Below are positions 1-47,817 of a stretch of 47,817 bases of DNA, piece after piece. The stretch is taken from positions 1 through 47,817 of the forward strand of contig JACIYH010000014.1 in assembly GCA_014360055.1 (NCBI GenBank), given 5' to 3'. How positions within the stretch are numbered: the first letter of the stretch is position 1; every line of letters begins with the position of its first letter. The translations under genes and the position numbers were made by a program. The DNA is from Bacillota bacterium (GTDB taxonomy: Bacteria > Bacillota > Sulfobacillia > JACIYH01). The notes under the pieces are model-generated. The model was not told the DNA's origin. It made no database searches and saw only the letters and a list, made by a program, of their open reading frames with translations.

Positions 1-2
1 GC

Positions 3-1298
3 GTACTGGGCATGATGCTCATGGTCTCCTCCCGCGACCTCTTGATGATCTACCTCGGGCTGGAGCTGGTGTCGCTCTGCTCCTATGTCCTGGCGGGTTA
101 CCTGAAGGAAGACGCCCGCTCGGTGGAGGCGGCCATCAAGTACTTCCTGACCGGGGCGGTCGCCTCGGCCGTGATCCTCTTCGGTATCTCCCTCCTGTAC
201 GGAGCCGCGGGGAGCACTTCCCTGGACGCCATCGCCCGCGCCGCCTCCGGGTCCGTCTCCGCGGGAGCTGCCTCTGCGGGGGTGCTGGGTTATGCGGCGC
301 TGGCCTTCCTGGTGGTGGGGTTTGGGTTCAAGGTGGCGGCTGCCCCCCTGCACATGTGGGCCCCGGACGCCTACGAAGGCGCACCCACGCCCATCACCGC
401 CTTCTTCTCGGTGGGTCCCAAGGCGGCTGCTTTTGCCGCCCTGCTGCGGGTCTTCTTCGCCGGCCTGGGTGACCTGCGCCCGGCCTGGACCCCTGTCTTC
501 GCGGTCCTGGCGGCCCTGAGCATGTTCGTGGGCAACCTGTCGGCCCTGCCCCAGAAGAACATCAAACGCATGATGGCGTACTCGGCCATCGCCCACGCCG
601 GTTACATCCTGGTGGGTCTGGCCGTGGGTACCCCCATGGGGAGTCGGGCGGTGGCCTACTACCTGCTGGCCTACCTATTCGCCAACCTGGGCGCCTTCGC
701 CGTCATCGTGGCCGTCTCCGCCCGCGTTGTCTCCGCCGGGCCCGCCTCGGGGCGGGCCGTCCCGGTAAGCGCAGACCCGGCACGGGGCGAGCAAATCGAG
801 GACTACACCGGCCTGGCCCGGCGCCAGCCGCTCCTGGCCTGGGCCATGGTGATCTACTTCCTCTCCCTGATCGGCATCCCGCCCACGGCCGGCTTCTTCG
901 GCAAGTTCTACCTGTTCTCCGCCGCCCTGGAGCAGGGACAGGTGTGGCTGGCCCTGGTGATCGTGGTCAACAGCGTCATCTCCGTGGGTTATTACTACGG
1001 CGTCGTCCGCCAGATGTTCCTCGTCGGGGAAGCGCCCGACGCGGCCACGGAGGGCGCCGGGCACGCGCAGCCCCACCGTCCGGAGCCTGCCTCTGCAGGG
1101 TCCGCTGCCGCTGCGCCCCCTCCCGCTGTGCCGGGCACGGGGGTAGCCGTTACCGGCGGGCGGCCTGCTGCGGGGGACCGGGTTTGCCCGGCCGTGGTGG
1201 CTGTGGTGGTGGTAACCGCGATTCTCACCCTCGTCATCGGCCTCGGTTTCGAGTACTTCCTGGGCTGGGCTACCGCCGCCACCGCCATCCTTCCCTGA
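3..1298 (+). CDS. nuoN: NADH-quinone oxidoreductase subunit N, 5' truncated
   Basis: This is a proton-pumping membrane subunit of respiratory complex I. The reading frame is open to the left edge, so the true start lies outside; about 100 N-terminal residues are missing compared with a usual length near 480. Antiporter-family motifs are plain: LHMWAPDAYEGAPTPITAFF, the following VGPKAAAFAALLR with its conserved lysine, and ALPQKNIKRMMAYSAIAHAG. About ten hydrophobic helices are visible. Before the last helix there is an Ala/Pro/Gly-rich insert of roughly 45 residues (around 1030-1180) that most NuoN proteins lack. nuoN is normally the last gene of a nuo operon, which fits the absence of further nuo genes downstream. 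Confidence 0.93.
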   Translation, partial: VLGMMLMVSSRDLLMIYLGLELVSLCSYVLAGYLKEDARSVEAAIKYFLTGAVASAVILFGISLLYGAAGSTSLDAIARAASGSVSAGAASAGVLGYAALAFLVVGFGFKVAAAPLHMWAPDAYEGAPTPITAFFSVGPKAAAFAALLRVFFAGLGDLRPAWTPVFAVLAALSMFVGNLSALPQKNIKRMMAYSAIAHAGYILVGLAVGTPMGSRAVAYYLLAYLFANLGAFAVIVAVSARVVSAGPASGRAVPVSADPARGEQIEDYTGLARRQPLLAWAMVIYFLSLIGIPPTAGFFGKFYLFSAALEQGQVWLALVIVVNSVISVGYYYGVVRQMFLVGEAPDAATEGAGHAQPHRPEPASAGSAAAAPPPAVPGTGVAVTGGRPAAGDRVCPAVVAVVVVTAILTLVIGLGFEYFLGWATAATAILP

Positions 1299-1360
1299 GA
1301 GACGCCGATGCCTGCATTGACGGGGCCGGTACCTTACTGCGGCGAGAAGGTACGTTGCGC

Positions 1361-1579
1361 GTGACCGACCGAGAGCGGCTGTTTAGCCTTTGTGACGACC
1401 TCGCCGACATGGCAGTAGCCGGCGAGGAGATTGGGAAGATCGTGGAGCGGATTCTGGCTTCCGGCGATACGGATTCGCTTCTGGAAGAGTTCGGTTCGCT
1501 GGAGGCTGAACTGACCCACATCGCGTGGCACATGCGATCTTTGAGGCGAAACCTCGCCTGGGTGATGAATGCTCGGTGA
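1361..1579 (+). CDS. small hypothetical protein
   Basis: A 72-residue acidic, helix-rich protein that I do not recognise. It starts with GTG in the context MTDRERLFSLCDDLADM, ten bases after a GAGAAGG ribosome-site-like run; a TTG six bases upstream is an alternative. Charged and hydrophobic residues alternate in a pattern suited to a helical bundle (EEIGKIVERILASGDTDSLL then LEAELTHIAWHMRSLRRNL). It lies 62 bp after nuoN on the same strand, so it may be cotranscribed. No membrane segment or known motif is visible. Confidence 0.5.
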   Translation: MTDRERLFSLCDDLADMAVAGEEIGKIVERILASGDTDSLLEEFGSLEAELTHIAWHMRSLRRNLAWVMNAR

Positions 1580-1613
1580 AACGCGACGGCGAATAGCAGG
1601 CCTCAACCGCACC

Positions 1614-1805
1614 CCGGTGCGGCGCCGGAATCGCCGCCAAACCGAGGACTGTACGCCAGGGTCGCCACCCCGGCTGCGGACTATACGCCAGGATCGCCCC
1701 CAGAACTGTGGACTATACGCCGCGATCGCCCCCCGGATTGAGGACTACGCGCCCTGATTGCCACCCCGACCGAGGTCTGTACATCCCGATCACCGCTGGA
1801 CCCCG
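1614..1805. repeat. degenerate 32-bp tandem repeat
   Basis: A 12-base core, GGACTATACGCC and close variants, begins at 1646, 1678, 1710, 1742 and 1774, exactly 32 bp apart each time. The 20 bp between cores are also similar (GATCGCCCCCCGG-like), so the whole unit repeats rather than only the core. A weaker sixth copy starts near 1805. It sits between two convergent genes. The 32-bp period is not a multiple of three, which argues against a coding repeat. Confidence 0.8.
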
Positions 1806-1927
1806 GACCCAAACGGGAGGGACCGCCAACGCAGCGGCACAGGGGGAGCCCCCTACTTGTCGGGACGTCCCCGGAGGTGGGTTCAGTGGCCCCCGGAGGT
1901 GAGCTCGGCGGCGGCGCGGCCGTGGGC

Positions 1928-3595
1928 TCAACGGGGGCGGGGGCGGGAGCCGAGCAGGGCGGAGATGAGCACGGCCAGGCCGAGGAGGGCGACCACCGCG
2001 CCGGCCCCGGCCAGGAAGGCGGGGCTCAGCAGCCAGGCGGGGAGGTGCAGGGCACCGGCGGCGGCTCCTGCCACCACCAGGCCGGTGACCATCACGGCGG
2101 CGCCCAGGAACAGGATGGCCAGGGAGAGACGGGTGGCCAGCCGCTCCACCCGGCGGAGGACTTCCTGGTCCTCCAGGGTGAAGCGGATGCGCAGGGAGTC
2201 GCGGTCCAGCTTGGAGACCACGCGGTCGAGGCGGCGGGGCAGGCGGCGGAACATGGACCACCAGGTGCCCAGGTCCCGGCGGGCCCGGCGCAGGACCGCG
2301 CGGGGCGAGGCGCGCCGGCGCAGGATTTCCTGCGCGGTGGGGCGGGCGATGTCCATCACGCTGATGCCGGGGTCGAGGGTGGTCACCACCGCCTCCAGGG
2401 TGCCCAGGCACTTGCCCAGCAGGGCGAAGGAGGCCGGTACGCGCACCCGGAACTCCCGGGCCAGGTCCAGGGCGTCCCGCACCGCATCCACGGGGTCGAC
2501 GCCACCCATGGGGCGGGAGACGTACTTCTCCACCAGTTGGGCCACGCGGGCGGAGAATGCTTGCTGGTCCAGGTCGCCGGCGGTGCCCAGGTCCAGGGCC
2601 ACCTGCACCATGGTGTCCACGTCGCCTTGGGCGAGGGCGGTCAGCCCTTCCTGGAGCAGGTCCTGCTGGTGGGGGGTGAGGTGCCCCACCTGGCCGAAGT
2701 CCATGAAGAAGATCACTTCCCCGGGGAGGACGGCCAGGTTGCCCGGGTGGGGGTCGGCGTGGAACAGCCCGTGGGCGAAGATCTGCCGCATCATGGCCCG
2801 CACCAGCTTGCGGGTCACTTCCTCGGGGCGGTAACCGGCGCTGCGGAGGGCGTCCAGGTCGGAGATCTTGATGCCGCTTTCGTATTCCAGGGTGAGGACG
2901 CGGCTTGTGGTGAGTTCGGGCAGCACCGCGGGGATGCGCACGTCGGGATCGCCGGCGAAGTTCTGGCCGAAGCGGGTACAGCGTTCCGCCTCCGCCCGGT
3001 AGTCGAGTTCGCCCCGGATGGTGCGGGCGAACTCCCGCACCAGGTCGCGCAGGCCGTAGTGCTTCCCCCAGGCGGTGCGGGCCTCGATGAGAGCGGCCGT
3101 CTCCTCCAGTATGGCCAGGTCGGCTTCCACCCGCTCCTCGATTCCCCACCGCTGCACCTTCACGGCCACCGGCCTGCCCTCCCGCGTTACCGCCAGGTGC
3201 ACCTGCCCGATGGAGGCGGCGGCCAGGGGCTCGGGGGTGAAGGAGGCGAATAGCTCTTCCAGGGGCCGGCCCAGCTCCCCCTCGATGACCTCCCTTACCC
3301 GGGAAAAGGGCATGGGCGGGGCCTGATCCTGGAGGGCCTCCAGGTCGCGGATCACGTCGGCGGGCAGGAGGTCCCGGCGCGTGCTCAGCGCCTGACCCAG
3401 ATTGATGAAAGTGGGCCCCAATTCCTCCAGGGCCGCCCGCAGGTGGTACCCCCGCGTGGCGGAACGGCGCCGGGCCCGCGGCACCAGGTGGGAGAGGCCG
3501 GCCTCCACAAGGAGAAATCCCAGGCCATGCCGCAACATGACCTGGGATATCTCCCTCAGCCTGGCCAACTGCGCGCGCCGCGTGGCCACCTTCAT
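1928..3595 (-). CDS. ABC1/UbiB-family atypical kinase
   Basis: A 555-residue protein of the ABC1/ADCK/UbiB family, membrane-linked ATPases or kinases that support isoprenoid-quinone biosynthesis in other bacteria. In order: the family QxxQ-type motif as FINLGQALSTRRDLLP, the Ala-rich loop AAASIGQVH, the lysine in VAVKVQ, the glutamate in LDYRAEAE, the catalytic FHADPHPGNL and the metal-binding FMDFGQ. Two hydrophobic helices end the protein. ATG at 3595 shares its A with the stop of the upstream phasin-like gene (TGATG), so translation is probably coupled; a TTG lies one codon earlier. It is the last gene of the degV-led minus-strand operon. No ubi or men gene is in view, so a quinone role is inferred from the family only. 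Confidence 0.9.
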   Translation of the reverse strand: MKVATRRAQLARLREISQVMLRHGLGFLLVEAGLSHLVPRARRRSATRGYHLRAALEELGPTFINLGQALSTRRDLLPADVIRDLEALQDQAPPMPFSRVREVIEGELGRPLEELFASFTPEPLAAASIGQVHLAVTREGRPVAVKVQRWGIEERVEADLAILEETAALIEARTAWGKHYGLRDLVREFARTIRGELDYRAEAERCTRFGQNFAGDPDVRIPAVLPELTTSRVLTLEYESGIKISDLDALRSAGYRPEEVTRKLVRAMMRQIFAHGLFHADPHPGNLAVLPGEVIFFMDFGQVGHLTPHQQDLLQEGLTALAQGDVDTMVQVALDLGTAGDLDQQAFSARVAQLVEKYVSRPMGGVDPVDAVRDALDLAREFRVRVPASFALLGKCLGTLEAVVTTLDPGISVMDIARPTAQEILRRRASPRAVLRRARRDLGTWWSMFRRLPRRLDRVVSKLDRDSLRIRFTLEDQEVLRRVERLATRLSLAILFLGAAVMVTGLVVAGAAAGALHLPAWLLSPAFLAGAGAVVALLGLAVLISALLGSRPRPR

Positions 3596-3891
3596 CAACT
3601 TTCTTTCCTGAGTGCCTTCTCCAGGGCGGCGATGCGGGTTTCCAGCCGCTCGAGGTCGGCCCGGGTGGGCAGGCCCGCCCGTAACTGCTCGAGGTCGGCC
3701 CGGGTGGCGAGGCGCAGCCGCCGGCCGCGCTCGGCCAGCCGGTTCAAGCGGCCGGTCACCTCCTGGCGGCGCTGGCCGCCCCGGTCGGTGAGTTGGTCGG
3801 TCAGCTTGCGGGCGGCTTCCAGGGCGTAGTCGGCCGCCCCCAGGGCCAGGTCGGCTGCCTTGCGGGCCGCTTCGCTGATGCTCTCGCTCAT
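3595..3891 (-). CDS. phasin-like coiled-coil protein
   Basis: A 98-residue protein resembling the small phasin-like PHA-synthesis regulators (COG3937 type) often found beside UbiB-family genes in Bacillota. The N-terminal half is an Ala-rich amphipathic helix (ARKAADLALGAADYALEAARK); the middle has the LTDQLTDRGGQRRQEV pattern of the group; the C-terminal third repeats TRADLEQL / TRADLERLETRIAALEKAL, a clear coiled coil. ATG at 3891 follows GGAGGCGAGACCTG. An identical ribosome-site and start block is duplicated 50 bp upstream. No polyhydroxyalkanoate gene is in the window, so its actual partner is unknown. Confidence 0.65.
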   Translation of the reverse strand: MSESISEAARKAADLALGAADYALEAARKLTDQLTDRGGQRRQEVTGRLNRLAERGRRLRLATRADLEQLRAGLPTRADLERLETRIAALEKALRKES

Positions 3892-3962
3892 CAGGTCTCG
3901 CCTCCGTGGGCGGGTCAGCCGCTGCTGCGGCTGTCGCTCATCAGGTCTCGCCTCCGTGGGCG
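3884..3962 (-). repeat. 29-bp direct repeat duplicating a ribosome site and start codon
   Basis: The same 29 bases occur at 3884-3912 and 3934-3962. On the minus strand each copy contains a GGAGG ribosome site followed by ATGAGCGA. The downstream copy starts the phasin-like gene at 3891. The upstream copy starts an 8-codon mini-gene, MSDSRSSG, at 3941-3915, whose ATG overlaps the stop of the radical SAM gene. The layout suggests a 50-bp tandem duplication whose spacer diverged. Confidence 0.85.
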
Positions 3963-5464
3963 ACGGCCACCCGCTCGTCCTCTTCCTCCCCGTGCTCCGC
4001 GCAGGCGGTGCAACCCTCGGGTGCCGTGGCAACGCAGGCTGCACGGGCTACGGAGGGGCTGGCTGCGGGGGTTGGGGCGGCACCGCGGGCGCGGGCCCGC
4101 TCTTCCAGGCGCTGCTGGATGAGGGCGGCCCGCTCCGCCCAGCGGTGGGATACGTCGTCGAGGTGGGAGGCGATGGGGTCCTGCAGCACCGTCTCGGCAC
4201 CAGGGTGGGTGGGATGGGCACCCGATTCCGCCACGATCTCCCGCAGGGCCTGCGGGTTGTCGATGATGGGGCAGGGGAGGAGGTAGTTGGAGTTGAAGGG
4301 CTGCCGCTTCTGATACGCGCGGAAGAGCGGGTTCCCGAGCACCTCGCGCAGGCTCTTGTCCTTGATGTTGTCTACGGAGAAGTGGGCGAAGGCGCAGGGC
4401 TCCACGTCTCCCGATGCGGTGATGTGGAAGTAGCGGCGTCCCCCGGCGATGCATCCCAGGGTGAGGTAGCCGTCGTTCCAGAAGTCCGCCATGAGATAGG
4501 GCTTGGTGGTGCGGATCTCCCGCACCCTCCAGACCAAGTATTCCCGCTGCTCGGGGGTGACCATCAGGTTGACGTCGGGGTCCCGCCCGATGGGGATGTA
4601 GTGGAAGCTCCAGCCGAAGAAAGCGCCCTTCCCGATGAGCCAGTCGATAAAGGCGTCGGAGGTGATTTCCTCCACGTTGTGGCGGGTGATGGTCACGGAG
4701 GTACCGAAAATCAGCTTGCGCTCCTTCAGCCGGTCCATGGCCGCCGAGATTTTGTCGAACACACCCGGCCCGCGCCGGGCGTCCGTGCTCTGGCGGAACC
4801 CCTCCAGGCTGAAGCAGGGGACGAAGTTGCCGACTTCCAGGATGCGGTCCGCCACCCGGTCATCTATCAGGGTGCCGTTGGTGAAGGCCATGAAGGCCAC
4901 GTCCTGGTGCTTGGCAAACAGGTCGAAGAGGCGTTTGTAGACGAGCGGTTCGCCCCCCGACATCACGATCCAGTAGATGCCGAGGTCCTTGGCCTCGGTG
5001 ACGATGCGATCCAGGAGGTCGAAATCCATGGTGTGGTGCTGGGCATACTCCCCCGCCCAGCAGCCGGCGCAGCGGAGATTGCATGCCTCGGTGGGGTCGA
5101 CCAGGATGAAGTTGGGGATGCCGTGCCCTAGCTTGGCCGCCAGGGCGTGCTGGGCGGGCACCCCGAAGAGGATGTTGTTCACGAACCAGTTGAAAACCAC
5201 GCCCCGGTGCTGGTTGGGGTGTACTTCCAGGGCCAGCCGGCGCACGAACTCCATCATGGCCGGGTTCCGCCGGAGGGTCTCCGCTATGTCCTCAATCTGG
5301 CGGCGGTGAACCTCCATGATGGCCAGTCTGGTACCCCATGACAGGATGGTTTTCACCGCTTGATCGGGATCCCGGCGCATGTAACCCGTCAGCCACTCCA
5401 TGGCCCGGCGGGCAGCATAGCGCTTGGCGCGCGTAGTCAGAGTTGCCCGGGCCGGTGTACTCAT
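3941..5464 (-). CDS. radical SAM protein with SPASM-like C-terminal region
   Basis: A 507-residue radical S-adenosylmethionine enzyme. The [4Fe-4S] motif CxxxCxxC is in EACNLRCAGCWAGEY at about residues 130-145, followed by the SAM-binding VMSGGEPLVYK. Downstream cysteines in LGCIAGG and EPCAFAHFSVDNIKDKSL resemble a SPASM-type auxiliary-cluster region, where substrates are often peptides or proteins. About 100 N-terminal residues precede the core, and the last 40 are Ala/Glu-rich with several cysteines. ATG at 5464 has GGAGG eight bases upstream. It lies 16 bp after degV and overlaps the mini-gene at 3941. The substrate is unknown; no small precursor-peptide gene other than the 8-codon mini-gene is visible. 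Confidence 0.85.
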   Translation of the reverse strand: MSTPARATLTTRAKRYAARRAMEWLTGYMRRDPDQAVKTILSWGTRLAIMEVHRRQIEDIAETLRRNPAMMEFVRRLALEVHPNQHRGVVFNWFVNNILFGVPAQHALAAKLGHGIPNFILVDPTEACNLRCAGCWAGEYAQHHTMDFDLLDRIVTEAKDLGIYWIVMSGGEPLVYKRLFDLFAKHQDVAFMAFTNGTLIDDRVADRILEVGNFVPCFSLEGFRQSTDARRGPGVFDKISAAMDRLKERKLIFGTSVTITRHNVEEITSDAFIDWLIGKGAFFGWSFHYIPIGRDPDVNLMVTPEQREYLVWRVREIRTTKPYLMADFWNDGYLTLGCIAGGRRYFHITASGDVEPCAFAHFSVDNIKDKSLREVLGNPLFRAYQKRQPFNSNYLLPCPIIDNPQALREIVAESGAHPTHPGAETVLQDPIASHLDDVSHRWAERAALIQQRLEERARARGAAPTPAASPSVARAACVATAPEGCTACAEHGEEEDERVAVAHGGET

Positions 5465-5480
5465 GACCGTCGCCTCCTCG

Positions 5481-6332
5481 TCAATCTTGGTAGTAAGCGA
5501 CTCCCAGGGCCCCCGGACCCGCATAGGTGCCCAGGACGGGGGTTAGCCCCGAGATGATGAGTTCCTCGGGCTGAAAGCGCTTTCTCACCTCCTCGGCCAG
5601 ATCGGCGGCTTCCTGTGGTGAAGTGGCGTGGATGATCCCGGCGTGGAGGGGACGATCGCGTTTGATCTCCGCCCCCAGGCGATCGAGGATGAACTCCACT
5701 GCCTTGGCCCGTGTCCGCAGGCGTGCCACCGGCGCCACCTCACCGCCGTCGAGGGTAATCACCGGCTTGATCTGGAGGACTGCCCCCGCCCAGGCCGCGG
5801 CCCGGCCGATGCGTCCGCCCCGGCGGAGGTACTCCAGCGTGTCCAGGGTGGCATAGAGGCGGCACCTGCCCGCCACCTCCCGGGCGGCTGCCGCCGCTTC
5901 TTCCAGGCTCGCCCCCCGGTCGGCGGCGCGGGAGGCCGCCAGGGCGGCAAAGGTCTGGGGCACCGAGGCGCTCAGGGAGTCCACCACTTCTACCGGGACC
6001 CGATTGAATTCCCGGGCGGCCTGTACGGCCGACGCGTATGTACCGCTCAGCTTGTGACTCAGGGTGACCACCAGGATTCCCGCCGTGTCACCCTCCCCTG
6101 CCAGCCGGTCGAAGACCTCGAGGAACTCCGCCACCGACGGCTGGGAGGTCTTGGGCAGGTCCGCGGCCGAGGGCAGCCGCCGGTAGAACTCCTCCGCCGT
6201 CATGTCCACGCCGTCACGGAACGCTTCCTCTCCGAAACGCACCGTCAGGGGGATGACCTCGATTCCGTGCTCTTGGGCCAGGTCAGCGGGAATGCCGGAA
6301 CAGCTATCGGTCGCCACCCTAACTTTCCCCAC
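5481..6332 (-). CDS. DegV-family fatty-acid-binding protein
   Basis: A 283-residue DegV (EDD-fold) protein. This family (FakB in Gram-positive bacteria) binds a fatty acid and presents it to a fatty-acid kinase. The family opening VRVATDSCSGIPADLAQEHG is present, with the LSHKLSGTYASA loop, the EVVDSLSAS strand and the GGRIGR and LQIKPVITL blocks. GTG at 6332 was chosen because it follows AGGGGGAGAA and places the family N-terminus correctly. An ATG further upstream would lie inside the promoter -10 box and is unlikely. It is the first gene of the four-gene minus-strand operon. A FakA kinase is not in view. Confidence 0.9.
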   Translation of the reverse strand: MGKVRVATDSCSGIPADLAQEHGIEVIPLTVRFGEEAFRDGVDMTAEEFYRRLPSAADLPKTSQPSVAEFLEVFDRLAGEGDTAGILVVTLSHKLSGTYASAVQAAREFNRVPVEVVDSLSASVPQTFAALAASRAADRGASLEEAAAAAREVAGRCRLYATLDTLEYLRRGGRIGRAAAWAGAVLQIKPVITLDGGEVAPVARLRTRAKAVEFILDRLGAEIKRDRPLHAGIIHATSPQEAADLAEEVRKRFQPEELIISGLTPVLGTYAGPGALGVAYYQD

Positions 6333-6384
6333 GGTTCTCCCCCTTACTCTCTCTATCCCAAAAGACCCAATTTTTCCTGGGGCC

Positions 6385-6413
6385 ATGATATCTCCGCAGG
6401 AAGCCGGTGTCAA
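6385..6413 (-). promoter_or_regulatory. promoter of the degV operon
   Basis: On the minus strand TTGACA (6413-6408) is followed after exactly 17 bp by TATCAT (6390-6385), a near-consensus sigma-A promoter. The expected start near 6378 leaves a leader of about 45 bases to the degV GTG. Confidence 0.8.
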
Positions 6414-6424
6414 GGTGCGACCGG

Positions 6425-6453
6425 TGGAAGCAAGTGGTGGCCGGGGGTATAAT
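6425..6453 (+). promoter_or_regulatory. possible promoter of the RND efflux gene
   Basis: A perfect TATAAT lies at 6448-6453, with only a weak -35 (TGGAAG) 17 bp before it. Transcription would begin near 6460, leaving a very short leader ahead of the GTG start at 6477. It is divergent from, and next to, the degV promoter. Confidence 0.45.
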
Positions 6454-6476
6454 GACGCAGGATGGGGGGCGAGGAC

Positions 6477-9400
6477 GTGAAGCTGTGGGAACACTCGGTA
6501 CGCCGACCGGTAGCCACCACCATGCTGGTGCTGGCGGTGATCCTCCTCGGGGTGGTGGCGCTCACCAACCTGAGGCTGGAATTGCTGCCACGCCTGAATG
6601 CGCCCGTGGTGGCAGCCATCACGTCGTACCCGGGAGCGTCGGCCCGGGAGGTTTCTTCTCTGGTGACGGAGCCCATCGAGGCGGCCGCGGCTACCACTCC
6701 GGGCGTCACGGACTGCCGCTCCATTTCCCAGGAAGGCGTCTCCGTGGTGATCCTCGAGTTCACCTGGGGCACGGACATGGCCGAGGCGAGGGCCAACGTG
6801 GCCGAGCGGGTGGACCAGGTGAACCTGCCCGAGGGCGCCCGGCGCCCCTTCCTGGTAAAGTTCGACCCCACCCTTATGCCCGTGATGTCACTCACCGTGG
6901 CAACGGAGGGGGACCTGGGGGAAACCACCACCTTTGCCCGCGAGGTGCTCAAGCCCCGCCTGGAGAGCATCGACGGGGTGGCCGCAGTGGAGGTGTTCGG
7001 GAGCAGCGAGCCGGAGGTGCGGGTGAGCCTGGACCCCGGGGACCTGGAACGTTACGGCCTCACCCAGGAGCAGGTGGCAAACGTGATCCGGGCTTCCAAC
7101 CTGGACTGGCCCCTCGGTTCGGTGCGCCAGGATGGGCGAGAACTGGGGGTGCGCCTGTCGGGGCGCCTGCAGGACCTCGATGACCTCCGCGATCTGGTGG
7201 TGGGGTACCAGCCCGTGATTGCCGCCCCGCGCACCGGTGCAGCCGGGTCGGCGTCTTCCGCCGGGGTGGTGCCGGCATCCTCGCCCCAGGCCCGGCAGCA
7301 GGCCCCGGGGTCCGCGCGGGCGGTCAGCCCGCCCGCCTTACGGCCCATCAGGCTGGGGGATGTGGCCCGGGTGGAGCGTGCTTTTGCCCCTTCCACCTCG
7401 ATTTCCCGCACCGGCGGCAACCCCAGCGTGGAGCTATCTATCCAGAAGGAAGGAGACGCCAACACGGTCCAGGTGGCCCGGCGCCTGCGGGAGGAACTGG
7501 ACGCCATCCGGAGGGACTACCCAGAGGCCAAGATCTTCGTGGCCATGGACCAGGCCCGCATCATCGAGATGTTCCTGGGTACCCTGCGGGAAAACCTGCT
7601 CATCGGCGGCGCCCTGGCAGTCCTGGTACTGTTCCTGTTCCTGCGCCACCTGGCCAGCACCTTTGCCATCGCCGTGGCCATCCCCTTCTCGGTGGTGGCC
7701 ACCTTCGTGCTTCTGCACTTCTCCGGCCTCACCCTCAACATCATGACCCTGGGCGGCCTGGCCCTGGGGGTGGGGATGCTGGTCGACAATGCCATCGTGG
7801 TCATCGAGAGCGTCTTCCGCCACCTGGAGCGCGGTGAGGACCCGCGGCGGGCGGCCGTCACGGGGACGTCCGAGGTGGCCATGGCCATCACCGCCTCCAC
7901 CCTCACCACCCTGGCGGTGTTCCTGCCCGTGGTGTTCGTGGGCGGCATCACGGGGCACCTGTTCCGCGAACTGGCGGTCACGGTCAGCTTTGCCCTGGCC
8001 TCCAGCCTGGTGGTGGCGGTGACGCTGGTCCCGGCAATGGCTGCGCACCTCTTCCGCATGCGAGGGCGGCGCAGCCGGGCCCGCGAGGGTGCCTATGCAC
8101 GCACTCTACGCTGGTGCCTGCGTCACCGCCTCCTGATCATCGCCGTGGTCCTGCTGGCCCTGGGCGGGGCCGGTTACCTGGCCACTCACATCGGTACCGA
8201 GTTCCTCCCGGTGACGGACGAAGGGGCCTTCAGCATTGACATAGCCATGCCCGCCGGGACCGATCTGGGAGCCACCAGTGCCAAGGCGGCGGAGGTGGAG
8301 CGCATCCTGGACGGCTTTCCCGAGGTGGACCTGTACACCACCACGGTGGGGGCCGGTGAGGGCTTCGGGGTGGTGGCCCGGGGCGTGACCGGCGGGACCT
8401 CGGTGGCTCAGATCCTGGTCAACCTGGTCCCCGAGGAGGAACGGGACGCCACCACCGCCCAGGTCATGGAGCGGGTGAGGGAGCGCGTGCAGGCCATCCG
8501 GGGCCCGGCCCAGATCACCTTCAACCTGCAATCCTTCGCCAGCGGCGCCAGCGGGATGGCCTGGAACAGCCTCCAGGTATACGTGAAGAGCCTCGATCCG
8601 GCGTTGCTCCCGGATGCTGCGGACCGGGTGGTGGCGGCCCTGCGAGACGTGGAGGGCCTCCGCAACCTGGCGTGCAACCTCGAGGAGGCCAAGCCCGAAC
8701 TGGAGGTTACCGTGGACCGCGACAAGGCCCTGGCGCGCGGGCTGACCCCGGCCCAGGTGGCCATGGCGGTGAGCAACGCCGTCGAAGGGCAGACGGTCAC
8801 CCGGGTGGAGTTCGATTCCCGGTCCCTGCCCGTGCGCGTGTGTCAGGACTTCGGTGAGTTCCCCGCCCCGCGGGACGTGGAGTCGCTGCGCATCCCCACC
8901 GCGTCCGGCCAGGTAGTGAGGCTGGGGGATGTGGCCACCCTTACCGAGGCGCGGGGCCCGGTGAGCGTGACCCGGGCCGGTCAGCGGCCTTCTGCCCTCA
9001 TCACCGCCCAGGTGGAAGGACGCGACCTGGGAAGCGCCACCGCCGACGTGAGAACCGCCCTGGACGGCCTGGACCTTCCCCCGGGGGTGACCGTGGAGAT
9101 CGGCGGTGCCTCCGCCATGATGGAGGAGGGTTTTGCCGGGCTGAACCTGGCCCTGGCCCTTTCCGTGGTGCTGGTCTACATGGTGATGGCCACCCAGTTT
9201 GAGTCCCTGCTGCACCCGCTGGTCATCATGTTTACCTTGCCGCTGGCCTTTGTGGGAGTGGTGCTGACCCTGTACCTTACCGGGACCTCCCTGGGCATAA
9301 CGGCCTACATCGGTGGCATCGTACTGGCGGGCATCGTGGTCAACAACGGCATCGTCATGGTGGACTACATCAACCAGCTGCGGCGCCAGGGGCTGGAAAC

Positions 9401-9983
9401 CCGGGAAGCCATCGTGCGGGGGGCCGCGGTGAGGTTGCGCCCCGTGCTGATGACCGCGCTGACCACCCTGCTGGGCCTCCTGCCCCTGGCTCTGGGGTGG
9501 GGTGAGGGTGGTGAACTGAATGCGCCCCTGGCGCGGGCGGTGGTGGGAGGCCTCACTACTTCCACCGTCCTGACCCTGCTGGTCATCCCCGTGGTCTACA
9601 GTGTGCTGGCGGGCTCCCTGCGCCGCCTGCCCACCGCCGAGCCGGCTCCGGAATCGGCCGGACCCCCGCCCGCACCCGAGCCTTCGGTGCCGCCCCCCGC
9701 GCCACCCGTCGCGCCGCCCCCCGCGCCGCCCGCAGCCCCGCCGGGCACGCTGGCCGCCGGGTCGCCCCCCGCGGCGCCCGGCACGCTGGCCGCCGAATCG
9801 CCCCCTGCGCCGGAGCCAGCGGCCGTGTCTCCCCCTTCGGTGTCCCCCGGCCAGCCCTCTGTGGGTCCGGTACCGGGTGATGGGCTGACCATGGAGGAGT
9901 TCTCACAACTGCTCGAGATCCTGGGCAAGCTATTCTTGCTCGTGTCGAAAAGGGGGAACCCTCCCCGGAGGCCCGGAGTCTAA
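6477..9983 (+). CDS. RND-family efflux transporter (HAE1/SwrC type)
   Basis: An inner-membrane proton-driven exporter of the AcrB/SwrC family, about 1168 residues. Visible are the first helix after SVRRPVATTM, the proton-relay helix GMLVDNAIVVIESV, the RND block ITASTLTTLAVFLPVVFVGG, and a duplicated second half ending GIVMVDYINQLRRQG, RLRPVLMTALTTLLGLLPLAL and STVLTLLVIPVVYS. Two additions are unusual: a Ser/Ala-rich insert of about 35 residues in the first porter loop (about 7235-7335) and a Pro/Ala-rich tail of about 110 residues ending in an amphipathic helix (EEFSQLLEILGKLFLLVS). GTG at 6477 follows GGGGGCGAGG; ATG at 6462 is the alternative. No membrane-fusion partner or outer-membrane channel is adjacent, as in Gram-positive SwrC-like pumps. 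Confidence 0.93.
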   Translation: MKLWEHSVRRPVATTMLVLAVILLGVVALTNLRLELLPRLNAPVVAAITSYPGASAREVSSLVTEPIEAAAATTPGVTDCRSISQEGVSVVILEFTWGTDMAEARANVAERVDQVNLPEGARRPFLVKFDPTLMPVMSLTVATEGDLGETTTFAREVLKPRLESIDGVAAVEVFGSSEPEVRVSLDPGDLERYGLTQEQVANVIRASNLDWPLGSVRQDGRELGVRLSGRLQDLDDLRDLVVGYQPVIAAPRTGAAGSASSAGVVPASSPQARQQAPGSARAVSPPALRPIRLGDVARVERAFAPSTSISRTGGNPSVELSIQKEGDANTVQVARRLREELDAIRRDYPEAKIFVAMDQARIIEMFLGTLRENLLIGGALAVLVLFLFLRHLASTFAIAVAIPFSVVATFVLLHFSGLTLNIMTLGGLALGVGMLVDNAIVVIESVFRHLERGEDPRRAAVTGTSEVAMAITASTLTTLAVFLPVVFVGGITGHLFRELAVTVSFALASSLVVAVTLVPAMAAHLFRMRGRRSRAREGAYARTLRWCLRHRLLIIAVVLLALGGAGYLATHIGTEFLPVTDEGAFSIDIAMPAGTDLGATSAKAAEVERILDGFPEVDLYTTTVGAGEGFGVVARGVTGGTSVAQILVNLVPEEERDATTAQVMERVRERVQAIRGPAQITFNLQSFASGASGMAWNSLQVYVKSLDPALLPDAADRVVAALRDVEGLRNLACNLEEAKPELEVTVDRDKALARGLTPAQVAMAVSNAVEGQTVTRVEFDSRSLPVRVCQDFGEFPAPRDVESLRIPTASGQVVRLGDVATLTEARGPVSVTRAGQRPSALITAQVEGRDLGSATADVRTALDGLDLPPGVTVEIGGASAMMEEGFAGLNLALALSVVLVYMVMATQFESLLHPLVIMFTLPLAFVGVVLTLYLTGTSLGITAYIGGIVLAGIVVNNGIVMVDYINQLRRQGLETREAIVRGAAVRLRPVLMTALTTLLGLLPLALGWGEGGELNAPLARAVVGGLTTSTVLTLLVIPVVYSVLAGSLRRLPTAEPAPESAGPPPAPEPSVPPPAPPVAPPPAPPAAPPGTLAAGSPPAAPGTLAAESPPAPEPAAVSPPSVSPGQPSVGPVPGDGLTMEEFSQLLEILGKLFLLVSKRGNPPRRPGV

Positions 9984-10017
9984 AGTACTAGACTTGTGGT
10001 TGGGGTGGGACGCCACG

Positions 10018-11358
10018 GTGCTGCGGGCAGCGCGATTGCTTCTGGTGGCCTTGTTGGGCGTTCTGATTGGGGCCCTCGGACAGGCGCGGGTGGCGGGCGC
10101 CCAGGCTGCCGAAGCACGCCTGGTCTACCTGGCATTCCCGCGGGGCCATCCGGTCTGGCTGTTGCCGGTGAGGGTACTGGTCGTTGAGGGTGCCAGCCCC
10201 TACCGGGACGTGCTGGACTTGCTCTGCCGCGGTACGGGGACTCCCGACACCGTGGTGGGTTCTGTCCTCCCCCGCGGCAGCCGGGTGGAACGGCTCAGCG
10301 TGGCCGGGGGGACGGCGACCGTCGACCTGAAGCCGGGCAGGCCCGAGCCCCGGGGGCGGGCGGCCGAGCTGGCAGTCCAGGCCATCGCCCATACCCTCTG
10401 CCAGTTCCCCGAGATCGAAAGGGTGCTGGTGAGGGTGGACGGGCATCCCACCGGGGGGGCGGTGGAGCCCGATGCAGGGGTGCTCTTCTCTGGATTCCCT
10501 GACCTGGATGACGATCCCCGGGGCGGGCCCGTACTGGCCCTTGCCCTCCGGGGGGTGTTCAGCGGGTACCCGGACGGGAGTTTCCGCCCCGCCCAGCCGG
10601 TGAGCAGGGCGGAAGCCGTGAAATCGCTCGTAGAGGCCCTGGCGGTGTGGCGGCTGCCACTGGGGGCTGCGGCGACGGTCACGGAATCGGCCTGGTTTTC
10701 CGATGTGCCCGCCGGCCATTGGGTCCTTCCCTATCTGCGGGAGGCAGTGCGGAAGGGGATTGTGCCGGAGCCGCGTACCGGCGAAGACTTCCGACCCGAT
10801 GCCCCCCTGGATGGTGTCACCCTGGTGGACTGGCTCTACCGCGCAACCGGGGCGGTGGATGCGGAGGGGCAACCTGCAGGCGGCCCCGGGGGGGCCCGGA
10901 AGGTTCTATCGCCCGGGGAAGCAGAGGCCTGGCTGGTCTCGCGGGGCATCCTCGGCCATCGTGAGGGTTCGTGGGCGGCGTGCCGGGAGATCTCCCGCGT
11001 GGAGTGGGCCGCCGTACTGGCGGGTGCGCTGCGCCTGGGCGGACCCGACCTCTACCTGGCCACCCCCGTCGCCCAGCAAAGCCTGGAAGGTGAGGTGGTG
11101 GTGGCCGGCGCGGTGCGCTGGCCGGACGGGGTGGTGACCCTGGGGGTGCTGGACTCCCGGGGACGGGAACTGGCGGTGCGGCAGGCGCTACTGTGCTCTC
11201 CGGCGGAGGAGGGTGAGGGATGGGGCTGGTTTGCCGAATGGCTGCATTTCCCCCGGCCCCTCACCTCCAGTGCGGGAATCATTCGCATCACACATCAGCC
11301 TCCCGAGGGCGGGGATGCGGCAGGAGTGACCATGCGCATCCCCGTATTCATCCGTTAG
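10018..11358 (+). CDS. GerMN - SLH - Gmad2 surface protein
   Basis: About 446 residues, exported. A signal peptide (VLRAARLLLVALLGVLIGAL then AGAQA) is followed by a GerMN domain (about residues 35-145: VYLAFPRGHPVWLLPVRVLV, GGTATVDL, AIAHTLCQFPEIERVLVRVDG), an S-layer-homology region (GVFSGYPDGSFRPAQPVSRAEAVKS; WFSDVPAGHWVLPYLREAVRKG) and a C-terminal Gmad2-like Ig domain (SLEGEVVVAGAVR to the end). GerMN and Gmad2 domains occur in spore-germination lipoproteins, and SLH domains bind secondary wall polymers, so this is probably a cell-wall-anchored protein. GTG at 10018 fits the signal peptide and a GGGGTGGG site; TTG at 9994 is possible. It lies 34 bp after the RND gene. Confidence 0.82.
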   Translation: MLRAARLLLVALLGVLIGALGQARVAGAQAAEARLVYLAFPRGHPVWLLPVRVLVVEGASPYRDVLDLLCRGTGTPDTVVGSVLPRGSRVERLSVAGGTATVDLKPGRPEPRGRAAELAVQAIAHTLCQFPEIERVLVRVDGHPTGGAVEPDAGVLFSGFPDLDDDPRGGPVLALALRGVFSGYPDGSFRPAQPVSRAEAVKSLVEALAVWRLPLGAAATVTESAWFSDVPAGHWVLPYLREAVRKGIVPEPRTGEDFRPDAPLDGVTLVDWLYRATGAVDAEGQPAGGPGGARKVLSPGEAEAWLVSRGILGHREGSWAACREISRVEWAAVLAGALRLGGPDLYLATPVAQQSLEGEVVVAGAVRWPDGVVTLGVLDSRGRELAVRQALLCSPAEEGEGWGWFAEWLHFPRPLTSSAGIIRITHQPPEGGDAAGVTMRIPVFIR

Positions 11359-11380
11359 TCGTGCGAAGGGAGGCACGGCG

Positions 11381-12723
11381 GTGGGGGGCTGGTGTGGTCG
11401 CCTGCTCCGGGTGGACCTCACCCGGGGCAGTGTGCGCGTAGAAGGCCTTGAGGAGAAGGTGCTGCGGAGATTCCTGGGAGGCCGGGGGCTGGCCACCTAC
11501 CTGCTCTGGCGGGAGGTGCCGGGTCGGGCCGATCCCCTGGGACCCGAGAATGTGCTGGTCTTCGCCCCGGGCGTGCTCACGGGCGTGCCTGCGCCCGGAT
11601 GCGGCCGCAATGGCGTGGCGGCGTTGAGCCCCCTCACCGGCCGCCTGGGGAGTGCAGAGGCCGGCGGCTTCTGGGGGGCGGAACTGAAGCGGGCCGGCTT
11701 CGATGCCCTGGTGGTAGAAGGACGGTCGCCCTACCCCGTGTACCTGTGGGTGCACGAGGGTGGGGCGGAGATCAGGGATGCCCGCCACCTGCGGGGTCTT
11801 CCCACCGGTGAGGTGGAGTCCCGCCTGCGCGAGGAGTTGGGGGACCGCATCCGGGTGTGCGACGATCTGGCGGCGGTGTGCAAGGCCAACGAGATCTGCG
11901 CCGCCCAGGGTCTGGACAGCATCTCCACCGGGGTGACGGTGGCCTTCGCCATGGAAGGTGCCGAGCGGGGGGTGTGGGAGGGGTGGCCCGACGCCCGTGT
12001 TCCCCGTTTCGGCGATGCCGCGGGCATGGTGGAACTGGTGGGCAGGATCGCCGCCCGGGAGGGCATCGGTGACCTGCTGGCCGAGGGGGCCCTGAGGGCG
12101 GCCCGCTTCCTGGGGCGGGGCTCCGAGGCCTGGGCGGTGCAGGTGAAGGGGCAGGAGGTGCCCATGCACGAGCCGCGGCTGAAGCACGCCCTGGGATTGG
12201 GCTACGCCGTCTCACCCACGGGAGCCGACCACTGCCACAACCTGCACGATACCGCCTGGGTGAAGGACGGATCCTCCTCGGTCAGGGACGCTGGCGTCCT
12301 GGGGCTGACGGGGCCCCTTCCCCTGCACGATCTCGGCCCCGATAAGGTGCGACTCTTCACATACGTGACCAACTGGCGCCACTTTCAGGATTCGGCGGTG
12401 GTCTGCTACTTCGTCCCCTGGACCTACCACCAGTTGGTAGAGTTGGTGCGGGCAGTGACCGGCTGGAACACCTCCCTGTTTGAGTTGTTGAAGGTGGGAG
12501 AGAGGGTCGCCACCCTGGCCCGCCTGTTCAATATCAAGCAGGGCTGGACGAAGACGAGCTGCACCCCCGGTTCTACGAGCCCTTCGCTGAGGGCCCGCTG
12601 CAGGGGGTCAGCGTGCCCCGGGAGGAGTTGCTGCGCGCACGGCGCCTCTATTACGGCATGATGGGCTGGGACCCCGGGACGGGTGTCCCCACCGAGGCCA
12701 AACTGGCCGAACTGGGCCTCTGA
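11381..12723 (+). pseudogene. aldehyde:ferredoxin oxidoreductase remnant
   Basis: Tungsten-pterin aldehyde:ferredoxin oxidoreductases are about 600 residues; this locus has two lesions. The N-terminal domain is intact (GWCGRLLRVDLTRGSV, FLGGRGLATYLL, VFAPGVLTG, GRNGVAALSP) to about 11857. It then jumps directly to the DDLAAVCKANEIC and GLDSISTGVTVAFAMEG block. About 130-140 residues are missing, including the CxxCxxxC cluster-binding motif. Near 12541-12546 the frame is lost; the family C-terminus (DEDELHPRFYEPFAEGPLQG to YYGMMGWDPGTGVPTEAKL) continues one frame over and ends at TGA 12721-12723. GTG at 11381 has a good AGGGAGG site. The product cannot bind its cluster normally. Assembly error is the alternative explanation. 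Confidence 0.85.
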
Positions 12724-12760
12724 CGCCCCGGCACTGCGGGCGCGCAGGCGCGCTGCCGGG

Positions 12761-12779
12761 CCGGCCCGAAGTGGGCCGG
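12761..12779. terminator. possible bidirectional hairpin between convergent genes
   Basis: CCGGCCC, a five-base loop GAAGT, then GGGCCGG gives a perfect 7-bp stem in the 126-bp gap between the oxidoreductase remnant and the convergent kinase-GH4 gene. There is no T-run on either side, so intrinsic termination is uncertain. Confidence 0.3.
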
Positions 12780-12849
12780 GCTGTGCGCCACGCTGCTGGC
12801 CGGGTTCTCGGCCGTAACTGAGCAGGGGCGGCTGTGGCGGCGCGTTTCG

Positions 12850-15276
12850 TCAGGCGCGGAGGCCGGGCGGCAGGTAGGCGGCGTGCGCCTCCACCAGCCT
12901 TTCCAGCAACTGGCGGGCAACCCCGGCCGAAGGAACCAGGGGATGGGAGGCGAGGGCCAGGTAGGCCAGAGGCCGCGATCCCCGGACGGCGGCCTCAATG
13001 GCCAGCAACTCGCAGTCTTTGACCGTACGCACCAGACCGGCCGTGCCGGGGGGCAGGGTGCCCCCGGAGGCCGCGGGGGTCAGGGTTCCCGCCGGGGCCG
13101 GGGTGATTTCACCGCGGTCCACGCGGCAGGTGAGTTCGGCCACCGTGTCGCCGGGCAACTCCGGTATCTTCCCTTGATGGGGCACCGAGACCACGTGCTC
13201 CCCCGGCCGGATGCCCGCCAGCGAGAGCATGAGCTCGACCGCCGCCAGGGAGTAGTAGGCGCCTCCCCTGCCGTCCAGTTTGGGAGGACGCCGCCGCAGG
13301 CCCGGATTGCGGTACATCTCCAGGAGGCGGGCTTCCAGCTCGATGACCTCTTCCGCACGGGTGCGCCCCGCGGCTTTCATGCGTGCCAGGACGCGGTCGG
13401 GATGGCAGTAGTAGCGCAGGTAGGGGTTGGGGATGGCCCCCCAGGCGGCGATGAGATCGGCGTCCACCTCCACCCGTTCCGCCACCTGGGAGAGGTGACC
13501 TGACAGGATGAGGGGAAGCAGTTCCCGGCCCTGCTCATCCCGCACACCCACAAACCACCCCAGGTGGTTCAGCCCCACGTAATCGACGCCCGGTCCCCGA
13601 TCCCCGGTGCCGGCCGCGCCCGTCTCGAGCAGGGCGGCGGCCAGGGCCTTCCTCATGGCGATGGGCACGTTACAGAGTCCCACGGCGCGCACGTCGGCGT
13701 GGCGGTAAAGGCCCTCGGTGATCAGCCCGGAGGGGTTGGTAAAGTTGATGAGCCAAGCCTCCGGGCACAGGCGCTCCATCCGGCGGGCGATGTCCAGCAC
13801 CACGGGCACCGTACGCAGGGCACAGGAGATGCCGCCGGCCCCCACCGTTTCCTGCCCGATGCAGCCCAGTTCCAGGGGGATGCGCTCGTCCAGCAGGCGG
13901 GCGGGCAGGCCCCCCACCCTGATCTGCACCACCACGTAATCCGCGCCCCGCAGTGCCTCATCGAGGTCCCCCGAGAGGCACAGTGCCTTCCCCAGTCCGG
14001 CGTCCTCCAGCATGCGCCCGGCCAGCCCGCCCACGGCTTCCAGCCGCGCCGGGTCGATGTCCATGAGCACCAGTTCCCGCAAGGGGAAGGCATCGCGGGC
14101 TTCGACCAGTCCGCTTACGAGTTCGGGAGTATACGTGCTCCCCCCGCCCACCACGGTCACCTTCAGCCCGCGGTCCGGCCGCGGCCCCGGCAGCACGGCT
14201 TCGCGCCGCTCGGCCACCGGCCCCGGCAGCACGGCTGCGCTTCCCTCCGGCAGCGGTCCCCTGGGTGCCTCGTCGGGGGGCGGGGCTGCCTCGGCTGTCT
14301 GCCAGGAGGCGCGCAGGGTGGCGGCTACTTCGTCGTCGACGGTGACCCCCGCCAGTTCCAGCGCCCCCACCACTGCGCCCAGTACCGGTTCCGTGTCCAG
14401 GACCGTCACTTCCGCCTGCGGGTAGGCGCCTGTCACCCCTGCGGTCACCAGCGGGGCGAGCAAACGGCCCGGATCACCCTGGAGCAGCGCCCCCGCCAGC
14501 ACCACCGGTATGCGTGGCAAGCTGTTAAGGCCGGCGCGGGCGATGGCCACCCTGGCCGCCAGCCCCATTTCCTCCGCCGAGCGCTGCAGGAGCTCGAGGG
14601 CCACGGCGTCACCCTGAGCGGCTGCCTGGAAGGCGAGGGGGGCCAGTTCCGCCGGGTGCAGCGGCCGGGGGGCATCCGGGTACATCATGGCGGCCAGGTC
14701 GGAGGGATCCTCCACTCCGAACTGCTCCCGCATGAGGTCCAGCAGCACGGTGGCCGGCCCCCTGCCGTCATAAGCGCGGGTGGCGGCCCGGATCACCTCG
14801 GCGCCGATCTGCCCCGCGCCTGCGAAGTCTCCGAAGATGTATCCCAGCCCGCCCACCTGCAGGCGGGTCCCCTCGGGGGTAAACGCCAGGCAGTTGAAGC
14901 CCGTCCCGCACACCACCACCACACCCAGCCGGCGCCGGGTGGCCGCCAGCAGGGCCACGGTGGCGTCGTTCTCCGTTTCCCAACGGGGAGCAGGGTTGAT
15001 GGGCTCTAAGAAAGAATGGATATACGAAAAGTCGCTGGGACGGTCGGCGCCCGCCATGCCGTAGTAAGCCGCCACCACCCGGGGAGGGTCGGCACCCGCG
15101 GCGACCAGTGCCCGCCGGATGGCGCGCTTCACCTCCCGGGGAGCCCCGGGGCCGTTCACCTGGAAGTTGCCGCAGCCGGCCCGGCCGCGGCCCCTGATGC
15201 GGCCGGTCAGGTCCGCCACTGCCGCCAGGGTCTTGGTTGCCCCGGCATCGACCCCCAGCACGAGATCCACCGGCAT
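12850..15276 (-). CDS. BadF/GlcNAc-kinase-like domain fused to GH4 phospho-glycosidase
   Basis: One 808-residue protein with two enzymes. Residues 1 to about 325 form an ASKHA sugar kinase of the BadF/N-acetylglucosamine kinase type: phosphate-1 loop GVDAGATKTLAAVAD, GMAGADRPSD, phosphate-2 VVVCGTGFN, and adenosine loop VVLAGALLQGD. A Pro/Ala-rich linker with a repeated AVLPGP follows. From about residue 372 it is a family 4 glycoside hydrolase: NAD-binding VTVVGGGSTYTPEL, acidic LMDID, INFTNPSG, the metal cysteine in GLCNVP, and YVGLNHLGWF with its histidine. GH4 enzymes use NAD+ and Mn2+ to cleave 6-phospho-glycosides, so kinase and hydrolase could act in series on one disaccharide. ATG at 15276 follows a G-rich ribosome site. 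No transporter is adjacent, and the substrate is unknown. Confidence 0.9.
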   Translation of the reverse strand: MPVDLVLGVDAGATKTLAAVADLTGRIRGRGRAGCGNFQVNGPGAPREVKRAIRRALVAAGADPPRVVAAYYGMAGADRPSDFSYIHSFLEPINPAPRWETENDATVALLAATRRRLGVVVVCGTGFNCLAFTPEGTRLQVGGLGYIFGDFAGAGQIGAEVIRAATRAYDGRGPATVLLDLMREQFGVEDPSDLAAMMYPDAPRPLHPAELAPLAFQAAAQGDAVALELLQRSAEEMGLAARVAIARAGLNSLPRIPVVLAGALLQGDPGRLLAPLVTAGVTGAYPQAEVTVLDTEPVLGAVVGALELAGVTVDDEVAATLRASWQTAEAAPPPDEAPRGPLPEGSAAVLPGPVAERREAVLPGPRPDRGLKVTVVGGGSTYTPELVSGLVEARDAFPLRELVLMDIDPARLEAVGGLAGRMLEDAGLGKALCLSGDLDEALRGADYVVVQIRVGGLPARLLDERIPLELGCIGQETVGAGGISCALRTVPVVLDIARRMERLCPEAWLINFTNPSGLITEGLYRHADVRAVGLCNVPIAMRKALAAALLETGAAGTGDRGPGVDYVGLNHLGWFVGVRDEQGRELLPLILSGHLSQVAERVEVDADLIAAWGAIPNPYLRYYCHPDRVLARMKAAGRTRAEEVIELEARLLEMYRNPGLRRRPPKLDGRGGAYYSLAAVELMLSLAGIRPGEHVVSVPHQGKIPELPGDTVAELTCRVDRGEITPAPAGTLTPAASGGTLPPGTAGLVRTVKDCELLAIEAAVRGSRPLAYLALASHPLVPSAGVARQLLERLVEAHAAYLPPGLRA

Positions 15277-15310
15277 CACCCCCGCCCCATGTCACGCGGT
15301 GTCCATCCCG

Positions 15311-15430
15311 GAGTTCGCCTCCGTCCCCGCGCGGTCCTTCCGCTCATCGTCTCCGTGCCCACAGTCCTTCCGGGCATCCGTGCCGACGCGGTGCTTCCGC
15401 GTAGTAGCTTCCGTACCCACACGGTACTTC
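15311..15430. repeat. imperfect repeats upstream of the flavin reductase gene
   Basis: Four imperfect copies of a unit resembling CCGTGCCCACACGGTCCTTC begin near 15321, 15353, 15378 and 15411, spaced 32, 25 and 33 bp. They fill the gap between the divergent kinase-GH4 and flavin reductase genes. CCGT and ACGG inside a unit can pair into small hairpins. Confidence 0.55.
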
Positions 15431-15470
15431 GGGCTGCGAAGGCAGCGATTTGTTGAGGGAGGTCGATACT

Positions 15471-16043
15471 TTGGCGGCAGGCAAAGTCGAACTGGAACCG
15501 GGTACCTGGCTTTTCCCCCTGCCGGTGGTGGTGGTTTCGGTGGGGGACATGCAGGACCACAACCTCATTACCCTGGCCTGGGTGGGTACCCTCTGTTCGC
15601 GCCCGCCCATGGTAGGGATTTCGGTGCGCCCTGATCGCTATTCTTACCGCATCATCGCCGACCGGGGCGAGTTTGTGGTGAATATCCCCCGTTCCGACCA
15701 GCTAGACCTGGCCGATTTCTGCGGCACCAGGTCGGGGCGGGAGTTGAATAAGTTCGCTGCCCTGGGGCTCACCCCGGTGCCCGCGGCCCGGGTGGCGGCT
15801 CCTCTGGTGGGCGAGTTTCCGGTGAACATCGAGTGCCGGGTGGAGCAACGGGTCCCCCTGGGTAGCCATGAGCTCTTCGTGGGAAGGGTGCTGGCCGTGC
15901 ATGCGGCCCCGGAGGTGGTGCTGGACGGCAGCATCGATCCCCGCCGGGTGAATCCACCGGTGTACGCCCTGGAAAGATACTACGCCTTCGGTGAGCAGGT
16001 CGGGGAGTACGGCTTCACGCGACGGCCGCGACCCGCACGATGA
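15471..16043 (+). CDS. flavin reductase family protein (FMN split-barrel)
   Basis: A 190-residue protein of the flavin reductase-like FMN-binding split-barrel fold. Typical strands are PLPVVVVSVGD, NLITLAWVGTLCSRPPMVGI, SVRPDRYSYRII, GEFVVNIP and the DFCGTRSGRELNKFA segment, followed by IECRVEQRVPLGSHELFVGR. Such proteins bind FMN and pass electrons from NAD(P)H or act as FMN-dependent oxidoreductases; the partner is not evident here. TTG at 15471 was chosen because GAGGGAGG lies eight bases upstream; in-frame TTG codons at 15450 and 15453 would overlap that site. Its stop overlaps the ATG of sfsA (ATGA). Confidence 0.87.
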   Translation: MAAGKVELEPGTWLFPLPVVVVSVGDMQDHNLITLAWVGTLCSRPPMVGISVRPDRYSYRIIADRGEFVVNIPRSDQLDLADFCGTRSGRELNKFAALGLTPVPAARVAAPLVGEFPVNIECRVEQRVPLGSHELFVGRVLAVHAAPEVVLDGSIDPRRVNPPVYALERYYAFGEQVGEYGFTRRPRPAR

Positions 16044-16807
16044 GGTTTCCCCGCCGGCTGCGCCGCGCCCGGCTGATCGCCCGTACTTCTCGCTTCTCTG
16101 CCCTGGTGGATACCGCCGGTTGCCACCTGCCGGTGCACGTGCCCAATAGCGGACGGCTCACGGAACTGCTGGTCCCCGGTGCCCGCGTCTGGCTGGCACC
16201 TCCAGGGTGGCTGCGGCCAGGCGGTGTGGCTGAGGATGGTCACCCCACGGACGAAAGGCGTACGGCGGCCGACCTGCTCCTCGTGGAGTTGTCCCACGGG
16301 CTGGTGTGCGTGGACGCCCGCGTGCCGCCCCTGCTGGTGGCGGAGGCGGTCCGGCACTCGGGGTGGTACGGTTTGCCCCCCGGGGAAGCGGTCAGGGAGC
16401 CCTCCTGGGAACGGCAGGGCTCGGAGCAGGGACTCCGCGACGGCAGGCCTTTGCCCCGAAACCGCTCTCGCCGTGGGCGGTTCGACCTGTCGCTGGGGGG
16501 TTGGATGGTAGAGTGTAAGTCCGTGACCATGGTGCGCGGGGGCACCGCCCTTTTCCCCGACGCACCCACGGAACGGGGGCGCCGCCACCTCGAGGAACTG
16601 GCGCGGATCGGGAAACAGGCGGCGGTGGTATTCGTCGTCCAGCGAAGCGATGCCATCTGTTTTGCACCCAACCGGGAGGCTGATCCTGCCTTCGCTAACG
16701 CCCTGGAGGCAGCGGCCCGGCAGGGCGTGCTCGTCCTGGCGGGCAAATGCCACGTTTCCCTTCATGAGATCTTCCTGGAGACAGCGCTACCCGTCCTCCT
16801 CCGCTGA
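16040..16807 (+). CDS. sfsA: SfsA family protein
   Basis: A 255-residue member of the SfsA (sugar fermentation stimulation) family, OB-fold plus PD-(D/E)XK-like nuclease fold, with nucleic-acid binding reported in E. coli. Signature segments are HVPNSGRLTELLVPGARVWL, LLLVELSHGLVCVDAR, the core FDLSLGGWMVECKSV, TALFPDAPTERGRRHLEEL and VVFVVQRSDAICFAPN. The acidic residue pattern D...EcK of the nuclease-like fold is kept. The ATG overlaps the upstream stop, so the two genes are probably cotranscribed. A stretch of about 30 residues (roughly 16390-16475) is longer and more Arg-rich than in most relatives. Confidence 0.93.
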   Translation: MRFPRRLRRARLIARTSRFSALVDTAGCHLPVHVPNSGRLTELLVPGARVWLAPPGWLRPGGVAEDGHPTDERRTAADLLLVELSHGLVCVDARVPPLLVAEAVRHSGWYGLPPGEAVREPSWERQGSEQGLRDGRPLPRNRSRRGRFDLSLGGWMVECKSVTMVRGGTALFPDAPTERGRRHLEELARIGKQAAVVFVVQRSDAICFAPNREADPAFANALEAAARQGVLVLAGKCHVSLHEIFLETALPVLLR

Positions 16808-17046
16808 GGAGACGCTGCACCCGGAGAGGCCGATCTGCCGTGGCGGCGGGCTCTGCGCAGTGGCGCGGGGGCTGTCTGCGACGAACCTTCTGCATTAGGC
16901 GGCGACCCTCTCTGCGGTAGTATCAATCGGTTGACGGTCCGCAGCCTTCTGGGGGTGTCACAGTCCTGACCATCCCGGGGGGATCAGTACCAGTACGGTG
17001 ACACTGGTGACGGCGGAGGGCCCCGGGTGGTCACGCGGACGCGGTG
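16808..17046. other. intergenic region, no gene seen
   Basis: This gap has no convincing reading frame. It contains a 7-bp inverted repeat (GTGTCAC near 16954 and GTGACAC near 16999), which could form a long-loop hairpin or bind a protein. A TTGACG at about 16932 has no matching -10 box. Confidence 0.4.
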
Positions 17047-17157
17047 ATGGTTTACTTAAAACAGGCATTAGGCGGGTTATGTCCCAGCGGAGGGGAGTCC
17101 GGCGAGGCGCCGTCGGTGCTGGACGCCTGGGAATCGGTGCACGGTCAAGAGGCGTGA
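17047..17157 (+). pseudogene. possible frameshifted N-terminus of the HTH-nuclease gene
   Basis: A 36-codon frame from ATG 17047 ends in VLDAWESVHGQEA and stops at 17155-17157. The next frame then reads RDLMKALGVRSLTTVRSYL. Joined, these give the usual spacing of a LexA-type winged helix (a first helix, a short turn, then RDLxKALG). A one-base loss near 17153 would explain the split. Confidence 0.35.
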
Positions 17158-17161
17158 CCTG

Positions 17162-17779
17162 ATGAAGGCGCTGGGGGTACGGAGCCTAACGACCGTACGC
17201 TCATACTTGCGAAAGCTACAGGAGCATGGATGGATTGAATTTGAGTATGTGCGCACGGCAGGGCATACGGTGGTGGTACTCCACGACATCGATGAGGAAC
17301 GCATGATCCGACACCTTGAGTTGATAAGGAGGCGCCTCGAGCGGGCTGAGTTCAAGGGCGAGGGCATCATGAAGGAATGGCTCGACCTGCTGGTCGATAC
17401 CGACCAGCATGACGACAACGCCCGGCCGGGCTTCCTGGTCAATCCCTTGACGGGTGAGCGCCTGGAGTTCGACCGGTGGTATCCCTGTGGGGTGGCCTTC
17501 GAGTTCAACGGCCCGCAGCACTATCGGCCCACTGAGGCCTACTCTGACCCCGAGCAGTTAAGGAGGACCAGGCTGCGTGACGCCATCAAGCGGGGCCTCG
17601 GACAGGAGTTGGGAATCAAGGTCGTCATCGTTCGGCCGGAGGACCTGAGCTATGACGGTATCAGGGCGAAAGCGGAGGGCCTCTTGCCCCTCAGGGATAT
17701 CCCCCTGGACGATCCCAGGGTGCAATTGCTGATGCGGGTGAGCCTCAATTACCTGAGTAAGGTCAAGAGCGAGTCCTGA
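17162..17779 (+). CDS. winged-helix protein with PD-(D/E)XK nuclease-like domain
   Basis: A 205-residue protein that I do not recognise by name. The N-terminus (MKALGVRSLTTVRSYLRKLQ then EHGWIEFEYVR) looks like a LexA- or MarR-type winged helix. The C-terminal half reads like a PD-(D/E)XK fold of the Vsr or homing-endonuclease sort: LEFDRWYPCGVAFEFNGPQH (Asp, Glu and the GPQH turn), then LRRTRLRDAIKRGLGQELGI (Asp and Lys) and KVVIVRPEDLS. A DNA-binding nuclease is therefore a reasonable inference, not a demonstration. No ribosome site precedes ATG 17162, and the winged helix appears to begin upstream in another frame, so the gene may be broken. It is followed at 95 bp by a DUF6504-like gene. 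Confidence 0.55.
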   Translation: MKALGVRSLTTVRSYLRKLQEHGWIEFEYVRTAGHTVVVLHDIDEERMIRHLELIRRRLERAEFKGEGIMKEWLDLLVDTDQHDDNARPGFLVNPLTGERLEFDRWYPCGVAFEFNGPQHYRPTEAYSDPEQLRRTRLRDAIKRGLGQELGIKVVIVRPEDLSYDGIRAKAEGLLPLRDIPLDDPRVQLLMRVSLNYLSKVKSES

Positions 17780-17874
17780 GCGAGGAGTAACCACGGTTCT
17801 CCGACGTACTGGTCTGGCCCGAGCGAGGCTGGTCTCAGCCCGCAGGCCGTGGTATGATTTGGCTGGAGATCAGG

Positions 17875-18171
17875 ATGGAGTTCATTGGCAGACCTGTTGC
17901 GGTGGAGTGGGTACAGGAAGCCGGGTGGAAGAGGCCGGTCGCGTTCACCTGGGGTGGCCGTACCCTGCGCGTGCAGGCCGTGGTGGCACGGTGGGACGAT
18001 TACGGTTTCGGCTTGGCTGCTCCCGCACGGAAGAAGTGGTACCAGAGGCGGCACCGCACCTGCTATGAGGTCGAGACGGAAAGCGGCGAACGGTTTCGGC
18101 TGTACCTGGACCGGGCCGGTGGGCGCTGGCGATGGGTGCTCGTCAGCCGTATCAGCGGACCGCATTCCTGA
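17875..18171 (+). CDS. DUF6504-like small protein
   Basis: A 98-residue protein resembling DUF6504 family members, which have a Trp/Arg-rich beta pattern: WKRPVAFTWGGRTLRVQAVV, ARWDDYGFGL, then YEVETESGERFRLYLDRAGG and RWRWVLVSRI. In other genomes such proteins are often near DNA-repair polymerases, but the function is unknown. ATG at 17875 follows GGAGATCAGG; the ATG at 17854 lacks a site and overlaps a possible TATGAT -10 box at 17853-17858. It lies between the nuclease-like gene and nrdR. Confidence 0.6.
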   Translation: MEFIGRPVAVEWVQEAGWKRPVAFTWGGRTLRVQAVVARWDDYGFGLAAPARKKWYQRRHRTCYEVETESGERFRLYLDRAGGRWRWVLVSRISGPHS

Positions 18172-18222
18172 GGAAACGCCGCCGAAGGCAGCGCCCGCGC
18201 CCGCCAGTCGGTCGTGGCACCT

Positions 18223-18251
18223 GTTGCCCACGCTAGATATTGTGGTATAAT
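18223..18251 (+). promoter_or_regulatory. promoter of the nrdR-nrdJ unit
   Basis: TTGCCC (18223-18228), a 17-bp spacer and a perfect TATAAT (18246-18251) form a strong sigma-A promoter. Its spacer is occupied by an NrdR-box-like sequence. Transcription should begin near 18258, about 80 bases before the nrdR ATG. Confidence 0.8.
18230..18245 (+). promoter_or_regulatory. NrdR-box-like operator
   Basis: ACGCTAGATATTGTGG matches 13 of 16 positions of the published NrdR-box pattern (ACACWATATATWGTGT-like). It fills the spacer between the -35 and -10 boxes, where a repressor would block polymerase. NrdR boxes usually occur in pairs about 31 bp apart; I do not see a clear second copy. Confidence 0.6.
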
Positions 18252-18340
18252 AACCGGGCGCGGTCAACATGTAGGCGAAACCCGTGTACGCTGGCCGGGT
18301 ACCGATCATGGGCGAGGACATGCGCTGGTGGGGTGGGGCG

Positions 18341-18865
18341 ATGAGGTGTCCGTATTGCGGATTCCCCGAGAGCAGGGTGCTGGACTCGCGTCCCACTGAC
18401 GACGGCACCGTGATCCGCAGGAGGCGGGAGTGCGAGGGCTGCCAGCGCCGGTTCACCACCTACGAAAAGGTGGACGAGCCCCCCTTGGTGGTGGTGAAAA
18501 AGGACGGGCGCCGGGAGCGGTTCGACTCCGGCAAGGTCCTGGGAGGGCTGCTCAAGGCCTGTGAGAAGCGCCCCGTGCCCTCGGAGCGGCTGCACGAGGT
18601 GGTGCAGGACATCGAGAAGGAGTTGCGCTCGCGCGGGGAGCGGGAAGTGGAGTCGCGCGTGATCGGCGAGATGGTCATGGAGCGGCTGCGGGAACTGGAC
18701 GAGGTGGCCTACGTGAGGTTCGCCTCGGTTTACCGGCAGTTCGCCGACCTGAGGCGCTTCGCCGAGGAGGTGCAGCGCCTGCTGGGTGAGCGGGAACGCC
18801 GGGGTGAAGCTGCACCCGGGAGCAGCCGAGGAGGTCGGGGTGAAGCCGCACCCGGGAGCAGGTGA
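18341..18865 (+). CDS. nrdR: transcriptional repressor NrdR
   Basis: A 174-residue zinc-ribbon and ATP-cone regulator that represses ribonucleotide reductase genes when dATP is bound. The start [17 protein letters not shown] and the partner [16 protein letters not shown] give the four zinc cysteines. The ATP-cone ([20 protein letters not shown] to [17 protein letters not shown]) follows at about residues 48-140. ATG at 18341 has a GGGGTGGGG site; upstream in-frame ATGs would add residues not seen in the family. The C-terminus extends about 20 residues beyond usual NrdR with an Arg/Gly/Ala repeat (GEAAPGS twice). It precedes nrdJ by 66 bp, and an NrdR-like operator lies in its promoter. Confidence 0.95.
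18799..18862 (+). repeat. 36-bp in-frame repeat at the end of nrdR
   Basis: A 26-base block starting CGGGGTGAAG occurs at 18799 and again at 18835, 36 bp apart and in frame. It encodes two copies of RGEAAPGS in a tail absent from most NrdR proteins. Confidence 0.8.
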
Positions 18866-18931
18866 GCGGCGGGCCGCGTGGGGCATGGCGCCCGGTGCCG
18901 GAGACAGGCGACAGGAGTGGGGGGAGAGGTA

Positions 18932-21900
18932 GTGGCGGGATTGCAGTTGAGCGAGAATGCCCTGGTGGTGCTCAAGAAGCGCTACCTGGCCAGAGACGCC
19001 GAGGGGAAAGTGATGGAAACCCCCGAGGAGATGTTCTGGCGCGTGGCGCGCAATATCGGGTTGGTGGAGGGCCTCTATCTGGCGGAGGCGTACGACCCCA
19101 CCGGAAAGCAGCCTTCACACGACCAGCCCGGGCCTGAGCGGTCGGGATCTCGGCGGTCGGGGTCTGAGCCGCCTGGGTCCGAGCGGTCGGGCGCTGAGGG
19201 GCCGGGGCTGTCCGGCGGGGGATGGCCGGAGCGGCTCGGTGCCATCGATGGGCTCACCCGCTGGGATTGGGAGATGCTGCAGCGGGCTTACATATGGCTG
19301 GACCGTCACGGTCACATGAAGCTGCCCTTCCCGCAACTGGTGCAGGTGATAGAGCGGGAAAGTGCCCGGGTACGGTCCTTCCAGGAGGAGCTTTACCGGA
19401 TCATGACGGAGAAGAAGTTCATGTTCAACTCACCCACCCTCATGAACGCGGGGCGGGAACTGAGCCAGCTGTCCGCCTGCTTCGTGCTCCCGGTGGAGGA
19501 CTCACTCACGGGGATCTTCGAGAGCATCAAGCACGCCGCCCTCATCCACCAGTCCGGCGGCGGCACGGGGATGAGCTTCTCGCGGCTGCGCCCCAAGAAC
19601 GACGTGGTCCGTACCACGGGCGGGGTGGCCTCCGGTCCCGTGTCCTTCATGCGGGTGTTCAACGCCGCCACCGAAGCCATCAAGCAGGGGGGCAGGCGCC
19701 GGGGAGCCAACATGGGCATCCTGCGGGTGGATCACCCCGACATCCTGGAGTTCATCACCAGCAAGCAGGACAACGCCGACATCACCAACTTCAACATATC
19801 GGTGGGTATCACCGAGGAGTTCATGCGGGCGGTTAAGGAAGATGCCGAGTACGACCTCGTCAACCCCCGCACGGGTAGGGCGGTGGGCCGGCTGCGGGCG
19901 CGCGAGGTATTCGACCGCATCGTGGACGGTGCCTGGCGCAACGGCGAGCCCGGCATCGTGTTCCTCGATCGCCTTAACCGGGATAACCCCACCCCCGATC
20001 TGGGCCAGATCGAGAGTACCAACCCCTGCGTCACCGGCGACACGTGGGTTACCACTGCTGAGGGACCCCGACAGGTGCGTGAACTGGTAGGCCGGCCCTT
20101 CGAGGTGGTGGTGAACGGCAGGGCGTACCGGACCGGGCGGGAAGGGTTTTTCCAAACGGGCACGCGGCCGGTAGTACGCCTGCGCACCCGGGAGGGGTAC
20201 ACCGTCCGGCTCACCCCTGACCACCTGGTGATGCGGGTGGTCGACCGCGCGCGTCGCCGTATCGAGTCCGCGTGGGTGCCCGTGGCAGAGTTGAGACCGG
20301 GCGACTGCATTCTGCTGCACAATCACCGTTCGCTGGCGGGCTGGCCCGGTGAGTTGACCGAAGGGGAGGGCTACCTGCTCGGGCTGCTGGTCGGAGATGG
20401 AGTGCTGAAGAAGGACGCGGCGGTCCTCTCGGCCTGGGCCGGGGAGGGAGCCATCCAGGACGGGCTTGCCAGATCAGGAGCTACCGCAGTAATGAACCTT
20501 GCCCTGAAGTCCCCAGAGGGGTTGCTGCCTCCCTCCCGCTCTGCGGGCTGGTTTCCGGTCAGAGGCCGGGGCGAGTTCCGACTGAAGCTGTCGGCCGTCC
20601 GGATGCTGGCCGGGCGCATGGGCATGGCTCCGGGCCGCAAGACGGTAACAGCGGAGCTGGAGCGTGCTTCCTCTGAGGGGTACCGGGGCTTCCTGCGGGG
20701 CCTGTTCGACTGCGACGGCTCAGTGCAGGGTACTCAGGACAAGGGGGTCAGCATCCGCCTCGCCCGGAGTGACCTCGATCTCTTGCGCGGGGTGCAGCGC
20801 ATGCTGCTTCGCCTGGGTATCGCGAGCACCATTTGCGAGGAAAGACGCAAGGCGGGAACGAGTCTCATGCCGGACGGACGGGGAGGTGCACGGGAATACA
20901 GGGTGAGGGCTCAGCACGAGCTGGTCATCTCTGGAGATAACATCGTGGTGTTCGCTGAGCGGGTCGGCTTTGGCGAGAGCAGCAAGGCAGAGCGTCTGGC
21001 GTCGCTCCTGGCGCGGTACCGCCGTACGGTCAACCGGGAACGCTTCCTGGCTACCGTCCTGTCCGTGGAGGAAGACGGCGTCGAGGACGTCTACGACGTA
21101 CGGGTACCCGGCGTCCACGCCTTCGACGCCAATGGAATCTACAGTCACAACTGCGGGGAACAGCCCCTGCTACCGTACGAGGCGTGTTGCCTCGGTTCTA
21201 TCAACCTTTCGCAGGTTGTGAGGCCTGATTACCATTCTCGCGGGGGACCGAAACCCGGGTTGGAGTACGCGCGGGAAGCCATCGACTGGGAGGAACTGGC
21301 CCGACTCAGCCGCCTGGGCGTGCGTTATCTGGACAACATCATTGACGCCAACAGGTACCCCCTGCCGGAAATCGAGGCCATGGCGCACGGCAACCGGAAG
21401 ATCGGCCTCGGGGTGATGGGCTGGGCGGATGTGCTCATCAAGCTGGGCATCCCCTACGACTCCGAAGAGGCCGTGCGGCTGGCCCAAGAGGTGATGGGTT
21501 TCATCCACGACAGGGCGCGGGAGGCGACGCGGGAGCTGGCCCGGGAGCGGGGGGCATTCCCCAACTTCGACCGCAGCGTGTTCCGGGATGGTCCGCCCGT
21601 GCGGAACGCTACCCTCACCACCATTGCCCCCACGGGCACCATCAGCATCATCGCCGGTTGCTCTTCGGGCATCGAGCCTCTCTTTGCCCTGGCCTTCTTC
21701 CGGAAGGTCCTGGACGGACGGCAGCTGGTGGAGGTCAACCCTCTCTTTGAGGAGGTGGCCCAGAGGGAGGGGTTCTACACGCCCGAGTTGATGCGGGTGG
21801 TGGCGGAGCGAGGGTCGGTAAGGGGGCTGCCCGAGGTCCCCGAGCGGTGGCAGCGGGTTTTCGTGACCGCGCTGGAGGTCGACCCGGAGTGGCACATCCG

Positions 21901-22834
21901 CATGCAGGCCGCTTTCCAGGCCCATACGGACAACGCCGTCTCCAAGACGGTGAACATGCCCAACCGGGCCACCCGGGCCGACGTGGAGAAGGTGTATTTC
22001 CTGGCCTATGAACTGGGGTGCAAAGGTGTGACCATCTATCGCGACCGCAGCCGCGAGGAGCAGGTGCTGAACGTGGGTGCCGTGCCACCGGCAGCGGAAG
22101 ACGGGCCTGAGCCCGGTGGACAGGCCCGGGGTGAGCCGGGCGGACAGGCGGTGCCACCCCCGCCGGACCGGGCGGGGGCGGGCAGCATGCCGGCGGAGAC
22201 AGCGGTACCCGCGGCCGGCGAGCCGCGGCCGGTGCGGCTGGAGGCGCGCGAAGTGGTGCCCGGCATTACGCCGCGGGCGCGCCCGGCGGTGACCCACGGC
22301 GTCACCGAGCGCATCAAGACCGGGTGCGGCAATCTCTATGTCACCATCAATGAGGACGAATACGGCCTGTGCGAGGTCTTCGCCTCCATGGGTAAGTCGG
22401 GTGGCTGTGCGGCTTCCCAGTCCGAGGCGGTGGCCCGGCTCATCTCGCTGGCGCTGCGGTCGGGTGTGCAGCCGCAGTCCATCGTGAAGGAACTGCGGGG
22501 TATCCGCTGCCCCTCCCCGGCCTGGGTGGAGGGGGGCGGGATGGTGCTCTCCTGCCCCGATGCCATAGGGATCGTGCTGGAGCGCTACCTGAAGCGCAGG
22601 GCTGCTCGCGAAAGCAGGGCCGGGCAAGGAAGCGTGGCGCAGGGGAACGCCGACCCGGTGGAAGCGGGAGGCTCCAACCCGGGTGGCGGGGGACCCCGGT
22701 GGTGGGATCAGATGGCGGTCGCCCTGGATCCCGTGGATAACCACATGGGGGCCTGCCCCGAGTGTGGAGGTCACCTCACCCACGAGAGCGGTTGCCTGGT
22801 GTGTCACTTCTGCGGTTACTCACGGTGTGGCTGA
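18932..22834 (+). CDS. nrdJ: B12-dependent class II ribonucleotide reductase with intein
   Basis: The 1300-residue precursor makes deoxyribonucleotides using adenosylcobalamin; after splicing about 925 residues remain. Typical blocks are FMFNSPTLMNAG, LSACFVLPVEDSL, SGGGTGMSFSRLRPK, GGRRRGANMGIL, the catalytic NPC/GEQPLLPYEACCLGSINL and APTGTISIIAGCSSGIEPLF. The C-terminus has a TSCPD domain (CGNLYVTINEDEYGLCEVFA, GKSGGCAASQSEAVARLIS) and a zinc ribbon (CPECGGHL, CLVCHFCGYSRC). GTG at 18932 follows GGGGAGAGG. Two low-complexity inserts are present: an RSGSE-like repeat near 19120-19210 and a Pro/Gly/Ala stretch near 22085-22240. An intein interrupts the active-site motif. It is the second gene of the nrdR unit. 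Confidence 0.96.
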   Translation: MAGLQLSENALVVLKKRYLARDAEGKVMETPEEMFWRVARNIGLVEGLYLAEAYDPTGKQPSHDQPGPERSGSRRSGSEPPGSERSGAEGPGLSGGGWPERLGAIDGLTRWDWEMLQRAYIWLDRHGHMKLPFPQLVQVIERESARVRSFQEELYRIMTEKKFMFNSPTLMNAGRELSQLSACFVLPVEDSLTGIFESIKHAALIHQSGGGTGMSFSRLRPKNDVVRTTGGVASGPVSFMRVFNAATEAIKQGGRRRGANMGILRVDHPDILEFITSKQDNADITNFNISVGITEEFMRAVKEDAEYDLVNPRTGRAVGRLRAREVFDRIVDGAWRNGEPGIVFLDRLNRDNPTPDLGQIESTNPCVTGDTWVTTAEGPRQVRELVGRPFEVVVNGRAYRTGREGFFQTGTRPVVRLRTREGYTVRLTPDHLVMRVVDRARRRIESAWVPVAELRPGDCILLHNHRSLAGWPGELTEGEGYLLGLLVGDGVLKKDAAVLSAWAGEGAIQDGLARSGATAVMNLALKSPEGLLPPSRSAGWFPVRGRGEFRLKLSAVRMLAGRMGMAPGRKTVTAELERASSEGYRGFLRGLFDCDGSVQGTQDKGVSIRLARSDLDLLRGVQRMLLRLGIASTICEERRKAGTSLMPDGRGGAREYRVRAQHELVISGDNIVVFAERVGFGESSKAERLASLLARYRRTVNRERFLATVLSVEEDGVEDVYDVRVPGVHAFDANGIYSHNCGEQPLLPYEACCLGSINLSQVVRPDYHSRGGPKPGLEYAREAIDWEELARLSRLGVRYLDNIIDANRYPLPEIEAMAHGNRKIGLGVMGWADVLIKLGIPYDSEEAVRLAQEVMGFIHDRAREATRELARERGAFPNFDRSVFRDGPPVRNATLTTIAPTGTISIIAGCSSGIEPLFALAFFRKVLDGRQLVEVNPLFEEVAQREGFYTPELMRVVAERGSVRGLPEVPERWQRVFVTALEVDPEWHIRMQAAFQAHTDNAVSKTVNMPNRATRADVEKVYFLAYELGCKGVTIYRDRSREEQVLNVGAVPPAAEDGPEPGGQARGEPGGQAVPPPPDRAGAGSMPAETAVPAAGEPRPVRLEAREVVPGITPRARPAVTHGVTERIKTGCGNLYVTINEDEYGLCEVFASMGKSGGCAASQSEAVARLISLALRSGVQPQSIVKELRGIRCPSPAWVEGGGMVLSCPDAIGIVLERYLKRRAARESRAGQGSVAQGNADPVEAGGSNPGGGGPRWWDQMAVALDPVDNHMGACPECGGHLTHESGCLVCHFCGYSRCG
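20027..21151 (+). other. intein with LAGLIDADG homing endonuclease in nrdJ
   Basis: A 375-residue in-frame protein-splicing element. It starts at Cys (NP/CVTGDTWVTTAEG) and ends HN before the C-extein Cys (GIYSHN/CGEQ). Splicing block B is RLTPDHLVM, with the Thr-x-x-His pair; blocks F and G are VYDVRVPGVHAFDANGIY and SHN. Two endonuclease motifs, YLLGLLVGDGV (about intein residues 116-126) and FLRGLFDCDGSV, suggest an active homing enzyme. The C-extein +1 cysteine is the catalytic thiyl-radical residue of the reductase (NPCGE), so the enzyme can work only after splicing. Confidence 0.95.
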
Positions 22835-22861
22835 GGTCATGTCCGGCGCAAACTAACGGGG

Positions 22862-24301
22862 GTGGTGCGGTTGGCCAGAGTTCTGCTCGTACAGCCCCGC
22901 CCTTCGGGAGGTGTGGGCTTCGGTAGCACCGCTGTGGTAGAACCTCTGGGCCTGGAAGCGGTGGGCGGGGCGCTCCTCGACCCTCGCTGGGGGCCGCCCC
23001 ATGAGGTCAGGCTGGTGGACATGCTGGTACCCGGGGACCTGGACAGGGCCCTGGCCGGGTTCCGGCCCGAGATGTGCGGCATCAGTTGCGGATTCACCAT
23101 GGACGTCTATCGTGCCCGGTCTCTCGCCCGGCGTGTCAAGGAAGCGCGCCCCGGATGCTTTGTCTTCGTGGGCGGGCACCACGCCTCCCTGTGTCCCGAG
23201 GATTTGGTGGTCCCCGAAGTGGACGCGGTGGTGGTGGGGGAAGGCGAGATCACGGCGCGAGAACTGGTGGATACGGTTGCCCGGGGCGGGTGCCTGCGGG
23301 GGGTCCCCGGGCTGGTGCTCAATACCCCGGATGGGCCGGTGTGGACGGAGGTGAGGCCGCCCGCCTCCCTTGACGACCTCCCCGTGGCAGCCCGCCACCT
23401 GACGGCTTCCTACCGGGGTCGTTACTACCTGGGCCTGCAGGCCCCGATGGCCTCGGTGGAGACGGCCCGCGGGTGCCCCTACCGGTGCACTTTCTGCTCG
23501 GTGTGGAAGTTCTACGGGGGTACGGTGCGCGCCAAGAGCCCCGCCCGGGTGGCCGCAGAACTGGAGCAGGTGAAGGAGGAGTACGTCCTCATCACGGACG
23601 ACAACTTCCTGCTCAGTGTGCCGCGGGCGGAAGCCATCGCCCGGGAGTTGCGCCAGAACCGCATCCGGCACCGTTACACCATCCAGGCCCGCAGCGATAC
23701 CCTGGTGAAGCATCCCGACCTCCTGCGCCTGTGGAAAGAGGTGGGGCTGTACCGCGTCTTCGTGGGCATCGAGAAGGTGGACGACGAGGAGTTGCAGGCG
23801 CTCGACAAGAGGAACACGGTGGAAAACAACGTGCGAGCCCTCGATTTGCTGCGGCGGCTGGGGATAGCGGTGACTCCCTCCTTTATCGTGGATCCCGACT
23901 ACACCAGGCGGCAGTTCGAGAGGCTGCGGGCTTTCCTGCGCAGGTACCGCATTTCGGCCCCCTCCATCGCCGTGCTCACTCCGTTGCCGGGGACGGAACT
24001 GTACCGGAAGTGGAGGGACCGCCTGACCACGACCAACTACGAACTGTTTGACCTCTTCCACAGCGTGGTTCCCACCCGGCTCAAGCTGGAGGAGTTCTAC
24101 CGGGAATTCACATCCCTGTACCGGACGGCGGTGCGTTCGAGCGGCTATCTGATTCCCAACCTGTTAATTCTGTTGCGGAACGTGGTGACGGGCCGGGTGT
24201 CACCCGGGCACGTCTGGCGCATCGCCCGGGGGGTGAGGTGCAGCCTGAACCCCCGCTTCTATCTGCGGGGCCACCTGGCCGGTTCCCCGAGCGGGTCGTA
24301 A
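22862..24301 (+). CDS. B12-binding radical SAM protein (HpnR-like)
   Basis: A 479-residue protein with an N-terminal cobalamin-binding domain (about residues 5-140: EVRLVDMLVP, FVFVGGHHASLCPEDLV, VDAVVVGEGEITAREL) and a radical SAM core with ETARGCPYRCTFCSVWKFYG (CxxxCxxC). The layout and wording resemble HpnR-type hopanoid methylases, but no hopanoid gene is nearby, so this is only a family resemblance. Such enzymes usually methylate unactivated carbons using SAM and B12. GTG at 22862 was taken as the start with a G-rich site; GTG 22865 or TTG 22871 are possible. It follows nrdJ by 27 bp and may be cotranscribed; both enzymes need cobalamin. Confidence 0.85.
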   Translation: MVRLARVLLVQPRPSGGVGFGSTAVVEPLGLEAVGGALLDPRWGPPHEVRLVDMLVPGDLDRALAGFRPEMCGISCGFTMDVYRARSLARRVKEARPGCFVFVGGHHASLCPEDLVVPEVDAVVVGEGEITARELVDTVARGGCLRGVPGLVLNTPDGPVWTEVRPPASLDDLPVAARHLTASYRGRYYLGLQAPMASVETARGCPYRCTFCSVWKFYGGTVRAKSPARVAAELEQVKEEYVLITDDNFLLSVPRAEAIARELRQNRIRHRYTIQARSDTLVKHPDLLRLWKEVGLYRVFVGIEKVDDEELQALDKRNTVENNVRALDLLRRLGIAVTPSFIVDPDYTRRQFERLRAFLRRYRISAPSIAVLTPLPGTELYRKWRDRLTTTNYELFDLFHSVVPTRLKLEEFYREFTSLYRTAVRSSGYLIPNLLILLRNVVTGRVSPGHVWRIARGVRCSLNPRFYLRGHLAGSPSGS

Positions 24302-24882
24302 GCCGGCGCTCCCGGGGGCCCGGTACGCGGTGGCGGGGAGACCGCGGCCCCGACAACGCCGCTACGTCACGGTGTACGCACCACCTACCGGTGGTAACAA
24401 GGCAAGAAGGCGCGGACCGCGCCGGAGGATGGCGGGGCGCTGGTATTTCCTCCCTTGCGGCCGCGCCCTTCTTGCGGGACAGCCCCCGGGTTTGCGGGAT
24501 CGGCCGCCGCCGGCCCACCTTCTGGGGCGGACCGGGGCGGCGATCCTGCCTCGAACCCGGGCTGGCGGCAGGCTCCGGCCACCGACGGCTGTGCGGGGCG
24601 GATTACTCCGGTGCCGGGCTGCCGGCCACCCGGTATATGGACGCGCGTGGGCGGTCGAACGTTGCAGGAACGGGAGGCTGGGCCAGAGCGGGGTGGCGCC
24701 GCGCCGGCGGCGGTAGGGCGGCCGGCGGGCGGGAGTGGGTGGCGGTAGAGCGGGCGGTGGCGGCAGAGCGGTATACAGGAAACGGGACCGTCGGGGCAGA
24801 ATTGCTTAGGCTGGCAGGTTCGGCTCAGGATGGCAGGTTCGTACGACCGGGCTTGCAACGTTGACGGGATGTGGGGCGTCAT
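24302..24882. other. long GC-rich intergenic region
   Basis: About 580 bp without a convincing gene; the open frame across it is Arg/Gly-rich and lacks a ribosome site. Two hairpins near the 5' side could end transcription of the radical SAM gene: CCACC/GGTGG (24381-24394) and GGCGCG/CGCGCC (24409-24423), neither followed by a T-run. Near the sigma-factor gene an 11-bp direct repeat, TGGCAGGTTCG, occurs at 24812-24822 and 24831-24841, 19 bp apart, and could be a regulator-binding site. Confidence 0.5.
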
Positions 24883-25458
24883 ATGAGTGGAACCGGCAGA
24901 CCGGCGTCGGGCGGAGGCGCGGTGCCCGAAGCTGCGGAGTGGCTCCGGGTGTACCGTGCCGACCCCGGGCGGGCCCTGGAGCAGGCCATGCAGAAGTACG
25001 GCGACTACGTCCTCCGTCTCGCCTACCTCACCCTGGGGGACCGCCATGAGGCCGAAGACGTGGCGCAGGAGACCTTCCTGCGGGTCCTGGCCAAGGGGGG
25101 CCAGTTCCGGGGAGAGTGCCGGCTGGGAGTCTGGCTGGGGCGCATCTGCCTCAATCTGTGCCGGGATCGCCAGCGAGCGGGCCGCCGTACCGTTCTGGCG
25201 GCGGATCCTCTTCCGGCCACGCCGGGGGAAGACGGCGAAGGAGGTTGGCGGAGGGTAGAAGAGCAAAGGATGCTGTCCGTGGTGAGGAGTCTGCCGCCCG
25301 TGTACAGGGACGTGGTGTTGTTACACTACTGGAGCGGCTACGACACGCTGGAAATCGCGCGGGCTATGGGCGTGGTGCCCGCCACGGTGAGATCCAGGCT
25401 GCACCGGGCCAGGACGATGCTCAAGACTCTGTTAGAGAAAGAGGGCTGGAGCTCATGA
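24883..25458 (+). CDS. ECF-type RNA polymerase sigma factor
   Basis: A 191-residue extracytoplasmic-function sigma-70 factor. Region 2 is YGDYVLRLAYLTLGDRHEAE then DVAQETFLRVL (about residues 38-70); region 4 is LPPVYRDVVLLHYWSGYDTL then EIARAMGVVPATVRSRLHRA (about residues 140-180). Region 3 is absent, as expected. ATG at 24883 is taken as the start; GTG at 24871 is an alternative, and neither has a strong ribosome site. Its stop overlaps the ATG of the next gene (ATGA), a typical sigma/anti-sigma arrangement, so the downstream membrane protein probably controls it. Confidence 0.92.
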   Translation: MSGTGRPASGGGAVPEAAEWLRVYRADPGRALEQAMQKYGDYVLRLAYLTLGDRHEAEDVAQETFLRVLAKGGQFRGECRLGVWLGRICLNLCRDRQRAGRRTVLAADPLPATPGEDGEGGWRRVEEQRMLSVVRSLPPVYRDVVLLHYWSGYDTLEIARAMGVVPATVRSRLHRARTMLKTLLEKEGWSS

Positions 25459-26990
25459 TCAGGGAGCGGGGCCGGCCAACGGAGAGAGTCGAGAGTCATG
25501 AGCCGGGTTCCCCCGAGGAACTGCTCCGGACCATGCCGGTGTGGGCCGACAGGCTGATTCCCCCGGACCTGGTGTTCGACGTGAACATGCGGCGGCGGGT
25601 GCTGGCCCGGGTGCCCGAGACCCTGGCCCGCGAGAGTCGCCGCCGGGTGATGCGTGCCCTCAGGGTGGTGGCGGTGGCAGCGGCGGCGCTCATCATGGTG
25701 GGCGGTGTGGCGATCGACCTGAGAGCGCAGGTACCGCCCGTGGTGCGTGAGGCTCCCGGGCACGGTCTGCTTATGTCGGCGCCGGCCGGCGAGGTGGGGG
25801 TGGCCAGCACCCCTGGCCCTGGCGCCGGCGGTCCCGGCACGGCTGGTTCGCGCACCGCCGGCTCCGGCACCACTGGCCCCGGGACGGCCGGCCCTGGCGA
25901 CACCGGTGCGGTGGTGTCCGCCGGCGAAACCGAGCAGGCCACCTACAGCGCGAAGGCGGCCCCCGCCCGCGTGCGCCTTCTGCCCGTGCTGGCTGCGGCG
26001 CCCCTCCCGGGGAAGAGGGCCGCGGGAGATGGGCAGGAGGCGCAGGGTGGGCCCGAAGCGGCCAGTGCGGATGCCCCGCGTCTGCAGGTGCCGGGGCTGG
26101 CCTGGACTGCGGGCACGGAGGCGGGGCCCGACATGCAGGAGGTGCGGCTGACCGAGGCACTCGCCTATGCGGGTACGGTCTCGGGGCAGGCCGTGGTGGT
26201 GACGGGCACGGGTAGGGTCTGGCGTTACGTGGAAGGTTCCCTCGTGGGTGGCGAGAGCCTGCTGCCTGCGGTGGGGGAGACCGGCTGCCTGGTGTTGCTG
26301 CCGGGGCCCGATGCCGCAGAGGCCCTGTGGGTCGACGACCAGGGCAGCTTGCGGCTGAACGGCCGGGTGGCCTCCGTCAGCCTGTCCGGACGGGTGCAGC
26401 GCCTTGCGCCGGTGGCGGGGGGCGCCGGGCCGACGGCCATCCTGGCCGCGGGTACCCTGAGACGGGATGACGGTTACGAGGTCGGGTTATGGGTGGTGGC
26501 CTGGCAGCAGGGCGGCCTGCAGGCCGAGGAACTGGGTGGCCCTCCCCACCTGGAGCCTGCCCGGCCGGACGTGATCGACCTGGCGGCCTTCCGCGGGGAT
26601 CGCGGGCTCACCGTGTACCTCACGGTGCAGTCGGATTCGCAGCAGACGAGCTACCTGGGGGAGGCGCGGGACGGGCGCCTGCGCTGGCGTAAACTCGCCG
26701 GCCCCCTGTTCCGCCCCGGGACGGTGGTGGCGTCTTCCGCCAGCCTGATGGCGGGAGTTGATCCCGCGGGTCGGGTGGCCGTGCTGGAGTGGGTCCCCGG
26801 CGGGGGTATCTCCGCCTGGTTCCGGCCGGGATGGTACCGGGTGAGGCAGCTGAGTTTCCCCGAACTGGGCGACGCCCTGCAATCGGTGTATTTCTTCGAT
26901 CCCGATGGCACCGGGCAGGAGGGCCTGCTGCTGGTGGGGGAGGCGGGCAGGGTCGGCTACGTGGATGCCAGCCTGGTGGCACGCCGCTGA
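25455..26990 (+). CDS. putative membrane anti-sigma factor with large external domain
   Basis: A 511-residue single-pass membrane protein. The cytoplasmic N-terminus (about 65 residues) would bind the sigma factor but has no HxxxCxxC zinc anti-sigma motif. One helix follows (ALRVVAVAAAALIMVGGVA), then a Gly/Thr/Pro-rich linker with GPGTAGS-like repeats, and an external domain of about 320 residues rich in beta strands (VVVTGTGRVWRYVEGSLVGG, VYFFDPDGTGQEGLLLVGEA), perhaps a beta-propeller. The start is fixed by the ATGA overlap with the sigma gene. The role is inferred from position and topology only; the family is not recognised. It is followed at 22 bp by the ABC exporter remnant. Confidence 0.7.
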   Translation: MIRERGRPTERVESHEPGSPEELLRTMPVWADRLIPPDLVFDVNMRRRVLARVPETLARESRRRVMRALRVVAVAAAALIMVGGVAIDLRAQVPPVVREAPGHGLLMSAPAGEVGVASTPGPGAGGPGTAGSRTAGSGTTGPGTAGPGDTGAVVSAGETEQATYSAKAAPARVRLLPVLAAAPLPGKRAAGDGQEAQGGPEAASADAPRLQVPGLAWTAGTEAGPDMQEVRLTEALAYAGTVSGQAVVVTGTGRVWRYVEGSLVGGESLLPAVGETGCLVLLPGPDAAEALWVDDQGSLRLNGRVASVSLSGRVQRLAPVAGGAGPTAILAAGTLRRDDGYEVGLWVVAWQQGGLQAEELGGPPHLEPARPDVIDLAAFRGDRGLTVYLTVQSDSQQTSYLGEARDGRLRWRKLAGPLFRPGTVVASSASLMAGVDPAGRVAVLEWVPGGGISAWFRPGWYRVRQLSFPELGDALQSVYFFDPDGTGQEGLLLVGEAGRVGYVDASLVARR

Positions 26991-27012
26991 GCGACCGCAG
27001 GGAGGGACAGTG

Positions 27013-28184
27013 ATGCAGGTCCTGCGCCGGCTGGGCCCCTTCCTGCGGCCCTACCAGAAGTGGCTGGTAGCCGGTCTGGTCATGGTCCTGGTGGTGCCCG
27101 TGCTGGCTGCCCTTTCCCCCTGGGTGCTCATGTGGGTGGTGGACACCATCCTGGGGGCGAAGCGCTGGTCGCTGCTGCCCTGGGGGGCGGTGGCCCTGGT
27201 GGCGGTGGCCGCCGTGCAGGGCGTGGCCCGGTTCTTCCAGCGCTACTCCATGCAGTATGTGGCCCAGCGGGTTACATATGACCTGCGCAACCGCCTCTTT
27301 GCCCACCTGCAGCAACTCTCCTTCGGGTTCTACGACCAGGCCCAGACGGGGCAGATCATGTCACGGCTCACCGTAGACGTGGAGACGGTAAACCGGTTCC
27401 TGGCCATGGGCATCATGGGCACGGGCAACAGCCTGCTGCAGGTGCTCATCACCGTGGCGGTCCTGCTCCGGCTCAACTGGAGGCTCACCCTGGTATCCAT
27501 GGCGGTCCTGCCGTTGCTGGTCCATGCGGTGGTGCAGTTCGGCCGGCGCGTGCGCCCGCTGTGGAGGCAGATCCACCAGCAGATGGCCGTGCTCAACGCC
27601 TATCTGCAGGAAAGCCTGGCGGGCATCAGGGTGGTGCAGTCCTTCGCCCGCGAGGACCTGGAAAAGGAGAAGTTCACCGCCCAGAACCGGCTCTACATGG
27701 ACCTGACCATGAAGGCCCTGCGGGGGGTCGCCTTCTGGGGCCCCTACATGAACTTCCTGGGGGCCGCGGGAACTGCCCTGGTGCTGGGATACGGTGGCCG
27801 GGAAGTGCTGCTGGGGCGGCTCACCGTGGGCGGGCTGGTGGCTTTCATCTCCTACCTGGGCCAGCTCATGATGCCCATCCGGCAGTTGGGCTTCCTGGTG
27901 AACCTGACCTCGCGGGGGACGGCAGCCGCGGGGCGACTGTTCGAACTCCTGGACACGCGGGCGGAGGTGCAGGAAAAGCCCGGGGCGACCAGCATGCCGC
28001 CCTTCCGGGGGCACGTGCGCTTCGAGGGGGTGTCCTTCCGCTACCGCTCGGGGTTCCGCGCCCTGGAGGACATCGACCTGGAGGTGCTGCCGGGCCAGAC
28101 CGTGGTGGTGTTGGGGCCCACCGGGTCGGGCAAGAGCAGCCTTATCCACCTCATCCCCCGCTTCTACGATGTGGAGGCGGGGGG
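27013..28184 (+). pseudogene. ABC exporter half-transporter, 3' truncated by deletion
   Basis: The first of two ABC multidrug/lipid-type half-transporters. ATG at 27013 follows GGAGGG. The six-helix membrane domain is complete (FLRPYQKWLVAGLVMVLVV through MPIRQLGFLVNLTSRGTAAA) and the nucleotide-binding domain starts normally with VVVLGPTGSGKSSLIHL (Walker A). After FYDVEAGG near 28180 similarity ends: the Q-loop, ABC signature and Walker B are missing, and the frame runs on as Arg/Pro-rich nonsense to 28431. About 180-200 residues are gone. The sequence passes straight into the middle of the next half-transporter. Confidence 0.85.
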
Positions 28185-29503
28185 ATCTCCTGAGTATCGC
28201 CGGGATCATCTACGTGATGCTCCGCATCGACGCCCCTCTGGCCCTGGCCTCCTTCACCGTGCTCCCCCTGCTCTTTCTGCTCACCTGGGGATTCCAGGGG
28301 CGGCTGGTACAGGCCTTCCACCGGGTGCGGCGGCGGATAGCCGACGTGAACGCCAACCTGCAGGAGTCCATCTCGGGCGTACGCGTCACCCAGGCCTTCT
28401 CCCGCGAGGACGCCAACGCGGAGCGCTTTGACGAGATAAACGCCCGCAACCTGCACGCCAACGTGCAGGCGGCTGCCCTGGAATCGGCCTTCTTCCCCGC
28501 GGTGGAACTGGTGGGGGCGGTGGGGTCGGCGGTGCTGGTCTGGTACGGCGGTCACCTCATCTTCCTGGGCAGGGTTCCCCTGGGGACGGTGGTGGCCTTC
28601 CTCAACTACCTCACGCGGTTCTTCATGCCCATCAGGGAAATCACCCAAGTTTGGGGCGTGTTCCTCTCCGCGGGCGTTTCCACGGAACGGATCGTGGAAA
28701 TCCTCTCCACCGAGCCCCGTGTGAAGGAGGAACCGGGAGCGGTGGAACTGGGCCGGGTCCGGGGTGAGGTGCGGTTCGAAGGCGTACACTTCTCGTACCA
28801 GCCCGGCCAGGAGGTGCTGCACGGCATCGACCTGGAGGCGCAGCCCGGGGAGACCGTGGCCCTGGTCGGCCCCACCGGTGCGGGCAAGACCACCGTCATC
28901 AACCTGCTGGCCCGCTTCTACGACCCCGACCGGGGCCGCATCACCGTGGACGGCCAGGACATCCGCGGCGTGACCCTTGCCTCCCTGCGGCGCCAGCTGG
29001 GGGTGGTGCTGCAGGACAACTTCGTCTTTTCGGGTACGATCAGGGAGAACATCCGCTACGGGCGGCCCGGTGCTGCGGACCGGGAGGTGGAAGAGGCGGC
29101 CCGGGCGGTGGGTGCGGACGCCTTCATCCGCCGGCTCCCCCAGGGATACGACACCGACGTGGGGGAGCGGGGAGCCCGCATCTCGGTGGGGCAGCGGCAA
29201 CTCCTGGCCTTCGCCCGCGCCCTGCTGGCGGACCCCGCCATCCTGGTACTGGACGAGGCCACCTCCAGCGTGGATCCTTACACCGAGGCCCTCATCCAGG
29301 AGGCCCTGCGCCGGTTGCTGAGGGGCCGCACCGCCATCGTCATCGCCCACCGGCTCTCCACGGTGCGGGATGCCGACCGCATCTACGTGCTGGATGGCGG
29401 CAGGGTGGCGGAGGTAGGTACCCACGACCAGCTCCTGGCCCGGGGCGGGCTCTACCGGCACCTCTACGACCTGCAGTTCGCCGCCGTGGCGGCCGACTCC
29501 TGA
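28169..29503 (+). pseudogene. ABC exporter half-transporter, 5' truncated by deletion
   Basis: The second half-transporter, lacking about its first 150-170 residues (the first membrane helices). It resumes in the other frame at DLLSIAGIIYVMLRIDAPLA. The rest is intact: coupling region ANLQESISGVRVTQAFSRED, Walker A VGPTGAGKTTVINL, Q-loop VVLQDNFVFSGTI, signature ISVGQRQLLAFARALL, Walker B ILVLDEATSSVD and H-loop IAHRLSTV. An ATG at 28169 could start translation but would give a protein without a full membrane domain. One deletion of roughly 1.1 kb joining the two genes explains both fragments. Confidence 0.85.
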
Positions 29504-29518
29504 GCCCTGCCCGCCGTC

Positions 29519-29548
29519 GCATAGGCGTCCCTTTACTGCGGCAAACTG
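29519..29548 (+). promoter_or_regulatory. possible forespore (sigma-G/F) promoter
   Basis: GCATA (29519-29523), 18 bp, then CAAACTG (29542-29548) resembles the sigma-G pattern (GYATA, 18 bp, CATnnTA) with two mismatches in the -10. It lies about 45 bp upstream of a spore-protein gene, where such a promoter is expected. The match is only suggestive. Confidence 0.35.
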
Positions 29549-29554
29549 AGCGGG

Positions 29555-29579
29555 ACCCCGCCAGGTTAAGGGGCGGGGT
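29555..29579 (+). terminator. 8-bp hairpin between ABC remnant and spore-protein gene
   Basis: ACCCCGCC and GGCGGGGT pair perfectly around a nine-base loop. It could end ABC transcription (no T-run) or sit in the leader just before the spore-protein ribosome site. Confidence 0.3.
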
Positions 29580-29591
29580 TGGGGTGGTTTC

Positions 29592-29804
29592 ATGGCAGCG
29601 AAGGAAAAAGAGGATCCCCTGGGCCCCCTCAAGGAAGCCATAGCCAGGGAACTCGGCCTCTGGGAAAAGGTGCAGGAACGGGGGTGGGGGTCCCTGAGTG
29701 CGGCGGAGACGGGCCGCCTGGGCGGGCTGCTCTACCACCGTGCCCGCCTGGGGGTGCGGCCCCCGGGGGATCCCCCTCAGAGCAGGAACAGGATGGCGAA
29801 GTAG
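29592..29804 (+). CDS. small acid-soluble spore protein, alpha/beta type
   Basis: A 70-residue protein matching the minor alpha/beta-type spore proteins (SspF-like) that coat DNA in dormant spores. The core LKEAIARELGLWEKVQERGW then GSLSAAETGRLGGLLYHRAR matches the family pattern LKxELAxELGFYDxVxxxGWGxxxxxxAGxxVxxAI, including the invariant ELG and GW. ATG at 29592 follows GGGGTGG. A sigma-G-like promoter may lie upstream. The last 28 bp overlap the end of the convergent DUF1646 gene, so the tail RPPGDPPQSRNRMAK may be an extension. It is the clearest sporulation marker in the window. Confidence 0.72.
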   Translation: MAAKEKEDPLGPLKEAIARELGLWEKVQERGWGSLSAAETGRLGGLLYHRARLGVRPPGDPPQSRNRMAK

Positions 29805-30790
29805 ACCACGAGCAGCACCAGGCCCAGGGGCACTCCCGCGCGGGCCCAGTCCCGGCTACCGATGCCCAGCTTGCCCGCCGAGATGATGTTGGGGATGTTG
29901 CCGGGGATGAGCATTCCCCCTGAGATGAGCAGGCCCACGAGGATGGCCCGCACCTGGGCGGCCGTCATCTCCCGGGTGATTTCGGCCGCGGTCAGGGTGG
30001 CGTTGTCCAGGACCGCGGACACCATGTTGATCCAGTAGAGGACGCGAGGGTCCAGGGACAGCACGTACATGTCGATGACGGGCTTGAATCCCTCGCCCAG
30101 CAGCACCAGGGCCATCACGAACAGGTACACCTTCAGAGCGCGTATCACTACCCCGGGGATGGTCTCCGCCTGGATCTCCTGCCGCGCCGTGGCCCGCGGT
30201 CCCTGTCGCCGCAGCAGGTAGGCGGAGATGAGGGCCACGGCCAGGATGCCGGGTACTATGTAGCGCCCGAGCAGGCCGGCCAGGTACCAGAACCCCTGTC
30301 CCATCTTGGAAGTGGCTATGGTGGAGAGGGGTTCGCCCACCGGGGTGAGGGCGGCGCCCAGGCCGATGGCGAAACAGGCCGCCACCGTATACGGCACCCT
30401 CGCCCGCCGGTCGAGCGGCAGGGAGTTGATGATCTCCACCAGCACCAGGGAGGCTATGATGGCGGTAATCACGCTGGATATCAGGCCCAGCACCGCCACC
30501 ACCAGCGCCCCGAACAGGGGCAGAGACAGCCTGCGCACGCCTCCCTCCACCGCCGCCCCCACCTGTCTCTGCAGGAACTTGAAGGCCAGCCCCGCTCCCA
30601 GCACCGCCCCCGTGATCATGAGGGGTTCGCGGAGGGCGTGCACTACCAGGTGAACGCTCAGGGTGCGGGACACCAGGGTCGCCGCCACCCCCATCACGAA
30701 CAGGAACGCCTCCAGGTTGTGCTCGATGGGACGGAACAGGAAAGGCAGCACCAGCACCAGGACCAGGATGGCCAGCAAGCCCGCTACCAT
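29777..30790 (-). CDS. DUF1646 family membrane protein
   Basis: A 337-residue polytopic membrane protein of the DUF1646 family, with about nine to ten helices. It begins MVAGLLAILVLVLVLPFLFR then PIEHNLEAFLFVMGVAATLV, typical of the family. Conserved polar motifs within helices, AALTPVGEPLSTIA, AVLDNATLTAAEI and GGMLIPGNIPNIISAGKLGI, resemble those of ArsB/NhaD-type ion transporters, so cation or anion transport is likely but not shown. ATG at 30790 follows AAGGAGTGAGGTG; a GTG four codons earlier would overlap that site. A good promoter lies upstream. Its 3' end overlaps the spore-protein gene by 28 bp. Confidence 0.8.
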   Translation of the reverse strand: MVAGLLAILVLVLVLPFLFRPIEHNLEAFLFVMGVAATLVSRTLSVHLVVHALREPLMITGAVLGAGLAFKFLQRQVGAAVEGGVRRLSLPLFGALVVAVLGLISSVITAIIASLVLVEIINSLPLDRRARVPYTVAACFAIGLGAALTPVGEPLSTIATSKMGQGFWYLAGLLGRYIVPGILAVALISAYLLRRQGPRATARQEIQAETIPGVVIRALKVYLFVMALVLLGEGFKPVIDMYVLSLDPRVLYWINMVSAVLDNATLTAAEITREMTAAQVRAILVGLLISGGMLIPGNIPNIISAGKLGIGSRDWARAGVPLGLVLLVVYFAILFLL

Positions 30791-30845
30791 GTGGCACCTC
30801 ACTCCTTAACCGGCGTGGCGCGAGGTCACCTCCGCGCTCCCCTAC

Positions 30846-30874
30846 ATGATCATGGTGTCCGGCTTTCCTGTCAA
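30846..30874 (-). promoter_or_regulatory. promoter of the DUF1646 gene
   Basis: On the minus strand a perfect TTGACA (30874-30869), 17 bp, then GATCAT (30851-30846, four of six consensus bases). The leader to the ATG at 30790 would be about 50 bases. Confidence 0.55.
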
Positions 30875-30998
30875 GCCTTGCGAGACTGCCCCCCGCGTGG
30901 CAGCCGTCCCGCTGCGGCCCCGCCGCCGCGCCGCCCTGCCGCCGTCCCGCCGTGCCGCCGGGGTCCCCGCGCGGCCGCCGTCCCGCCGTCCAAGGTGC

Positions 30999-31027
30999 TT
31001 GAGCGGGGTACACAACTTGGCTAGAAT
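30999..31027 (+). promoter_or_regulatory. promoter of argS
   Basis: TTGAGC (30999-31004), 17 bp, then TAGAAT (31022-31027). The expected start near 31034 is only about seven bases before ATG 31041, so the transcript may be nearly leaderless, or a later start may be used. The upstream 100 bp are a CCGCCGTCC-rich low-complexity run. Confidence 0.7.
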
Positions 31028-31040
31028 ACCGGTGGTTGTC

Positions 31041-33098
31041 ATGCAGGCCGCGGGGCGTCTGCCCTGCGCCTCATCTGGGAGGGAGAGGGTCGAGCTGGAT
31101 CTGGGGACGTTGCAACAACTTCTGCGGGAGGCAGTGGCCCGTGCAGCTAACGAGATAGGTGCCGGCGTCACACCGGAGGAGGTGAGCCTGGAGACCCCGC
31201 CCCGCGAGGAGTTTGGGGATCTCTCCTCACCCCTGTGTCTTACCCTTGCCCGGGTGCTGCGGCGGCCGCCGCTGGAGATAGCCCGGCAGGTGGTGGAGAG
31301 GCTGGAGCAGGTCATCTCCCGCGGGGAGCTTCCCTGGGTGGGGGAGGCGACCGCCGCCGCCCCCGGCTATGTTAACTTCCGCTTCGACATGGGCAAGGTG
31401 GCGGGCGACCTGCTGGCCGAGGTGGCGGAGCGGGGGGAGGAGTACGGGCGCCGCCGGCCTGGCAGCGGGCCCAAGGTGGTGATCGAGCACACCAACATCA
31501 ATCCCAACAAGGCCGCCCACATCGGCCATTTGCGCAACGCCTGCCTGGGGGATACGCTGGCCCGCCTCTACCGTGCACGGGGTTACCGGGTCGAGGTCCA
31601 GAACTACATCGATGACACCGGCGTACAGGTGGCGGACATCGTGGTGGGGCTCGAGCGCCTGGGCCGCCGGCCCCGGCCGGGAGAGCCCTTTGATTATTTC
31701 TGCTGGGACCTGTACACCGAGGTCCAGGAGCTTTACGAGCGCGATCCGGAGGCGCGGGAGGGCCGGCGACGGGTGCTCTCGCTGATCGAAGAGGGGGACA
31801 ATGAGGTGGCCCGTACCGCCCGGGAGGTGGCGGAGGCCATCGTGAGGGAGCACCTGCACACCATGTGGCCCCTGGGGATTTACTACGACCTCCTCACCTG
31901 GGAATCGGATATCCTGCGGGCCGGGTTCTTCCGCCATGCCTTCGAGAAGTTGCGGGAGCAGGGGACGCTGGTGAAAGAGGAGACCGGGCCCAACGCGGGT
32001 TGCTGGGTGGTGAAGCTTTCCGACCTGCCCGAGTTCGCGGATCTGGAGAACCCTGACAAGGTGCTGGTGCGCTCCGACGGTACCGCCACCTACACCGCCA
32101 AGGACATAGCCTACCAGCTATGGAAGTTCGGGCTGCTGGGGCGGGACTTCCGCTACCGCCCCTATACCCGGCAGCCCGACGGGAGCACCCTGTGGACTTC
32201 CACCACCCGGGACGGCCAGGAGGGGGATTTCGGCCGGGCCTGGCGGGTGATCAACGTGATCGACGTCCGGCAGAAGTACCTGCAGGACGTCCTCCGCTAC
32301 TCCCTGCGCCGGCTGGGGTACGAAGAGGCGGCCCGTAACTCCATCCACTTCGCCTACGAGGTGGTGGCCCTGTCCGCCCGCGCCGCCCGCGAGCTGGGCC
32401 TTGAGGTGGGGGACGACGCCGGGGCGGTGGCCATGTCCGGCCGCAAGGGGGTGGGGGTCAAGGCCAAGGACCTGCTGGCGGCGGCCCAGCGCCTGGCCCT
32501 GCGCGAGGTGGAGGCCCGGCACGCTGATCTGGAGGCCCACCGGAGGGAGGAAATCGCCCGCGCCATTGCTTGCGGGGCGGTGCGCTACTACATGGTCAGG
32601 TTTCACCCCAACACCCTGGTGGCCTTCGATTTCGACGAGGCGCTCAGCATGCAGGGCAACAGCGGGCCTTATCTGCAGTACGCCCACGCCCGCGCCTGCA
32701 GCATCCTGGCGCGCGCCCGCGAACGCGGCCTCCTCGCCGAGCCGCCGGCCGGCCGGTCGCCGGCAGCGTCGGGCGCCGCCAGCGGCACACCGGGAGCAGT
32801 GGCGGGGCCGGCGAGCGGTGCACCTGGGGCAGTGGCGGGGCCGGCCAGGGCCCTGGTCTTGAAGATGATAGAAATGCCCCTGGTGCTGGACAAGGCCTGC
32901 GAGTTGAACCTGCCTTCCCTCTTTGCCGATTACGTTTACGGGCTGGCCCAGGCCTTCACCAACTTCTACGAGACCACCCCCGTACTGGCGGCGGAACCCG
33001 GGGAGCGGGACTTTCGTCTGGCCCTGGTGGATGCGTTCCGCCGTGTGATGGCGGGGGCCCTGGACGTCCTGGGCATCCCGGCGCCGGAAGTGATGTAG
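31041..33098 (+). CDS. argS: arginyl-tRNA synthetase
   Basis: A class I aminoacyl-tRNA synthetase of 685 residues that charges tRNA-Arg. The N-terminal Add-1 domain is followed by the HIGH motif in HTNINPNKAAHIGHLRNACL, then NYIDDTGVQVADI, the KMSKS-equivalent region MSGRKGVGVKAKDLL, and the anticodon-binding domain with LQYAHARACSILARA and FTNFYETTPVL. It is about 100 residues longer than many ArgS, partly through an 11-residue tandem repeat near residue 585. ATG at 31041 is assumed; the enzyme could begin later, since a GGGAGGGAGAGG site lies at 31078-31089, though the first usable codon after it is TTG 31110. It has its own promoter. Confidence 0.95.
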   Translation: MQAAGRLPCASSGRERVELDLGTLQQLLREAVARAANEIGAGVTPEEVSLETPPREEFGDLSSPLCLTLARVLRRPPLEIARQVVERLEQVISRGELPWVGEATAAAPGYVNFRFDMGKVAGDLLAEVAERGEEYGRRRPGSGPKVVIEHTNINPNKAAHIGHLRNACLGDTLARLYRARGYRVEVQNYIDDTGVQVADIVVGLERLGRRPRPGEPFDYFCWDLYTEVQELYERDPEAREGRRRVLSLIEEGDNEVARTAREVAEAIVREHLHTMWPLGIYYDLLTWESDILRAGFFRHAFEKLREQGTLVKEETGPNAGCWVVKLSDLPEFADLENPDKVLVRSDGTATYTAKDIAYQLWKFGLLGRDFRYRPYTRQPDGSTLWTSTTRDGQEGDFGRAWRVINVIDVRQKYLQDVLRYSLRRLGYEEAARNSIHFAYEVVALSARAARELGLEVGDDAGAVAMSGRKGVGVKAKDLLAAAQRLALREVEARHADLEAHRREEIARAIACGAVRYYMVRFHPNTLVAFDFDEALSMQGNSGPYLQYAHARACSILARARERGLLAEPPAGRSPAASGAASGTPGAVAGPASGAPGAVAGPARALVLKMIEMPLVLDKACELNLPSLFADYVYGLAQAFTNFYETTPVLAAEPGERDFRLALVDAFRRVMAGALDVLGIPAPEVM
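32781..32846 (+). repeat. 33-bp in-frame tandem repeat in argS
   Basis: Two adjacent 33-bp copies (32781-32813 and 32814-32846) encode SGTPGAVAGPA and SGAPGAVAGPA. They lie in a loop between conserved blocks of the anticodon-binding domain and are absent from most ArgS. Confidence 0.88.
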
Positions 33099-33216
33099 TA
33101 ACGGGCGCGCCGGGCGGCACCGGTGGCCGCGGGGTGGCAGGTGGGGCAGGTTATCGCCGGGCCGCCCGCGGCGACGGTGGGGCAGGGAGCTCGACCGGAG
33201 AAGTGGGGGGACGAAG

Positions 33217-33954
33217 GTGCGACTGACCGTACTGGGAGTGTGTGGCGGGTACCCGGCGCCGGGCAGGGCCTGTTCCGGGTACCTGGTGGAGGCGGGTCCC
33301 AGCGCGGTGCTGGTGGACTGCGGGAGCGGGGTGATGGCCAACCTGGGGCGGCACGCCAACTTCCGCGCCCTGGAGGCCGTGGTGCTCTCCCACCTGCACG
33401 GCGACCACATGTCCGACCTCCTGGTGCTCCGCTACGCCGTGCAACGGGCCCTGGCCGAGGGCGGCCGGACACGGCCGCTGCCCGTGTATGCCCCGCCCCT
33501 GCCCGAGGAGGAGTTCGAACGGCTGCGATACAAGCAGGTGCTCGACCCCCGGCCCATCGACCCGGACGAAAAGCTGGAATTGGGGGGACTGGTGTTCCGG
33601 TTCCTGGCCGTTCCCCACACCATACTTACGTATGCCATGGCTATCGAACACGGGGGCCGTAAGCTGGTCTACACGGCGGACACATCCTGGTTCGACCCGC
33701 TGGTGGAATTTGCGCGGGACGCCGACCTCCTGCTGTGCGAAGCCACCCTGCTGGAAGGGCAGCGTTCCCCCGGCCACCTGACCGGACGGGAGGCGGGGGA
33801 ACTGGCCTTGCGGGCGGGAGCCAGGCGGGCGCTGCTCACCCACCTGTGGCCCACCCTCGATTGGGGGAAGGTGCTGGCGGAGGCCCAGGCGGCCGTGGGA
33901 GAAGCCGGGCTGCCGGTGGAACAGGCGGGCGAGGGGAGCAGCTACCGGATCTAG
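33217..33954 (+). CDS. metallo-beta-lactamase fold hydrolase (RNase Z/YhfI-like)
   Basis: A 245-residue metal-dependent hydrolase. The zinc motif HxHxDH is in VVLSHLHGDHMSDLL, preceded by VDCGSGVMANLG; downstream ligands are in VPHTILTYAMAIEHGG (His), KLVYTADTSWFD (Asp) and ALLTHLWP (His). The short N-terminus MRLTVLGVCGGYPAPGRACS is typical of the RNase Z-related YhfI group, whose substrates are uncertain; a true tRNA 3' processing enzyme would be longer. GTG at 33217 follows GGGGGGACGAAG. It lies 118 bp after argS in a same-strand run. Confidence 0.87.
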   Translation: MRLTVLGVCGGYPAPGRACSGYLVEAGPSAVLVDCGSGVMANLGRHANFRALEAVVLSHLHGDHMSDLLVLRYAVQRALAEGGRTRPLPVYAPPLPEEEFERLRYKQVLDPRPIDPDEKLELGGLVFRFLAVPHTILTYAMAIEHGGRKLVYTADTSWFDPLVEFARDADLLLCEATLLEGQRSPGHLTGREAGELALRAGARRALLTHLWPTLDWGKVLAEAQAAVGEAGLPVEQAGEGSSYRI

Positions 33955-34115
33955 TGCCCCGGTACGCCGGACGCGGTCCCGCCGTACACTGAAACCGAGG
34001 CGCCTGCCGCCGCAACGGGCCGCCGTGGACCGGGGGGCCAGGCGTCGGCACGAGAAAGGGATATGCCGGCCCGCGTCGAATGTGCAGGCAGAAACCATCG
34101 GGGGGCTACGTACCT

Positions 34116-36101
34116 TTGGACCACAAGAAGGAAAGTGTCCGGGCCGCGCGCAAGGGGGAGACCAGGGACAGGAGGATAGCGCGCCTGCTCTCGCGGGCGG
34201 CCGGCCACCTGGCCCGCGGCAACCACCGCTATGCGGCACGGGCCCTGTACCAGGCCATGGACGAGGACCCCCATAACCCCCACATCCGGAGGCAACTGGC
34301 CGAGGTCCTCCTGGATTCGTGTGAGGACTGGATGGTGGGTGGCGCCCTGGGGCGCGAGTGGACGGAGCAGCGTATGGCCGCCGTCATAGATCCCCTGCGC
34401 CCGCTGCTCAAGGGCGGTGGGGACCCGGAAAGCCTCAAGCTGCTGGGGAGGATATACGCTCGCTTCCGCAGGTACGAGCAGGCGGCGCAGACCCTCCACC
34501 GGCTGCTCGGGCGGGGCCGGGAGGACCCCGAAGTGCACAACCTGCTGGGGCGGGTGTACCTGCAGCTGGGCAGGCTGGAGCAGGCGGTGGAGCACTTCCA
34601 GAAGGCCCTTTCTCTCCAATCGCGGGATGCCTCTGCGCTGGTGGGGATGGGTCTGGTGGAGATACAGCAGGGCAGGTACGCCCAGGCCATCGCCTACCTG
34701 CGCCAGGCGGTGGAGGCCGACCCGGCCTGCACGGAAGGCTACTGTCGGCTGGGGGAAGTTTACCTCTACCACCAGGGTCACCTGGCGCGGGCTTCTCTCA
34801 TGGCCAGGCAGGCGTTGCTGGCCGACCCCCAGCATCCCATGGCCCGGCACCTGCTGGGTATGGTGCACTACCTGAGCGGAAATGTAGAGCAGGCGGTGAG
34901 GGAGTGGCAGAAGACGGTTTCGGGCCTGAATGCCTACGCCCCGTCGCTACATACCCTGGCCAACGTGGCCCTGGAACAGGAAGATTACCAGGCTGCCCGC
35001 GGCTACCTGGAGCGGCTGCTCTTTGCTTACCCCGATGACGCCGAAGCGAAGGTGAAACTGGGTCTGGCCAACGCCGCCGTGGGTGATTACTACGGCGCCT
35101 CCCGCCTTTGGGAGGAGGTCCGCCGGCAGGACCCCCGGGAGGCATATGCCCGCGTTTTCCTGGCGGACCTGTACGCGTCCCTGAACCGCTGGCAGGAGGC
35201 ATGGGAGGTCCTCGAGGAGGTACTGGCCCTTGATCTCCCCGCCGACCTGGACGAGCAACTCCGCGACCTGCTCCTGGACGCTTATGCCCACTGCCCGGTG
35301 TACGAGCTGGCCGCCCGTACCGTGGATGCGGCCGTGCGCCGCTACCCCAGTGACCCGGCCGTGCTGATGGCGGCATCGCTGGTGCACACGGGGGGCAGGA
35401 GCTTCGCGCTGGCGCGGGAATACGCGGAGCGGGCGCGGCGCCTGCAGCCGGGCGATCCGGGGGTCTACCGGGTGCTGGGCGTGTGGCACATGGAGCGGGG
35501 TGAACTGGACGAGGCCCGGGACGTCCTGGAGCGGGGTTATGCCCTCGACCGCAAGGACCCGCGTACCGCCTGTGATCTGGGCGAGCTGTATGTCCGGCGT
35601 GGCGAGTGGGAGGAAGCGGTGAAGTGGTGGGAGGAGGCCTGCCGGCTCGACCCGGAGGACATGGGCTACCTGCGCCGCCTGGCCCTCGCCTACCAGCGCA
35701 CGGGCAGGAACGACCGCGCGCGCCAGGCCTGGGAGCGCTACCTGGCGGTGGTGCCCGAAGACATCCTGGCCCACCTCCTCTACGGACAGGCGTGCCTGAG
35801 CCAGGGGGACATGGTGACGTGCGAGGCGGTGTGCCGCCGGGTGCTGGCGCGGGATCGCAACAACCCGGCGGCCCTGACCCTGCTGGGTGCCTGTGCGGTG
35901 CGGTCGGGAGACGCCCGCGAGGGGCTGCGCCATTTTAAGGCGGCGTGGAAGCACGGGCGTGACGTATTCCTGGCCACCTGGCCCATGCTGGATCTGGGTG
36001 GTGACGGGGCCACCACCGCCCTGGCGGTGGCCCTGCGCCGGAGCAGGTATCACCGGGACTTCAAGGCCGACATGATCGCTCTTCTGAGCGAGGAAAGCTA
36101 G
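34116..36101 (+). CDS. large tetratricopeptide-repeat protein
   Basis: About 661 residues made almost wholly of TPR units (roughly 16), for example LLGRIYARFRRYEQAAQTLHR, LLGRVYLQLGRLEQAVEHFQ, VLGVWHMERGELDEARDVLE and LALAYQRTGRNDRARQAWER. There is no signal peptide or membrane helix, so it is likely a cytoplasmic scaffold. TTG at 34116 is preferred because GGGGGG lies nine bases upstream; ATG 34080 has no site. It ends 16 bp before murD, which suggests cotranscription and perhaps a role in envelope assembly, but no partner can be named. Confidence 0.85.
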   Translation: MDHKKESVRAARKGETRDRRIARLLSRAAGHLARGNHRYAARALYQAMDEDPHNPHIRRQLAEVLLDSCEDWMVGGALGREWTEQRMAAVIDPLRPLLKGGGDPESLKLLGRIYARFRRYEQAAQTLHRLLGRGREDPEVHNLLGRVYLQLGRLEQAVEHFQKALSLQSRDASALVGMGLVEIQQGRYAQAIAYLRQAVEADPACTEGYCRLGEVYLYHQGHLARASLMARQALLADPQHPMARHLLGMVHYLSGNVEQAVREWQKTVSGLNAYAPSLHTLANVALEQEDYQAARGYLERLLFAYPDDAEAKVKLGLANAAVGDYYGASRLWEEVRRQDPREAYARVFLADLYASLNRWQEAWEVLEEVLALDLPADLDEQLRDLLLDAYAHCPVYELAARTVDAAVRRYPSDPAVLMAASLVHTGGRSFALAREYAERARRLQPGDPGVYRVLGVWHMERGELDEARDVLERGYALDRKDPRTACDLGELYVRRGEWEEAVKWWEEACRLDPEDMGYLRRLALAYQRTGRNDRARQAWERYLAVVPEDILAHLLYGQACLSQGDMVTCEAVCRRVLARDRNNPAALTLLGACAVRSGDAREGLRHFKAAWKHGRDVFLATWPMLDLGGDGATTALAVALRRSRYHRDFKADMIALLSEES

Positions 36102-36117
36102 ACCCGGGGGTGGACAG

Positions 36118-37521
36118 GTGCACCTCGAGGGTAAGAAGGTGGCCGTGGTCGGCCTGGGTGTTTCCAACCTGGCCCTGGTGCGTTTTCTGGTGAGCCGGGG
36201 GGCGCTGGTCACCGTCCTGGACCAGAAGCCGGCCGGGGAACTGGCCGGGCGCCTGCAGGAACTTCCGGCCGGGCGGGTGCGCACGGTGCTGGGCCCCGGG
36301 TATCTGGATGCCCTGGGAGAACCCTTCGATGCGGTGTTCCTCACCCCCGGAATGCCCAAACACCTCCCCCAGGTGGAGGATGTCCGCCGGCGGGGCATCC
36401 CGGTGTCGGGCGAAGCACCCCTCTTTCTGGAACTGTGTCCGGCGCCGGTGGCGGGTATTACCGGCAGCGCCGGCAAGACCACCACCTCTACCCTGGTGGC
36501 GCGCATGCTGGAGGCCTCCGGGTACCGCGTGTACCTGGGGGGCAATATCGGGGTTCCCCTCATCGATCGCCTGGATGAAATCCCCCCCACCGCCCGGGTG
36601 GTGCTGGAGCTTTCTTCCTTCCAGCTGGAGCTGGCACGCACCAGTCCCTCCGTGGGGGTGCTGCTCAACCTGCTTCCCGATCACATGGACCTCCACTCCT
36701 CCTGGGAGGAGTACGTGGCGGCCAAGCGCCACGTCTTCTCCCATCAGAGGGAGTGCGGCTGGGCCGTCCTCAACGCGGAAGACCCCCTGGTGATGGAACA
36801 GGCTGCCCACGCGCCCGCGCAGGTGGCGCTCTTCGGTGAGCGCGGGCCCTTCGCCACCGGGGCCTGGGTGGAGGGTCAGGGGGAGGGGCGGGCACTCATG
36901 CTCCGGCTGCCGGGAGGCGAGCCCTCGCCCGTTTGCGGGGTGTCGACCCTGCGTCTGGTGGGACGCCACAACCTGCTCAACGCCCTGGCCGCCATCACCG
37001 CCGCCGGCTTGCTGGGAGGGCGGAGGGAGGCGATGGCGGAGGTCCTGGCGGGTTTTACGGGCGTCCCCCATCGCCTGGAACGGGTGGGTGAAGTGGAAGG
37101 CGTTTTGTACGTCAACGACTCCATCGCCACCACGCCCGACCGGGCCCTGGCCGCGCTGGCCACCCTGCAAGGTCCCATCGTCCTCATCGCGGGAGGATAC
37201 GACAAGAAGCTCGACTTCACCCGCTTTGCCCGGGGAACCCTGGATAAGGTGCGCCACCTGATCCTGCTGGGTGACACCGCTCCCCGCATAAGGGCAGCGG
37301 TGGAGCAGGCGGCCCGGGAGGCGGGCGTCCCCGGTCCCGGCCTGCACGATGTGGCGGATATGGCCCAGGCGGTGGAACTGGCCCGCGCTCTCGCCCGGCC
37401 GGGGGACACCGTCCTTCTTTCACCCGCCTGTGCCTCTTTCGGGCTGTTCCGGGACTACCGTGAAAGGGGGACGTTGTTCAAGGAAATGGTGCAACGCATG
37501 GCGAAGGAGGCCCTACGGTGA
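36118..37521 (+). CDS. murD: UDP-N-acetylmuramoylalanine-D-glutamate ligase
   Basis: A 467-residue Mur ligase adding D-Glu to UDP-MurNAc-L-Ala in peptidoglycan synthesis. The N-terminal Rossmann fold (KKVAVVGLGVSNLALVRFLV) is followed by the ATP loop GITGSAGKTTTSTL, ELSSFQLE, NLLPDHMDLHSSWEEYVAAK, NALAAITAA, VNDSIATTPDRALAAL and IAGGYDKKLDF. GTG at 36118 lies 16 bp after the TPR gene. It is away from any division/cell-wall cluster, and its P-loop is GSAGKTTT where the canonical gene usually has GTNGKTTT, so it could be a second MurD copy. Its stop overlaps the GTG of nth. Confidence 0.92.
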   Translation: MHLEGKKVAVVGLGVSNLALVRFLVSRGALVTVLDQKPAGELAGRLQELPAGRVRTVLGPGYLDALGEPFDAVFLTPGMPKHLPQVEDVRRRGIPVSGEAPLFLELCPAPVAGITGSAGKTTTSTLVARMLEASGYRVYLGGNIGVPLIDRLDEIPPTARVVLELSSFQLELARTSPSVGVLLNLLPDHMDLHSSWEEYVAAKRHVFSHQRECGWAVLNAEDPLVMEQAAHAPAQVALFGERGPFATGAWVEGQGEGRALMLRLPGGEPSPVCGVSTLRLVGRHNLLNALAAITAAGLLGGRREAMAEVLAGFTGVPHRLERVGEVEGVLYVNDSIATTPDRALAALATLQGPIVLIAGGYDKKLDFTRFARGTLDKVRHLILLGDTAPRIRAAVEQAAREAGVPGPGLHDVADMAQAVELARALARPGDTVLLSPACASFGLFRDYRERGTLFKEMVQRMAKEALR

Positions 37522-38222
37522 CGGGTGACCGCCCCGACCGGGAGGTCGTGGAGATGCTGGACCGCCTCCTGCAGGAGCGGTACGGCGGTGATGGGTCCGG
37601 GTTGCTGCTGGGCCAGGTGGGCCGGGACCCCGTGGACGTGCTGGTGGCCACCGTGCTGTCCCAGGCCACGTCGGACCGGGCCAGCCTGGCTGCTTTCACC
37701 AGACTGAAAGAGCGCTTTCCCCGCTGGGAGATGGTGCTGGAAGCCGGACCGGTCGAACTGGAGAAGGTCATTGCTCCCGCCGGCCTGGGGAGACAAAAGG
37801 CCACGCGCGTGGTGGACATCCTGAAGGCCATCCAGGCGCGGGCCGGTCGCATTTCCCTGGGTTTCCTGAAGGGGGCTCCGGCCGGGGAGGCGGCGCGTTT
37901 CCTGGAAGGGCTGCCCGGCGTGGGGCCCAAGACGGCCGCCTGCGTGCTCCTGTTTGCGCTGGGCCAGGCCGCCTTTCCCGTGGATACCCACGTCTACCGG
38001 GTGGCCCGCCGGGTGGGTCTGATCCCCGAGAAGGTAGATCGGGCGCGGGCGCAAAAGATCCTACAGGAGAGCGTGGACCCGGAGCGTTACCTCCGGCTGC
38101 ACGTCAACCTCATCGCCCATGGTCGAGAGGTCTGTCGGGCCCGGAGGCCCCGGTGCTCCCAGTGTCCCGTGCGGTCCGTTTGTGACGCCGCAGGTACTCC
38201 CGCCAACCCTCCAGTTCCATGA
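37518..38222 (+). CDS. nth: endonuclease III
   Basis: A 234-residue DNA glycosylase/AP lyase of base-excision repair. The helix-hairpin-helix LEGLPGVGPKTAACVLLFAL contains the catalytic lysine, PVDTHVYRVARRVGL the catalytic aspartate, and C-x6-C-x2-C-x5-C in VCRARRPRCSQCPVRSVCD binds the [4Fe-4S] cluster. The GTG start overlaps the murD stop (GTGA). The N-terminus is about 20 residues longer than E. coli Nth. The last 113 bp lie opposite the end of a convergent zinc-ribbon gene. Confidence 0.95.
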   Translation: MTGDRPDREVVEMLDRLLQERYGGDGSGLLLGQVGRDPVDVLVATVLSQATSDRASLAAFTRLKERFPRWEMVLEAGPVELEKVIAPAGLGRQKATRVVDILKAIQARAGRISLGFLKGAPAGEAARFLEGLPGVGPKTAACVLLFALGQAAFPVDTHVYRVARRVGLIPEKVDRARAQKILQESVDPERYLRLHVNLIAHGREVCRARRPRCSQCPVRSVCDAAGTPANPPVP

Positions 38223-38367
38223 ACTCCGCCTCGATTTCGGCCCGGTCGGGGACGATATCGGGGATCAGGGTGAGGTCGTGTTCGCAATGGGGGCAGATCC
38301 AACGGATGGGGGTGGTTGCTGCCGAATAGGAGAGCCGCTGGCAGTTGGGGCACCTTTTCCAGGGCAC
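38110..38367 (-). CDS. small zinc-ribbon protein
   Basis: An 85-residue protein with two CxxC knuckles 18 residues apart (KRCPNCQRLSYSA and RWICPHCEHDL), a rubredoxin-like zinc ribbon, followed by an acidic helix (EIEAEFMELEGWREYLRRHK). GTG at 38367 was chosen because AAGGGGGG lies seven bases upstream; an ATG at 38442 lacks a site. Its C-terminal third is encoded opposite the end of nth, so the two genes overlap by 113 bp tail to tail. The function is unknown; a DNA- or metal-binding role is possible. Confidence 0.65.
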   Translation of the reverse strand: MPWKRCPNCQRLSYSAATTPIRWICPHCEHDLTLIPDIVPDRAEIEAEFMELEGWREYLRRHKRTARDTGSTGASGPDRPLDHGR

Positions 38368-38440
38368 GCTAAGATCCCCCCTTGTTTTCCTCCAAACTCT
38401 ATCACCTATGGTATTGATCGTCAAAGGGAGGCCCGTCGTC

Positions 38441-41400
38441 ATGGGTGCCGTCGCGTTTAACCACCTTCACCTCCATACCGAGTACAGCCTGCTGGACGGG
38501 GCTGCCCGGGTGGAGCAGGTGGTGCCCCGGGTCGCCGCCATGGGTATGGACGCCCTGGCCATCACCGACCACGGGGTCATGTACGGCGTGGTGCCCTTCT
38601 ACAAGGCCTGCCTGGAGCACGGCATCAAGCCCATCCTGGGGTGCGAGGTGTACGTGGCACGCCGCACCCGGCACGACCGGCAGCCCAAACTGGACGAGGA
38701 TCCCCACCACCTGGTGCTGCTGGCCAGGGACCAGGAGGGTTACCGGAACCTGATGCGCCTGGTTACCCTGGCCCACCTGGAGGGGTTCTACTACCGGCCC
38801 CGGGTCGACTGGGAATTGCTGGAGAGGTACCACCGCGGTCTCATCGCGCTCAGTGCCTGCCTGGCGGGCGAGGTCCCGCGCGCCATTCTGGAAGGGGAGC
38901 AGGCCGGGGACGGGGGGCGCCGCGCACGGGAGGTGGTGGCCCGCTACCGCGACCTGTTCGGGCCGGATTCCTTCTACCTGGAAGTGCAGGAGAACGGGCT
39001 GTCCGCCCAGCGACAGGCCAACCGTGAGATGGTCCGCCTGGCCCGGGACCTGGGGGTGCGCCTGGTGGCCACCAACGACGTGCACTACCTGGAAGAGAGT
39101 GACGCCCGCACGCACGACGTGCTCCTGTGCATCCAGACGCAGACCACGGTGGATGACCCCAACCGCCTCCGTTTCGGGTCCAACCAGTTCTTCCTCCGCT
39201 CCCCCGGCGAGATGGCGGAACTCTTCCGCGAACTGCCGGAGGCGCTGCAGGCCACGGTGGAGATCGCGGAAAGCTGCCAGGTGGAACTTCGTTTTGGCCA
39301 GCTCCACCTGCCCCAGTTTCCCGTCCCCGCCGGGCACACGGAGGCCTCCTACCTGCGGGAGTTGTGCTACGAGCGGCTGCCCCGCCGGTACCGGGAACCC
39401 GGCCCCGAGGTGCACGAACGGCTGGAGTACGAACTCAGCATGATCGAGCGCATGGGTTACCCCGGGTACTTCCTGATCGTGTGGGACTTCGTGGAGTTCG
39501 CGCGGCGGAACGGAATCCCGGTGGGTCCCGGGCGGGGTTCGGCCGCCGGGAGCCTGGTGGCCTATCTCCTGGGCATAACCGACGTGGACCCGCTACGCCA
39601 CGGCCTCCTCTTCGAGCGGTTCCTCAACCCGGATCGGGTGACCATGCCCGACATGGATATCGATTTCTGTTTCGAGCGCCGGGACGAAGTGATCCGATAC
39701 GTGGTGGAGAAGTACGGGCAGGACTGCGTGGCCCAGATCGTCACCTTCGGCACCATGAAGGCGCGGGCGGCCATCCGCGACGTGGGGCGTGCCCTGGGGC
39801 TCCCCTACGGCGAGGTGGACCGCATCGCCAAGATGGTCCCGCCCGTCCTGGGCATCACCCTGGAGCAGGCGCTCAATACCAGTCCCGACCTGGCTCAGGC
39901 CTACCGCAGCCGGGAGGAGGTGCGGGAACTGGTGGACCTGGCCAGCCGCATCGAAGGCATGCCCAGGCACGCCTCGGTACATGCCGCCGGGGTGGTGATC
40001 GCCCCCGAACCCCTCATCAACCTGGTCCCCCTGCAGAAGACCCAGGAAAGCGCCGTGGTGACCCAGTTCACCATGGAGGCACTGGAGGAACTGGGCCTCC
40101 TCAAGATGGACTTCCTGGGCCTGCGCAACCTGACCGTGATCGACCACGCCGTCCGGCTGGTCGAGAGGATGGGGGAGAAGGTGGACTGGGCGACCGTCCC
40201 CCTGGACGATCCCGCTGTCTACGCCCTGCTGGGGCGCGGGGAGACCCTGGGCATATTCCAGCTGGAAGCCGGCTGGGTGCAGGACCTCCTGCGCCAGTTG
40301 CGTCCCGCCAGCTTCGAGGACATCGTGGCCATCGTGGCCCTGGTGCGCCCCGGCCCCATGGAGCAGATACCCGAGTACCAGCGGGCCAAGCAGGAGGGGG
40401 CCCGCTACCTGCACCCCAGCCTGGAGCCCATCCTCAAAGATACCTACGGTGTGATGATCTACCAGGAGCAGGTCATGCAGGTGGTCTCCCAACTGGCAGG
40501 GTTCACCCTGGCCCAGGCCGACCTCCTGCGGCGGGGGATGGCCAAGAAGAAGCCGGAACTGGTGGCGGCGCAGCGAGTGCGTTTCATCGAGGGGGCGGTG
40601 AGCCGGGGGATCGACCGCCAGGTGGCCGAGCAGGTGTTTTCGGCCATCGAGCGGTTCGCCGGTTACGCCTTCAACCGCAGCCACGCGGCCGCCTACGCCG
40701 TGCTGGCCTACCGTACTGCCTATCTCAAGGCCCACTACCCGCTGCCCTACATGGTGGCCCTGCTCACCTCGGTCATGGGTTCCAGCGACGACGTGGCGCT
40801 CTACGTGGACGAGTGCCGGCGGCTGGGCGTGAAGCTCCTGCCGCCCGACGTCAACCGTGGGGAGTTCGAGTTCAGCATCGAGAAGGACGAAGCCGGCCGC
40901 GACGCCATCCGCTTCGGCCTGGGCGCCATCAAGAACCTGGGCCGGGCGGCCATCGAGTCCATCCTGCAGGCGCGCCGGCAGGGAGCCTTCCGTTCCCTCC
41001 ACGATTTCTGCGAACGGGTGGACAGTCGCCTCCTCAACAGGCGCGCGGTGGAGAGCCTCATCAAGGCGGGAGCCTTCGACAACCTGGGGGCGAAGCGGGC
41101 CCAACTCCTGGCCATCCTGGATGCGGCGCTGGAACGGGGTCAGGGCGAGGCCCGGGGCGCCGGGCAACTGTCCTTCTTCGACCTGGGCGCCGAGGCCTTC
41201 GCCGCCCAGGACGTGCTCCCGGACGTACCCGAGTTTCCCAAGCCGGCCCTGCTGGCCATGGAAAAGGAGGTGCTGGGCCTCTACCTGTCCGGTCACCCCC
41301 TGGAAGCGTTCCGCGGGCACCTGGAGAGGGGAGCCACGCACCGCTGCGCCACCCTGGTGGATGCCGCGGACGGGAGCGCCGTCACCGTTGGTGGGGTGGT

Positions 41401-41875
41401 GGTGGGGATCAAGCGCATCAGCACCAGGGCAGGGGAACCGATGGGGTTCGTGGAACTGGAAGACATGTCAGGCCATGTCGAGGTGGTGGTGTTTCCGCGG
41501 GTGATGGAGCGCTTCCGGGGGTGCCTGGTCAAGGATGCCGTGGTGCTGGTGAAGGGGACGCTGCAGCGCTCCGAAGGTGAGGAGGGGCAGCGCGTCGCCA
41601 AGGTCATGGCGGAAGAGGTGATACCGCTGGCCTGCCCGGGTTCACTGGTGGTGGAGTTGCGCACGGCCGAGCAGGAGGAAAAGGCACTGCGGGAATTGAA
41701 GGGCATCCTGAACCGCTATCCCGGCAGCATGCCGGTCCGGGTGGAGTTCGTGGGCCGGAAGAAGGCCATTCTGGTGGAGCCGGGGCTCTGGGTAGAAGAT
41801 ACCAACGAGTTGCGGTGGGAGTTGCAGGACCTGCTGGGTGATGGTTCCGTCTACGCAGCCGGAGAACGCAGTTAG
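38441..41875 (+). CDS. dnaE: DNA polymerase III alpha subunit
   Basis: A 1144-residue replicative C-family polymerase of the DnaE1 type. The PHP domain opens with NHLHLHTEYSLLDGAARVEQ and includes HDVLLCIQTQTTVDD. The catalytic palm has GPGRGSAAGSLVAYLLGITD and the metal-binding PDMDIDFCFERRDEVIRYV; further blocks are RNLTVIDHAVRL, LVRPGPMEQIPEY, GVMIYQEQVMQV and FNRSHAAAYAVLAYRTAYLK. An OB fold near residues 980-1060 (VGIKRISTRAGEPMGFVELE) completes the family. ATG at 38441 follows AGGGAGG. It is followed by a small gene, pfkA and pyk, an order common in Clostridia. Confidence 0.97.
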   Translation: MGAVAFNHLHLHTEYSLLDGAARVEQVVPRVAAMGMDALAITDHGVMYGVVPFYKACLEHGIKPILGCEVYVARRTRHDRQPKLDEDPHHLVLLARDQEGYRNLMRLVTLAHLEGFYYRPRVDWELLERYHRGLIALSACLAGEVPRAILEGEQAGDGGRRAREVVARYRDLFGPDSFYLEVQENGLSAQRQANREMVRLARDLGVRLVATNDVHYLEESDARTHDVLLCIQTQTTVDDPNRLRFGSNQFFLRSPGEMAELFRELPEALQATVEIAESCQVELRFGQLHLPQFPVPAGHTEASYLRELCYERLPRRYREPGPEVHERLEYELSMIERMGYPGYFLIVWDFVEFARRNGIPVGPGRGSAAGSLVAYLLGITDVDPLRHGLLFERFLNPDRVTMPDMDIDFCFERRDEVIRYVVEKYGQDCVAQIVTFGTMKARAAIRDVGRALGLPYGEVDRIAKMVPPVLGITLEQALNTSPDLAQAYRSREEVRELVDLASRIEGMPRHASVHAAGVVIAPEPLINLVPLQKTQESAVVTQFTMEALEELGLLKMDFLGLRNLTVIDHAVRLVERMGEKVDWATVPLDDPAVYALLGRGETLGIFQLEAGWVQDLLRQLRPASFEDIVAIVALVRPGPMEQIPEYQRAKQEGARYLHPSLEPILKDTYGVMIYQEQVMQVVSQLAGFTLAQADLLRRGMAKKKPELVAAQRVRFIEGAVSRGIDRQVAEQVFSAIERFAGYAFNRSHAAAYAVLAYRTAYLKAHYPLPYMVALLTSVMGSSDDVALYVDECRRLGVKLLPPDVNRGEFEFSIEKDEAGRDAIRFGLGAIKNLGRAAIESILQARRQGAFRSLHDFCERVDSRLLNRRAVESLIKAGAFDNLGAKRAQLLAILDAALERGQGEARGAGQLSFFDLGAEAFAAQDVLPDVPEFPKPALLAMEKEVLGLYLSGHPLEAFRGHLERGATHRCATLVDAADGSAVTVGGVVVGIKRISTRAGEPMGFVELEDMSGHVEVVVFPRVMERFRGCLVKDAVVLVKGTLQRSEGEEGQRVAKVMAEEVIPLACPGSLVVELRTAEQEEKALRELKGILNRYPGSMPVRVEFVGRKKAILVEPGLWVEDTNELRWELQDLLGDGSVYAAGERS

Positions 41876-41932
41876 CCGGGGACAGTCCCGCGCAAAAACC
41901 GGCGCCGGGGGCCGGAGGGACCGGGAGGTATC

Positions 41933-42187
41933 ATGAGCCGGAGCAGAACGGCGACCGAAGTTTGGAAGGTGGTTTACATCGCCCCTCACCGGGCGGGGGC
42001 GGAAGCGGCGCGCGAGGCGCTGGTGGGCGAGGGGTTCATGGTCATGGTCCGCCCCATCCAGACCGCGGGGTCGGGCCGGCCCTGTTTCGAGGTTCTGGTG
42101 TTGAAGAGCGAAGCGATGGAGGCCACCCGGATTTTACAGGGCCTGCTGGGCAGAATCTATGGCTGTGACGAGGCATGGGACGCGTGA
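41933..42187 (+). CDS. small conserved protein between dnaE and pfkA (DUF2007-like)
   Basis: An 84-residue single-domain protein with a beta-alpha-beta pattern: WKVVYIAPHRAGAEAAREAL, GEGFMVMVRPIQ, CFEVLVLKSEAMEATRILQG. It resembles the DUF2007-type putative signalling fold and the small proteins placed between dnaE and pfkA in many Clostridia (sometimes mis-called glutamate decarboxylase). ATG at 41933 follows GGGAGG. The function is unknown. Confidence 0.7.
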   Translation: MSRSRTATEVWKVVYIAPHRAGAEAAREALVGEGFMVMVRPIQTAGSGRPCFEVLVLKSEAMEATRILQGLLGRIYGCDEAWDA

Positions 42188-42246
42188 GGCCGGCCGCGGC
42201 GCAGGCAGAGCAGGGCTCGCGCGGATTTTGGTGGTGAAGTGCGGAA

Positions 42247-43206
42247 ATGGCGAAGCTGGGGGTGTTGACCAGCGGGGGCGATGCCCCCGGCATGAATGCG
42301 GCCGTGCGGGCCGTGGTGCGGCAGGCGGCTGCCACCGGTAGCGAGGTCCTGGGCATCGAGCACGGTTTTGCCGGCCTCCTCGCCGGCGGCTTCCGACCTC
42401 TCCCGCTCGGTGCCGTGGGTGGTATCCTTCACCGCGGTGGCACCGTCCTCTTCACGGCGCGCTGCGAGGAGTTCAAGGAGCGCCCTGCGCAGGAGCGGGC
42501 GGCCGCCTGCCTGCGGGAGGCGGGGATTGAGGGGCTGGTGGTGATCGGGGGCGATGGCTCCTTCCGGGGGGCCCAGGCCCTCCACGAACTGGGCCTTCCC
42601 GTGGTGGGGATACCCGCCACCATCGACGACGACATCCCCTTCACTGAACATTCCATCGGCTTCGATACGGCGGTGAACACCGCCGTGTGGGCCATCGACC
42701 GCATCAGGGACACCGCCACCTCCCACGAGCGCATCTTCGTCATCGAGGTGATGGGCCGCGACTCCGGGCACCTGGCCCTGGCGGTGGGACTGGCCGCGGG
42801 GGCCGAGTCGGTGGTGGTGCCCGAGTTCCCCGAGCCCATAGAGGATGTATGCGCCCGGGTGGTACGGGGGAGGAACCGGGGCAAAAAACACGACCTCATC
42901 GTGGTGGCGGAGGGTGCGGGCAGTGCCTACCATGTGGCGCGGGAGGTGCAGGCGCGCACCGGCATGGAGACCAGGGTGACGGTGCTCGGGCACATCCAGC
43001 GCGGAGGGTCGCCCACCGCTTACGACCGCGCCCTGGCCAGCCGGCTGGGTGCGGCGGCGGTAGTGGGGTTGCAGCAGGGGATGAGCGGGGTTATGGCCGG
43101 CATGGAGGGGGGAGAGGTAAGGTTCACGCCCTTCCCGCAGGTACTCGCCGGGCGGCGCACCCTCGACCGCCGGCTGTGGGAACTCACCCACCTCCTCGCC
43201 ATCTAG
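42247..43206 (+). CDS. pfkA: ATP-dependent 6-phosphofructokinase
   Basis: A 319-residue glycolytic kinase that phosphorylates fructose 6-phosphate. The nucleotide site has LGVLTSGGDAPGMNAAVRAV and VVIGGDGSFRGA, with the GGDGS form typical of ATP users. The catalytic loop is IPATIDDDIP, with the general-base Asp kept and the usual Asn of TIDND replaced by Asp. Substrate and effector residues are in GFDTAVNTAV, EVMGRDSGHLAL and VLGHIQRGGSPTAYDR. ATG at 42247 is preceded by GTGAAGTGCGGAA, a weak site. It precedes pyk by about 150 bp. Confidence 0.95.
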   Translation: MAKLGVLTSGGDAPGMNAAVRAVVRQAAATGSEVLGIEHGFAGLLAGGFRPLPLGAVGGILHRGGTVLFTARCEEFKERPAQERAAACLREAGIEGLVVIGGDGSFRGAQALHELGLPVVGIPATIDDDIPFTEHSIGFDTAVNTAVWAIDRIRDTATSHERIFVIEVMGRDSGHLALAVGLAAGAESVVVPEFPEPIEDVCARVVRGRNRGKKHDLIVVAEGAGSAYHVAREVQARTGMETRVTVLGHIQRGGSPTAYDRALASRLGAAAVVGLQQGMSGVMAGMEGGEVRFTPFPQVLAGRRTLDRRLWELTHLLAI

Positions 43207-43330
43207 CCGGTGGCGTATCGCCCCAGACGGAGTGCGCATCCGCCCGTGCGAGTTACAGGTGCCCGGCGCCCCGGGAGCCGCGCCCGGGGAGCCGGTACCC
43301 CGGGGAGAGTGCGAGGCAGGGGCGGGCGGG

Positions 43331-43347
43331 GGCCCGCAAGGCGGGCC
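43331..43347 (+). promoter_or_regulatory. 7-bp hairpin just before the pyk ribosome site
   Basis: GGCCCGC, a three-base loop AAG, then GCGGGCC forms a perfect stem ending four bases before the GAGGTG ribosome site of pyk. It could influence initiation or end pfkA transcription; no T-run follows. Confidence 0.3.
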
Positions 43348-43363
43348 AGCGAGGTGATTGCGG

Positions 43364-45181
43364 TTGAGCGTTAAGTGGCGGCGTACCAAGATAGTGGCCA
43401 CCCTGGGTCCGGCGTCCACTCCCGAAGTGCTGCGGCAGATGGTGCGGGCAGGTCTGGACGTGGCCCGTCTCAACATGTCCCACGGTACGCTCCAGGAGCA
43501 CCAGGACCGCCTGGAGGCCCTGCGCCGGATATGCCGGGAGGAGAAGGCCACCGTGGGTGTGCTGGTGGACCTGCGCGGTCCCGAGGTGCGGGTGGGTCCC
43601 CTGCCCGGCGGGTCGGTGGCACTGCAAGAGGGCGCTCGCTTTGTGCTCTCGGCCGCGGCCGTGTCCGGCGACACCACGGCTGGCGACGCCGGGCCCGTGC
43701 CCGGTGACGCGGAGGTCCTGCCCGGCGACGCCGGCAGGGTGGCGGTGAACTACCCCGGCCTGGCACAGGACGTCTCCCCGGGCCAACTGCTCCTGCTCGA
43801 TGACGGCAACATCGCCCTGGTGGTGGAGGAGGTGGCCGGGCACGAGGTCCGTTGCCGCGTGGAAAGGGGGGGCGTGCTCGTCCAGGGCAAGAAAGTGGTA
43901 GCCCCCGGCGCCCTGCTCAACCTCCCCGCGGTGTCGGACGCCGACCGTGAGGCCATCGCCTGGGGAGTCCGCCAGGAGGTGGACTTCTTCGCCTGCTCCT
44001 TCGTACGCCGGGCCGCCGACGTGGTGGAGGTCCGCCGGGTGGTGGAGGAACTGGGCGGCGACCAGGAGATCGTGGCCAAGATCGAAACCCGCCAGGCCCT
44101 GGAGGCCCTGGAGGCCATCCTGAAGGTCTCCGACGGGCTCATGGTGGCCCGGGGTGACCTGGGGGTGGAGATGCCGGCCGAAGAGGTCCCCCTGGTGCAG
44201 AAGGACCTCATCGCGCGCTGCAATCTGCTGGGCAAGCCCGTCATAACTGCCACCCAGATGCTGGAGTCCATGGTGGAGCGGCCGGTGCCCACCCGGGCGG
44301 AGGCCTCCGACGTGGCCAACGCCATCCTGGACGGCACCGACGCCGTGATGCTCTCGGCGGAGACCGCCACCGGAAAGCACCCGGTGGAGGCGGTGACCTT
44401 CATGGCCCGCATCGCCGCCCGGACGGAGGAGGCCCTGCCCTATGACCGCATCCTCGCCTCCCGCGAGGGTTCCCCCCTGGGGGCGGTGACCGACGCCATC
44501 AGCCACGCCAGTTGCCGGGCTGCCCGCGACCTGGGTGCCGCCGCCATCATCACGCCCACCCAGTCGGGTTACACCGCCCGCATGGTGGCCAAGTACCGCC
44601 CCACCTGTCCCGTGCTGGCCCTCACTCCCCACGAACGGGTGCGCCGGCGCCTCACCCTGGTGTGGGGCGTACAGCCCCTGCCCGCCTCCCAGACCACGGA
44701 TCCCGAAGAAATGTTCTCCGAGGCCATCGCCACCTGCCTGGCGGCGGGTTTCATCTCGCAGGGCGACCTGGTGGTGATCACCGCCGGCATCCCCGTGGGG
44801 GTCCCCGGGACCACCAACCTCCTGCGCGTCCACACCGTGGGGGAGATCCTCCTCCAGGGCCGCGGCGTCGGCTTCCGCGCCGCCTCCGGGCGCGTGTGCG
44901 CCGGCCGTTCCCTGGAGCAGGTGCAGGCCCGCTTCCGGCCCGGTGACGTGCTGGTGGTGCCTGCCACCGATGCGGGCTACGTTCCCCTACTGCGGCAGGC
45001 GTCAGCGCTGGTGGTGGAGGAGGGGGGCCTCAGTTCCCACGCCGCCATCTGTGCCCTGGAAATGGACCTGCCCACCGTGGTCGGGGCCGAAGACGCCACC
45101 CGCAAGCTCGAGACGGGCACCGTGGTGACCGTAGATGCCCGCCGCGGCCTGGTCTACCGCGGCCGCGCCCGCGTCCCCTGA
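43364..45181 (+). CDS. pyk: pyruvate kinase with C-terminal PEP-utilising-type domain
   Basis: A 605-residue enzyme making pyruvate and ATP from phosphoenolpyruvate. The barrel has RRTKIVATLGPASTPEVLRQ, ARLNMSHG, the metal/PEP region VAKIETRQALEALEAILKVS and DGLMVARGDLGVEMP, and KPVITATQMLESMVERPVPT then RAEASDVANAILDGTDAVML. After the usual C-terminal domain there is an extra phosphohistidine-type domain (VEEGGLSSHAAICALEMDLP, TVVGAEDATRKL) like that of Geobacillus pyruvate kinase. The B domain carries a Gly/Asp/Ala-rich insert (SGDTTAGDAGPVPGD). TTG at 43364 follows GAGGTG by seven bases; a TTG two codons earlier is less well placed. It ends 10 bp before the convergent MNT gene. Confidence 0.95.
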   Translation: MSVKWRRTKIVATLGPASTPEVLRQMVRAGLDVARLNMSHGTLQEHQDRLEALRRICREEKATVGVLVDLRGPEVRVGPLPGGSVALQEGARFVLSAAAVSGDTTAGDAGPVPGDAEVLPGDAGRVAVNYPGLAQDVSPGQLLLLDDGNIALVVEEVAGHEVRCRVERGGVLVQGKKVVAPGALLNLPAVSDADREAIAWGVRQEVDFFACSFVRRAADVVEVRRVVEELGGDQEIVAKIETRQALEALEAILKVSDGLMVARGDLGVEMPAEEVPLVQKDLIARCNLLGKPVITATQMLESMVERPVPTRAEASDVANAILDGTDAVMLSAETATGKHPVEAVTFMARIAARTEEALPYDRILASREGSPLGAVTDAISHASCRAARDLGAAAIITPTQSGYTARMVAKYRPTCPVLALTPHERVRRRLTLVWGVQPLPASQTTDPEEMFSEAIATCLAAGFISQGDLVVITAGIPVGVPGTTNLLRVHTVGEILLQGRGVGFRAASGRVCAGRSLEQVQARFRPGDVLVVPATDAGYVPLLRQASALVVEEGGLSSHAAICALEMDLPTVVGAEDATRKLETGTVVTVDARRGLVYRGRARVP

Positions 45182-45190
45182 CTCCTGGGG

Positions 45191-45667
45191 TTACGCCTCC
45201 AGGATGTCGTGCAGGAACTGGCGCAGATGCGGTTCCATCTCGAAATAATCTCGCCAGGTCTCCTCGAGGAACGTGCAGCGTTGCATCTCATCCCGCGTAA
45301 AGAGGAGTTCTCCCCGGGTGGCGTGATAACGGAGGGGAAGGGGGGCGTGATTGAGGACGGTCACGTCAACGGGGATCCCCACCAATGGGGTGAGCCCCGC
45401 GCCCAGCTTCGCCTCGTAGCGCCAGGGGTCCTGCTCCAGGTCCTTCCTGCCCGCATCCTCGTCAACCCAAACCGCGATGTCGATGTCCCTGAAGGGCAGT
45501 TTCTCCGCGAAGGAGCCGAATAAGTAAGCGAACACGATCTCCGGCCTGCGGGCGAGGGCGCCCTTGAGGGCGCGTTTAATGCTTGCCCGCCTGCCGCTGG
45601 ATACCGCGCCCGGTGTGCCCGCACCAGCCTTTCTATGTCTTGTCGCCCGCTTTCTTCTCAGTTCCAT
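45191..45667 (-). CDS. MNT-type nucleotidyltransferase (antitoxin-like)
   Basis: A 158-residue minimal nucleotidyltransferase. The core IVFAYLFGSFAEKLPFRDID then IAVWVDED gives the GS...DxD catalytic pattern, followed by PVDVTVLNHAPLPLRYHATR. Such proteins pair with HEPN RNases as antitoxins that AMPylate the toxin. ATG at 45667 is assumed; the frame stays open upstream and joins a HEPN-like fragment, so a fused start at GTG 45820 is possible. The complete HEPN partner is missing. It lies downstream of the TnpB-family gene on the same strand. Confidence 0.75.
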   Translation of the reverse strand: MELRRKRATRHRKAGAGTPGAVSSGRRASIKRALKGALARRPEIVFAYLFGSFAEKLPFRDIDIAVWVDEDAGRKDLEQDPWRYEAKLGAGLTPLVGIPVDVTVLNHAPLPLRYHATRGELLFTRDEMQRCTFLEETWRDYFEMEPHLRQFLHDILEA

Positions 45668-45689
45668 CCTCTTGCCTGCGCCCCAGGTA

Positions 45690-45820
45690 CTCTGCCACGA
45701 GCCATACTGGCGGAGGCGCGCCAGTGCATTGCGGATGTCGATCGTCTTCTCGCGGACGAGTTCCAAATTGATGGGAGCGACCGGGGCGCGCCCTGTAGGC
45801 TTACTCCCCAGGTAGTCCAC
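45690..45820 (-). pseudogene. HEPN (DUF86-like) toxin fragment
   Basis: After a GAGGAACG ribosome site, GTG 45820 opens a frame containing INLELVREKTIDIRNALARL then RQYGS, which resembles the first helix of DUF86/HEPN toxins. The next residues do not match. In another frame VAEYLGRRQEDGTEKKAGDKT (stop near 45628) could be the original tail. Most of the HEPN domain, including the RxxxxH active site, is absent, so the toxin is broken. Confidence 0.4.
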
Positions 45821-45833
45821 CGTTCCTCGAAAC

Positions 45834-47447
45834 TCAACAATAGTTGCAGTTACCTGCGCATTGCTGAGACGCCGGGCGAACAGCTCTCCCGACGGTTTGC
45901 GCCGGGGATTCCCACCCCGGGACCGGGGATAGACCATCACCGGGTGGGCCGTGCGGCCCGAAGACGGCCGTCCGTGCCACCCGGGATAGGGGTAGCCCCC
46001 TGCCCCGGCCTCTCTCGGAGAGACGCCGACCACATGCACCCTCGGCACGCAGCCTCCGGGATAGACGCCTCCAGTCACCCCAGACGTGCCTCGTGCGATT
46101 CCTCGCGGGTAGCACGAGGGCGGACCTGGACCGGAGACGCTCCCCAAACCCCAACCCCCGCCGGGCTATCGCCACCGCCGCCGCAGCATGGGGCGAAAGC
46201 CCGTAGCCGGGGCCAAACTTCACTTCCCCAATCACGCTGGTGAGGGCAGGGTCCCTCACTATCACCTCCACTCCCTCCCGCGCCGCCCGGGAATGGAGCA
46301 GGAGCCAGAACTTGCGGTAAGAAAAAGCCGAGAGCAGGCGGGCGTAACGGGGGTTCCTCTCCCGCAACTCCGCCTTCTTCTTTCCAAAGTCCAGTTCCTC
46401 CACCACGATGGGTATGCCCTCGGCTTTGGCCCACGCCACCGCCTCGGCCACGGCATCTCCCAGAGCAGCGGTGACCTGCACGCGCCTGCGGCCGTGAAGG
46501 CGGAGAGAAAGGTGCCGCCAGGCCACCGGGTTGCCGTACCGGTCCACCTGTGCCACCGCCAGCAAATGCGGGTTGAGATCCACCCCCAGGGCACCGCGGG
46601 CGGGATCGGTCACCAACGGAGAGGGAGACTGGTCCACGGTGGCGCCGAGGTACCACACCACCTTGCCTTTCTTCTGCCTGCGGAAGAAACAGTAGGTGAT
46701 GGCCTGGCCTGCGGAGATGGCATGGCGCAGCGCTTCCTCGCCCCGGCGAAAGCGCACCCCGCGTATCATCACCCAGCGGCCGAAGGTCGGCACCAGGCAG
46801 TCGGGTACCCTCAGCCGGATAGAGCCGTCGGGAAAGAGGGTGCAGGTCTGGTTCCCGGAGGTTTCCTCCCGAGAACCAAGACAGAGGAACCCGGAGGAAC
46901 GGGCAGAGTGCCACCTCTGCAGCCACTCTTCGCGCGAGGAGTAGCCGTTCTCCCCCAGGTGAAACTGGGCCCGGAAGAGCCGCCCCGAGCCAAAGCACAA
47001 GGGTGGTACCACCCGGTCAAGATCCGCCTCCACCCGGGCCAGCCTGGCCTTCAGGCAACCCAGGCGCCGCTTCTTCTGGTGGATCTGGAACCTGAGCCGC
47101 CACTTCGACCCCGGTGCCCAGGCGCGGCCCAGGCGGTCACCCAACTCAGCCAGCGAACCTTCCAGCGCGCGGATCTGGTTCCTAAGCGTGCGCAGGTGGC
47201 GCCGTTGTGACTCCCGGGCCGCCTTCACCTTGCCCTCCAGCACAAAAGCGACGGCGTTGAACATACGGGCGGTGATGCCGAACAGGGGCAGGTAGCGGCG
47301 CTTGCAGTCTGCCAGGGGCTCGCCCCGCACGCAGTGGTCACGGAACAGTGCCCGCTCCACGCGGCCAAACAGGGCGGCGAAGGCCTCCAGGAGAGGATAC
47401 AAAGACACGTCCTTGATTTTGGCTTCGAACGTCACCTTCACCGCCAC
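45834..47447 (-). CDS. TnpB-related protein (IS200/IS605 accessory type)
   Basis: A 537-residue RuvC-type nuclease-fold protein of the TnpB-related family common in thermophiles. N-terminal helical and coiled parts (about 1-150: SLYPLLEAFAALFGRVERAL, HQKKRRLGCLKARLARVEAD) are followed by LCFGSGRLFRAQFHL, WHSARSSGFLCLGSREETSG, RuvC-I GALGVDLNPHLLAVAQVD (Asp290), RuvC-II GIPIVVEELDFGKKK (Glu350/351) and a RuvC-III-like GLSPHAAAAVAIARRG. The four-cysteine zinc ribbon expected between RuvC-II and III is absent, and the third-motif Asp position holds His420. GTG at 47447 follows GGGAGG. Family similarity seems to fade near residue 440; the remaining C-terminus is Arg/Gly-rich over hairpin-forming DNA. 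No TnpA is adjacent. It may be a domesticated or RNA-guided protein. Confidence 0.82.
   Translation of the reverse strand: MAVKVTFEAKIKDVSLYPLLEAFAALFGRVERALFRDHCVRGEPLADCKRRYLPLFGITARMFNAVAFVLEGKVKAARESQRRHLRTLRNQIRALEGSLAELGDRLGRAWAPGSKWRLRFQIHQKKRRLGCLKARLARVEADLDRVVPPLCFGSGRLFRAQFHLGENGYSSREEWLQRWHSARSSGFLCLGSREETSGNQTCTLFPDGSIRLRVPDCLVPTFGRWVMIRGVRFRRGEEALRHAISAGQAITYCFFRRQKKGKVVWYLGATVDQSPSPLVTDPARGALGVDLNPHLLAVAQVDRYGNPVAWRHLSLRLHGRRRVQVTAALGDAVAEAVAWAKAEGIPIVVEELDFGKKKAELRERNPRYARLLSAFSYRKFWLLLHSRAAREGVEVIVRDPALTSVIGEVKFGPGYGLSPHAAAAVAIARRGLGFGERLRSRSALVLPARNRTRHVWGDWRRLSRRLRAEGACGRRLSERGRGRGLPLSRVARTAVFGPHGPPGDGLSPVPGWESPAQTVGRAVRPASQQCAGNCNYC
45902..46119 (-). ncRNA. structured RNA region at the tnpB 3' end (omega-RNA-like candidate)
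   Basis: Several perfect stems lie in series: CCTCGTGC/GCACGAGG (46089-46096 with 46112-46119), CCGGGTGG/CCACCCGG (45940-45947 with 45977-45984) with an alternative inner stem GGGCC/GGCCC (45946-45959), CCGGGG/CCCCGG (45902-45907 with 45915-45920) and GGGG/CCCC (45989-45999). TnpB guide RNAs are made from the 3' part of tnpB and run past its end, which is where these lie. High GC raises the chance of random stems, so this is a candidate only. Confidence 0.35.
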
Positions 47448-47608
47448 CGCACCTCCCGGTTGCACCAGGCCAGATGCTACCCCGGGGCCATCTCCACACA
47501 TCGGTTCGCCCCCACATCATACCAGGGGAGCGATCCCAATGTCAACACCTGTTCAGTGCGAATGTCGTTGCAAATATTGCTGGGAACAAACGGAGATTGT
47601 TGTCTATC

Positions 47609-47625
47609 TTGCTCGCTGCGAGCAA
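47609..47625. terminator. 7-bp hairpin downstream of tRNA-Leu
   Basis: TTGCTCG, a CTG loop, then CGAGCAA forms a perfect stem about 15 bases past the tRNA 3' end (read on the minus strand). There is no T-run after it, although five T residues precede it, so termination is uncertain. Confidence 0.35.
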
Positions 47626-47638
47626 CCCTCGAAAAACT

Positions 47639-47726
47639 TGGTGCCGGAGGTGGGAATCGAACCCACACGGGGATTGACCCCATCCGCTTTTGAGGCGGAC
47701 CCGTCTGCCTGTTCCAGCACTCCGGC
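47639..47726 (-). tRNA. tRNA-Leu (anticodon CAA)
   Basis: The minus strand reads acceptor GCCGGAG, a D arm with GGAACAGGCAGAC, anticodon stem TCCGC/GCGGA around the loop CTCAAAA (anticodon CAA), a long variable arm closed by GGGG/CCCC that makes it a type II tRNA, T arm GTGGGTTCGAATCCCAC, and CTCCGGC, discriminator A and an encoded CCA. It is 88 nt with CCA and reads UUG codons. The tnpB-like gene lies about 190 bp downstream. Confidence 0.97.
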
Positions 47727-47734
47727 CCGGTCTT

Positions 47735-47763
47735 ATCTTAGCAAACGACCGATACCTGCGCAA
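47735..47763 (-). promoter_or_regulatory. promoter of tRNA-Leu
   Basis: On the minus strand TTGCGC (47763-47758), 17 bp, then TAAGAT (47740-47735), nine bases before the tRNA 5' end. Confidence 0.72.
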
Positions 47764-47817
47764 CTCCGCCGGCCGGAAGCGACCGGAAGTCCGCAGGGCC
47801 GGAAGCAACAGCGGGCG

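What the first reader, a model, noticed from the sequence alone, without database searches (positions are those of the whole stretch)
45834..47447. TnpB-family protein without a zinc ribbon and with His in place of the third RuvC Asp
RuvC-I (VDLN, Asp290) and RuvC-II (VVEELDF, Glu350/351) are intact. Where TnpB and Cas12 proteins carry a four-cysteine zinc ribbon and a DxNAA motif, this protein goes straight from DPALTSVIGEVKFG to GLSPHAAAAVAIARRG, placing His420 at the Asp position. As I recall, relatives in thermophiles share this His, so it may be a family trait rather than a mutation. Either the catalytic site is built differently or the protein is a nuclease-dead, RNA-guided DNA binder (compare TnpB-derived repressors). 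No TnpA is adjacent.
Basis: partly seen in the sequence, partly recalled or inferred. Interest (0 to 1): 0.7.

Follow-up and report, generated by a model that had tools for sequence, protein, structure and literature searches.

The report
IS607 TnpB with Asp-Glu-His nuclease site
This gene is the RNA-guided TnpB protein of an IS607-type mobile element; it belongs to a widespread, zinc-ribbon-free TnpB lineage in which the third metal-binding Asp of the DNA-cutting site is a conserved His, and the guide RNA it most likely uses overlaps the end of its own gene.

Summary
In detail: D290 and E350 are intact, the zinc ribbon is absent and His420 sits at the third RuvC position (profile alignment to canonical TnpB). 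It is a family trait. In 110 related ORFs from many phyla D290, N292 and E350 are practically invariant. Position 420 is His in 66 of 86 tree rows; Asp (13) and Gly (7) occur only in one, almost wholly cyanobacterial, group. The scan that found the relatives did not select for His.

The gene fills an IS607-type element bounded by GG, with empty sites for related copies; IS607 TnpA lies directly upstream in 32 relatives. The last ~65 codons overlap a ~205-nt right-end RNA with compensatory changes and a pseudoknot, found also 3' of relatives in other phyla and without a significant Rfam match. Its 3' end abuts host sequence, as a TnpB guide would.

Most likely an RNA-guided nuclease or nickase with a D-E-H site: His is the metal-A ligand at the equivalent place in Cas9 (H983) and several RuvCs. 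A nuclease-dead binder is less likely but untested; the Gly clade is the better dead candidate. No activity was measured, and the main TnpB census paper was not in the library.

The parts
45820..47628 (-). Whole IS607-type element, left end (GG at 47628-47627, then GTTGC...) to right end (...GGAACGG, ending at 45820); ends exact to within one G of a G run
   Evidence: Homology between copies stops here at both ends while flanks differ; empty sites of two related insertions read through at GGG|T
45834..47447 (-). tnpB gene, 537 aa, zinc-ribbon-free, D-E-H RuvC
   Evidence: purifying selection in the core, dN/dS 0.17-0.46
46572..46580 (-). RuvC-I D290-x-N292 (practically invariant)
46398..46400 (-). 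RuvC-II E350
46188..46190 (-). RuvC-III His420 in place of Asp (Asp or Gly in one cyanobacterial group)
46191..46241 (-). Residues 403-419: short helical TS-IG-K linker where TnpB has its four-cysteine zinc ribbon
   Evidence: (helix 403-415)
45820..46023 (-). Predicted right-end guide RNA scaffold (~205 nt) overlapping the last ~65 codons; loop CUGUUC pairs with 3'-terminal GAACGG (pseudoknot)
   Evidence: covariation; fewer synonymous changes in the tail; model R1 finds it 3' of distant relatives
45800..45819 (-). Predicted guide: host sequence flanking the right end (TGGACTACCTGGGGAGTAAG)
   Evidence: unrelated in each copy; only its own locus matches in the genome

Best explanation
The gene is the TnpB of a tnpB-only IS607-type element. 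Shown by sequence: element ends, TnpB homology, a family-wide D-E-H arrangement, and a conserved structured RNA that ends at the element's right end with variable host DNA behind it. Inferred: TnpB binds this RNA, is guided by the ~20 nt of flanking DNA to the matching empty site next to a GG(G) motif, and cuts or nicks it with D290, E350 and H420 holding the metal ions, His doing the metal-A job of the usual Asp. The break would let the element be copied back after loss. Movement now needs a TnpA supplied in trans.
For: D290, N292, E350 and H420 are conserved across phyla although relatives were found by a pattern that starts after position 420. H420 aligns with the TnpB Asp. The tree needs only two changes among H, D and G. 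AF2 model pLDDT 92.7, pTM 0.84; PDB matches are Cas12k, Cas12f, Cas12m. IS607 TnpA (MerR-type HTH + Resolvase) is upstream in 32 relatives. Core dN/dS 0.17-0.46. The right-end RNA covaries and occurs 3' of both His and Asp types. Literature: Cas9 H983 and Tth/Deinococcus RuvC His equal Asp138 of E. coli RuvC as metal ligand, and Cas9 H983D still cuts (PMC8112549, PMC9228767). SpuFz1 binds Mg through D383/N385 (PMC10432273), like D290/N292. IS607 TnpBs use G-rich TAMs, AGGAG or GAGGG (PMC11061315).
Against: Cas9 and RuvC carry a fourth carboxylate three residues after the His; here it is Ala, so only two carboxylates remain. Cas12m2, with His-Asp-Asp, does not cut (PMC10442227). The zinc ribbon, usual in TnpB, is gone. 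No RNA, binding or cleavage was measured. The AF2 pocket could not be inspected atom by atom.
Confidence: 0.65

Rival explanations
1. A natural nuclease-dead RNA-guided DNA binder: the D-E-H site holds metal and non-target strand without cutting, as in Cas12m2, and serves the element by blocking or marking sites.
For: Only two carboxylates; the non-canonical RuvC of Cas12m2 binds one Mg and does not cut (PMC10442227); a Gly clade tolerates loss of the third ligand beside intact D and E.
Against: Strict His conservation over long branches and exchange with the canonical Asp; the elements look like ordinary selfish IS607 elements, whose TnpB is expected to cut; the guide matches only its own flank.
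Confidence: 0.23
2. A domesticated repressor like TldR, guided to a host or phage gene.
Against: Several divergent copies per genome with different flanks, intact D and E, no second match of the guide in the genome.
Confidence: 0.04
3. A decaying, inactive copy of no function.
For: The genome has no IS607-like TnpA; several fragments at contig ends.
Against: Intact ORF, dN/dS 0.17 against the nearest relative, conserved RNA.
Confidence: 0.08

Closest known systems
IS607 TnpB guided by RAGATH-18-derived RNA (ISFba1, PMC11061315)
   Same: IS607 elements, TnpA upstream in relatives, right-end RNA of ~207 nt incl. guide, G-rich TAM, RuvC split in three
   Different: ISFba1 has D194-E290-D371; here D-E-H, no zinc ribbon, a ~460-aa core with a long coiled-coil stretch, and an RNA with no significant Rfam match
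pro-Fanzor / Fanzor lineage (PMC10711439)
   Same: Another IS607 TnpB lineage with an altered RuvC site
   Different: There the Glu moved next to the zinc finger; here Glu is canonical, the third Asp is His, and there is no zinc finger
Cas12m2 (PMC10442227)
   Same: His in a RuvC triad, TnpB-derived fold (8hhl)
   Different: His replaces the first Asp (HDD), zinc finger kept, CRISPR-linked, does not cut
Cas12k of type V-K CAST
   Same: Best Foldseek match (8ea3_O, E 4.6e-10); its sequence also shows no zinc ribbon there
   Different: Profile comparison weak (38.5%); RuvC residues lost; works with Tn7-like transposition
Cas9 / T. thermophilus and D. radiodurans RuvC
   Same: His as metal-A ligand at the same RuvC position (PMC8112549, PMC9228767)
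   Different: They keep a fourth Asp three residues on; here Ala423

Membership tests
IS607 TnpB | TnpB/Cas12 RuvC with D and E in order | tested here: met
IS607 TnpB | Third RuvC Asp | tested here: not met
   His420; a cyanobacterial clade of the same family has Asp there
IS607 TnpB | Four-cysteine zinc ribbon between RuvC-II and III (usual; 'many' members per PMC10711439) | tested here: not met
   absent between RuvC-II and III in all 33 representatives
IS607 TnpB | IS607 serine TnpA upstream | tested here: met
   In 32 family members, not in this copy
IS607 TnpB | GG core, no target duplication | tested here: met
   to within one G, on related copies
IS607 TnpB | Right-end guide RNA | tested here: met
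   Structure by covariation; transcription not testable
IS607 TnpB | RNA-guided DNA cleavage | not testable with these tools
   needs biochemistry
TldR (TnpB-derived repressor) | Lost RuvC residues, guide against a host or phage gene | tested here: not met
   D, E kept; guide matches only its own flank
Type V CRISPR effector | CRISPR array beside the gene | not tested
   No repeat search was run; the Rfam gathering scan of the window found only a tRNA
Cas12k | Profile homology above that to canonical TnpB | tested here: inconclusive
   38.5% against 96.2% for TnpB; Foldseek top hit

The most novel reading that the evidence does not exclude
An unrecognised, phylum-spanning IS607 TnpB class works as an RNA-guided DNA nuclease or nickase with an Asp-Glu-His metal site and no zinc ribbon, guided by its own RNA family, and includes a natural His/Asp/Gly series at the third ligand.
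Probability: 0.45. Interest if true: 0.75.

Novelty: new variant of a known kind. Interest (0 to 1): 0.6.

Why it matters
TnpB and Cas12 are taken to need three acidic residues. A family that spans phyla with His at the third place, and close relatives with Asp or Gly there, lets the role of that residue be tested in nature's own series, and may offer enzymes with other metal needs, nicking or binding behaviour. The conserved RNA and element ends make the test direct.

Tried and rejected
Cas12k kinship: best fold match but weak profile match, kept as a lead only. A cyanobacterial sub-profile did not hit Cas12k in PDB sequences. A Pfam scan of the single protein gave nothing. Rfam gave no guide-RNA family. 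The window insertion's own empty site was not clean: in two sister genomes the tRNA-Leu and pyk flanks lack both the element and most of the downstream nucleotidyltransferase region, so two other insertions were used. 'Solo tails' in several genomes are often at contig ends, not separate elements. The census of TnpB by Altae-Tran and colleagues (PNAS 2023) is not held; from memory it reports rearranged TnpB sites in several branches and may include this clade.

Full report
Observation. The ORF at 45834-47447 (-) is intact. The family profile aligned to canonical, zinc-ribbon TnpBs from related genomes puts H420 on the third RuvC Asp and leaves a gap for the ribbon. E350, not E351, is the invariant glutamate. 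Pfam finds nothing in the single protein; NCBIfam finds TnpB and Cas12f models below cut-off, ending just before the missing ribbon.

Family. Relatives were gathered from the sister genomes, from 84,980 species genomes and from viral contigs. The scan pattern AAA[VL][AVT]I[AG]RR[GA] lies after position 420, so His was not selected for. In 110 ORFs D290, N292 and E350 are invariant apart from one or two gapped or misaligned rows. Position 420 is H 75, D 17, G 15, with 3 gaps. In an 86-row tree built without that column the three states need two changes; D and G sit together in one group that is cyanobacterial but for one viral contig, H is everywhere else. The tree has no outgroup and long branches, so direction is unproven, though His on all deep branches suggests it is old.

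Why His can work. In SpCas9 H983, T. thermophilus RuvC H143 and the D. radiodurans RuvC His stand where E. coli RuvC has D138 and RNase H has D192, and hold metal A; Cas9 H983D still cuts, H983A is sharply reduced (PMC8112549, PMC9228767). In one-letter register, Cas9 H983-A-H-D986-A-Y, E. coli RuvC D138-A-A-D141-A-L and this protein H420-A-A-A423-A-V agree (my own reading, from remembered Cas9 and RuvC sequences). TnpB and Cas12 also lack the fourth acid, so this site is their D-E-D with His for the last Asp. N292, two residues after D290, is practically invariant; in SpuFz1 the matching D383/N385 both bind Mg (PMC10432273). Against: Cas12m2 with His-Asp-Asp is inactive (PMC10442227). I give about 0.65 to a cutting or nicking enzyme.

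Model. AlphaFold2 with 46 family sequences gave pLDDT 92.7, pTM 0.84; residues 403-415 form a helix where the ribbon would be and H420 opens the last RuvC helix. Foldseek's best solved matches are Cas12k, AsCas12f, Cas12f1 and Cas12m2; T. thermophilus RuvC also appears.

Element. Copies in the genome and its relatives share sequence from GGGTTGC (47628) to GGAACGG (45820) and differ outside. Two insertions in G002 have uninterrupted homologous sites in the window's genome (a NifX-like gene and a TetR-like gene, by my reading of the frames), with target GGG or GGGG followed by T, exact to within one G. GG cores without target duplication are IS607 behaviour; TnpA of that type lies upstream in 32 family members from many phyla, and beside copies in G019 and G001. 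The window genome has one Resolvase hit, in a 594-aa frame, and no Y1 TnpA; G056, in two contigs, has at least six copies and no Resolvase at all. So these copies are now stranded or moved in trans.

Guide RNA. Downstream of the RuvC core the DNA is conserved beyond coding need: synonymous divergence drops from 0.41 to 0.18, 0.71 to 0.26 and 1.64 to 0.47 in three pairs, and third positions lose their excess of change (one pair, L011-L036, shows little drop). On 24 sequences the named fold pairs 92% of cells with 136 double changes against 50 in shuffles. A model of the last 112 positions finds the RNA at the 3' side of tnpB in Thiocystis, Desulfobacterales, Chromatiaceae, Verrucomicrobia, Hormoscilla (Asp type) and viral contigs, E 1e-12 to 3e-6; it was not found in the more distant Streptomyces, Gly-type or Sulfobacillus-type loci searched. 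On these matches the hairpins and the CUGUUC/GAACGG pseudoknot covary, with the caution that this alignment was fitted to the model. What follows GAACGG is different in every copy and mostly starts with T or C, as expected for a guide. In the window it matches only itself. The base before the terminal GG is C at the right end but G at empty targets, which could let TnpB spare its own element; this is inference.

Known or new. IS607 TnpBs, their RNAs and TAMs are known (PMC11061315), and an IS607 lineage with a moved Glu is known (PMC10711439). In the papers I could read, no D-E-H, ribbon-free IS607 TnpB is described, but the main census was not available. I therefore call it a new variant of a known kind, with moderate interest.

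Noticed in passing
L048, L051, L052, L060, L064, L065, L071: Cyanobacterial clade with Gly at position 420 but intact D290, N292 and E350; L048 and L051 still sit next to an IS607 TnpA. The best natural nuclease-dead candidates in the family.
   Followed up: partly
L084-L114 (Streptomyces, Nonomuraea): Actinobacterial branch reads TRHDAAAVAIGRR: His420 followed by Asp421, on a long branch, mostly without TnpA upstream; could be domesticated.
   Followed up: no
L026 (G002:C6): Element with left end and right end but most of tnpB deleted, keeping the guide RNA: a possible guide-RNA-only non-autonomous copy inside a TetR-like gene.
   Followed up: partly
G056 (L010, L023, L035, L142-L144): Two-contig genome with six or more diverged copies and no serine recombinase of any kind.
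   Followed up: partly
window 45191-45816 (-): Nucleotidyltransferase (Polbeta/MNT) gene behind the element with a HEPN-like start, absent from the same place in two sister genomes.
   Followed up: no
window 47639-47726 (-): tRNA-Leu (CAA) gene ends about 10 nt before the element's left end.
   Followed up: no
model m67a44c6753ed vs 8ea3_O: Cas12k of V-K CAST is the best fold match; whether this ribbon-free family is near Cas12k's origin is open.
   Followed up: partly
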